The notes under the pieces: generated by a model
Told to the model about the DNA's origin: nothing
The model's input: only the letters and a program-made list of their open reading frames with translations
The model's database searches: none
From: Candidatus Ornithospirochaeta avicola
Lineage (GTDB): Bacteria; Spirochaetota; Spirochaetia; Sphaerochaetales; Sphaerochaetaceae
DNA: 36,947 nucleotides
NCBI GenBank assembly: GCA_019113245.1
Contig: DXHU01000003.1
Location: 1 to 36,947, forward strand
Reading direction: 5' to 3'
Program-made: the position numbers and the translations under genes
Part shown: one piece after another, positions 1 through 36,947 of the stretch
How the letters are laid out: each line of letters begins with the position of its first letter
Numbering within the stretch: the first letter of the stretch is position 1

Positions 1-428
1 ACAGCAAGATCAGCAGCGTTATCATCACTGTCAAGTTCCCAACCTGTTGCAAATGTAGGAATACCATCTGCTGAAAGAATACTTACTTTCCAGTTTTCAC
101 CAGCAATGTATGCTTCATTAATCTTTGTATCGTCTTTATTTACGGAAATCAAATCAGCTGTTGGATCTTCGACACCTTCTGTTGTTTTTGTAAACCCATT
201 AAGTGCAAGTGTTGCCTTAATTCCAGCATAGACACCACCTTCATTAACTTTCTCTGTTGTTACAGCATCAAGCTCAACTGTTAACTCTGTTGATGGTGCA
301 AATCCGAGTGTATTCTCCTCAATATTGTAAGCAAACTCTGTGCTTGCACTACCTGAGAGAGTAACACCAGCAAAAGTTGTGCCTACTGCAAGAACCAATA
401 CTAAAAGTACTGAAAGAATCTTTTTCAT
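1..428 (-). CDS. outer-membrane beta-barrel protein, N-terminal part (runs off left edge)
   Basis: Partial gene: 142 codons from an ATG at 428 (complement) to the window edge with no stop. Translation begins with a 20-residue Sec signal peptide (MKKILSVLLVL..., ending TTFA) followed by short alternating polar/aromatic strands typical of spirochaete porin-like barrels (for example GVTLSGSASTEFAYNIEE). A good ribosome binding site (GAGGAAG) lies just upstream. It is a paralogue of the next gene: the leader is nearly identical and the body keeps the W-x-V-S-x-L...P-x-F-A-x-x-W pattern around residues 110-132. The protein should be exported and inserted in the outer membrane. Substrate or antigenic role cannot be read from sequence. 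Confidence 0.8.
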   Translation of the reverse strand, partial: MKKILSVLLVLVLAVGTTFAGVTLSGSASTEFAYNIEENTLGFAPSTELTVELDAVTTEKVNEGGVYAGIKATLALNGFTKTTEGVEDPTADLISVNKDDTKINEAYIAGENWKVSILSADGIPTFATGWELDSDDNAADLA

Positions 429-446
429 ACTTCCTCGGTGAGAAAA
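396..446. repeat. 51-bp leader repeat, copy A
   Basis: Identical over 51 bp to 2156-2206. It covers the first 11 codons of the outer-membrane protein gene, the GAGGAAG ribosome binding site and about 18 bp of 5' UTR. Weaker similarity continues upstream (473-505 against 2234-2265), including TTTTTCACA, an inverted TTCAC/GTGAA pair and AGTGCAG. Identity that includes untranslated bases implies recent duplication or gene conversion. Confidence 0.9.
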
Positions 447-550
447 ACATCATCTAAATTGCTTTAGACAGTGTTTTTCACACAGAAGTGAAGTAAATAG
501 TGCAGTGACTTTAAATGGATTAATTATTAAATTAAGTAAACTATAATATC

Positions 551-586
551 AGAAAAAGGAAAAGCCCTCTCCGAAGAGAAGGCTTT
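551..586 (-). terminator. Rho-independent terminator of the 605-2188 gene
   Basis: On the minus strand, right after the stop codon, AAGCC-TCTC and GAGA-GGCTT arms pair around a TTCG tetraloop and are followed by a T-rich run (CCTTTTTCT). It lies between the two tandem barrel genes, so each has its own transcription unit. Confidence 0.88.
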
Positions 587-604
587 AAAATCAATTCATG
601 TTCA

Positions 605-2188
605 TCAGAAAGCGATCTTACAGAATGCCTTGATAACACCGAAGTCAGAGTGATTAGCCTTAAGAGCATCAGCAGGTTTGTCACCAAGAACTTTCTTACC
701 GTTTTCATCAACAGTATAAGCATAAAGCTTTCCATCAGATCCTAATCCATAATCATTTGCCCAGTAAGTATCCTTAACCTCCTGGTCATCATTCTTCTGG
801 AGGAGGTCTGCTGCATCATACCAGCCGATTCCGAATGTTGCGCCAGGAATGATTGAATCAGACTCGACAGAAATTGATGCACCAAGGTTCTTTGCCTTGT
901 CATAGCTTACTGATGCCTTTACATCTGCATAACCGAGGATGTCATAAGCAATTTCTCCAGTAATCTTCCAATCAGGATCTGCTGAAAGTGCTACCTTTGT
1001 TCCCAATGTAGCTGTAACGCCTGCATAGCCACCGGTTACACTTGCTGTGAATGCTCTTGCATCTGCTGCAAGGTCCTGAAGACCGAGTGTAAGTGATACA
1101 GGAATTGAAAGCTCATTGAGATCTGTCTTGACCTGCAGGTCAACACGGTTAGCCTTAACACCTTCATCATCCTTTGCATTGAGGCCATAGTATGCATCAA
1201 ATGTTACAAGGCTTGTGTAGTTAGCTGTAAGTCTTGCATCCATGAGGAAATCTGGTCCCTTCTTGATGTTCTTGACAGCACCGTCAGCAGCAAGAGATAC
1301 ACCAAATACATCTGTTGCATAAGCAACCTTTACAGATCCGCCAATGTTGTGAGCGTCTGCTTCAACCGCATCAACTGCATCTTTCTTGTAATCAAGGACA
1401 AATGCGTTCTTATCGTTGTCCCATACCCAGAAAGCACCATAGTTAGGAGTTGCATCTTCTTTATCAAGAGCAGAGCGATGTGAATATACTCCAGCTGCGC
1501 TTACTGTAAGTCCATCGATAATCTGATACTCAGGTGTTGCAAAGTATGCGGATGCAGATGTTCCCTTTCCTTTCTGTCCCTGGAATCCAAATCCAAGTGT
1601 GTAGCCAAGATAGCTTGCTTCAACACCAGCTGAATCTCCAAAATAAGGAATAGCAACATCGTCAGAATCTCCATCTTCATCAAGGTCAAGCCAGGATGAA
1701 GCGAATGCAGGAGCGTCTGATACGCCAAGAAGACTTACATACCAGTCAGCACCGCCAACTTTTGCTTCTGTGATAGCAAAGTCGTAATATAGATTATAGG
1801 ATGTTGTTGTTTTGCTTCCTTCTTTTCCCTCTGGCCACTCTGTCCATGATGTGCTTGTATCAAGATGACTACCACTTGCATTTACAACATCAGAGCCAAT
1901 CTTTGCACTTGCAGAAAGGCTAGCCTTAACTACTGCATAAAGAGAAGGAGCTTCAACAGCCTCTTCACCTTCAGCTGGTTCTGCAACAACAGGTGTTGTA
2001 TCTACACTTGCACTTCCAAGAGTAAGAGTGACCTCACTGTTTGTAAGATTTGTGTAGAAACCATATGAATCATCTGAGAAATCATACTTGAGGCCAGTCT
2101 CAACTGCTCCACTGATTGTAGCATCTGCAGCGAAAACTGAACCAAAAGCTAAAATCAATACTAAAAGTACTGAAAGAATCTTTTTCAT
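605..2188 (-). CDS. outer-membrane beta-barrel (porin-like) protein
   Basis: The 527-residue product starts with a 20-residue signal peptide (MKKILSVLLVLILAFGSVFA, cleavage before ADA) and continues as many amphipathic strands rich in Gly, Ala, Tyr and acidic residues. The last residue is Phe (VIKAFCKIAF), the aromatic C-terminal signature recognised by the BAM complex. Length and composition fit a 16-20 strand barrel. The start is fixed by GAGGAAG eight bases upstream and the signal peptide. It is paralogous to the partial gene at 1-428, with an identical leader block, and has its own terminator. It diverges from the tyrosine recombinase at 2275. A surface antigen or porin is likely; no substrate can be assigned. 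Confidence 0.85.
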   Translation of the reverse strand: MKKILSVLLVLILAFGSVFAADATISGAVETGLKYDFSDDSYGFYTNLTNSEVTLTLGSASVDTTPVVAEPAEGEEAVEAPSLYAVVKASLSASAKIGSDVVNASGSHLDTSTSWTEWPEGKEGSKTTTSYNLYYDFAITEAKVGGADWYVSLLGVSDAPAFASSWLDLDEDGDSDDVAIPYFGDSAGVEASYLGYTLGFGFQGQKGKGTSASAYFATPEYQIIDGLTVSAAGVYSHRSALDKEDATPNYGAFWVWDNDKNAFVLDYKKDAVDAVEADAHNIGGSVKVAYATDVFGVSLAADGAVKNIKKGPDFLMDARLTANYTSLVTFDAYYGLNAKDDEGVKANRVDLQVKTDLNELSIPVSLTLGLQDLAADARAFTASVTGGYAGVTATLGTKVALSADPDWKITGEIAYDILGYADVKASVSYDKAKNLGASISVESDSIIPGATFGIGWYDAADLLQKNDDQEVKDTYWANDYGLGSDGKLYAYTVDENGKKVLGDKPADALKANHSDFGVIKAFCKIAF

Positions 2189-2206
2189 ACTTCCTCGGTG
2201 AGAAAA
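2156..2206. repeat. 51-bp leader repeat, copy B
   Basis: Second copy of the 51-bp block at 396-446, in the same orientation, covering the start of the 605-2188 gene and its ribosome binding site. Confidence 0.9.
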
Positions 2207-2223
2207 GACTTAAAATATTTACC

Positions 2224-2248
2224 CCAGATGCAGGTTTTTCACATCTGG
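2224..2248. promoter_or_regulatory. inverted repeat between divergent barrel and recombinase genes
   Basis: CCAGATG and CATCTGG form perfect 7-bp arms around an 11-base centre containing TTTTTCA. It lies in the 86-bp gap between the two divergent genes. It could be an operator, a recombinase binding site or an RNA hairpin in the recombinase leader; the sequence alone does not decide. Confidence 0.5.
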
Positions 2249-2251
2249 TGA

Positions 2252-2265
2252 AGAAAAAAGTGCAG
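2252..2265. repeat. 14-bp direct repeat, left copy (recombinase gene)
   Basis: AGAAAAAAGTGCAG just upstream of the recombinase ribosome binding site; the identical word recurs at 3468-3481 near the end of the same gene. A diverged relative (AAGTAAATAGTGCAG) is at 491-505 upstream of the other barrel gene. Confidence 0.65.
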
Positions 2266-2274
2266 GAGGATTTT

Positions 2275-3507
2275 ATGGCACACAGGAAGGAGTTCTATCT
2301 TTATAAGAGGAAAAAGAGCAGGGGAGCATACTGGTATGTATGCTATGTTGACAGGTCAACAGGAAAGCAGGGAAATGCAAAGAGCATAGACTGTCTTAAA
2401 GAGAGGCTGGGAATCAGGGACTATGAGAGTGTGAGAAGAAGGGATGATGCTGCGATTATTGCAAAGAGAGCTCTTGATGAGGGCATAATATTCTCCAGGA
2501 GCAATATAAGCTTCCTTGATTACTGTGATGCTTTCTGGGATTATGACAGCTCTGAATATATAAGGCGCCGCAATATGGGAAGAGGCAGAGGAATAAGCCG
2601 TGGTTATGCGATGAACATGCTTCTTTTTTTAAGAAAACATGTCTCTTTATATATAGACCATTCTCTTGCCCTTGAGGATGTGAGGACGCATCATCTTGAT
2701 GACATTCTTTTTGCCATGATCAACTCTGAAAGTCTTGCCAGCGGCACAATCCAGCTGATTGTGCTTTCATTCACGCTGCCGCTTAAAGAGGCATACAGAG
2801 CAGGACTTATAAGAGAAAATCCGGCAGATCGCATGATGAAGATAAGTCGTAAGGAGAAGGTGAGGGGATGCTTTACAAGGGATGAATGCGAGAAGATGCT
2901 GGTCTTTCTGTCAACAAACCCTTCTTTCCTTGATTCCTCCTATTCCCTTTCAATAAAGCTTGCGCTTCTCTCGGGCATGAGGAGCGGAGAGATCAGGGCT
3001 TTGAATGTATCTGATTTCGTTCCATCTTCCTATGATGGGTATGTAAAGATCATGATAAGAAACTCATACAGTCCGTTTTCAGGGATTAAGGACACAAAAG
3101 GAGGCTATGAGAGAGCATGCATCATCCCTGAGAGCTTTAAAGATGAGCTTTTTGCCAATGCTGATGAAAAAGGAATACTGCTTCCATCCACAAGGGGAGG
3201 CTACATGTCATCTCCAAGCCTGAGAAATGCCTTTTACCGTCTTCTTGATGAAATTGGAATAGGTGAGGATGTAAGAAGAAAAAGAAACCTGACATTTCAT
3301 TCTCTGCGTCATACGTTTTCAACGCTTGCACGCGATGAAAACATATCGCAGGAGGACAGGATGTCCGTTATGGGGCACAGAAGCCGCAGCATCAATGACA
3401 GGTACACTCATGCAAGCGATGAAAGCCTTTTGAGAGTATCCCGTCTTGCAGAGAGTCTTTTAGGTGCAGAAAAAAGTGCAGTCAGAGGGTCTTTATTGCG
3501 TCTTTGA
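2275..3507 (+). CDS. tyrosine recombinase / phage-type integrase
   Basis: A 410-residue tyrosine recombinase. I chose ATG 2275 because AGGAGG ends 6 bases before it; the upstream in-frame GTG at 2248 lies inside the inverted repeat. An N-terminal arm-binding-like region (WYVCYVDRSTGK) is followed by a core-binding helical domain (about 80-190) and the catalytic domain (about 195-395). All expected catalytic residues are present: Arg236 in GMRSGEIR, Lys275, His342/Arg345 in HSLRHTF, His368 in MGHRS and nucleophile Tyr377 in RYTHAS. The enzyme therefore looks active. No excisionase, relaxase or phage gene is nearby; its neighbour is a tandem pair of surface-protein genes. The 3' end overlaps the convergent ltaE gene by 26 bp. 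Confidence 0.92.
   Translation: MAHRKEFYLYKRKKSRGAYWYVCYVDRSTGKQGNAKSIDCLKERLGIRDYESVRRRDDAAIIAKRALDEGIIFSRSNISFLDYCDAFWDYDSSEYIRRRNMGRGRGISRGYAMNMLLFLRKHVSLYIDHSLALEDVRTHHLDDILFAMINSESLASGTIQLIVLSFTLPLKEAYRAGLIRENPADRMMKISRKEKVRGCFTRDECEKMLVFLSTNPSFLDSSYSLSIKLALLSGMRSGEIRALNVSDFVPSSYDGYVKIMIRNSYSPFSGIKDTKGGYERACIIPESFKDELFANADEKGILLPSTRGGYMSSPSLRNAFYRLLDEIGIGEDVRRKRNLTFHSLRHTFSTLARDENISQEDRMSVMGHRSRSINDRYTHASDESLLRVSRLAESLLGAEKSAVRGSLLRL
3468..3481. repeat. 14-bp direct repeat, right copy
   Basis: AGAAAAAAGTGCAG, identical to 2252-2265. It lies inside the recombinase 3' end and abuts the stop codon of the convergent aldolase gene (3482). Confidence 0.65.
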
Positions 3508-4504
3508 GGGCATTTACAGCATCCTCTCCAGTTGCCCAAGATGTGCAGAATCTGGCAATTGTCTCATCCCCTTCCTTTCCCCAGACCTCAAATGAGAAAT
3601 TCTCTTTAATTTTTTCTGCCTGTGCATCGCTTAAAACGACAAACTGCTGGTTTGTATAGCTGTCTGCATAAAGTCTTATGCCATGGGCTTTGAATGCATT
3701 CTTTATTTCATCTGCTTTTCTGTTTGCTTCTCTTGCAAGGCGGAAATAGAGGTCGTCTGTAAAGAGTGTCTCAAACTGAATACCTAAAATCCTTCCTTTT
3801 GCAAGCATCGCACCACGTGCTTTCATGGCTTTTCTGAAGTCTTTCTTGTATTTATCCGAGCATATTACGATTGCTTCTCCAAAAAGAGCACCGCATTTTG
3901 TACCGCCGATATAGAATGCATCAGAAAGATCTGCAATATCGCGCAGCGTGAAGTCTGCCTTAGTACTTTCAAGAGCATATGCAAGGCGCGCACCGTCAAT
4001 GAAGAGTGCAATGCCATTGTCCTTTGTAACCTTTCTCAGTGCTTTTAGCTCATCTAGGGAGTAGATTGTGCCGCTTTCTGTGCTTTCAGAGATATATACA
4101 GCTCCAGGGCGTGCAGTATAGTCCTCTTCTGCAGCTCTGACAATTTCAAGAACATCCTCAGCATTCAGCTTGCCATCATCATTCTTTACTCTTATCACCT
4201 GATGACCTGTTGTTTCGATGCTTCCTGTCTCGTGAATTGCAATATGACCGCTATCTGCGCTGATCACACTCTGATATGGAGAAAGAAGCACTGAGAGAGT
4301 AAGCAGATTGGCCTGTGTTCCTCCTGAAACAAAGTGGATGTCCACATCACTTCTTCCTATTTTCCTTTTTATGAGTTCCCGTGCTCTTTCAGAGTGCTTG
4401 TCCAATCCGTAGCCTTCAGTTTGTTCCAGGTTTGTTTTATTCAGTGCATCCAGTATTTCAGCTGTGCACCCTTCAAGATAATCAGAATTGAAAGAAATCA
4501 TCAT
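3482..4504 (-). CDS. ltaE: low-specificity L-threonine aldolase family protein (PLP)
   Basis: A 340-residue fold-type I PLP enzyme of the beta-eliminating lyase/threonine aldolase family, which splits L-threonine or allo-threonine to glycine and acetaldehyde. Visible signatures are FVSGGTQANLLTL (about 58-70), HIAIHETGSIETTGH (87-101), FIDGARLAYAL (169-178, with the PLP-binding Asp) and the Schiff-base lysine Lys203 in YIGGTKCGALFGEA. Length matches the family. Its ATG overlaps the nagB-like stop (ATGA), so the two are co-translated in one operon. The gene ends convergent with and overlapping the recombinase. True substrate could be another beta-hydroxy amino acid. Confidence 0.88.
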   Translation of the reverse strand: MMISFNSDYLEGCTAEILDALNKTNLEQTEGYGLDKHSERARELIKRKIGRSDVDIHFVSGGTQANLLTLSVLLSPYQSVISADSGHIAIHETGSIETTGHQVIRVKNDDGKLNAEDVLEIVRAAEEDYTARPGAVYISESTESGTIYSLDELKALRKVTKDNGIALFIDGARLAYALESTKADFTLRDIADLSDAFYIGGTKCGALFGEAIVICSDKYKKDFRKAMKARGAMLAKGRILGIQFETLFTDDLYFRLAREANRKADEIKNAFKAHGIRLYADSYTNQQFVVLSDAQAEKIKENFSFEVWGKEGDETIARFCTSWATGEDAVNALKDAIKTL

Positions 4505-5253
4505 ATTGTCCTTTTGTCTGAGAAAATCAGGCAGCTTGACTGCCTGTCAAGAAAGAGATGTGTATCTTTTCCGCGCTTTACTGCAGCGGCAGGAGAAAGC
4601 GGGGTGATATCATCAAAAAGTGCCATTGCAACAGCCTTTGCCTTTCTCTGCTCAGGACATGAGATTATCAGGTGCTCGGATGAGAGAATCTCGTTTATGC
4701 TCATTGTTATTGCCTTTTTAGGCACGTCTGCGACTTTTTTAAACCATCCTTCATTTACCTGTTGACGGCGGCTTCTTGCTTCAAGCTCAACAATTATATA
4801 TGCATCTTTTGTGTCAAAATCAGCAGGAGGATCATTGAATGCAAGGTGTCCGTTTTCACCGATACAGATGAATGACACATCAAGAGGGTGGTCTTTCATC
4901 ACAGCATTCAGCTCCTTTACTGTGGCATGCATGTTTTTTTCATCCGGATTGATCTCATGAAATGACTTTAAAGAGGGAACCTTTGAAATAAGATTCTCCC
5001 TTATAAAAAGCGAGCTTGATGTCTTTTCTTTCCTGTCTATTCCAACATATTCATCAAGAAGGAACACGTTGACGCAGCTCCAGTCTATATCTTCCTTTAC
5101 AAGATTTCTTAGTGTCTCTATCTGGCTCAGGCCTGAGACAAAAGCAACATTTGCCTCTCCCTTTTTCTTTATTGTCTCAGCTATGCAAAGGGCTCCTTTT
5201 CTTGCTGCATTCATCCCAAGGCTCTTTTTGTCCTCACATATTGATATGACCAT
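4501..5253 (-). CDS. nagB: glucosamine-6-phosphate deaminase/isomerase family protein
   Basis: A 250-residue NagB-family sugar-phosphate isomerase that would convert glucosamine-6-phosphate to fructose-6-phosphate and ammonia. Seen: FLLDEYVG with Asp67/Glu68 near the catalytic base position, and IGENGHLAFNDPP (131-143) with the ring-opening His136. The usual phosphate-binding G-[ST]-[ST]-P loop is replaced by SGLSQIET (40-47), so it belongs to a divergent subfamily and substrate should be treated cautiously. First gene of an operon with ltaE (4-bp overlap), transcribed divergently from uxuA. GGGAG lies a few bases upstream of the ATG. Confidence 0.78.
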   Translation of the reverse strand: MVISICEDKKSLGMNAARKGALCIAETIKKKGEANVAFVSGLSQIETLRNLVKEDIDWSCVNVFLLDEYVGIDRKEKTSSSLFIRENLISKVPSLKSFHEINPDEKNMHATVKELNAVMKDHPLDVSFICIGENGHLAFNDPPADFDTKDAYIIVELEARSRRQQVNEGWFKKVADVPKKAITMSINEILSSEHLIISCPEQRKAKAVAMALFDDITPLSPAAAVKRGKDTHLFLDRQSSCLIFSDKRTI

Positions 5254-5271
5254 AAAATGCTCCCAGGGGAA

Positions 5272-5300
5272 AATATAAAAAAAAAGCTTTACAAATACAA
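5272..5300 (-). promoter_or_regulatory. nagB-ltaE promoter
   Basis: On the minus strand TTGTAT (5295-5300), 17-bp spacer, TATATT (5272-5277), then an 18-base leader with GGGAG before the ATG. The spacer is partly a run of nine T. The -35 lies back to back with the uxuA -35 (5288-5293), so the two divergent promoters overlap. Confidence 0.6.
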
Positions 5301-5316
5301 TAAGGCATACTAATAT
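5288..5316 (+). promoter_or_regulatory. uxuA promoter
   Basis: TTTACA (5288-5293), 17-bp spacer, TAATAT (5311-5316). The -10 sits inside the palindrome at 5307-5324, as expected for repression by the adjacent GntR-family regulator. AAGGAG at 5335-5340 is the uxuA ribosome binding site. Confidence 0.65.
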
Positions 5317-5332
5317 ATTAGTATATTAGTAT
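5307..5332. promoter_or_regulatory. palindromic operator, probably for the GntR/FCD regulator
   Basis: ATACTAATATATTAGTAT (5307-5324) is a perfect 18-bp palindrome. The half-site ATTAGTAT is repeated directly at 5325-5332, which may give cooperative or alternative binding. It covers the uxuA -10 region and lies upstream of the only GntR gene in the window, one gene downstream. Assignment to that regulator is inference. Confidence 0.7.
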
Positions 5333-5347
5333 AAAAGGAGCAGCACT

Positions 5348-6427
5348 ATGCAGATGACACTTCGTTGGTTTGGCTCTCAGTTCGATTCAGTCAAACTCTG
5401 GCAGATCAGACAGATTCCTGGCGTTACAGGAGTAATCACGACACTTTATGACATCCCGGCAGGGGAGGTATGGCCTATTGAAAGAATCCAGGCACTGAAG
5501 AAGGAAGTTGAGGATGAGGGACTCAAGATTGCAGGCATTGAGTCTGTCAACATCCATGATTCAATCAAGATCGGTTCTCCTGACAGGGAAAAATACATTG
5601 ACAACTACATCACAACACTCGAGAACCTCGGAAAGTGCGGCATCAATCTTGTATGCTACAACTTCATGCCGGTATTCGACTGGACAAGAACAGACCTTGC
5701 AAAGGTCCGCCCGGATGGAGCTACTGTTCTTGCATATGACCAGAAGGTTGTGGACACAATAGATCCTCAGACATTCTTTGACCAGACAAACAGCTCATCA
5801 AACGGCTATGTCATGCCGGGCTGGGAGCCTGAGAGGCTTGCTCATGTAAAGGAGCTCTTTGAGAAGTACAAGGAAGTATCAGAAGAAAAGCTCTTTGACA
5901 ATCTTGTTTACTTCCTCAACAGAATCAAGGATGTATGCAAGAAGTATTCAATCAAGATGGCAATCCATCCAGATGATCCGGCATGGCCTGTATTCGGACT
6001 TCCAAGAATCATCACAAGCAAGGAAAAGATCCTTAAGCTCATGAAGGCAGTTGATGATCCGTTTAACGGTCTTACATTCTGTGCTGGAAGCTTTGGAAGC
6101 AATCCTGAAAACGATCTTCCTGGCATTATCAGGGCACTTCCTGGCCGTGTGCACTTTGCACATGTGAGAAACCTCCATCATTTCGCACCTGGAGTGTTTG
6201 AGGAGGCTGCTCATCTTTCAAGTGACGGAAGCTTTGACCTCTATGAGATTGTCAGAGCTCTTTATGAGACAGGATTTGATGGCCCGATACGCCCAGACCA
6301 TGGAAGAGCAATCTGGGGCGAAGTATCAATGCCTGGCTATGGTCTTTACGACAGAGCACTTGGCGCAGAGTATATCCTCGGCCTCTGGGAAGCAATAGAT
6401 AAAAGCGAGAAGAGACTCAAAAAGTGA
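5348..6427 (+). CDS. uxuA: mannonate dehydratase
   Basis: A 359-residue UxuA-family enzyme: D-mannonate to 2-keto-3-deoxygluconate, the dehydration step of glucuronate/fructuronate catabolism. N-terminal TLRWFG and GVTGVITTLYDIPAGEVWP, then GINLVCYNFMPVFDWTRT, MAIHPDDPAWPVFGLPRI, FCAGSFGSNPENDLP, VHFAHVRN and IRPDHGRAIWGE supply the metal-binding Cys, His and Asp residues of the TIM barrel. Length is slightly short of E. coli UxuA (about 394) but normal for the bacterial short form. Start supported by AAGGAG. First gene of uxuA-gntR-uxuB; its stop overlaps the regulator start by 4 bp. Confidence 0.95.
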   Translation: MQMTLRWFGSQFDSVKLWQIRQIPGVTGVITTLYDIPAGEVWPIERIQALKKEVEDEGLKIAGIESVNIHDSIKIGSPDREKYIDNYITTLENLGKCGINLVCYNFMPVFDWTRTDLAKVRPDGATVLAYDQKVVDTIDPQTFFDQTNSSSNGYVMPGWEPERLAHVKELFEKYKEVSEEKLFDNLVYFLNRIKDVCKKYSIKMAIHPDDPAWPVFGLPRIITSKEKILKLMKAVDDPFNGLTFCAGSFGSNPENDLPGIIRALPGRVHFAHVRNLHHFAPGVFEEAAHLSSDGSFDLYEIVRALYETGFDGPIRPDHGRAIWGEVSMPGYGLYDRALGAEYILGLWEAIDKSEKRLKK

Positions 6428-7104
6428 GAGGAAATGCATCAAGGGATGTATATGACAAGATTCGCAGCGATATTCTCTCCCTTCAACTCATGCCAGGAGA
6501 GGAGATAAGCATCAACCGTGTTGCCGAGGAGATGGGCGTCTCCCGCTCCCCGGTACGGGATGCTCTTATCCGGCTGAGTCTTGAGTCCCTTGTAGATATC
6601 TATCCGCAGCGCGGATGCTGGGTGAGCCTTATTGACCTTGAGAGGGTCGACGAGGAGAGGTTCCTACGGCATTCGCTTGAAAAGAGCGTGCTCTCATACT
6701 TCATAGAGTACTCAAAGCCTTCTGATATCCAGAGGCTGGAGTACATAATCTCAAAGCAGAAGGAAGATGCGGAAGCAGATGACAAGAATGCTTTCTTCTC
6801 TTCCGATGACGAGATGCATATGAGCATCTTCCAGACTGCGAGAAAGGAAAGAAGCTGGAATATAATCGCAAGAGAAACCGGGCATTACAGGAGAATGAGG
6901 CTTCTTTCCTTCCAGATGAAGGGAGTGTATGAGAAGAACATAGCACAGCATGAGGAGCTTGTGGGTGCACTTAAAGAGAAGAACATCCAGAAGGCTCTTC
7001 AGATTGAGGGTGAGCACATATTCAAGCTCACATTCGAGACAGGGGAAATAATCAGGACAAATCCTCTGTTCTTCAAGGAGGAAAGGAAAAATGAAATTGA
7101 ATGA
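6424..7104 (+). CDS. GntR-family (FadR/FCD subgroup) regulator of the hexuronate operon
   Basis: A 226-residue GntR regulator. Residues about 5-70 form the winged helix (ISINRVAEEMGVSRSPVRDALIRL, then the wing DIYPQRGCWVS). Residues about 80-215 are an all-helical FCD effector domain with His in DDEMHMSIFQ, in QHEELVGALKEKN and in EGEH that would hold a metal ion and a sugar acid. It starts with GTG overlapping the uxuA stop (GTGA) and overlaps uxuB by 14 bp, so it is translationally coupled inside the operon it probably controls. Likely UxuR/ExuR-like in function, binding the palindrome at 5307-5324; ligand (fructuronate or mannonate) is inferred from context. Confidence 0.88.
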   Translation: MRGNASRDVYDKIRSDILSLQLMPGEEISINRVAEEMGVSRSPVRDALIRLSLESLVDIYPQRGCWVSLIDLERVDEERFLRHSLEKSVLSYFIEYSKPSDIQRLEYIISKQKEDAEADDKNAFFSSDDEMHMSIFQTARKERSWNIIARETGHYRRMRLLSFQMKGVYEKNIAQHEELVGALKEKNIQKALQIEGEHIFKLTFETGEIIRTNPLFFKEERKNEIE

Positions 7105-8695
7105 CAAAAATCTCAGCTGCTCCTGCTGGGCAGAAAAGGGATATAGGATTCCGTCATTTGACAGATCAAAGATGGTTGAGAATACAAAGAAGAATCCTCA
7201 GTGGGTTCACTTTGGGGCTGGAAACATCTTCAGAATCTTCCCTGCACATCTTGCACAGATTCTGCTTGAAAGTGGCAAGATGGATACAGGCATTGTTGTA
7301 GGAGAGGGCTTTGACTATGAGATTATAAGCAAGGCATATCATCCATTTGACAATCTTACTCTCATGGTGACACTCAAGGCAGACGGATCAATTGACAAGG
7401 AAGTAATTGCATCCGTTGCAGAAAGCCATCCATGTGCAAAAGAGTTCCAGCCCAGCTGGGATCGCTTTATTGAGGTCTTTGAGAATCCGTCACTTCAGAT
7501 GGTGTCTTTCACCATTACAGAAAAGGGCTATGCGCTAAAGAATGCAAAGGGAGAGCTTTTCAGTGCATATGCAGAGGATTTTGAAGACGGACCTGGAAAG
7601 GGTGCAAGGATGCTGTTTTCCCGCCTTGCATATTTCCTGCTTAAGCGCTATGAGAAGGGTGCTTACCCGATTGCCCTTGTCTCAATGGACAACTGCTCTC
7701 ATAACGGAGAAAAGGTTGAGAAAGCAGTCAAGACAATTGCAAACGCATGGCTTGAGCGCGGCTTTGTAGATAAAGGTTTTGTGGATTACCTTTCATCAGA
7801 CAAGGTCTCATATCCATGGTCCATGATTGACAAAATCACACCGCGACCGGATGCATCAGTTGCCGCCATGCTTGAAAAGGATGGCTTTGAGAACACGGAT
7901 GTAATCATTACGGACAAGAAGACATACACAGCGGCATTCGTTAATGCTGAAGAGTGCCAGTATCTGGTAATTGAGGATAAATTCCCGAACGGAAGACCAT
8001 CTCTTGAAGATGCAGGTGTGTACTTCACAACACGTGAGACAGTCAACAAGGTTGAGAAGATGAAGGTTTGCACATGCCTCAATCCGCTGCATACAGCACT
8101 TGCTGTAAACGGATGCCTTCTTTCTTATCACCTCATTTCTGAAGAGATGAAGGATGAGGATCTTGTTGCACTGATTAAGAGAATTGGATACACAGAAGGA
8201 CTTCCTGTTGTAGTGAACCCTGGAATAATTGACCCAAAGAAGTTCATTGACGAGGTAATCAACGTAAGACTTCCGAACCCGTTCATGCCGGATAGCCCGG
8301 AGCGTATTGCAACAGATACAAGCCAGAAGCTTCCAATCCGCTTTGGCGAGACAATCAAGGCATATATTTCATCTGGAAAGGATGTTAAGAGCCTTAAGGG
8401 AATAGCCTATGTATTTGCATCCTGGATGCGCTATACAATGGCACTTGATGACAATCTTGAGAGCTTCACACCAAGCCCGGATCCGCTTTTAGAATATGCT
8501 CAGACTGAGCTTTCCTGCCTTGAAATCGGAAAGAAGGTCAGCCTAAGGGATATTGAGAAGATGCTCAGAAACAAGGATATCTTCGGCGTGGACCTCATCG
8601 AGACAGGCCTTGCAGATACTGTAGTTGAATATCTGAACATGCTTCTTGAAGGAAAGGGCAGTGTGAGAAAGACGTTGCACTCGCTTGTAAAATAA
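7091..8695 (+). CDS. uxuB: fructuronate reductase / mannitol dehydrogenase family
   Basis: A 534-residue polyol-type long-chain dehydrogenase. VHFGAGNIFR (39-48) is the NAD-binding start of the Rossmann domain; YPWSMIDKITPRP (241-253) is a family hallmark; KVCTCLNPLHTALA (325-338) carries the catalytic Lys/Asn/His cluster, with Lys one residue further from Asn than in mannitol 2-dehydrogenase. In this operon the expected reaction is D-fructuronate + NADH to D-mannonate, feeding UxuA. ATG 7091 follows AAGGAGGAAAGG and overlaps the regulator gene. A strong terminator closes the operon. A tagaturonate or mannitol substrate cannot be excluded. Confidence 0.9.
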   Translation: MKLNDKNLSCSCWAEKGYRIPSFDRSKMVENTKKNPQWVHFGAGNIFRIFPAHLAQILLESGKMDTGIVVGEGFDYEIISKAYHPFDNLTLMVTLKADGSIDKEVIASVAESHPCAKEFQPSWDRFIEVFENPSLQMVSFTITEKGYALKNAKGELFSAYAEDFEDGPGKGARMLFSRLAYFLLKRYEKGAYPIALVSMDNCSHNGEKVEKAVKTIANAWLERGFVDKGFVDYLSSDKVSYPWSMIDKITPRPDASVAAMLEKDGFENTDVIITDKKTYTAAFVNAEECQYLVIEDKFPNGRPSLEDAGVYFTTRETVNKVEKMKVCTCLNPLHTALAVNGCLLSYHLISEEMKDEDLVALIKRIGYTEGLPVVVNPGIIDPKKFIDEVINVRLPNPFMPDSPERIATDTSQKLPIRFGETIKAYISSGKDVKSLKGIAYVFASWMRYTMALDDNLESFTPSPDPLLEYAQTELSCLEIGKKVSLRDIEKMLRNKDIFGVDLIETGLADTVVEYLNMLLEGKGSVRKTLHSLVK

Positions 8696-8702
8696 GAGTT
8701 AG

Positions 8703-8731
8703 GTGCCGGCTTGCCCGGCACTTTCCTTTTT
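8703..8731 (+). terminator. terminator of uxuA-gntR-uxuB
   Basis: GTGCCGG (8703-8709) and CCGGCAC (8715-8721) form a perfect 7-bp GC-rich stem with a 5-base loop, followed by TTTCCTTTTT. It doubles as the -35 region of the next gene's promoter. Confidence 0.92.
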
Positions 8732-8740
8732 GTGTAAGAT
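8711..8740 (+). promoter_or_regulatory. promoter of the YitT-like gene, apparently leaderless
   Basis: TTGCCC (8711-8716), 18-bp spacer, TAAGAT (8735-8740), then exactly six bases to the ATG at 8747. No Shine-Dalgarno is present. A start site 6-7 bases after the -10 would place +1 at the A of the ATG. Confidence 0.5.
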
Positions 8741-8746
8741 TGCTAT

Positions 8747-9670
8747 ATGTTTGAAAAACTGAAGAAGGAGAATTTCCGTCTTTTCTCCCGGCCATCTGAG
8801 ATTTTCTATCTTATTGCCGGTGCGTTTGTCGCCGCATTCGGAGTTGTTGAGTTCTATACTCCCGGAAAGATTACAGGAGGAGGCGCAACAGGTGTCGGTA
8901 CAATATTCTATTACCTGATGAATGCAGATCAGGGTGTTGTAATGTTCATCTGCAACTTCGCACTCTTTCTTTTGGGAGTCAAAGTCTTCGGGCTCAGGTA
9001 TGGACTTAAAGCTTTAATCGGATCTACTGTGCTCTCTGTTTTTGTATCGGTGCTTGGAAGGATCACAGATTACAGAGGAATCCTTGATACATCTGATAGG
9101 ATAAATGTTCTTTTATGTGCAATCTATGGCGGTGTGTGCCTTGGAGCGGGGATAGGGCTGGTTTTAAAAAGCGGATGCAACACGGGCGGAACAGACATAA
9201 TTGCCCAGGTTGTAGGGCGCTATACTCCTCTTTCTTTTGGCACAGTCAGCTTCATAGTAAACGGTTTTATCGTGCTCTGCGGCGGAATTGTGATGGGTCT
9301 TGAGGGAGCGCTCTTTTCCATCATCGCCATGTTCGTCTCTTCCCATGCTTCCAATGTCGTCATAATGGGCTTTGGAACAAACATTGCAAAAGCTGTGTAT
9401 ATTCTGAGTGAGTATCATATTCCTGAAATATCTAGAAGGGTAATCAAGGAGCTTCACAGAAGCGGTACAGTCCTCCATGGAACAGGAATGTATACAGCAA
9501 AGGGCAAAGACGTGCTTTTTGTCATTGTCCCGAACCAGCAGCTGCAGAGCCTGACACGAATAATAAATGAAGAGGACCCATCGGCCTTTGTTATAGTAAC
9601 TGGAGCCTACGAGGTCCTTGGGAACGGATTCTTATCGCTGAAGAAAGTGGCAGAGAAAGAGCATCACTGA
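8747..9670 (+). CDS. YitT family membrane protein (DUF161/DUF2179)
   Basis: A 307-residue integral membrane protein. Five to six hydrophobic helices span about residues 18-215, with family motifs [36 protein letters not shown] and [13 protein letters not shown]. The cytosolic C-terminal DUF2179 domain (about 220-290) contains [30 protein letters not shown] and [19 protein letters not shown]. Molecular function of this widespread family is not established. The gene stands alone after the uxu terminator, has no ribosome binding site, and overlaps the convergent trpB by 7 bp. Confidence 0.88.
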
Positions 9671-10929
9671 TGCTCTTTTTCCATTATGTGGCTCATGAAC
9701 TCATCATATTCAGTGACTTTCTCTTTCGGCTCATAGTCACGTAGCGGATAATGCTCAAGTACAAAGTCTATATCCTTGTCGCCTCTTCCTGAGAGATTCA
9801 CCAGTATGTTCTTTCCCTTCCCGAGCTTTCTTGCAAGTTTAACGGCATATGCAACAGCATGTGAGCTCTCAAGGGCCGGAATTATTCCCTCCATCCTTGA
9901 AAGGGCATAGAATGCTGTTACAGCCTCTCTGTCTGTAGCACTCTCATAGACTACTCTCTTTATATCGCGCAGATAGCAGTGCTGTGGTCCGACTCCCGGA
10001 TAATCAAGGCCGGATGCGATGGAGTAGACTGGAAGTATGTTCTCTTTCTCATCCATCAGCACATAGCATTTAAAACCATGTATTATTCCTTTTCTTCCTT
10101 TCTCCATGCTTGCAGCGTGGTATGGCGTGTCAAGGCCTTTTCCTGCAGGCTCAACACCATAAAGAGCAACATCCTCATCATCAAGGAATGCGTTGAATAT
10201 TCCCATTGCGTTGCTTCCTCCGCCCACACATGCAACCACTGCATCCGGATTTCTTCCAGTTTTATTCTTCATCTGCTCTTTAGCCTCTCTTCCGATTATG
10301 CTCTGAAAGTCGCGCACCATTTCAGGGAAAGGAGCTGGACCTACAACGCTTCCAATGCAGTAGATTTGGTTAACAGGGTCATTCAGGTATGCCTTGAAAG
10401 CCTCATCAACCGCATCTTTGAGGCTTCTTGTTCCGCTTGATACGCTTATTACGCGCGCACCGAGCATCTTCATCCTCTTCACGTTAGGAGCTTCCTTCAT
10501 GACATCAATCTGTCCCATGTAGATATCGCATTCAAGGCCTAGAAGGGATGCAGCTGTTGCAAGTGCAACTCCGTGCTGGCCTGCACCTGTTTCTGCAATC
10601 ACTTTCTTCTTTCCCATCCTCTTGGCAAGAAGCACTTCACCAAGTGCGTGGTTTATCTTATGGGCTCCTGTGTGGTTGAGGTCTTCTCTCTTCAGATAAA
10701 TCTCAGCTCCTCCTGCTGCCTCTGAAAGCCTTTTTGCATGATAAACAGGACTTGGACGGCCTGAGTATGTATGATTCAGCTCGTCAAGCTCAGAAATAAA
10801 CGACTCATCATTCTTGAGCTTCTCATATGTATTTCTGACTTCATCAAGAACCTTTTTAAGCTCAGCTGGAATAAAAGATCCTCCGTATTCTCCGAAAAAA
10901 CCATTGCTGTCTGGAAGGTTTATGTTCAT
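9664..10929 (-). CDS. trpB: tryptophan synthase beta chain, orphan
   Basis: A 421-residue TrpB: PLP-dependent condensation of indole with L-serine. Seen: [13 protein letters not shown] (12-24), the Schiff-base Lys91 in [30 protein letters not shown], the phosphate loop [39 protein letters not shown] and LSGRGDKD. It is a TrpB1-type sequence of normal length. No trpA or other trp gene is in the window, so it may salvage indole, or its partner is elsewhere. AAGGAG precedes the ATG. It has its own promoter after the alkD-like gene. The 3' end overlaps the convergent YitT gene. Confidence 0.93.
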
Positions 10930-10955
10930 CGCGATCTCCTTTTGTTTCTTTATAA

Positions 10956-10989
10956 AGTAACATTACTGTAAATAGAAACAGATTGTCAA
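10956..10989 (-). promoter_or_regulatory. trpB promoter with small inverted repeat
   Basis: Minus strand: TTGACA (10984-10989), 16-bp spacer, AGTAAT (10962-10967). The -10 lies in AGTAACATTACT (10956-10967), 5-bp arms with a 2-base centre. This would be a natural position for a repressor; which one is unknown. Confidence 0.55.
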
Positions 10990-11000
10990 GCTCTTTTATT

Positions 11001-11630
11001 TTAGATTTCAAGATTATCAGGAATCCTGTATGAGTCGCGCATCTTGCCCTTCAGCATCGCTTTTTCCCTGGTTGTGAGAAGATGAACATACTTTCTTGCA
11101 ACTGATGGATAATATATGAATGCATCACATAGTGCCCAGGCCTTTGCCATCGCAATGTAGTAATCATCATCAGCAACTCTTGCAATCTTGTTCACAAGAA
11201 AGCCTGCATCCTCAGCTTTCCTCATATTGCTTTTAAGCCACACGATTGCAAGGCGACGCGTATATACTTCCTTTTCTTCAAGGAGAGAATAGAAGAAAGT
11301 GAATGCTTCTTTTATCTCGCTTTTCTTAACTTTTACAAGTGGTGCAAAAGTATCTGTCTCATCCCATGATGAGAGATCTTTTGAATAGGAAAGAATAAGG
11401 CTCTTCTTTTCTGAAAACGGGATATTCTTTCCTGCTATTATTATTCCCTTTAAAATCACATCCTCATGATAAACGTATTCTATATTGTCATCTTCCAAAG
11501 TCTTTGCAATCCTTTTCAGCGCAGGAATGCGGACACCGTAAATAGGGTAGTCCGGATTTTTTACAAGTTTTTTTGAATACGTTGAGAGATCCTCTTTTTC
11601 AAGAGAGCGGTATATTTCTTCTGTTCTCAT
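11001..11630 (-). CDS. DNA alkylation repair protein, AlkD-like HEAT-repeat family
   Basis: A 209-residue all-helical protein of the DNA alkylation repair family (AlkC/AlkD-like glycosylases that excise cationic alkylpurines without base flipping). Recognised by YPIYGVRIPALKRIAK near the N-terminus, SWDETDTFAP (about 88-97), YTRRLAIVWLKSNM and DDDYYIAMAKAWALCDAFIYYP, which match the conserved helices of this family. Third gene of the ACT-UPF0210-alkD operon, starting 3 bases after the UPF0210 stop. Glycosylase activity is inferred from family only. Confidence 0.85.
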   Translation of the reverse strand: MRTEEIYRSLEKEDLSTYSKKLVKNPDYPIYGVRIPALKRIAKTLEDDNIEYVYHEDVILKGIIIAGKNIPFSEKKSLILSYSKDLSSWDETDTFAPLVKVKKSEIKEAFTFFYSLLEEKEVYTRRLAIVWLKSNMRKAEDAGFLVNKIARVADDDYYIAMAKAWALCDAFIYYPSVARKYVHLLTTREKAMLKGKMRDSYRIPDNLEI

Positions 11631-11633
11631 TTT

Positions 11634-12998
11634 TCAGTTCTTGAAGCTGTGGACAGGAGCAGGAATTCTTCCGCCTCTTTTTATAAAGAGCTCTGATGAG
11701 TATGGACTTACCCTCATTACAGGAGCCTTTCCGAGCAGCCCTCCATAGTTTATATACTCTCCTTCCTTCTTGCCCCATGCCGGAATCAAACGCGCTGCAG
11801 TTGTCTTGTTGTTTATTACCCCGATTGCCATCTCATCAGCAATTATTCCGCTTATGCTCTCACTTGATATATCCCCGCTTATTGCAATCATATCAAGACC
11901 TACTGAGCACACAGCTGTCATCGCCTCAAGCTTCTCGATGCTTATAGAGCCCGATTCAGCAGCCCTGATCATGGCTTCATCCTCGCTGACGGGGATGAAT
12001 GCTCCAGAAAGTCCTCCAACTGATGAAGATGCCATAAGACCGCCTTTCTTGACACTGTCATTCAGCAGAGCAAGAGCGCATGTCGTGCCGGGGGCTCCTG
12101 CTTTCTCAATTCCCATTTCCTCAATAATCTCTGCTATACTGTCACCAATTGCCGGAGTGGGTGCAAGGGAGAGATCCACAATCCCGAACGGGATGCCAAG
12201 GCGCTCTGATGCTTTTGTAGCAACCAGCTGGCCAAGCCTTGTTATCTTGAATGCTGTCTTCTTTATCTTCTCGCAGAGAGTTTCAAAGTCATCATTTCTA
12301 GCACTTTCAAGGACTTTCTTTATAACTCCAGGGCCGCTTACTCCGACATTTATGACCTCATCGCCCTCAGTCACTCCATGGAATGCTCCTGCCATGAACG
12401 GGTTGTCATCCGGTGCATTGGCAAAGACTACAAGCTTTGCGCATCCAATTGAGTCCTTGTCCTTTGTCAGTTCGCTTGTCTTCTTTATTATTTTCCCCAT
12501 CAGTGCAACAGCACTCATGTTGATTCCGCACTTGCTTGATGCAAGATTGACTGACGAGCATATTCTCTCAGTCTCGCTCAAAGCGTATGGAATAGAGTTT
12601 ATAAGCAGTTCCTCTGCCTTGCTCATTCCCTTTACAGGAAGAGCAGAAAAGCCTCCAAGAAAATTCACTCCGACATTCTCTGCGGCCCTGTCGAGAACTT
12701 TGGCAAGCCTTATATAATCATCTGTGCTTCTTGCAGCAGAGGATGCGACTATGGAAAGGGGAGTGATGCTTATTCTTCTGTTTACAATAGGAATCCCGTA
12801 TTCCCGCTCTATCTGGGAAGAGACCTTAATCAGGTTCTCTGCTTTCTTTGTTATCCTGTCATAGATGTTCTTCTCAAGCCTTTTTATATCATCGCTGACT
12901 GAAGGAAGAAGCGAAAGACCGAGTGTTATCGTCCTAACATCGAGCTTTTCCTTTTCGAACATGGTGTTTGTTTCAATTACATCTTTTAAGCTGATCAT
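11634..12998 (-). CDS. UPF0210/PFL family protein (DUF711)
   Basis: A 454-residue member of the UPF0210 (DUF711, PFL-like fold) family, normally about 450 residues. Conserved blocks: [99 protein letters not shown] and [20 protein letters not shown]. The catalytic role is not established. Its start overlaps the ACT-domain stop by one base; this two-gene pairing is conserved across many bacteria and suggests the ACT protein is its amino-acid sensor. Confidence 0.92.
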
Positions 12999-13267
12999 CA
13001 GAGCCTCTGCATATATGAAAATATCTCTTCTTTCTGCAGCTTGACTTCTACATTAAGTTCCTTTCCCTTTTCTTCAAGCTTCTCAGAGAGAAGGAAGAAG
13101 TCAGCACAGCTTGAGGTGTCTACAATCATCATCATGTTGAAAAAGCCGTCTACAATCGTCTGGCTTATATCAAGGATGTTCACATTCTCCTGTTTCAGCA
13201 GCATGCAGATATCTGCGATAATTCCGACTTTGTCCTTACCGACAACGGTTATTATACTCTTTTCCAT
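12998..13267 (-). CDS. ACT domain protein, UPF0237 family
   Basis: An 89-residue single ACT domain: [38 protein letters not shown] at the start, then [12 protein letters not shown] and the C-terminal half. ACT domains bind amino acids as dimers; the GcvR-like UPF0237 group almost always precedes a UPF0210 gene, as here. No Shine-Dalgarno is visible: a consensus TATAAT on the minus strand (13275-13280) ends 7 bases before the ATG, suggesting a leaderless transcript. Confidence 0.9.
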
Positions 13268-13274
13268 GAAACAA

Positions 13275-13280
13275 ATTATA
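13275..13280 (-). promoter_or_regulatory. -10 box of the ACT-UPF0210-alkD operon, leaderless arrangement
   Basis: Perfect TATAAT on the minus strand, seven bases upstream of the ATG at 13267. The best -35 at 17 bp is a weak TTTTCC (13298-13303), so the promoter call rests mainly on the -10. Confidence 0.5.
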
Positions 13281-13290
13281 TTGGGAAATC

Positions 13291-13319
13291 ATGAGAGGGA
13301 AAAGTCTCATTTGTTTTTT
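13291..13319 (+). terminator. hairpin plus T-run between divergent genes
   Basis: ATGAGA (13291-13296) and TCTCAT (13305-13310) pair around an 8-base loop and are followed by TTGTTTTTT. No gene upstream on this strand needs a terminator; it may block antisense read-through or be fortuitous. Confidence 0.4.
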
Positions 13320-13339
13320 AAATCCTTATCTGTTAAAAT
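13311..13339 (+). promoter_or_regulatory. promoter of the radical SAM gene
   Basis: TTGTTT (13311-13316), 17-bp spacer, TAAAAT (13334-13339), followed by a GGAGG ribosome binding site before ATG 13365. Confidence 0.6.
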
Positions 13340-13364
13340 AAAGAAATACACTTGGAGGTAGGAA

Positions 13365-14516
13365 ATGGCAAAAAAGGATCTTATTCAGGTGATGATCAAA
13401 CCTGTCTCTTCTTCCTGCAACATGGACTGTGCATACTGTTTTTACAAGGATGAAGAGAGAAACAGAAGTGAGAAAACATGCAAGAGAATATCTGATGATG
13501 TGATTGATGCTCTCCTCTCCCGTTTAGAATCCTCATGCATCAATGCCCACCTCATGTTCCAGGGTGGAGAGCCGACTCTTGCCTCTCTTGATTTCTATAA
13601 AAGTCTTCTTGAGAAAGAAAAGAGCATCGCACCAGATGTCACTTTCTATCATTCATTCCAGACAAATGGGCTTCTTATCGATGACAAATGGGCTTCGTTT
13701 TTCCATGACAACAATTTCCTTGTAGGCCTCTCTTTCGACGGAGGTGTGAGAATCAACGACATATACCGACTGGACAGTGATAAGAACGAGACGAGCCGCC
13801 GTGTGCTTAAGAGTGCTCTGATACTGGAACGCAATCAGGTGCGCTTCAATGTCCTTGTCGTTGTGACAAAGGAAGTTGCAGATAATGTGAACTATGTATG
13901 GCAGAGCATGATAAGCCATAATTTCCTCTTTCAGCAGTACATTCCTGTACTTCCACCGCTGAGCGGAGAAAAACGGGAGTATGAGCTTGACTGGCAGAGC
14001 TATCTTGAGTTCTTGAAAAAGCTTTTTGATTTCTGGTTTGAATCTCTTAAGACAGATTATGTCTCAATAAGGCTTTTTGAAGACATGATGGACACTTTCC
14101 TTGGTTTTGCTCCCGAGTCATGCGAACTGAGAGGCAAATGCGGGAAGAATTATGTGCTTGAGGCAGACGGATCTGTATATCCCTGTGATTTCTATTGCCT
14201 GGATGAGTACTGCCTTGGCTCAATTTTGACATCTTCTTTTTCCGATCTGGATAAAAAGAGGAAGGAAATAGGTTTCTGCACAGTCAATTCGTGGAAAAAA
14301 TGCAATGATGACAAATGCTATATGCCAGGATGCTTTGGAGGCTGCAAGCGCTATCATGACAAGGACGGTTCTTACTTCTATTGCCAGACATTCAGGGACT
14401 TCACGCCTTATATGTTCTCCCGCGTCAAGCCACTGCTGGATACAATAAGGAACACCTTCGGCTCTTCCATGAGTTTCACGCAGTATCTTCTGGAATACAA
14501 CAGGGACAGAAGGTAG
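13365..14516 (+). CDS. radical SAM protein, anaerobic sulfatase-maturating enzyme-like (SPASM)
   Basis: A 383-residue radical SAM/SPASM protein. The [4Fe-4S] motif CxxxCxxC is Cys18, Cys22, Cys25 (SCNMDCAYCFYKDE); MFQGGEPTLA follows at about 63-72 and FQTNGLLI, GLSFDGG lie further on. The C-terminal half carries a cysteine-rich SPASM cluster (CGKNYVLEADGSVYPCDFYC, then KKCNDDKCYMPGCFGGCKRYH and YFYCQTF) typical of anSME enzymes, which oxidise an active-site Cys or Ser of sulfatases to formylglycine. No sulfatase gene is in the window, so the partner is elsewhere or the target is a different peptide. It has its own promoter. Confidence 0.85.
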   Translation: MAKKDLIQVMIKPVSSSCNMDCAYCFYKDEERNRSEKTCKRISDDVIDALLSRLESSCINAHLMFQGGEPTLASLDFYKSLLEKEKSIAPDVTFYHSFQTNGLLIDDKWASFFHDNNFLVGLSFDGGVRINDIYRLDSDKNETSRRVLKSALILERNQVRFNVLVVVTKEVADNVNYVWQSMISHNFLFQQYIPVLPPLSGEKREYELDWQSYLEFLKKLFDFWFESLKTDYVSIRLFEDMMDTFLGFAPESCELRGKCGKNYVLEADGSVYPCDFYCLDEYCLGSILTSSFSDLDKKRKEIGFCTVNSWKKCNDDKCYMPGCFGGCKRYHDKDGSYFYCQTFRDFTPYMFSRVKPLLDTIRNTFGSSMSFTQYLLEYNRDRR

Positions 14517-14859
14517 CATCATATGCATCCCATCCTAGAGACAGCAGTGTTTTGCACTTTATTATAAAAGGTCGGCTGCCATCTGATGGATAAAAGTGAA
14601 GGAAACTTTGGAATATTAGATAGTTTTTCCTTCTGTACACCAGTTTCAGATTCCTATCCTCCTCATGTGTTTTTATAATCATATGACTGAAATAAGGGAA
14701 AATAAGCGATGATTCATGATATACCGGAGAATCTTCAGGATGGAGATGGCTTTGATATTTGACAGGATGTGAGAAATGATAAGATGAAAAAACCGTTGCC
14801 ACCTTGCGATGAACAACGGCTTTGTATTATTCGTCTGTCCTGCAGACAGGAGTGTTTTG
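14517..14859. other. 343-bp gap without a gene
   Basis: No credible coding frame. It holds a GAAGGAAA/TTTCCTTC stem (14598-14605 with 14626-14633, 20-base loop), which could end the radical SAM transcript, and the efp terminator at 14787-14819. No tRNA or transposon remnant was recognised. Confidence 0.6.
14787..14819 (-). terminator. efp terminator
   Basis: Minus strand: CCGTTG (14814-14819) pairs with CAACGG (14793-14798) across a 15-base loop, followed by TTTTTT (14787-14792). Confidence 0.75.
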
Positions 14860-15423
14860 TCAGCTGTTTACTCTTTCAAGATATTCTTTAGTCTCAGTGT
14901 TGATTCTGACTTTCTCGCCCTGCTTTATGAAGCCCGGAACCCTGATTCTGAGTCCTGTTTCAAGCACTGCATCCTTTGTTACACCCTGAACTGTATCTCC
15001 GCGGGCTGCATCCTCTGTCTCTGTGACAACGTATACAACCTTTGAAGGAATCTGGATATCAAGAACCTGCTCCTCCCACATTGTGATTCTGTAGCTCTCG
15101 CCTTCCTTCATCAGATACTGATAATCAGGGAAGCTCTTCATAGGAACCTCGATCTGCTCATAGTTCTCTGTGTTCATGAAAGAGAAGTTCTCTCCGTCAT
15201 TGTAAAGATACTGGAAATCCCTGTCCTCGATTGTGATGTCTTCAGCATTGTCCTGAGTCTTCATTGTCTCGCTGAGAGTCTGTCCTGTTGCCGGGCTCTT
15301 GAGCTTGAGACGAACAAATGCGCTTCCTTTTCCAGGATTTACGAACTCTCTTTCAATACAAAGGAAAGGCTGACCCTTGATAAGAAGTGCAGTTCCTTTT
15401 TCAATCTGTCCTGCTTTAATCAT
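14860..15423 (-). CDS. efp: elongation factor P
   Basis: A 187-residue EF-P, which binds ribosomes stalled at polyproline and restores peptide bond formation. The three-domain layout is visible: KOW-like domain I with the loop NPGKGSAFVR, where Lys32 is the expected site of (R)-beta-lysylation; central OB domain (ITIEDRDFQYLYNDGENFSFMN); C-terminal OB domain ending GLRIRVPGFIKQGEKVRINTETKEYLERV. epmA, the lysyl-transferase, lies directly upstream on the same strand. A GGAGA lies 13-14 bases before the ATG, rather far, because a seven-codon micro-ORF intervenes. Confidence 0.96.
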   Translation of the reverse strand: MIKAGQIEKGTALLIKGQPFLCIEREFVNPGKGSAFVRLKLKSPATGQTLSETMKTQDNAEDITIEDRDFQYLYNDGENFSFMNTENYEQIEVPMKSFPDYQYLMKEGESYRITMWEEQVLDIQIPSKVVYVVTETEDAARGDTVQGVTKDAVLETGLRIRVPGFIKQGEKVRINTETKEYLERVNS

Positions 15424-15443
15424 ATTATCTTTTCATTCTCCAT
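15420..15443 (-). other. possible seven-codon upstream ORF coupled to efp
   Basis: ATG at 15443 opens a frame (MENEKII) whose TGA overlaps the efp ATG (ATGA). A TAGTAT hexamer (15450-15455) stands six bases upstream, the spacing seen for other leaderless starts here, but no good -35 was found. It may be chance. Confidence 0.25.
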
Positions 15444-15506
15444 TAAGAAATACTAATTTATTACCGAAGGATAAGATATCAGAAAGAGAGGCTTCAAGCA
15501 AGAGGA

Positions 15507-16466
15507 TTAAAAATGAAAGGGGATGACACTCTTGATATCCTCTATTCCATATATAGCCATCAGCAGGCGGTCAAGCCCGATTGCAACTCCGCTGGATGGG
15601 GGAACCAAGAGGTCTGCAAAGGAAGAATCTGTATTGGGAATTACCTCATTTTTTCCTTCTCTCTGCTTTTTTATCCTATCATTTTCTCTTTCATAGTATT
15701 CTCTTGTCTCTTCTTTTCCTGTCTCTTCCCTGTAGCAGTTTGCAATCTCAATCCCGTTTATATACATTTCCCAGCGCGAGCGGTATTTCCCGTTTTCCTC
15801 AAGCTGAGCCAGGCATTCAATCTGACGAGGATAGGATGTGAGCACCACAGGGCGGTCCTTTGGAAGATTTGGCTCGACATATGTTATGAATATGCGGTTG
15901 AAAGTGTCATCCCAGCTCTCACAATCCGGCACATACAGGCCGAGGCTCTCAGCCTTTTCTTTCAGTTTTCCATATTCCTGAAGCTCATCAAGATCTGCTT
16001 TTGCATATTCCAGCATTGCAGAGCGGACAGTCATTATGAGCATCTTTCTCTTCATATACTCAGGGCTTTCAGGTTTTGTTATATGCCTGATGAGATCTTC
16101 AGTTATTCTGATTGAGTCATATTCGGTGCAGTTTATGCTGTAGTACTCAAGCATGTCAAACTCTGGGTTGTGGATCTGACCAACCTGCTCTGCGTTGCGG
16201 AAACAGCGCGATATCTGGTAGATGCTGCCGCTGTTTTCTGCAAGCATCCTCTTCATGAAAATCTCAGGAGAGGGGATGAGATAGTATTCTTTTTCTCTGT
16301 CAAACTCGTTTATGTATCTTGTGCTGAAATTCTTTATATTGACTTCTGGAATAAGAGTATCTGAAAGTGTGGGAGTGAACACTTCAAGATAATTCCTCTC
16401 GTCAAAGAACAGTCTTATGTCGCGGTAGAGAATGCTTCTCTTTTTCTGAAGGCTAAAGTCAATCAT
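15507..16466 (-). CDS. epmA: EF-P lysine aminoacylase (GenX/PoxA/YjeA)
   Basis: A 319-residue class II lysyl-tRNA synthetase paralogue lacking the anticodon-binding domain, which attaches beta-lysine to EF-P. Motif 2 (SPEIFMKRMLAE ... IYQISRCFRNAEQVGQIHNPEFDMLEYY) and motif 3 (SSGVAIGLDRLLMAIYG) are intact; NGIEIANCYREE matches the lysine pocket. I chose ATG 16466 (MIDFSLQKKR) rather than the 16514 frame start: length then fits the family (about 325) and the -10 at 16473-16478 lies six bases before it. No Shine-Dalgarno. epmB is not in the window. Confidence 0.93.
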   Translation of the reverse strand: MIDFSLQKKRSILYRDIRLFFDERNYLEVFTPTLSDTLIPEVNIKNFSTRYINEFDREKEYYLIPSPEIFMKRMLAENSGSIYQISRCFRNAEQVGQIHNPEFDMLEYYSINCTEYDSIRITEDLIRHITKPESPEYMKRKMLIMTVRSAMLEYAKADLDELQEYGKLKEKAESLGLYVPDCESWDDTFNRIFITYVEPNLPKDRPVVLTSYPRQIECLAQLEENGKYRSRWEMYINGIEIANCYREETGKEETREYYERENDRIKKQREGKNEVIPNTDSSFADLLVPPSSGVAIGLDRLLMAIYGIEDIKSVIPFHF

Positions 16467-16472
16467 GGGCAA

Positions 16473-16501
16473 AGAATACACTTGTTGATGAAAAACCTCA
16501 A
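16473..16501 (-). promoter_or_regulatory. epmA promoter, leaderless arrangement
   Basis: Minus strand TTGAGG (16496-16501), 17-bp spacer, TATTCT (16473-16478), six bases to the ATG. It interleaves with the divergent mnmE promoter. Confidence 0.55.
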
Positions 16502-16514
16502 GAAAAGATATCAT
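16485..16514 (+). promoter_or_regulatory. mnmE promoter, leaderless arrangement
   Basis: TTGATG (16485-16490), 18-bp spacer, TATCAT (16509-16514), six bases to ATG 16521. No Shine-Dalgarno. The two divergent promoters share about 17 bp, so they should compete for RNA polymerase. Confidence 0.55.
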
Positions 16515-16520
16515 CAGGCT

Positions 16521-17834
16521 ATGACTGGATATACAACAGGAGAGCCTATTTATGCTCTGGCAACCCCTTATGCCCCATCTGCCCTTGCAGTTGTGCGCAC
16601 AAGCGGTGATAAATGCATCGAGATGATAGCACCTCTCTTTTCAAGAAAGAAGAAGCTTTTAGAATCTGAAAGCAACAGCCTCCTTCATGGATTCATGAAA
16701 GACAGGGAAGGGAACAGGATAGATGAGGTTGTCCTTTCTGTATACAGAGCCTCCCATGGCTATACGAAGGAGGAGGCAGTGGAGATCACTATGCACGGTT
16801 CGCTTCCGGCAATAGCCAGACTTTCCCGTGCTCTTGAATCTGCCGGTTTCCGTCAGGCTCTGAAGGGAGAGTTCACATACCGTGCGTTCATGAACGGGAG
16901 CATGGATTTGACAGAGGCGGAAGCCGTTGAGGAAATAGTATCTGCAAAGACTGAAAACGCGCAGAAAGATGCTCTTGAACGTCTTACAGGATCTTTAAGT
17001 TCTGCCCTTGTGGATATCAAGGAACGTATTTTGAACATACTTGCATCCCTTGAAGTTTACCTTGACTATGCTGAGGATGAGATAATTGATGAGTGGAGCT
17101 ATCCAAAAAGTGAAGTTGAGGATATAATAGAAAAGCTGGAGAGAATAGTCTCAACCTATTCCTCATCCCGCCTTTATCAGGATGGAGCGATGGTCGTTCT
17201 TGCCGGAGCGGCCAATGCCGGAAAGAGCAGTCTTTTCAACACACTCCTGAAAGAGAACAGGGCAATCGTTTCCTCTGTGCCAGGCACAACAAGGGACTAT
17301 ATAGAAGCTTCTGTCATAATAAACGGCATATTCTGCCGTCTGTATGACACAGCTGGCCTGAGAGATACAGAAGAGGAAATTGAAAGTGAGGGAATAAAGA
17401 GAAGCCTTTCTCTCATAGACAAAGCCGATCTCATTTTATATATCACTGACGGAAGTGATGCATCCCTTCCTCAAGAAACTGACCGCGTCAAAGTCATTTT
17501 CTCCAAAAGTGATATCTCGAAGAAAGAAGGACTTTCCTTCTCCTCTATAACAGGAGAGGGGATAAAGGATGTCACATCCCTCATTTTCCGATGCCTAGTA
17601 AGCGGCAGGAAAAGGGATGAGAGCGTGCCTTCAATCAATTCTGAACGTCAGAAGGAAGATCTTGAAAGGTGCATAGCAATCCTGAAGGAAAGCATGAGCA
17701 TGGCGGGTGCAAGCGAGGATATAATGGCACTCTGTTTCCAGAGCGCGCTTTCCTCTCTTGAAGGACTGCTTGGCACAGTCACGACAGATGACGTGCTAGA
17801 CAGGCTTTTTTCATCCTTCTGTCTTGGAAAGTAG
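16521..17834 (+). CDS. mnmE: tRNA uridine-5-carboxymethylaminomethyl GTPase
   Basis: A 437-residue MnmE/TrmE. With MnmG it modifies U34 of tRNAs reading two-box codons. N-terminal tetrahydrofolate-binding domain ([22 protein letters not shown] ... [25 protein letters not shown]), helical domain, and inserted G domain with P-loop [12 protein letters not shown] (about 229-240), [17 protein letters not shown] and a SKSD box. It ends FCLGK, matching the conserved C-terminal FCIGK whose Cys is needed for modification. ATG 16521 was chosen from family length and the promoter position; in-frame TTG 16482 and ATG 16488 would overlap the promoter. First gene of mnmE-mnmG-rsmG-ftsK. Confidence 0.95.
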
Positions 17835-17836
17835 AT

Positions 17837-19636
17837 ATGAGAGATTATGATGCAATTGTTGTAGGCGGAGGACACGCGGGAATCGAAGCATCCCTCGCCT
17901 TGAGCCGCAGCGGCTATGACACAATACTTATAACACAGAGCCTTGATGCAATCGGAAGGCTTTCTTGCAATCCTGCAATCGGAGGGCTTGCCAAGGGAAA
18001 TCTCGTGCGCGAGATCGATGCCCTTGGCGGCGAGATGGCACATTTAATAGACAGCACCATGATCCAGTTCAGGATTCTCAACAGGAGAAGAGGCCCTGCT
18101 GTCCAGGCATACAGGGCACAAGCTGACAAGTTCTCCTACTCAAGGCTTGCAAAGGAGACTCTTGAAAACCAGAGCCATCTTGATCTTTTCATGGACACTG
18201 TCATTGACATTGAAGAAAGGGATGGTGTCTTTACAAGTGTGCTTACAGAGCGCGGTCACAGGATAAGCGCAAGGACAATTGTTCTTACAACAGGCACCTT
18301 CATGAACGGAAGGATCTTCATCGGAGAGTATGACAGGGAAAACGGAAGACTTGGCGAAGAGAGTGCCAAGGGACTTGGAGAGAATCTCAGAAAAAGAGGA
18401 TTCACCCTTGGAAGGATGAAGACCGGAACTCCGGCAAGAGTAAGCAGAGCATCCCTTGATTTTTCCCGTCTTGAAGTGCAAAAAGGCGATGATGTGATGC
18501 TTCCTTTCTCCTTCGATTATGATAAGGTAGAGCGTCCGAGCCTTGACTGCTACATAACATACACAAATGAAAGAACGCATAAGATAATACGTGAGAATAT
18601 ATCGAGAAGTCCTCTTTATGGAGGAAAGATTATTGGAAAAGGACCGCGCTACTGCCCGAGCATAGAGGACAAGGTTGTCCGCTTTCCTGAGCGCGAGCGC
18701 CACCAGATCTTCATAGAGCCGGAGGGAATAGGAAGTCAGGAGATGTATCTCAACGGGCTTTCATCAAGCCTTCCTGAGGATGTGCAGAATGAATTTATCA
18801 GGACGCTTGACGGGCTTGAGAATGCCACTGTGATGCGCCCTGCATATGCAGTTGAGTATGACTATATGGATCCTCTTGAGCTTTATCCGTCCCTTGAAAG
18901 CAAGAAGATGAAAGGCCTTTTTGTCGCGGGCCAGACAAATGGAACAAGCGGCTATGAGGAGGCGGCTGCTCAGGGAATCCTTGCAGGAATAAATGCATGT
19001 CAGTATCTGAGGGGGGAAAAGCCTCTTGTGCTCTCCAGAAGCGAGAGCTATCTCGGAGTGCTTGTGGATGACCTTACAACCAAGGGAACAAAGGAGCCGT
19101 ACAGGATGTTCACATCCAGGGCAGAATGGAGACTGAACCTGCGCCATGACACAGCGGATCTCCGTCTTACTGAAAAAGGGTACAATGCAGGTCTTGTGAG
19201 CGAGCAAAAGCACCAGAGGCTGCTTGAAAAAATTCGTCAGATGGATGAGATAAAAGAAATCCTCTCATCAAGAAGGAAGGATGGAAAGAGCCTTAGGGAG
19301 GCTCTGAGGGAGCCTGATGTGACAATATCTTCTTTTGCTCTTACTGAGCTTGATGCCTATCCTGAAAGCGTATTGGATACAGTTGAGCTTACTGAAAAGT
19401 ATTCTGGCTACATGGTGCGTCAGGAAAAAGAGGTACGGCGTTTTGAGAAGAACGAGAGCATAGCAATTCCTGATGACTTTGATTATGACTCTGCTGAGGG
19501 AATATCGAGTGAGGCAAAGGAGAAATTCAAGCTCATAAGACCGAAGAATCTCGGGCAGGCAAGCCGCATAAGCGGGGTACGCGTATCTGACATTGCAGTT
19601 CTGTCGGTCCTCATCAGGGGGAAGAAGAATGAATAG
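17837..19636 (+). CDS. mnmG: tRNA uridine-5-carboxymethylaminomethyl modification enzyme
   Basis: A 599-residue MnmG/GidA flavoprotein, partner of MnmE. FAD-binding GGGHAG (10-15), [76 protein letters not shown]-type segment ([29 protein letters not shown]) with its catalytic Cys, [17 protein letters not shown] and [26 protein letters not shown] are all present. About 25 residues shorter than E. coli, with a compact C-terminus ending in the family helix ([14 protein letters not shown]). Starts 2 bases after mnmE; its last codons overlap rsmG. Confidence 0.96.
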
Positions 19637-20258
19637 GAAGCTTCTTATCTCCGGTCTTGAAGAGCTGAAAATAGATTTTGATGATCTTGCTCTTGATCGC
19701 TTTGAGACATATCTGGATGAGATAATGCTCTTTAATCCCTCACTCAAGCTTACAGGATATAAGAGCGAAGAAGACAATATAATAAGGAATTTCCTTGATT
19801 CTGCCGCACTCTGGAAGATATTTGATGAGACTGATGGCGAGATAATAGATGTGGGAAGCGGAGCAGGCTTTCCCGGTCTTGTTCTTGCAATCCTTTTCCC
19901 TCAAAGGAAGATTACGCTTCTTGACAGGATGACAAGAAGGACAGCTTTTCTCTTTTCTGCATCAAAGCGCCTCCTTCTTGATAATGTCAACATACTCAAC
20001 TGCGATATAAAAGAAGTGAAAAGACGCTTTGACATAATAACAAGCCGTGCCTTTCATCCAACAGCCGATGTAATAGATGACCTAGTCAGGATGCTTGATG
20101 AGGGTGGCAGCATGGTTTTCTATAAGGGCAAGAGGGATGCAGTTGAAAAAGAGATGAAGGATGTTGAGAACATGGGCCTTGTTTTTGATATAAAAAGCAT
20201 AAAAGTTCCATTTCTCAATGAGGAGAGAAATGCCTTGATAATAAGGAGAAATGATTGA
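19629..20258 (+). CDS. rsmG: 16S rRNA (guanine527-N7)-methyltransferase
   Basis: A 209-residue RsmG/GidB, a Rossmann SAM methyltransferase for G527 of 16S rRNA. Motif I is [15 protein letters not shown] (74-88); LNCDIKEV and [11 protein letters not shown] follow, and FYKGK appears near the C-terminus. ATG 19629 overlaps the mnmG 3' end and follows GGGGAAGAAGA; the frame extends upstream to 19593 but that part lies within mnmG and is not family-like. The stop overlaps the ftsK ATG. The mnmE-mnmG-rsmG order is a classic conserved cluster. Confidence 0.95.
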
Positions 20259-23200
20259 TGAAACGCAGGAAGGCGATAATCACAACACTTTTAGCGCTGG
20301 GCATGATGCTGTTTGCTCTGTTCATGCTGGCAATAACATATTTTGAGTCAAAACTTCCTTTCAGCACGGAGCAGATAAGGAAAGCTTTGGTTGCTAACAT
20401 TGCTGTAACCGGAGGAGAGAAGGCATTGCTTGCTCCTTCTGTATTCTTGATTATAACAGCACTGCTGCTGCTTGTTTTCAGAAAAAAGAAGCCATTTAGC
20501 ATAATCTTTCTCATATACACATATTTCGTGTACATGAGCATCCTTGTATTTGCCCATTTAAAGAGCGGGAGTGAGACTCCTGCCTTCATAATGAGCAGGA
20601 TAAATGCATCGAGGCTTCCTCTTTTAGTAATTCTCATAGTGCTTGAAGTGCTTCTTTCATTTGCACTCTATTATGTCACTACAGCTCTTGACCGCTCCTG
20701 GAGAGAAAAAAGGAAGAGTCTTGTAAATGAGGATGAGGCTCTCAACAGGATTCCTTCAAGAAGAAAGATGAGAAAGAAAGAACTCAAGGAAGCCAGAAAG
20801 AGGGAAAAAGAGGAGGCGATGAAGAGCGAGGTTGAGCAGGACATTGCCTACGAGAAGGAAAAAGAGGAGGAAAAGGCATCACGCCGCTTTGAGAAGAAGT
20901 TGGCCAAAGAGGAGAAAAAGGCTGAAAAGGAAAGACTGAAGGCAGAAAAGAGAAAGAAGAAGGAGAAAGAGGAGGAAGAGGATGTGGAATCATTCTCATC
21001 TGATACTCTTGAACCGGATGGTGACATACCGCTTCGCGCAGTTGACATAAACACGCCTCTTTCTGTGCCCACTGCTTCAGATATCCCGCGCTTTTCGACA
21101 ATTGAGCATACTGATGAAGTCGAGAGGGTTACAGAGAACCCGAGGGATATATTCAGAAAGAATCTTGAGCTTGTCGAGAAGGAAGAAGAGAAAGATGAAG
21201 ACAGCTTTTCTGTGAAGAAAGAAGAATATATGCCAAAATATGATATAACAAACGGCAGCCATTTCTCAAAAGGAGGCATGCTTGAAGCCACGATTGAAAG
21301 CCTTGGAGAGATTTCTGATGCTCCGAGAAAGAACAGCTCTCCGATTATAGGATATGAAGAAAAAGGCAAAGTCAAAGAGGAAAAAGGTGAAGATAAGATA
21401 GCTCCGAGCAATCTTAGCAAGGACCATCCGCGCTACAAGCTCTTTGAGTCCCTGAGAGAAAAAAGAAGTGATGTGAACAATGTCTCTTATATCCCAAGCC
21501 GTACATTCCAGGCAGAAAAGGAAGAGATAAAGAGCACACCATATGAGTCCACATATATAAGAAAAGATGACAGCAGGCCAAAGCTTTCTGACAGAATAGA
21601 AGAAAAGAAGATGGAAGAACTTTCTTCAACTCCAGTTTCATCCCTGTCTTCTTTTGAAGCCAGAATGCTGAATGAGAAAGAAAGCGGCAAAGAAAAGGAT
21701 GAGTTTATAAGAGATATCAACCAGAGGTCCCGTGCGTTTTCTGTGGGCGAAGATGATGAAACAGAGGATGATGAAAGAAGCGATTTGGGCGAAGACGATG
21801 AGACTGATGGCTATAAGGACAACAGCAGTGTCCCTTCCCTTGATGAAAAGCATAAGGGGAAATATCCAGATGCTGAAGAAGAAGTGAAGGAAAAAGAGCA
21901 AGAGAATGAGCTTTATTATTCAATCGGCATCGGAGGGCTTTCCAGCCAGGATCTTGGCATTACAGGAATAAGAAAGAGAAGCAGGATGCATTATAATCCT
22001 CCGCGCCGCGAGATGCTTGTCGACTATCCGTCAGCAGACAGTGCAATTGACGAGGAGACAAAATTCAGAAGCGCAGAGATTTTGGACACAATGAGAGAGT
22101 TCAAGGTTGATGTGATGCTGGACAATATCGTAAAGGGTCCTACTGTCACAATGTTTGAGCTCAAGCTTGCCGAAGGTGTTCCAGTAAGCAAGGTAAAGAA
22201 CAGGATGGAGGATTTAAAGTATGCACTTGGTGTAAGAAGCCTGAGAATACTTGCCCCCGTTCCTGGGAAGCAGGCTGTTGGAATAGAGGTGCCGAACAAG
22301 AAAAGGGCTACAATAGGATTCAAGGACATGCTTGAGGCCTTTGACAGAAACAAGGAGTGCAGAGGCTATGCAGTTCCTATGATTCTTGGACGCACTGTTA
22401 CAGGTGAACCTGTATCAATAGATGTTGCAAAGACTCCACATATGCTGATTGCAGGAAGCACCGGAAGCGGAAAAAGCGTCGGAATCAACAGCCTGATTGC
22501 GACTATTCTTTATCATAAGAGCCCGAGGGATGTGCGCCTTATTATGGTCGACCCGAAGGTTGTAGAGCTGAAAATCTATAATGGTATACCGCATCTGCTT
22601 ACTCCTGTGATAACCGATGGCACTAGAGTGAAAAAAGTCCTTGCATGGCTTGTCGAGGAAATGGAAAGACGCTATGAGATGATAAGCCGTTACAATGTAA
22701 GGAACATATCTGGATTCAATGAGAAAATAAAGGCTGAGAAGCTGGCTGCAGAAAAGCTTCCTTACATTGTGCTCATAATGGATGAGTATGCGGATCTGAT
22801 GACAACGATTGGAAAGGATATAGAAGAATATATCTCCCGTCTCTGTGCCATGGCACGTGCTGTCGGAATACATCTTGTGCTTGCAACACAGCGCCCAAGT
22901 GCAGAAGTCGTTACAGGAACAATCAAGAACAATATACCGACGCGCATTGCCTTTGCTGTTGCAAGCGGCGTGAACAGCAAGATCATACTTGATGAGATGG
23001 GTGCGGAGCAGCTGCTTGGACGCGGTGACATGCTCTATAAGAGCCCATCTGCCTTTGAGCCTGTGAGAATCCAGGGTGCTTTCCTTTCTGACGGGGAAGT
23101 TGACCAGATTGTCGAGCAGGTAAAGGAAAACGGTGAGCCTGACTATCTTGATGAGAGCATCTTTGAAGAGAGCGTGGAGGAAGAAGAGTCCTTTGATGAT

Positions 23201-23413
23201 GAATATTACGGAACATCTCAAAGCGAGGAAGAAGAATACGAGAGAGCAAAGCAGATTGTCTATGAGCAGAAGAAGGCAAGCGCATCATATCTGCAGAGAA
23301 GGATGAAGATAGGATACAACAAGGCTGCACGCTATGTTGACCGCATGGAGGAAGAGGGAATAATCGGCCCTGCAAACGGGAGCAAGCCCAGAGAAGTACT
23401 CAAGATGATCTAA
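20258..23413 (+). CDS. ftsK: DNA translocase FtsK/SpoIIIE with very long charged linker
   Basis: A 1051-residue FtsK. Four N-terminal membrane helices (about 8-30, 48-68, 74-96, 108-130), then a linker of roughly 470 residues dominated by Lys/Glu/Arg/Asp (for example KKELKEARKREKEEAMK), then the motor domain: Walker A AGSTGSGKSVGINS (about 730), MVDPKVVELKIYNGIPHL, Walker B IVLIMDEYADLM (about 840), LATQRPSAEVVTGTIKNNIPTRIAF and the gamma winged helix (about 995-1051, ASYLQRRMKIGYNKAARYVDRMEEEGIIGPANG) that reads KOPS-type sequences. It clears the chromosome terminus during septation. ATG 20258 follows AAGGAG and overlaps the rsmG stop. Confidence 0.96.
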   Translation: MKRRKAIITTLLALGMMLFALFMLAITYFESKLPFSTEQIRKALVANIAVTGGEKALLAPSVFLIITALLLLVFRKKKPFSIIFLIYTYFVYMSILVFAHLKSGSETPAFIMSRINASRLPLLVILIVLEVLLSFALYYVTTALDRSWREKRKSLVNEDEALNRIPSRRKMRKKELKEARKREKEEAMKSEVEQDIAYEKEKEEEKASRRFEKKLAKEEKKAEKERLKAEKRKKKEKEEEEDVESFSSDTLEPDGDIPLRAVDINTPLSVPTASDIPRFSTIEHTDEVERVTENPRDIFRKNLELVEKEEEKDEDSFSVKKEEYMPKYDITNGSHFSKGGMLEATIESLGEISDAPRKNSSPIIGYEEKGKVKEEKGEDKIAPSNLSKDHPRYKLFESLREKRSDVNNVSYIPSRTFQAEKEEIKSTPYESTYIRKDDSRPKLSDRIEEKKMEELSSTPVSSLSSFEARMLNEKESGKEKDEFIRDINQRSRAFSVGEDDETEDDERSDLGEDDETDGYKDNSSVPSLDEKHKGKYPDAEEEVKEKEQENELYYSIGIGGLSSQDLGITGIRKRSRMHYNPPRREMLVDYPSADSAIDEETKFRSAEILDTMREFKVDVMLDNIVKGPTVTMFELKLAEGVPVSKVKNRMEDLKYALGVRSLRILAPVPGKQAVGIEVPNKKRATIGFKDMLEAFDRNKECRGYAVPMILGRTVTGEPVSIDVAKTPHMLIAGSTGSGKSVGINSLIATILYHKSPRDVRLIMVDPKVVELKIYNGIPHLLTPVITDGTRVKKVLAWLVEEMERRYEMISRYNVRNISGFNEKIKAEKLAAEKLPYIVLIMDEYADLMTTIGKDIEEYISRLCAMARAVGIHLVLATQRPSAEVVTGTIKNNIPTRIAFAVASGVNSKIILDEMGAEQLLGRGDMLYKSPSAFEPVRIQGAFLSDGEVDQIVEQVKENGEPDYLDESIFEESVEEEESFDDEYYGTSQSEEEEYERAKQIVYEQKKASASYLQRRMKIGYNKAARYVDRMEEEGIIGPANGSKPREVLKMI

Positions 23414-23415
23414 TC

Positions 23416-23444
23416 TTGTTTCTTTGTCCTATAAAAGATAATAT
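23416..23444 (+). promoter_or_regulatory. promoter of the aminotransferase-to-guaA operon
   Basis: TTGTTT (23416-23421), 17-bp spacer, TAATAT (23439-23444), directly after the ftsK stop. GGAG (23453-23456) is the ribosome binding site of the next gene. Confidence 0.55.
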
Positions 23445-23460
23445 TCCTTTCTGGAGCAAT

Positions 23461-24258
23461 ATGATGAGAAAGGCCATAAGAAACGGCATTATTATAAATG
23501 AGAGTGAGGCAAGCCTTCCCCTCAGCCTGAAGAGCGTTCAGTACTCATATTCTGTTTATGAGTCAGTAAAGCTCAAAAATGGGCAGTTCGTGCACCTTGA
23601 CGAGCATCTGAAAAGACTCAGACTCTCCTCCTCCGGAGTGGGCATGAACCTTTCATACACAGACAATGAAATAACATCCTGGCTTCTTGATCTGAAAGCG
23701 GAGGAGAATCTTTTCAATGAGACTTTCCGCATCCTTGTCCTTGGAGAAAATCCTGCATGGGTATACATCACTCATACAGAAAATTTCGTATATCCTGAAA
23801 GCTATTACACTGAGGGTGTTGCCCTCTCCACATATCGCGGCGAGCGCTTTTTACCCCAGCTCAAGACCAGCAATCTTCTTCTTTCTTACATGGCACTTAA
23901 GGATGCTGAGAAAAAGAATGCCTTTGAAGCTCTGCTTGTAGACGGGCAAGGATTTATAACAGAGGGCACAAGAAGCAATTTCTATGCTATAAAGAATAAT
24001 AGGGTATACACTGCTCCGGATGAGAAAGTGCTCTCTGGCGTGACCAGAACTGGTGTCATGAAAGCTCTTTCTGATATGGGCATACCTCTTATCTTTGAGT
24101 CAGTGAAGCTTGAAGAGCTCTCATCTTACTCATCGCTCTTCATAACAGCCACAAGCATGAGGGCAATACCTGTAAAGAGCGTTGATGGTGTGAATGTGAG
24201 AACTGAAGATATTAAGACTGTTCAGAAGCTGTCTGAACTTCTTGGAGAATGGGAATGA
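23461..24258 (+). CDS. class IV aminotransferase (BCAT / D-amino-acid / ADC lyase fold)
   Basis: A 265-residue fold-type IV PLP enzyme. VYESVKLKNGQFVHLDEHLKRLRLS gives the N-terminal domain; LKTSNLLLSYMALKDAEKKNAFEALLVD holds the expected PLP lysine, followed by ITEGTRSNFYAIKNNRVYTAPDEKVLSGVTRTGVM with the PLP-contacting Glu and the conserved GVTR, and SLFITATSMRAIPV. These motifs are shared by branched-chain aminotransferase, D-alanine aminotransferase and aminodeoxychorismate lyase; sequence alone does not separate them. Starts: ATG 23461 or 23464 after GGAG; the frame extends upstream into the promoter. The stop overlaps the helicase ATG. Confidence 0.85.
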   Translation: MMRKAIRNGIIINESEASLPLSLKSVQYSYSVYESVKLKNGQFVHLDEHLKRLRLSSSGVGMNLSYTDNEITSWLLDLKAEENLFNETFRILVLGENPAWVYITHTENFVYPESYYTEGVALSTYRGERFLPQLKTSNLLLSYMALKDAEKKNAFEALLVDGQGFITEGTRSNFYAIKNNRVYTAPDEKVLSGVTRTGVMKALSDMGIPLIFESVKLEELSSYSSLFITATSMRAIPVKSVDGVNVRTEDIKTVQKLSELLGEWE

Positions 24259-25676
24259 AATTTGAAGAACTTTGGCTTGATGAGAATATAGTAAAAGCAA
24301 TTGACGAGCATGGATTTTCTGAGCTTACCAAGGTGCAGGAGAAAGCTCTTCCTGTAGCTCTATCAGAGTGTGATATCATGGTGCAGAGCAAGACTGGAAG
24401 CGGCAAAACCCTTGTTTATCTGCTTGCAATTCTTGAGCGTTTTGCCAAGGACGAGAGCAAGAAGGCTTTGGTTCTCGCCCCGACAAGGGAGCTCGCTCTT
24501 CAGATTTATTCAGATGCAAAAAGCTTTTCCAAATACATGGATTCATTCTTCTCAACCTGCGTTTACGGCGGTGTGGGATATGAGAAGCAGGAAAGGGATT
24601 TAAAGAAAAATCCTGCTTTAATTGTAGGAACACCGGGACGTCTTCTTGACTTTCTGAAAAGTGGCAAGATAGATTTCAAGAGCTTTGACACTGTAGTCCT
24701 TGATGAGGCTGACAGAATGTTCGATATGGGCTTTTATGATGACATAATGAAGATTTTCTCTCGTATGAAGAACAAAGAGGAGAGAGTGACGATGCTTTTA
24801 AGCGCGACACTCAACACAAAGGTGAGAAATCTTGCCTGGAGCCATATGAACGAGCCAGTAGAACTCGATGTCGAGCCGGAGGAAATAACAGTCAAGAACA
24901 TACGTCAGGAGCTTTTCCATGTATCCAGGGAAGAGAAATTCAAGATAATGCTTGAGATCTTGAAGAAGATAAATCCTAAGAGCGCGATAATATTCACAAA
25001 TACAAAAGAGAAGGCGATTGAGGTTGCAAAACGGCTATCTTTGAATGATTACAAGGCAGAGGCATTAATCGGCTCAATGAGCCAGAGTGCAAGACTTAAA
25101 GCACTTGATGATCTTAAGAAGGGAATTATTACAATGCTGGTTGCAACAGATGTTGCATCACGCGGCCTGCAGATAGATGATCTAGAGCTTGTAGTCAATT
25201 ATGACATTCCTGAGGACTATGAGAACTATGTTCACAGAATCGGAAGAACAGCAAGGGCAGGAAAGAGCGGGGTTGCAATCACTCTTGCATGCCCTGACTA
25301 TGTATATGGCCTTGAGGCAATTGAGAGTTACATACAGATGAAGATACCAGTGCTCTGGACTGATGAAATCGGTCTTGAGGAGGTTGAGGATAAGTCCGCA
25401 TCCTGGCGCTACAGAAGAGAAAGAAGCGACAAGAGCAAGAGCAAGGTGCAGAGGAAAAAATACACAGGGCGCGAGAGAAAAGCTACAAAGAGCTCATCTT
25501 ACAGCTATAAGAAAAAGGCTGTTCTCAAAGACAAGGATAAAGCAAGGGATGGAAAGAAGAAGATTGTAATCCAGCATTCAGAGAATGCTAGGAAGATAAA
25601 TCTCAATGAGATAGCAGAGCCGAAGAAGAGCTTCTTTGCTCGTATCAAGAGCATGTTCAAGGGAAAGAAAAAATGA
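24255..25676 (+). CDS. DEAD-box ATP-dependent RNA helicase
   Basis: A 473-residue DEAD-box helicase of the RhlE/CshA/DeaD class. Q motif FSELTKVQEKALPVAL (21-36), Walker A SKTGSGKT (45-52), PTRELALQI, TPGRLLD, VLDEADRMFDMGF, LLSATL in RecA domain 1; AIIFTNTKEKA, VATDVASRGLQI and YVHRIGRTARAG in domain 2. The C-terminal ~95 residues are strongly basic (RYRRERSDKSKSKVQRKK), a likely RNA-binding tail. ATG 24255 is preferred because GGAG lies 7 bases upstream; ATG 24249 is too close. It overlaps the aminotransferase stop (ATGA). Confidence 0.94.
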   Translation: MKFEELWLDENIVKAIDEHGFSELTKVQEKALPVALSECDIMVQSKTGSGKTLVYLLAILERFAKDESKKALVLAPTRELALQIYSDAKSFSKYMDSFFSTCVYGGVGYEKQERDLKKNPALIVGTPGRLLDFLKSGKIDFKSFDTVVLDEADRMFDMGFYDDIMKIFSRMKNKEERVTMLLSATLNTKVRNLAWSHMNEPVELDVEPEEITVKNIRQELFHVSREEKFKIMLEILKKINPKSAIIFTNTKEKAIEVAKRLSLNDYKAEALIGSMSQSARLKALDDLKKGIITMLVATDVASRGLQIDDLELVVNYDIPEDYENYVHRIGRTARAGKSGVAITLACPDYVYGLEAIESYIQMKIPVLWTDEIGLEEVEDKSASWRYRRERSDKSKSKVQRKKYTGRERKATKSSSYSYKKKAVLKDKDKARDGKKKIVIQHSENARKINLNEIAEPKKSFFARIKSMFKGKKK

Positions 25677-26419
25677 GAAAGATCAAGATAACACTTTCTG
25701 TGATATTCACGCTTCCTGTTTTCATACCGACAGTAATCCTAGCAATCCTGTCCTGCATTTTCAGCGTGCTTGGGATGAAGAAAGCAGCAGAAAAGTGGCT
25801 TCATTTCTGGCTTTACATAACAATCTGGTGGATCTGGGTCTGCTTTGGAGCATCATTTCGTGTTGAAGGCAAGGAGAATATTCCTTCAAAGGGCTGTCGG
25901 GTATGCTATATAGCAAATCATCTTTCGATGATGGATATCCCCGCAATATTCTATGCCGGACTATGGAGCGGGGTGATTGGAAAAGTGGAGCTCAAGAAGA
26001 TACTGGGGCTCAATATTGTCATGAAAGAGCTCAACTGTGTCTATATTGACAGAAAGAGTATAAAGGAATCTCTGAAGGCCATCCTTGAGGGTGCAGAGAA
26101 CATAAAGAAGGGCATTGCAATGACAATCTTCCCCGAGGGCACAAGAAGCAAGGATATGGAGATGGGCTCATTCAAGGCTGGGTCTTTCAAGATGGCTACA
26201 AAGGCGAAGGCTGAAATAGTTCCTGTCGTCATATTCAATACAAGATATCTTTTTGAGAACAAGAAGTATTTTATAAAGCGTGTTCCCGTGCTTGTTAAGA
26301 TACTTGCTCCTGTAAAGACAGAAAACATGAGCGAAGAAGAGCTGAGGAATGTTCCTGATCTTGTTGAGAACATGATCAGAAGTGAATATGAGAAATTAAA
26401 GTCAGGCTTTGATGTTTGA
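25673..26419 (+). CDS. plsC: 1-acyl-sn-glycerol-3-phosphate acyltransferase
   Basis: A 248-residue PlsC-family acyltransferase making phosphatidic acid at the inner membrane. Two hydrophobic N-terminal segments (about 7-33 and 43-62), the catalytic NHLSMMD (82-88; H-x4-D), block II around VYIDRKS (123-129), block III FPEGTRSKD (153-161) and the proline block IVPVVIFNT. ATGA overlap with the helicase gene and 8-bp overlap with the ABC gene show translational coupling. Acyl-donor preference cannot be read. Confidence 0.92.
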   Translation: MRKIKITLSVIFTLPVFIPTVILAILSCIFSVLGMKKAAEKWLHFWLYITIWWIWVCFGASFRVEGKENIPSKGCRVCYIANHLSMMDIPAIFYAGLWSGVIGKVELKKILGLNIVMKELNCVYIDRKSIKESLKAILEGAENIKKGIAMTIFPEGTRSKDMEMGSFKAGSFKMATKAKAEIVPVVIFNTRYLFENKKYFIKRVPVLVKILAPVKTENMSEEELRNVPDLVENMIRSEYEKLKSGFDV

Positions 26420-27713
26420 ACTTTCTTCCTACACAGTCTCCTATAAAGAGAGTGTGATTGAGAATATAAACCTCAGAATCAAACAGGGTGAGAGAATCCT
26501 TATTCTCGCAGAGCCCGCAAGCGGGAAAAGCACGCTTGCAAAATCTCTTACGGGAGCTCTTGATAAGTTTTACGACGGACACACAAGCGGCAGCATCATC
26601 ATGGACGGAAAGGATCTTTCCTCCCTTGATGTTCCCCAGCGCAGCGCTTATATCTCCCGTGTGAGCCAGGACAGTCTCTCTTCAATGCTTTTCAGCACAA
26701 TAAATGAAGAGATAGCATTTCCCCTTGAAAACAGGAATACAGAGATTTCTCTGATGAAGAGAAAGCTTGAGTGTCTGAAAAACACATATGAACTTTCTCT
26801 TTTAGAGGATGCTGATCCTTCTTCTCTCTCAGGGGGTGAGAAAAGAAGGGTTTCCCTTGCCACTGCCGACAGCCAGAATGCCAGACTTGTAATCTATGAT
26901 GAGTCTTTTGATGAGCTTTCTTCCCGCTTCCGGGAAATTCTAAAAAAAGAGATCAAAAAGAAGGATTATGCAATAGTCCTCTCATCTCATTACATTTCCT
27001 GCTATGATGATTTCTTCACAGCTGTTTATACGATAAAGAACAAGAGGCTTGTTCCTCTTTCTGCCGCTCTAAGGACAGAGATTTCAGTTACTGAAAAAGC
27101 AGTGGAAGGCAGCCTTGCAATAAGGAAGCTGAAAGCACATACAGAAAGAAAGGAGTGTGCAAGGATTTTCAATCTGAGCATTGATCATCTTTCTTTCCAG
27201 AGAGGACGTTTTTACATAATAAGCGGGGACAACGGGTCAGGCAAAAGCACGCTTGCAAAAGTGATTTCAGGCCTCATAAGAGAAGACGAAGGTGAAATCC
27301 TCATTGATTCAAAAGTCCTGAAAGAAAGGGAGAGAAGGATAAAAATAAGCTATCTTGCTCAGAATCCTTACTCTTCGCTTTTTTTGCCGACAGTATCAGA
27401 CGAGCTGGATTCTGTTGTCCAGGACGAGAAAGAGAAAGAGAGAATAATGTCTCTTTTCTCCATTTCCCCATCATCTTACATACACGAGATTTCATACGGA
27501 GAGGCAAAGAGAGTGCAGAGTGCGGTCTTCTATGCCTTGAAGAGGCCGTTTGTAATCCTTGATGAACTTGATTCTGCTCTAAGCTACAAGGAAAGCCAGA
27601 AAATAATAAATCTCTTTCTTGAAAGCGGAGCCGGCGTGATTTTAATTACTCATGATGAGAATTATCTTGCCAGAGAGAACATAATAAAGCTAAAGGATGG
27701 TACTCTGGCATGA
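26412..27713 (+). CDS. ECF transporter ATPase, fused double nucleotide-binding domain
   Basis: A 433-residue protein with two ABC ATPase domains in tandem, the fused EcfA-EcfA' type. Domain 1: Walker A-like LAEPASGKST (33-42), signature LSGGEKRR, Walker B LVIYDESFDEL. Domain 2: Walker A SGDNGSGKST, signature-like ISYGEAKR, Walker B FVILDELDSAL. Domain 1 lacks the first P-loop glycine (Ala instead) and domain 2 has a degenerate signature, so the two sites are probably unequal. ATG 26412 (the frame opens at a TTG one codon earlier) overlaps plsC. Forms a transporter with the next two genes. Confidence 0.88.
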   Translation: MFELSSYTVSYKESVIENINLRIKQGERILILAEPASGKSTLAKSLTGALDKFYDGHTSGSIIMDGKDLSSLDVPQRSAYISRVSQDSLSSMLFSTINEEIAFPLENRNTEISLMKRKLECLKNTYELSLLEDADPSSLSGGEKRRVSLATADSQNARLVIYDESFDELSSRFREILKKEIKKKDYAIVLSSHYISCYDDFFTAVYTIKNKRLVPLSAALRTEISVTEKAVEGSLAIRKLKAHTERKECARIFNLSIDHLSFQRGRFYIISGDNGSGKSTLAKVISGLIREDEGEILIDSKVLKERERRIKISYLAQNPYSSLFLPTVSDELDSVVQDEKEKERIMSLFSISPSSYIHEISYGEAKRVQSAVFYALKRPFVILDELDSALSYKESQKIINLFLESGAGVILITHDENYLARENIIKLKDGTLA

Positions 27714-28441
27714 AACTTTCCTCTTACATCAAAGGAAACTCCTTCTATTACAAAATAGATGCAAGGGCAAAGATAATAATCACAGTGCTGACAGCAGTTC
27801 TTGCCGTGATGGATATAAGTCTACTTAAGCTGAGTGTTCTCTTTATCCTAATCATGCTTTTAAGCCTTTCAAGCATAAGGGCCAAAAACACAGTGCTTCT
27901 TCTTAAGAGCCTTCTGCCGCTTTCTATATGCATAATCATATTTGCTCCACTGCGGGCCCGGGATGCTGAAGTGCTTTTTTCAATAGGAGAGCTTGCTGTC
28001 CTTACAAAGCTTGGTGTAATAGAGAGCCTGGAGGTTCTTCTGCGCTTTCTCTCAATTTCTTCAATATTCTCCCTTCTTTTGAAGACAGAGAGAATGGAGA
28101 TGATAACCCGTGCACTTGAGAAAATGCATTTGCCGTATAAGGCAAGTCTCATGTTCTCCCTGTCTCTTACACTTATTCCATCCCTTGCTGACAAATATTC
28201 AGAAATAAGGCTTGCTTTAAAATCGAGGGAAGGGGATGGAAGGAAAGTACCTTTTACATCCATTCTCGTATCCCTTACTGTGGATGCATTGAAGCGAATA
28301 CCGGATTCAGCTGCAATACTTGAGGAAAGAGGTTTCCACAATGGGCAAAGAAGTTCCATCATTGAGTGCGGCAGGTCATCAAAAGCCTTTACAGAAATAT
28401 TTATTTTCGCTATATTTTTCACGGTTTTCATCCTGCTTTGA
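27710..28441 (+). CDS. ecfT: ECF transporter transmembrane component EcfT
   Basis: A 243-residue membrane protein with about five hydrophobic helices. The two EcfT coupling motifs are seen as LALKSREGD and AAILEERGFHNGQ, variants of the A-R-G boxes that contact the ATPases. It overlaps the ATPase stop (ATGA) and lies before the S component, completing the expected ECF set. An antisense frame of 227 codons over this gene is a shadow. Confidence 0.88.
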   Translation: MKLSSYIKGNSFYYKIDARAKIIITVLTAVLAVMDISLLKLSVLFILIMLLSLSSIRAKNTVLLLKSLLPLSICIIIFAPLRARDAEVLFSIGELAVLTKLGVIESLEVLLRFLSISSIFSLLLKTERMEMITRALEKMHLPYKASLMFSLSLTLIPSLADKYSEIRLALKSREGDGRKVPFTSILVSLTVDALKRIPDSAAILEERGFHNGQRSSIIECGRSSKAFTEIFIFAIFFTVFILL

Positions 28442-28452
28442 AGGAGGATATT

Positions 28453-28983
28453 ATGCTCAAGAACTCACCAGCACTTAGAATAAGCATGATGGCTGTTACA
28501 ACAGCTATTGTTGCATTCTTCACAATCGCGTTAAGAATAAACATTCCGGCAACAAACGGATACATAAGCCTTACAGATGTGGCAGTCACATTTGTAGCCT
28601 TCACATTCGGACCTGTCACTGCCTTTGTCGCAGGAGGACTTGGAACCGCAATTGCAGACCTTGCCGGAGGATTTGCATCCTGGGCAATTATAAGTTTCAT
28701 AGTTCACGGACTTGAGGCTTTTCTGATATCCTTGATAACAGGAAGGAAAGAAGGGAAGGAGAATGTGAGCCTTATGCGCAAGATAGCAGCAGCCTGTGTT
28801 GCTGTCATTGTGGTAAGCGGAGGGTATTTCCTGCTTACAGGTCTTTTCCTCATCGATTTCCCGACAGCTCTTGCCGAAGTTCCTGTAAACATTGCCCAGT
28901 CCCTTTTTGGAGCTGTATTCGGCCTTGTTTTCTCTCAGGCTGTCAGAAAGGCATACAGGAAAATAGACGATTTCAGATTCTGA
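28453..28983 (+). CDS. ECF transporter S component (substrate-binding membrane subunit)
   Basis: A 176-residue membrane protein with five to six helices and the S-component pattern RINIPATNGYISLTDVAVTFVAFTFGPVTAFVAGGLGTAIADL (about 24-66), followed by AIISFIVHGLEAFLISLI. This resembles the DUF1393/HmpT-like S components used for vitamin precursors or nucleobase-like ligands; the substrate is not determinable here. ATG 28453 follows AGGAGG; the frame extends upstream into ecfT. guaA begins 15 bases downstream, which may hint at a purine-related ligand, but the whole operon is mixed. Confidence 0.82.
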   Translation: MLKNSPALRISMMAVTTAIVAFFTIALRINIPATNGYISLTDVAVTFVAFTFGPVTAFVAGGLGTAIADLAGGFASWAIISFIVHGLEAFLISLITGRKEGKENVSLMRKIAAACVAVIVVSGGYFLLTGLFLIDFPTALAEVPVNIAQSLFGAVFGLVFSQAVRKAYRKIDDFRF

Positions 28984-28998
28984 TTCAGGAGGAATGAT

Positions 28999-30546
28999 TT
29001 GGCAGCAAGACACCACGATACCATTGTTGTTCTCGATTTTGGGGCCCAGTACAGTCAGCTGATAGCACGCAGGGTAAGAGAGTGCGGAGTTTATTCTGAA
29101 ATCCTGCCATTTAATGCAAAGGCTTCAGAGATTGCAGCATTGCAGCCTAAGGGAATAATCTTCTCAGGCGGCCCTGCAAGCGTCAACACACCTTCATCTC
29201 CTCGCCCTGATGAAGCAGTCTTCTCAATGGGCATACCGATTCTTGGAATATGCTATGGGCTTCAGGTTATGTCCGTGATGCTCGGGGGAGAGGTTGTATG
29301 CCCTGAAAAGAAGGAATACGGGATAGCCAGTATAAACCTGACAAGGCCTTCACTGCTCTTCAAGGGAGTGAAAGATATGAGTGTCTGGATGAGCCATGGT
29401 GATAGTGTTGTGCGCATTCCTCATGGTTTTGATACTGTTGCATATACGCAGAACTGTCCTTACACGGCAATTGAAGATGAGAGGAGAAGATTCTACGGTC
29501 TTCAGTTCCATCCTGAAGTTGTCCACTCGAAGGAAGGGCACCTGATGATTAGGAATTTCGTCATTGATATCTGCCGTGCAGAGAATGACTGGAACATGGG
29601 CTCTTTCATTGACAGTGCTGTTGAAGAAATAAGGGCAAGGGTAGGATCCCGTCAGGTATTGTGCGGACTTTCAGGGGGCGTCGATTCGTCTGTTGCTGCC
29701 CTTCTCATACACAAAGCAATCGGGGATCAGCTGGTATGTGTCTTCGTAAATAATGGTATGCTGAGAAAGAATGAGGCGGAGAACGTGCTTAATCTTTTTG
29801 GAAAGCATTTCAATATGAGGCTTGAATATGCTGATGCAGAAGAAGCTTTCCTTTCTGCACTCAAAGGAGTTACTGATCCTGAGAGCAAGAGAAAGATTAT
29901 CGGAAAGCTCTTTGTCGACACATTCTACAGCGCAGCCAGAAAGTGCGGTGATATTTCTTTCCTTGCACAGGGAACACTTTATCCGGATGTGGTTGAATCA
30001 AGAAGTGTGCTTGGAGGCCCTTCAAGCACAATAAAGAGCCACCACAATGTCGGAGGACTTCCTGAGGATCTTAAATGGGAGCTTCTTGAGCCTCTGAAAG
30101 ATCTCTTCAAGGATGAGGTCAGAAGCCTTGGAAAGGCACTTGGCCTTCCTGATGAGCTCGTAAACCGTCATCCGTTCCCCGGCCCTGGACTAGGAGTCAG
30201 ATGCATAGGAGAGGTGACAAAAATCCGCCTCGATACCCTTAGAGAGATAGATGCAATCTTCATTGAGGAGATAAGAAAAGCAGGTCTTTACAACAAAATC
30301 TGGCAGGCTCTTGCAGATCTTCTTCCTGTAAAGAGCGTGGGTGTCCAGGGGGACGAGAGAACATACCGAGAAGTATGCACACTGCGTGCTGTGACGAGTG
30401 AGGATGCAATGACAGCCGACTGGTACAGGATGCCATATGATGTGATGCAGCGCTGTGCATCAAGAATATGCAATGAGGTTGCAGGAGTGAACAGAGTCCT
30501 TTATGACATAACCTCAAAACCACCAGGGACTATTGAGTGGGAATAG
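28999..30546 (+). CDS. guaA: GMP synthase (glutamine-hydrolysing)
   Basis: A 515-residue GuaA, XMP + Gln + ATP to GMP. N-terminal class I glutamine amidotransferase with the Cys nucleophile in ILGICYGLQVM and His/Glu in GLQFHPEVVH; ATP-pyrophosphatase P-loop CGLSGGVDSSVAA; C-terminal dimerisation domain with RHPFPGPGLGVR and the family terminus SKPPGTIEWE. It starts at TTG 28999: AGGAGG ends 6 bases upstream and no in-frame ATG occurs near the N-terminus; the ATG at 28994 is out of frame. Last gene of the long operon. Its 3' end carries a 13-bp word repeated at 32572. Confidence 0.97.
   Translation: MAARHHDTIVVLDFGAQYSQLIARRVRECGVYSEILPFNAKASEIAALQPKGIIFSGGPASVNTPSSPRPDEAVFSMGIPILGICYGLQVMSVMLGGEVVCPEKKEYGIASINLTRPSLLFKGVKDMSVWMSHGDSVVRIPHGFDTVAYTQNCPYTAIEDERRRFYGLQFHPEVVHSKEGHLMIRNFVIDICRAENDWNMGSFIDSAVEEIRARVGSRQVLCGLSGGVDSSVAALLIHKAIGDQLVCVFVNNGMLRKNEAENVLNLFGKHFNMRLEYADAEEAFLSALKGVTDPESKRKIIGKLFVDTFYSAARKCGDISFLAQGTLYPDVVESRSVLGGPSSTIKSHHNVGGLPEDLKWELLEPLKDLFKDEVRSLGKALGLPDELVNRHPFPGPGLGVRCIGEVTKIRLDTLREIDAIFIEEIRKAGLYNKIWQALADLLPVKSVGVQGDERTYREVCTLRAVTSEDAMTADWYRMPYDVMQRCASRICNEVAGVNRVLYDITSKPPGTIEWE
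30532..30544. repeat. putative attachment-site core at guaA 3' end (left copy)
   Basis: ATTGAGTGGGAAT, encoding the last residues of GuaA plus two bases of the stop codon; repeated at 32572-32584, where the surrounding codons also spell the GuaA C-terminus. The guaA 3' end is a documented integration hotspot for genomic islands. Confidence 0.6.
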
Positions 30547-30562
30547 ACCTGTATGCTATTAA

Positions 30563-30587
30563 CTCCTTGTAGTACAAGGAGTTTTTT
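30563..30587 (+). terminator. guaA terminator
   Basis: CTCCTTGT (30563-30570), AGT loop, ACAAGGAG (30574-30581), then TTTTTT. A perfect 8-bp stem 16 bases after the guaA stop. Confidence 0.93.
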
Positions 30588-30599
30588 GTTGTGTGACTG

Positions 30600-30863
30600 G
30601 CATGGTTTATTGCTAGAGGGAGGAAGATCCTTGAGAGAGTTGCAGTGCTTATCTCTAGCTGAACAGCAAAGGAGAAGCGGCTTGATGGTCTCATTGCCCA
30701 TGCCTCCCATCCAATCTCAACTGGAAAGCTTGAAGGATTCAACAGCAGGATAAAAGTTGCTAAGAGGATTGCCTATGGATACAGGGATGAAAATTACTTC
30801 TTCTCTTTAATTCAGTTTATCTCCATCCCTTTAGTTAGATCTCAATCCCTCAAGAAAACGTGA
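30600..30863 (+). pseudogene. ISL3-family transposase, 3' remnant
   Basis: Translation of 30663-30863 gives KRLDGLIAHASHPISTGKLEGFN followed by SRIKVAKRIAYGYRDENYFFSL and a stop, which is the characteristic C-terminus of ISL3-family (DDE) transposases (HPISTGKLEGFNNRIKVAKR-type). The same frame upstream (30600-30659) is open but interrupted by a TGA at 30660-30662, and the rest of the gene is missing. So this is a 5'-deleted, nonsense-containing fossil. It lies just after the guaA terminator. Confidence 0.85.
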
Positions 30864-30869
30864 AGAGCC
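30849..30869. mobile_element. ISL3 right terminal inverted repeat
   Basis: Read inward from 30869 on the minus strand the end is GGCTCTTCACGTTTTC, matching the GGCTCTT-type termini of ISL3 elements, and it overlaps the transposase stop as usual. The matching left end is absent, so the element is truncated. AATATTTT (30870-30877) would be one arm of an 8-bp target duplication. Confidence 0.75.
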
Positions 30870-30892
30870 AATATTTTCCTGTCTACTTCTAT

Positions 30893-30902
30893 TGACTAGT
30901 AC
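30893..30902. repeat. 10-bp direct repeat, left copy
   Basis: TGACTAGTAC, repeated at 32598-32607. The pair brackets the DUF4143 gene and the deacetylase fragment. Confidence 0.45.
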
Positions 30903-30920
30903 AACTAGTGAAATTTTTTC

Positions 30921-31000
30921 GGAAAAATGTGTTTTGATATACCATATTTTCCAGGAAAAATGTGTAAAATTGCTGTCTTAGAACCTGGAAAAATGTGTTA
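30921..31000. repeat. three GGAAAAATGTGT repeats at exact 33-bp spacing
   Basis: GGAAAAATGTGT starts at 30921, 30954 and 30987, so the period is exactly 33 bp (three helical turns) with 21-bp unrelated spacers. The third copy runs into TGTTATACT, giving an extended -10 box (TATACT 30999-31004) for the DUF4143 gene. The same face of the helix would be presented three times, which suggests cooperative protein binding at the promoter. Confidence 0.85.
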
Positions 31001-31026
31001 TACTAATTTTGGTTAACATAATTGTG

Positions 31027-32328
31027 ATGACGAATATGAAACGGAATGCATTTTCAGAACTGGTGAAATGGAAGAACAATCCTGATCGGAAACCGCTGAT
31101 CATCAGGGGTGCCCGTCAGGTAGGCAAGACATGGCTCATGAAGGAATTCGGTAAATCCTGCTATGAAAGCTTTGTCTATTTCAACTTTGATGAAATGGAG
31201 GAACTTAAATCCATCTTCGAGACGAACAAGAATCCTCAGCGGATCATTGAACTGCTTACCCTGATTGCAGGTGAAAGAATTTTGCCGGGAAAGACTCTTA
31301 TCATTTTCGATGAGGTGCAGGAATGCCCTGAAGCTTTGAATACACTAAAATATTTCAGGGAGAAGGCAAATGACTATCATGTTATTGCCGCTGGCAGTCT
31401 GCTTGGAACTCTGCTTTCACAGCCCAAGTCATACCCTGTTGGTATGGTCAACATAATTGATCTCTATCCCCTGTATTTTGATGAATTTCTGGAAGCTACT
31501 GACGTGTCTCTTTTTGCTTACTATGAAAGCATCAGAAAAGATCAGGTGATTGAGGACGTTTTCCATAACCGCCTGCTTGAAGCCTATGGTAACTATCTGA
31601 TTATAGGAGGAATGCCTGAATGTGTTGTCTCTTGGGTCAATCGCAAAGATCCGGTTGCAGTATCACAGATACAGAGGGAACTCATCGAGATATATGAAAA
31701 CGATTTTTCCAAGCACAATGGAAAAGTGAACAGCGGCCGTATTCTGATGGTGTTCCGCAGCATTGTCTCCCAGCTTGCCAAATCCAACGAGAAATTCATT
31801 TATGGTTCGGTTCGTCAAGGAGGCAGAGCCAGGGACTTTGAAGAAGCAATCGAGTGGCTTGTCTCGGCTGATATGATCAATCGTATTTACAATGTTTCAA
31901 AAATTGAACATCCGCTTGCTGCATTCGACAAGCTTGATCAGTTCAAACTGTTTCTCTTTGATACCGGACTCTTGAAGCATATGGCTGGTATAGATAATAG
32001 TGCAATTCTGCTGAAGTCAGGATATCAGTTCAAAGGTCCTCTGACTGAGAACTATGTCCTGCAGCAGCTTCACGGTAGACTGGATGTGGAGCCACGCTAT
32101 TTTTCGGATAAAAGAGGGGAAATTGATTTCGTGCTTCAGTATGGATCTGAGATTGTTCCTGTTGAGGTGAAAGGCGGTGAAGACAAGTCTGCCCCCTCAT
32201 TCAAACACTATATTTCAGAACATCATCCTGAACATGCAGTACGTTTTTCAAAGCGTGGATACAGAAAGGACGGAAATATTACCAACATACCTCTATATCT
32301 TGCGGGTAAGATGAATGAGCTGCTTTGA
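31027..32328 (+). CDS. AAA ATPase with DUF4143 C-terminal domain
   Basis: A 433-residue AAA_14/DUF4143 protein. Walker A GARQVGKT (28-35), Walker B LIIFDEVQE (91-99), sensor-like VIAAGSLLG, then the DUF4143 region (ENYVLQQLHGRLDVEPRYFSDK) ending in a nuclease-fold-like EIDFVLQYGSEIVPVEVKGG with acidic residues and E-x-K. Function of this abundant accessory family is not established; links to DNA binding and mobile or defence regions are common. ATG 31027 or 31036 could be the start; neither has a strong Shine-Dalgarno. It is preceded by the phased repeats and followed by a TTTATAAA box. Confidence 0.9.
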   Translation: MTNMKRNAFSELVKWKNNPDRKPLIIRGARQVGKTWLMKEFGKSCYESFVYFNFDEMEELKSIFETNKNPQRIIELLTLIAGERILPGKTLIIFDEVQECPEALNTLKYFREKANDYHVIAAGSLLGTLLSQPKSYPVGMVNIIDLYPLYFDEFLEATDVSLFAYYESIRKDQVIEDVFHNRLLEAYGNYLIIGGMPECVVSWVNRKDPVAVSQIQRELIEIYENDFSKHNGKVNSGRILMVFRSIVSQLAKSNEKFIYGSVRQGGRARDFEEAIEWLVSADMINRIYNVSKIEHPLAAFDKLDQFKLFLFDTGLLKHMAGIDNSAILLKSGYQFKGPLTENYVLQQLHGRLDVEPRYFSDKRGEIDFVLQYGSEIVPVEVKGGEDKSAPSFKHYISEHHPEHAVRFSKRGYRKDGNITNIPLYLAGKMNELL

Positions 32329-32382
32329 TTATTTATAAAGGTGATGATGTGCAAATATAATATTGAGTCAGGAGAAACATTC

Positions 32383-32586
32383 ATGCAGTTAAGACGGATT
32401 CATATATTGTTCCTGCAGGGAAGAAACAAGGTTCTCAATTTCAGTTATGATGACGGAAGGAAGGAGGACAGAAGGCTTGTCTCCATTTTCAGGAAACACG
32501 GACTCAAGGCCACTTTTAATCTCAACTCCGGTGAGACGGATACAGATGAACGCAGGATCCCGCCAGCAACGATTGAGTGGGAATGA
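32383..32586 (+). pseudogene. polysaccharide deacetylase N-terminal fragment fused to a GuaA tail
   Basis: ATG 32383 follows GGAGA by 7 bases. The first 45 codons encode the start of a NodB-type deacetylase (NKVLNFSYDDGRKEDRRLVS, then KHGLKATFNLNSG), with the metal-binding Asp pair in SYDDG. The rest of the ~200-residue domain is missing. After a short linker the frame ends PPATIEWE-stop, which is the C-terminus of GuaA, not of a deacetylase. So the gene is truncated at a recombination junction. The 67-residue product should have no deacetylase activity. Confidence 0.8.
32572..32584. repeat. putative attachment-site core (right copy, displaced guaA 3' end)
   Basis: ATTGAGTGGGAAT, identical to 30532-30544. 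The preceding codons (CCG CCA GCA ACG) differ from guaA's (CCA CCA GGG ACT) mainly at third positions yet encode PPAT, a common variant of the GuaA terminus. This looks like the 3' end of another guaA allele, as left when an island integrates into the gene. Confidence 0.65.
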
Positions 32587-32597
32587 TGACATTTTAA

Positions 32598-32607
32598 TGA
32601 CTAGTAC
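32598..32607. repeat. 10-bp direct repeat, right copy
   Basis: TGACTAGTAC, identical to 30893-30902, fourteen bases after the displaced guaA tail. Confidence 0.45.
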
Positions 32608-32765
32608 GTGCCTGTAGCAAGTATTCTTTATGCACATTGATTCGCTCAATATAAATGCAAAATAGAATAATAAATTAAATTTTATTTATAAAAATATATC
32701 TGTTTTTATAAAGATAGTTGACATAAAAGTTATTTCTGAGAGCCTTACTTCAAGCAGAGGTAACC

Positions 32766-32828
32766 ATGAAAGAACTTCCAATACAATTTGATTTTGAAAC
32801 AGCTCCAATAGTGAAAATTGATTCCTGA
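32766..32828 (+). pseudogene. possible N-terminal remnant of a Fic-family protein
   Basis: A 20-codon frame, MKELPIQFDFETAPIVKIDS, preceded by AGAGG. The LPIQFDFET segment resembles the extreme N-terminus of Fic/DOC-family AMP-transferases with the form LPIKFDLET. No HPFxxGNGR motif follows, so if related it is only a stub. The match is short and low in certainty. Confidence 0.35.
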
Positions 32829-33019
32829 TGTTTATATGAGATGGCTTGCTTTTATAAATATGATAGAAACGTTTATAAGATATAGCCTAAATTTATAAAA
32901 GTAATGATTTTCAGGGGATGTTTGTAATGCTAGTTCAGGAAATGCGTGCTGCCGATTCTCAATATTGACTTATGTGGCAGCCCATCTTGCAGGTTCAAAA
33001 GTTTTTAAGGCTCTGGTGC

Positions 33020-33427
33020 TTAAGATTTTATCCCGACTTCAAAGCTATCAAAAAAAGTTCTTCTTTTAAGTTCATTAAGAAGCTTTTGATCAAAAGAATA
33101 CACTTCCGTATCAGATGCTGTACCTTCCGCAATCAAAAGACAATCCACAAAATCAAGCCTTGTGTCTTGATAAATTTTTAGGGCATGTTTTATCACATCC
33201 TTCCTGTGGACAGTCACTTCATCAAGCAAAGCTTCAACGGACTCTGCAACAACAGTGCGCGGCATTCCATATAAACTTCTGCTTGTAAGCACATAGATCA
33301 GCTCGGGAACCGTTTCCGGAAGAATTTCCACGCCACCTCTGATGATTTCTGCCGCCTTATCAGCTGCCTTCTCATCATCTCTTGTAAGATAACGCACAAG
33401 AATGTTGGTGTCGGCTATTCTCCTCAT
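33020..33427 (-). CDS. PIN-domain toxin, VapC family
   Basis: A 135-residue PIN domain, a predicted Mg2+-dependent ribonuclease. The acidic metal site is visible: Asp6 in IADTNILVRYL, Glu42 in ETVPELIYVL, Asp95 in DFVDCLLIAEG and Asp113 in SFDQKLL. Its ATG overlaps the antitoxin stop (ATGA), the standard antitoxin-first type II operon. Target RNA unknown. Confidence 0.9.
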   Translation of the reverse strand: MRRIADTNILVRYLTRDDEKAADKAAEIIRGGVEILPETVPELIYVLTSRSLYGMPRTVVAESVEALLDEVTVHRKDVIKHALKIYQDTRLDFVDCLLIAEGTASDTEVYSFDQKLLNELKRRTFFDSFEVGIKS

Positions 33428-33681
33428 CTCCAGCTCTCCTCGACAGCCGATTTCCAGGCATCGTTCATTTCCCTGTCGTCCACATGTCTTTTAACATATT
33501 TTTTCAGCATTCCTCCAGCTTTCAATTCAACAGGTTGCTTCGTCCTTTTCTGAATAAGGATGCCCTTTTCAGTTGTAGAGATATCAACTTCATCACCAGG
33601 AGCGTATCCTACAGCTTTCATGATGTCGCTTGGAATCCTGACCCCCTGAGAGTTTCCCCATCGTGCGATTGTTGTTATCAT
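33424..33681 (-). CDS. AbrB/MazE-like antitoxin of the PIN toxin
   Basis: An 85-residue swapped-hairpin AbrB-fold protein: ITTIARWGNSQGVRIPSDIMKAVGYAPGDEVDISTTEKGILIQK forms the DNA-binding half (about 1-46); the polar C-terminal part (KKYVKRHVDDREMNDAWKSAVEESW) should wrap the toxin. GGAG lies 9 bases upstream. It is driven by a near-consensus promoter overlapping a palindrome, fitting autorepression. Confidence 0.9.
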   Translation of the reverse strand: MITTIARWGNSQGVRIPSDIMKAVGYAPGDEVDISTTEKGILIQKRTKQPVELKAGGMLKKYVKRHVDDREMNDAWKSAVEESWR

Positions 33682-33702
33682 TTTTGTGTTCTCCGTATTA
33701 AC

Positions 33703-33731
33703 ATTGTATATACATTTATGTGTGTTGTCAA
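33703..33731 (-). promoter_or_regulatory. toxin-antitoxin promoter and operator
   Basis: Minus strand: consensus TTGACA (33726-33731), 17-bp spacer, TACAAT (33703-33708). The palindrome TGTATATACA (33705-33714) covers the -10, the usual place for antitoxin autoregulation. Confidence 0.85.
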
Positions 33732-34009
33732 ACTTCCTGATGACTGAGGCCTGGTTCTAACTGGTAGCATCTTCGATTGAGGCATATATGAAATCTAAGC
33801 ATGTATCTATGCACATGCTCTGGGGTATGAAGTTTAGTCGATGTAACTCTTTATGCTCTCTCTTTGAATCTTTTCCATATCGATTCATTTAGGGCATGAT
33901 TATGCTGGGCTGTCAATGTTATGAAATCTTCATAATTTGCGTCAGCTGCAATTATTCTGATAGCCCGAAAATGCATAAGCGTGCTAGAATCTTACAAAAA
34001 GGGGGCATT
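33732..34009. other. 278-bp gap upstream of the DUF2264 gene
   Basis: No strong gene. On the minus strand a 41-codon frame (33851-33976, MHFRAIRIIAADANYEDF...) could be the N-terminal stub of a GNAT-type acetyltransferase. TAGAAT at 33983-33988 region is a possible -10 for the downstream gene, without a convincing -35. Confidence 0.4.
33851..33976 (-). pseudogene. 41-codon frame, possible acetyltransferase N-terminal remnant
   Basis: MHFRAIRIIAADANYEDF then ITLTAQHNHALNESIWKRFK and a stop. The order R-I-x-x-A-x-x-x-Y-E-D-F...L...HN recalls the first helix and strand of GNAT acetyltransferases. No ribosome binding site, no remaining domain. Identification is tentative. Confidence 0.25.
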
Positions 34010-36052
34010 ATGCATTTTTCACCTGAAAATCCTGATTATAAATTGAGTCCTTATACAGGACTGACCAGAAAGCACTGGATAGATGCAGGGAAGTTCATCC
34101 TTGAAGGAGTTTTCCGTCATGTGAAGACTATGGATTCTCCTGTTCTTGTTCCTCGGTATGAATGGGATATAACATATCCGAATAAAAATACGCCTGCATG
34201 GAAAGTCCAGGCTGAGTATTATGAGGGGTTGGCAAGAAGCTTCTTTATTGCAGCTCCTCTGATTAAGAATGAGCCAGATATCATAATAGAAGGCAAAAGA
34301 CTGAGAAAATACTATAAAGACCATATCCTGCGCTCATGTACTCCCGGTGATGAGCAGTATGTGCTCAGCTATTCAGACATGGACAAGGATTCTTCGCCAT
34401 CCTTTACCCTTCATACATATCAGCAGACTGTAGAGACATGCGCAATCGTAATAGGTCTTGTCACTACAAGAAACGAAATATGGGATGCTTACACGAAAGA
34501 AGAGAAAGACACTATTGCATCCTTCATACGCGATTATGCAAACGGTACTACTGCAACCCAGAACTGGAGACTGTTCAACATGCTTGATTTGGCCTTCTTG
34601 CACATGATGGGCTATGAGATTGACAAGAACCTGATGAGGGAGCATGCACAGGCAATCCTCTCATACTATGCAGGTCAGGGCTGGTACCGCGACGGACATA
34701 CATTTGACTATTATTCTGTATGGGCTTTCCAGGTATATGGCCCGATTTGGTGTTCCTGGTATGGCTATGAGAATGAGCCTTATATTGCAAAGCAGTTTGA
34801 GAACAACTCAAACGAACTGATGAAAAGCTATGACAGGCTTTTTGACAGAGATGGCAATGTCACGATGTGGGGCAGAAGCAACATCTACAGAAATGCCGCA
34901 ACTGCCGCATTTGCCGCAAACTACAATTTGAAGAATCCTTCTGTCAATCCGGGTCTTGCAAGAAGAATTTCCTCTGGTGCGCTGCTGCAGTTCTTCTCCC
35001 GTGATGATGTGCTTTATGAAGGGGTGCCGGTAATAGGATTCTATGGACCGTTTACACCGATGGTGCAGAGTTACAGCTGTGCCGAAAGCCCTCTGTGGCT
35101 TGGAAAGGCATTTCTGTGCCTTGAGCTGGATGAAGACCATCCGTTCTGGACTGCAAAAGAAGAGGGCGGAATCTGGGATGAGATGCAAAAAGGAGAGGTA
35201 AGAGAATGTGTTCTTCCTGGCCCTGGACTCTGCATCTCAAGCCATAGCGACAATGGTGCAATGGAGATGAGAACTGCAAAGGTTGTAAAGCGCATCGGTG
35301 ATGACAACGGAAGATGGTGCTATGCAAAGCTTTCCTATAACAGCCGCTATCCATGGGAATCTGATACACCTTCAGGATTAAGTGCAGCAACATATACTCT
35401 AAAGGAAAATGATATTGATAAGACTGAGCAGATAAATGCTCTCCTCTGGAACGGAATGAAAGATGATGTGCTCTACCGACGTGCACTCTTCGGCTTTGAC
35501 TCCTCTGCAGATTATCACTGGACAAGCATAATCGATCTTGCAGACTTCTCTGTTCCATGCGGTCTTGTCAGGGCAGATAAAATCAGGCTCTTCCATAAGC
35601 CTGTTGAAATTTATCTCGGTTCCTACGGCTTCCCTTGTCCTGATGCTGAGAGTGAAACAATCAAGCGTGATGGCTCTCAGGCTGTCATCATGCACGGAAA
35701 GGGCAGTGACGGAAAGATGCGCCATATTGCTATGACAGTCTATTCAGGATGGGATGAGCTTTTTGTCAGCAGAAATGAGGGTCTTAATCCAGATACTCAT
35801 CAGAGCTTTACAATCTATGCAAAGGCAGAGAGAAAGAAAGTGTTCATGTATGAGCCATATGTTCTTATATCTCAGGTGATAACCAAAGAAGGAGATGAAG
35901 GCTTTACTAAGGATGAGATCTTCAGCATTTCAGAAATCGAGTACACAGATTCTGAAAAATGCGGAGGCTATGGCCCTGTTATGATAAAAATGAAGAGTGG
36001 CAGGAGCTATAAAATAGATTTTGCCGGCATTGAAGGCAATCTTCAGCTTTGA
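34010..36052 (+). CDS. DUF2264 domain-containing protein
   Basis: A 680-residue cytoplasmic protein of the DUF2264 family. Recognised by LTRKHWIDAGKFILEGVFRHV near the start, the W-x-x-Y-rich middle (GQGWYRDGHTFDYYSVWAFQVYGPIW), GRSNIYRNAATAAFAANY and SCAESPLWLGKAFLCLELDEDHPFW. The N-terminal half looks like an alpha/alpha toroid and the C-terminal part like a beta-sandwich, resembling polysaccharide lyases or unsaturated-glucuronyl hydrolases, but no activity is proven. ATG 34010 follows AAGGGGG; the frame extends upstream to 33896 without family-like sequence. No signal peptide. A role in uronic-acid polysaccharide breakdown would fit the uxu operon but is inference. Confidence 0.85.
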   Translation: MHFSPENPDYKLSPYTGLTRKHWIDAGKFILEGVFRHVKTMDSPVLVPRYEWDITYPNKNTPAWKVQAEYYEGLARSFFIAAPLIKNEPDIIIEGKRLRKYYKDHILRSCTPGDEQYVLSYSDMDKDSSPSFTLHTYQQTVETCAIVIGLVTTRNEIWDAYTKEEKDTIASFIRDYANGTTATQNWRLFNMLDLAFLHMMGYEIDKNLMREHAQAILSYYAGQGWYRDGHTFDYYSVWAFQVYGPIWCSWYGYENEPYIAKQFENNSNELMKSYDRLFDRDGNVTMWGRSNIYRNAATAAFAANYNLKNPSVNPGLARRISSGALLQFFSRDDVLYEGVPVIGFYGPFTPMVQSYSCAESPLWLGKAFLCLELDEDHPFWTAKEEGGIWDEMQKGEVRECVLPGPGLCISSHSDNGAMEMRTAKVVKRIGDDNGRWCYAKLSYNSRYPWESDTPSGLSAATYTLKENDIDKTEQINALLWNGMKDDVLYRRALFGFDSSADYHWTSIIDLADFSVPCGLVRADKIRLFHKPVEIYLGSYGFPCPDAESETIKRDGSQAVIMHGKGSDGKMRHIAMTVYSGWDELFVSRNEGLNPDTHQSFTIYAKAERKKVFMYEPYVLISQVITKEGDEGFTKDEIFSISEIEYTDSEKCGGYGPVMIKMKSGRSYKIDFAGIEGNLQL

Positions 36053-36061
36053 TAGTATTTG

Positions 36062-36105
36062 GGAGCATCAAATATATATCACTGCTCAACCAGAAATGAT
36101 GCTCC
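36062..36105. terminator. long-loop inverted repeat after the DUF2264 gene
   Basis: GGAGCATCA (36062-36070) and TGATGCTCC (36097-36105) pair perfectly over 9 bp with a 26-base loop; TTCTGCTTTT follows. It may act as a terminator; the large loop makes this uncertain. Confidence 0.45.
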
Positions 36106-36168
36106 TTCTGCTTTTGCTCTCATTACTTTCCTTCCATCTGGAAGAAGAATCTCCTCTTTTTCAAGCAT
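36079..36168 (-). pseudogene. short frame, possible C-terminal remnant of an unidentified gene
   Basis: MLEKEEILLPDGRKVMRAKA then EGASFLVEQ and stop; the frame remains open upstream to about 36231 (ISALAEQAELCRKG). AGGAAGGG precedes the internal ATG. Composition looks coding, but I recognise no family. It ends where the Firmicutes-like DNA begins, so it may be the tail of a gene cut by that junction. Confidence 0.3.
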
Positions 36169-36242
36169 TCCCTTCCTGCATAGCTCTGCCTGCTCTGCCA
36201 AAGCGGAAATGAAAAGAGGAGAAAGAGGGCAGGTGCCGTGAC

Positions 36243-36692
36243 TTGGAAAGATTTTATTTTCAGGATACGGCGGCAAAGGGCATAACAGCAAGAAACCAGC
36301 TTATCGAGATGGCAACGGCTTCCCTGTCCGACCTGATGAAAGAACACCCGGAACACCGGGCAGAAGCGAAGCAGGATTTACAGCTTTTGAACGCCCAAAA
36401 GATGGGGGAACATGAAGCAGAGATTGAAAAAATCAAGAATGTATTCCTTGCTATCCTGCGGGATATTAAGAAAGATATGGACAACGGAGAACAGCCGGGA
36501 GAAGCTGTGACCGCCGCCATGTTCCAAGCCATGCGGGACGCGCTGGCGGAGCAGAAACAAAAACCGCTTTCCATTGACGATGTAACGGCGATGGTTGCCG
36601 GACAGATCGGACAGCTTGCGCCGATGGACGAGGAAGCCGCCGACCTGTTTCAAAAGCTGGCGAAGAAGATGATGGAGCAGACAAGAAAGTAA
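36243..36692 (+). CDS. hypothetical helical protein in Firmicutes-like DNA (5' end probably lost)
   Basis: A 149-residue frame opening with TTG 36243 and no ribosome binding site. From about residue 10 it is one long, acidic, Ala/Glu/Met/Gln-rich set of helices (ARNQLIEMATASLSDLMKEH, AEIEKIKNVFLAILRDIKKD, IGQLAPMDEEAADLFQKLAK). No domain recognised. GC content and codons (GCG, CCG, GCC) are clearly different from the spirochaete genes. The first nine residues lie in the transition zone, so the true start may be missing. It is followed by a promoter and the methyltransferase gene. Confidence 0.6.
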   Translation: MERFYFQDTAAKGITARNQLIEMATASLSDLMKEHPEHRAEAKQDLQLLNAQKMGEHEAEIEKIKNVFLAILRDIKKDMDNGEQPGEAVTAAMFQAMRDALAEQKQKPLSIDDVTAMVAGQIGQLAPMDEEAADLFQKLAKKMMEQTRK

Positions 36693-36716
36693 GCATAAAA
36701 AGTGCAGAAACCGAAA

Positions 36717-36730
36717 ATGAAATTTTCATA
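36717..36730. promoter_or_regulatory. perfect palindrome upstream of the methyltransferase promoter
   Basis: ATGAAAATTTTCAT, a perfect 14-bp palindrome ending one base before the -35 at 36732. A likely operator position; the binding protein is unknown. Confidence 0.5.
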
Positions 36731-36731
36731 T

Positions 36732-36760
36732 TGCCGCCAAAAAGGAAGTGAGATATAATC
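36732..36760 (+). promoter_or_regulatory. methyltransferase promoter
   Basis: TTGCCG (36732-36737), 17-bp spacer, consensus TATAAT (36755-36760). AAAGGAG (36784-36790) precedes ATG 36799. Confidence 0.75.
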
Positions 36761-36798
36761 TAAATTAGCTACAACTAACGCCGAAAGGAGCATTGTGT

Positions 36799-36947
36799 AT
36801 GTCTTTTTTTCAAAATACTTGCAAGCCAGAAGGAATTGGCGGGAAAATTATGGTTAATATGATGAATTCAGGACATTCATCTATGGCTGAATGGGGCTTT
36901 ACACATATAGAAATTGCTGAGAATAATATATGTCTGGATATTGGGTG
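36799..36947 (+). CDS. class I SAM-dependent methyltransferase, N-terminal part (runs off right edge)
   Basis: 49 codons to the window edge: MSFFQNTCKPEGIGGKIMV, then NMMNSGHSSMAEWGFTHIEI and CLDIG at the edge. The opening is that of Firmicutes class I methyltransferases with the form KP-x-G-x-GGK-x-M-x-x-MN-x-GHS-x-x-A-x-WG, and CLDIG is the beginning of SAM motif I (D-x-G-x-G-x-G). AAAGGAG gives a clear start. Such genes are frequent in clostridial genomes and their mobile elements. Substrate unknown. Confidence 0.8.
   Translation, partial: MSFFQNTCKPEGIGGKIMVNMMNSGHSSMAEWGFTHIEIAENNICLDIG

Follow-up and report, generated by a model that had tools for sequence, protein, structure and literature searches.

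The array upstream of a DUF4143 ATPase gene

The window analysed here, the whole 36,947-nucleotide stretch of contig DXHU01000003.1 from Candidatus Ornithospirochaeta avicola, carries a DUF4143 ATPase gene whose start codon is preceded by three direct repeats of the 12-bp word GGAAAAATGTGT. As the initial annotation had described, the repeats are exact (30921-30932, 30954-30965 and 30987-30998), and both spacings are 33 bp. The features of the locus, all on the plus strand, are as follows.

30918-30932, plus: repeat unit 1 (TTCGGAAAAATGTGT), from the sequence
30951-30965, plus: repeat unit 2 (CCAGGAAAAATGTGT), from the sequence
30984-30998, plus: repeat unit 3 (CCTGGAAAAATGTGT), at the would-be -35/-10 spacer of a putatively positioned promoter
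30996-31004, plus: extended -10-like element TGTTATACT (hexamer 30999-31004), from the sequence
31027-32328, plus: DUF4143 ATPase gene (AAA_14, winged helix and PD-(D/E)XK), 433 aa, ATG at 31027; PADLOC PDC-S01
31087-31491, plus: AAA_14 ATPase domain, with Walker A GARQVGKT and the Walker B region DEVQ
31732-31956, plus: predicted winged helix, residues 236-310, from the AlphaFold2 model
31828-31866, plus: predicted recognition helix, residues 268-280, from the AlphaFold2 model; the best word-predicting segment
32032-32286, plus: PD-(D/E)XK nuclease-like domain, residues 336-420, from its motif and PMC12988326

The window holds no further copy of GGAAAAATGTGT at up to one mismatch, and the genome (1.50 Mb, 97% complete) holds no exact copy outside the array. 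The array is the sole equally spaced triple of exact 12-mers in the window, and none of 100 shuffled windows contained such a triple. Together with the lag and neighbour-gene controls described below, this rules out a chance origin and bears out the earlier claim that the array is under selection. Three other origins were rejected: a structured RNA (no Rfam matches across 30400-32800), a tRNA-linked site (no tRNAs in the window) and derivation from a phage (no DNA matches in the phage collection).

The third repeat had also been said to merge with the promoter. Unit 3 does run into TGTTATACT, which is followed after 22 bp by the ATG at 31027; the promoter itself is a prediction, plausible at this position, and a consensus scan called none there because it found no match to a -35 element.

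The DUF4143 locus has the appearance of an islet that integrated at the 3' end of guaA. The 13-bp sequence ATTGAGTGGGAAT, which encodes the TIEWE end of guaA, occurs at 30532-30544 and again at 32572-32584, and these are its sole two copies in the genome; the second lies beyond the DUF4143 gene, where it closes a deacetylase fragment in frame. That fragment is a short ORF (32341-32586) with a guaA-like tail; its similarity, to the N-terminal region of a polysaccharide deacetylase, scores under the Pfam cut-off. Directly upstream of the array, at 30696-30863, lies the C-terminal remnant of an ISL3-type transposase. Next to the islet, on the minus strand (33020-33681), a PIN-domain gene and a MazE-type antitoxin gene form a VapBC-like pair.

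The encoded ATPase-nuclease

The window protein matches the Pfam families PF13635 and PF13173 at 109.2 and 107.4 bits (cut-offs 28.1 and 27). G33, K34, D95, E96, D367, E380 and K382 are invariant or nearly so in homologue alignments, and E365 is conserved as well. An AlphaFold2 model built with 50 homologues (mean pLDDT 91.5) comprises an ATPase core, a winged helix at residues 236-310 and, at the C-terminus, an alpha/beta domain that has the E..D..ExK residues of PD-(D/E)XK nucleases. A sequence search against solved structures returned matches to the ATPase region of midasin alone. By fold, the best of the matches listed are PABY2304 (2qen, Z 16.9) and SSO1545 (2fna, Z 15.5), followed among those listed by the STAND proteins CED-4, plant NLRs and Avs5. 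The alignment to 2qen and 2fna covers 269 residues, that is, the ATPase and the winged helix, and the model thus contains the AAA core and C-terminal winged helix of STAND/SSO1545-type ATPases; unlike in those structures, where the match ends near residue 320, the window protein continues into its uncovered PD-(D/E)XK domain.

The PADLOC model for PDC-S01 (PDLC04786) matches the protein over its full length (residues 2-430 of 433, E 7.1e-169), and the domain architecture agrees with PMC12988326, where PDC-S01 is described as a fusion of an ATPase with a PD-(D/E)XK domain. According to the same paper, PDC-S01 ranks fourth in frequency among the defence systems of prokaryotes, and most PDC candidates still await validation; according to PMC13356809, rumen genomes carry it more often than any other single locus.

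A 32-33 bp period recurs across the family

Exact pairs of GGAAAAATGTGT 33 bp apart, sought in 40 relatives, were found in the window's own genome only. Upstream regions were later scored for self-match at any lag, that is, for a period rather than a word. On this scoring, nearly all of 40 same-genus homologues carry 32-33 bp arrays whose words differ from GGAAAAATGTGT (those of congeners include TTCCCCTAGAAAAATGT, TTCGTCGGTAAAATGTG, TAAAAATATGCA and GTAAAAACTGTCA), as do genomes from many phyla. An upstream search of homologues, which the initial annotation had proposed, therefore recovers the geometry and not the letters. The refutation it attached to that search, absence of the motif, would reject a true finding, because it is the geometry that is conserved.

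The wider survey comprised 107 DUF4143 genes from many phyla, dereplicated at 70% identity. In this set, which leans to relatives of the window subfamily, consists mostly of MAGs and scarcely samples archaeal members, the best upstream self-match fell at lag 32 or 33 for 75 of the 107 genes, against 2 to 7 in gene, downstream and shuffled controls. A self-match score of at least 12 within the last 150 bp was reached by 65 of 107 genes; the corresponding controls gave 2 at the gene start, none in mid gene, 4 of 105 downstream and 0-1 after shuffling. In the lag spectrum the maximum is at 32-33, and a smaller rise follows at 65-66. When genes at the same loci were compared, a strong 31-34 bp array preceded 41 of 77 DUF4143 genes and 1 of 301 others (Fisher p = 3e-32), which supports the proposed link between array and gene family.

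The spacing stays within about 1 bp of its typical value across phyla: 33 bp was counted 72 times, 32 bp 29 times, 34 bp four times and 31 bp three times. Its mean over 64 arrays, 32.7 bp, corresponds to 3.12 turns at 10.5 bp per turn, and successive sites would therefore be rotated by about 40 degrees, so that 33 bp is not exactly three turns and the exact three-turn, same-face phasing first suggested holds only approximately. Plasmid-borne copies from named isolates follow the pattern, with three units at 33 bp in Collinsella aerofaciens and two at 32 bp in Acinetobacter towneri; a Bacteroides thetaiotaomicron plasmid copy has two units 66 bp apart, and the array of the Collinsella homologue L292 is three units of CACATTTTCCGATGGAAAAACGTG. 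About 30% of the sampled DUF4143 genes have no clear 32/33 array, among them a 56%-identical congener (L016/L045), and one archaeal-labelled MAG gave weak array signals only.

These comparisons bear on whether the array might serve mobility or processing: it could act in cis in the transfer of the gene, be cut by a nuclease, or be the iteron-like origin of a small mobile islet with the DUF4143 gene as its cargo. Such a role would suit the two flanking guaA 3'-end copies, the adjacent transposase remnant and the occurrence of near relatives (75-79%) in Clostridia. It is nevertheless very unlikely: the repeat is one-sided and always at the promoter, the downstream control windows lack it, and the window locus has no linked integrase or replication gene. 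As to a plasmid iteron origin in particular, the locus lies on a chromosomal contig, between guaA and the deacetylase fragment, and the neighbours examined include no replication gene.

The repeated word is private to each gene lineage

Words were compared among 40 paralogues from seven congeners. For cross-genome pairs of at least 60% protein identity, the unit words score at least 10 in 79-83% of cases, and the spacers between them do so in 5-6%, the random level; a common word is found in 3% of same-genome paralogue pairs. Across 110 arrays, word similarity climbs with protein identity (Mantel p = 0.003). On these comparisons, the period is conserved across the family and the word is specific to the orthologous group, which does not support the expectation of a conserved GGAAAAATGTGT motif. 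Since orthologues share words at an identity where spacers are already random, and paralogues differ, duplication by slippage is not the main explanation of the arrays.

The same contrast decides against a shared host factor. An AAAAnGTG-like core is common to many of the array words, as might be expected if the units were sites of a host global regulator and not of the encoded protein. Paralogues in one genome nonetheless differ in word, orthologues in different genomes agree, and the words are not found elsewhere in the genomes; a common regulator is rejected as the main explanation, and we regard it as most improbable.

Two array words other than GGAAAAATGTGT, used as blind probes against 48 congeners, matched 16 sites. 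Nine were intact DUF4143 promoters (assigned by coordinates); the only hits away from DUF4143 promoters were a remnant of such a gene and an orphan array. The remnant site (L250, G006:C1:59471) joins an array to a 3' DUF4143 fragment, residues 365-417, at about 79% identity, and by that fragment it is a case of a gene deleted and an array kept. The orphan (L204, G059:C51:16098, minus strand) belongs to the TTCCCCTAGAAAARTG type and has decayed in part; no DUF4143 gene was found in its locus. Elsewhere, one gene (L044/L015, G055:C12) is preceded by two tandem arrays, with TTCGCTCATCTTTTAGGA units upstream and AGAAAAATGTG units near the ATG, as if one array were left over from a lost neighbour.

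Covariation points to the winged helix

Residue identity was compared column by column with word similarity after the effect of overall identity had been removed. The columns that best predict the word concentrate at residues 245-280, and the recognition helix (268-280) exceeds permutations with p 0.003-0.01, phylogeny being only partly controlled; for the wider helix-turn-helix, p was 0.06 in one identity band. In the same column-wise test, the ATPase and nuclease domains gave no excess of covariation with the word. A simple Mantel comparison by whole domain (AAA, winged helix, nuclease) did not separate the domains. Because the effect is moderate and the control for phylogeny partial, the covariation is support, not proof, that the recognition helix reads the word. 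A private word that tracks the predicted DNA-reading helix suggests binding and control of each gene by its own protein.

A proposed model of autoregulation

Based on these data, a simple model would treat the array as the cognate operator to which the encoded ATPase binds cooperatively and through which it regulates its own gene, most likely by repression. We consider this model probable, and the autoregulatory operator first proposed is retained as the best mechanism, with binding by the protein read from the covariation. For the window, it draws on the array, its spacing, the phylum-wide recurrence, the gene-specific words and the word-protein covariation. The winged helix of each DUF4143 protein would read the word private to its own lineage, and several protomers would occupy adjacent units 32-33 bp apart. 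Because the spacing is rigid, neighbouring protomers probably contact one another and form a short helical assembly across the promoter. Unit 3 of the window array would lie between -35 and -10, where binding should block RNA polymerase, and autorepression would keep a potentially harmful ATPase-nuclease low. We infer that the protein binds the array, that binding is cooperative and represses the gene, and that there may be a release when phages infect the cell.

The placement of the arrays bears on the sign of the regulation. Units sit within about 130 bp of the ATG; the last ends about 1 to 120 bp before it, at a likewise variable distance from the predicted -10, and 64 of 84 arrays overlap the predicted -35/-10 region (promoters being predictions throughout). 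Given this variation, no single geometry of repression would apply, and activation is possible in some genes. It is accordingly conceivable that the cognate protein, once bound, activates its own promoter in a positive feedback: units of L100, L101 and L120 lie just upstream of TTGAC(A)-like -35 elements, and many arrays stop well upstream of the predicted -10. As a general account this is quite unlikely, since the last unit of the window array, like that of many homologues, falls inside the -10 region or at it, and a protein bound there should occlude polymerase; repression is favoured over activation.

A different emphasis would make autoregulation secondary, with the array serving mainly to load a STAND-like ATPase-nuclease and hold it inactive until phage-driven changes in DNA or transcription at the array release the nuclease or activate it. 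The closest folds, archaeal SSO1545/PABY2304 ATPases and STAND NTPases (CED-4, Avs5), would suit such a platform, as would the standing of PDC-S01 as a candidate defence gene and a spacing that varies by only about 1 bp from phylum to phylum, which an assembly would require. The location at promoters is already explained by simple autoregulation, and a pure platform need not be there; we judge this alternative unlikely. A broader, tentative proposal, to which we give somewhat more room but which we doubt as a whole, keeps the operator and adds to it. Each family member would form a private, orthogonal pair with its array, which would nucleate an on-DNA ATPase-nuclease assembly and act as both brake and sentinel site, the nuclease being released on infection; helix and word would co-diversify, and paralogues would coexist without cross-talk.

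Relation to known systems

Autoregulated defence and toxin-antitoxin operons, such as those of BrxR/CapW, AbiEi and MazE-type proteins, have a DNA-binding protein that controls its own promoter through repeats. The DUF4143 system differs from these in that the predicted DNA-binding part, the ATPase and the nuclease-like domain form one polypeptide, and in that the word is lineage-private while the period of 32-33 bp stays the same from phylum to phylum. In iteron, DnaA-box and Orc1-Cdc6 origin arrays, too, direct repeats are phased and a winged-helix initiator reads them. DUF4143 repeats resemble those of iteron and Orc1-Cdc6 arrays in their phasing, and Orc1/Cdc6 is among the listed fold matches of the window protein; unlike such arrays, they lie at the promoter of a chromosomal gene, with no replicon.

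The available parts of the PDC-S01 descriptions (PMC12988326, PMC13356809) mention a candidate defence function and no cis-regulatory array. A search of the open-access literature returned nothing relevant on the arrays, one paper that names DUF4143 and none that names PF13635, and an earlier report elsewhere is possible. For PDC-S01, a gene-specific cis element would supply a defined DNA ligand, a readout of specificity and a reporter design. The array also marks intact, decayed and orphan DUF4143 copies in genomes, and the many natural word-helix pairs could help to decode how winged helices recognise their DNA words and to construct orthogonal regulators.

Related subfamilies and unit layouts

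A shorter DUF4143 subfamily (about 390 aa, GPRQSGKT) is without 33-bp arrays. In 13 of 21 of its genes a gene-specific palindrome at the promoter, often within about 30 bp of the ATG (for example TATGCAGATTTGAAGTTGTACTTCAAATTTGCATA), exceeds the 99th percentile of shuffles (mean 12.1 vs 6.2). The sister ATPase genes of the DUF234 family (PF03008), which belong to the same class, often have 15-16 bp repeats just 5' of the start codon, in a small sample taken without a formal control (L294-L296, L299-L303, L305 and L306, the last with ACTACGAAGCGTTGTA units). More generally, because of these palindromes and repeats, a private promoter element seems to be general to these ATPase-nucleases, and each subfamily has its own typical geometry. 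Among the 33-bp arrays, the units of L144, L145, L170 and L292 are themselves palindromic (CACGTTTTTC..GAAAAACGTG), amounting to two opposed AAAAnGTG half-sites per 33-bp period.
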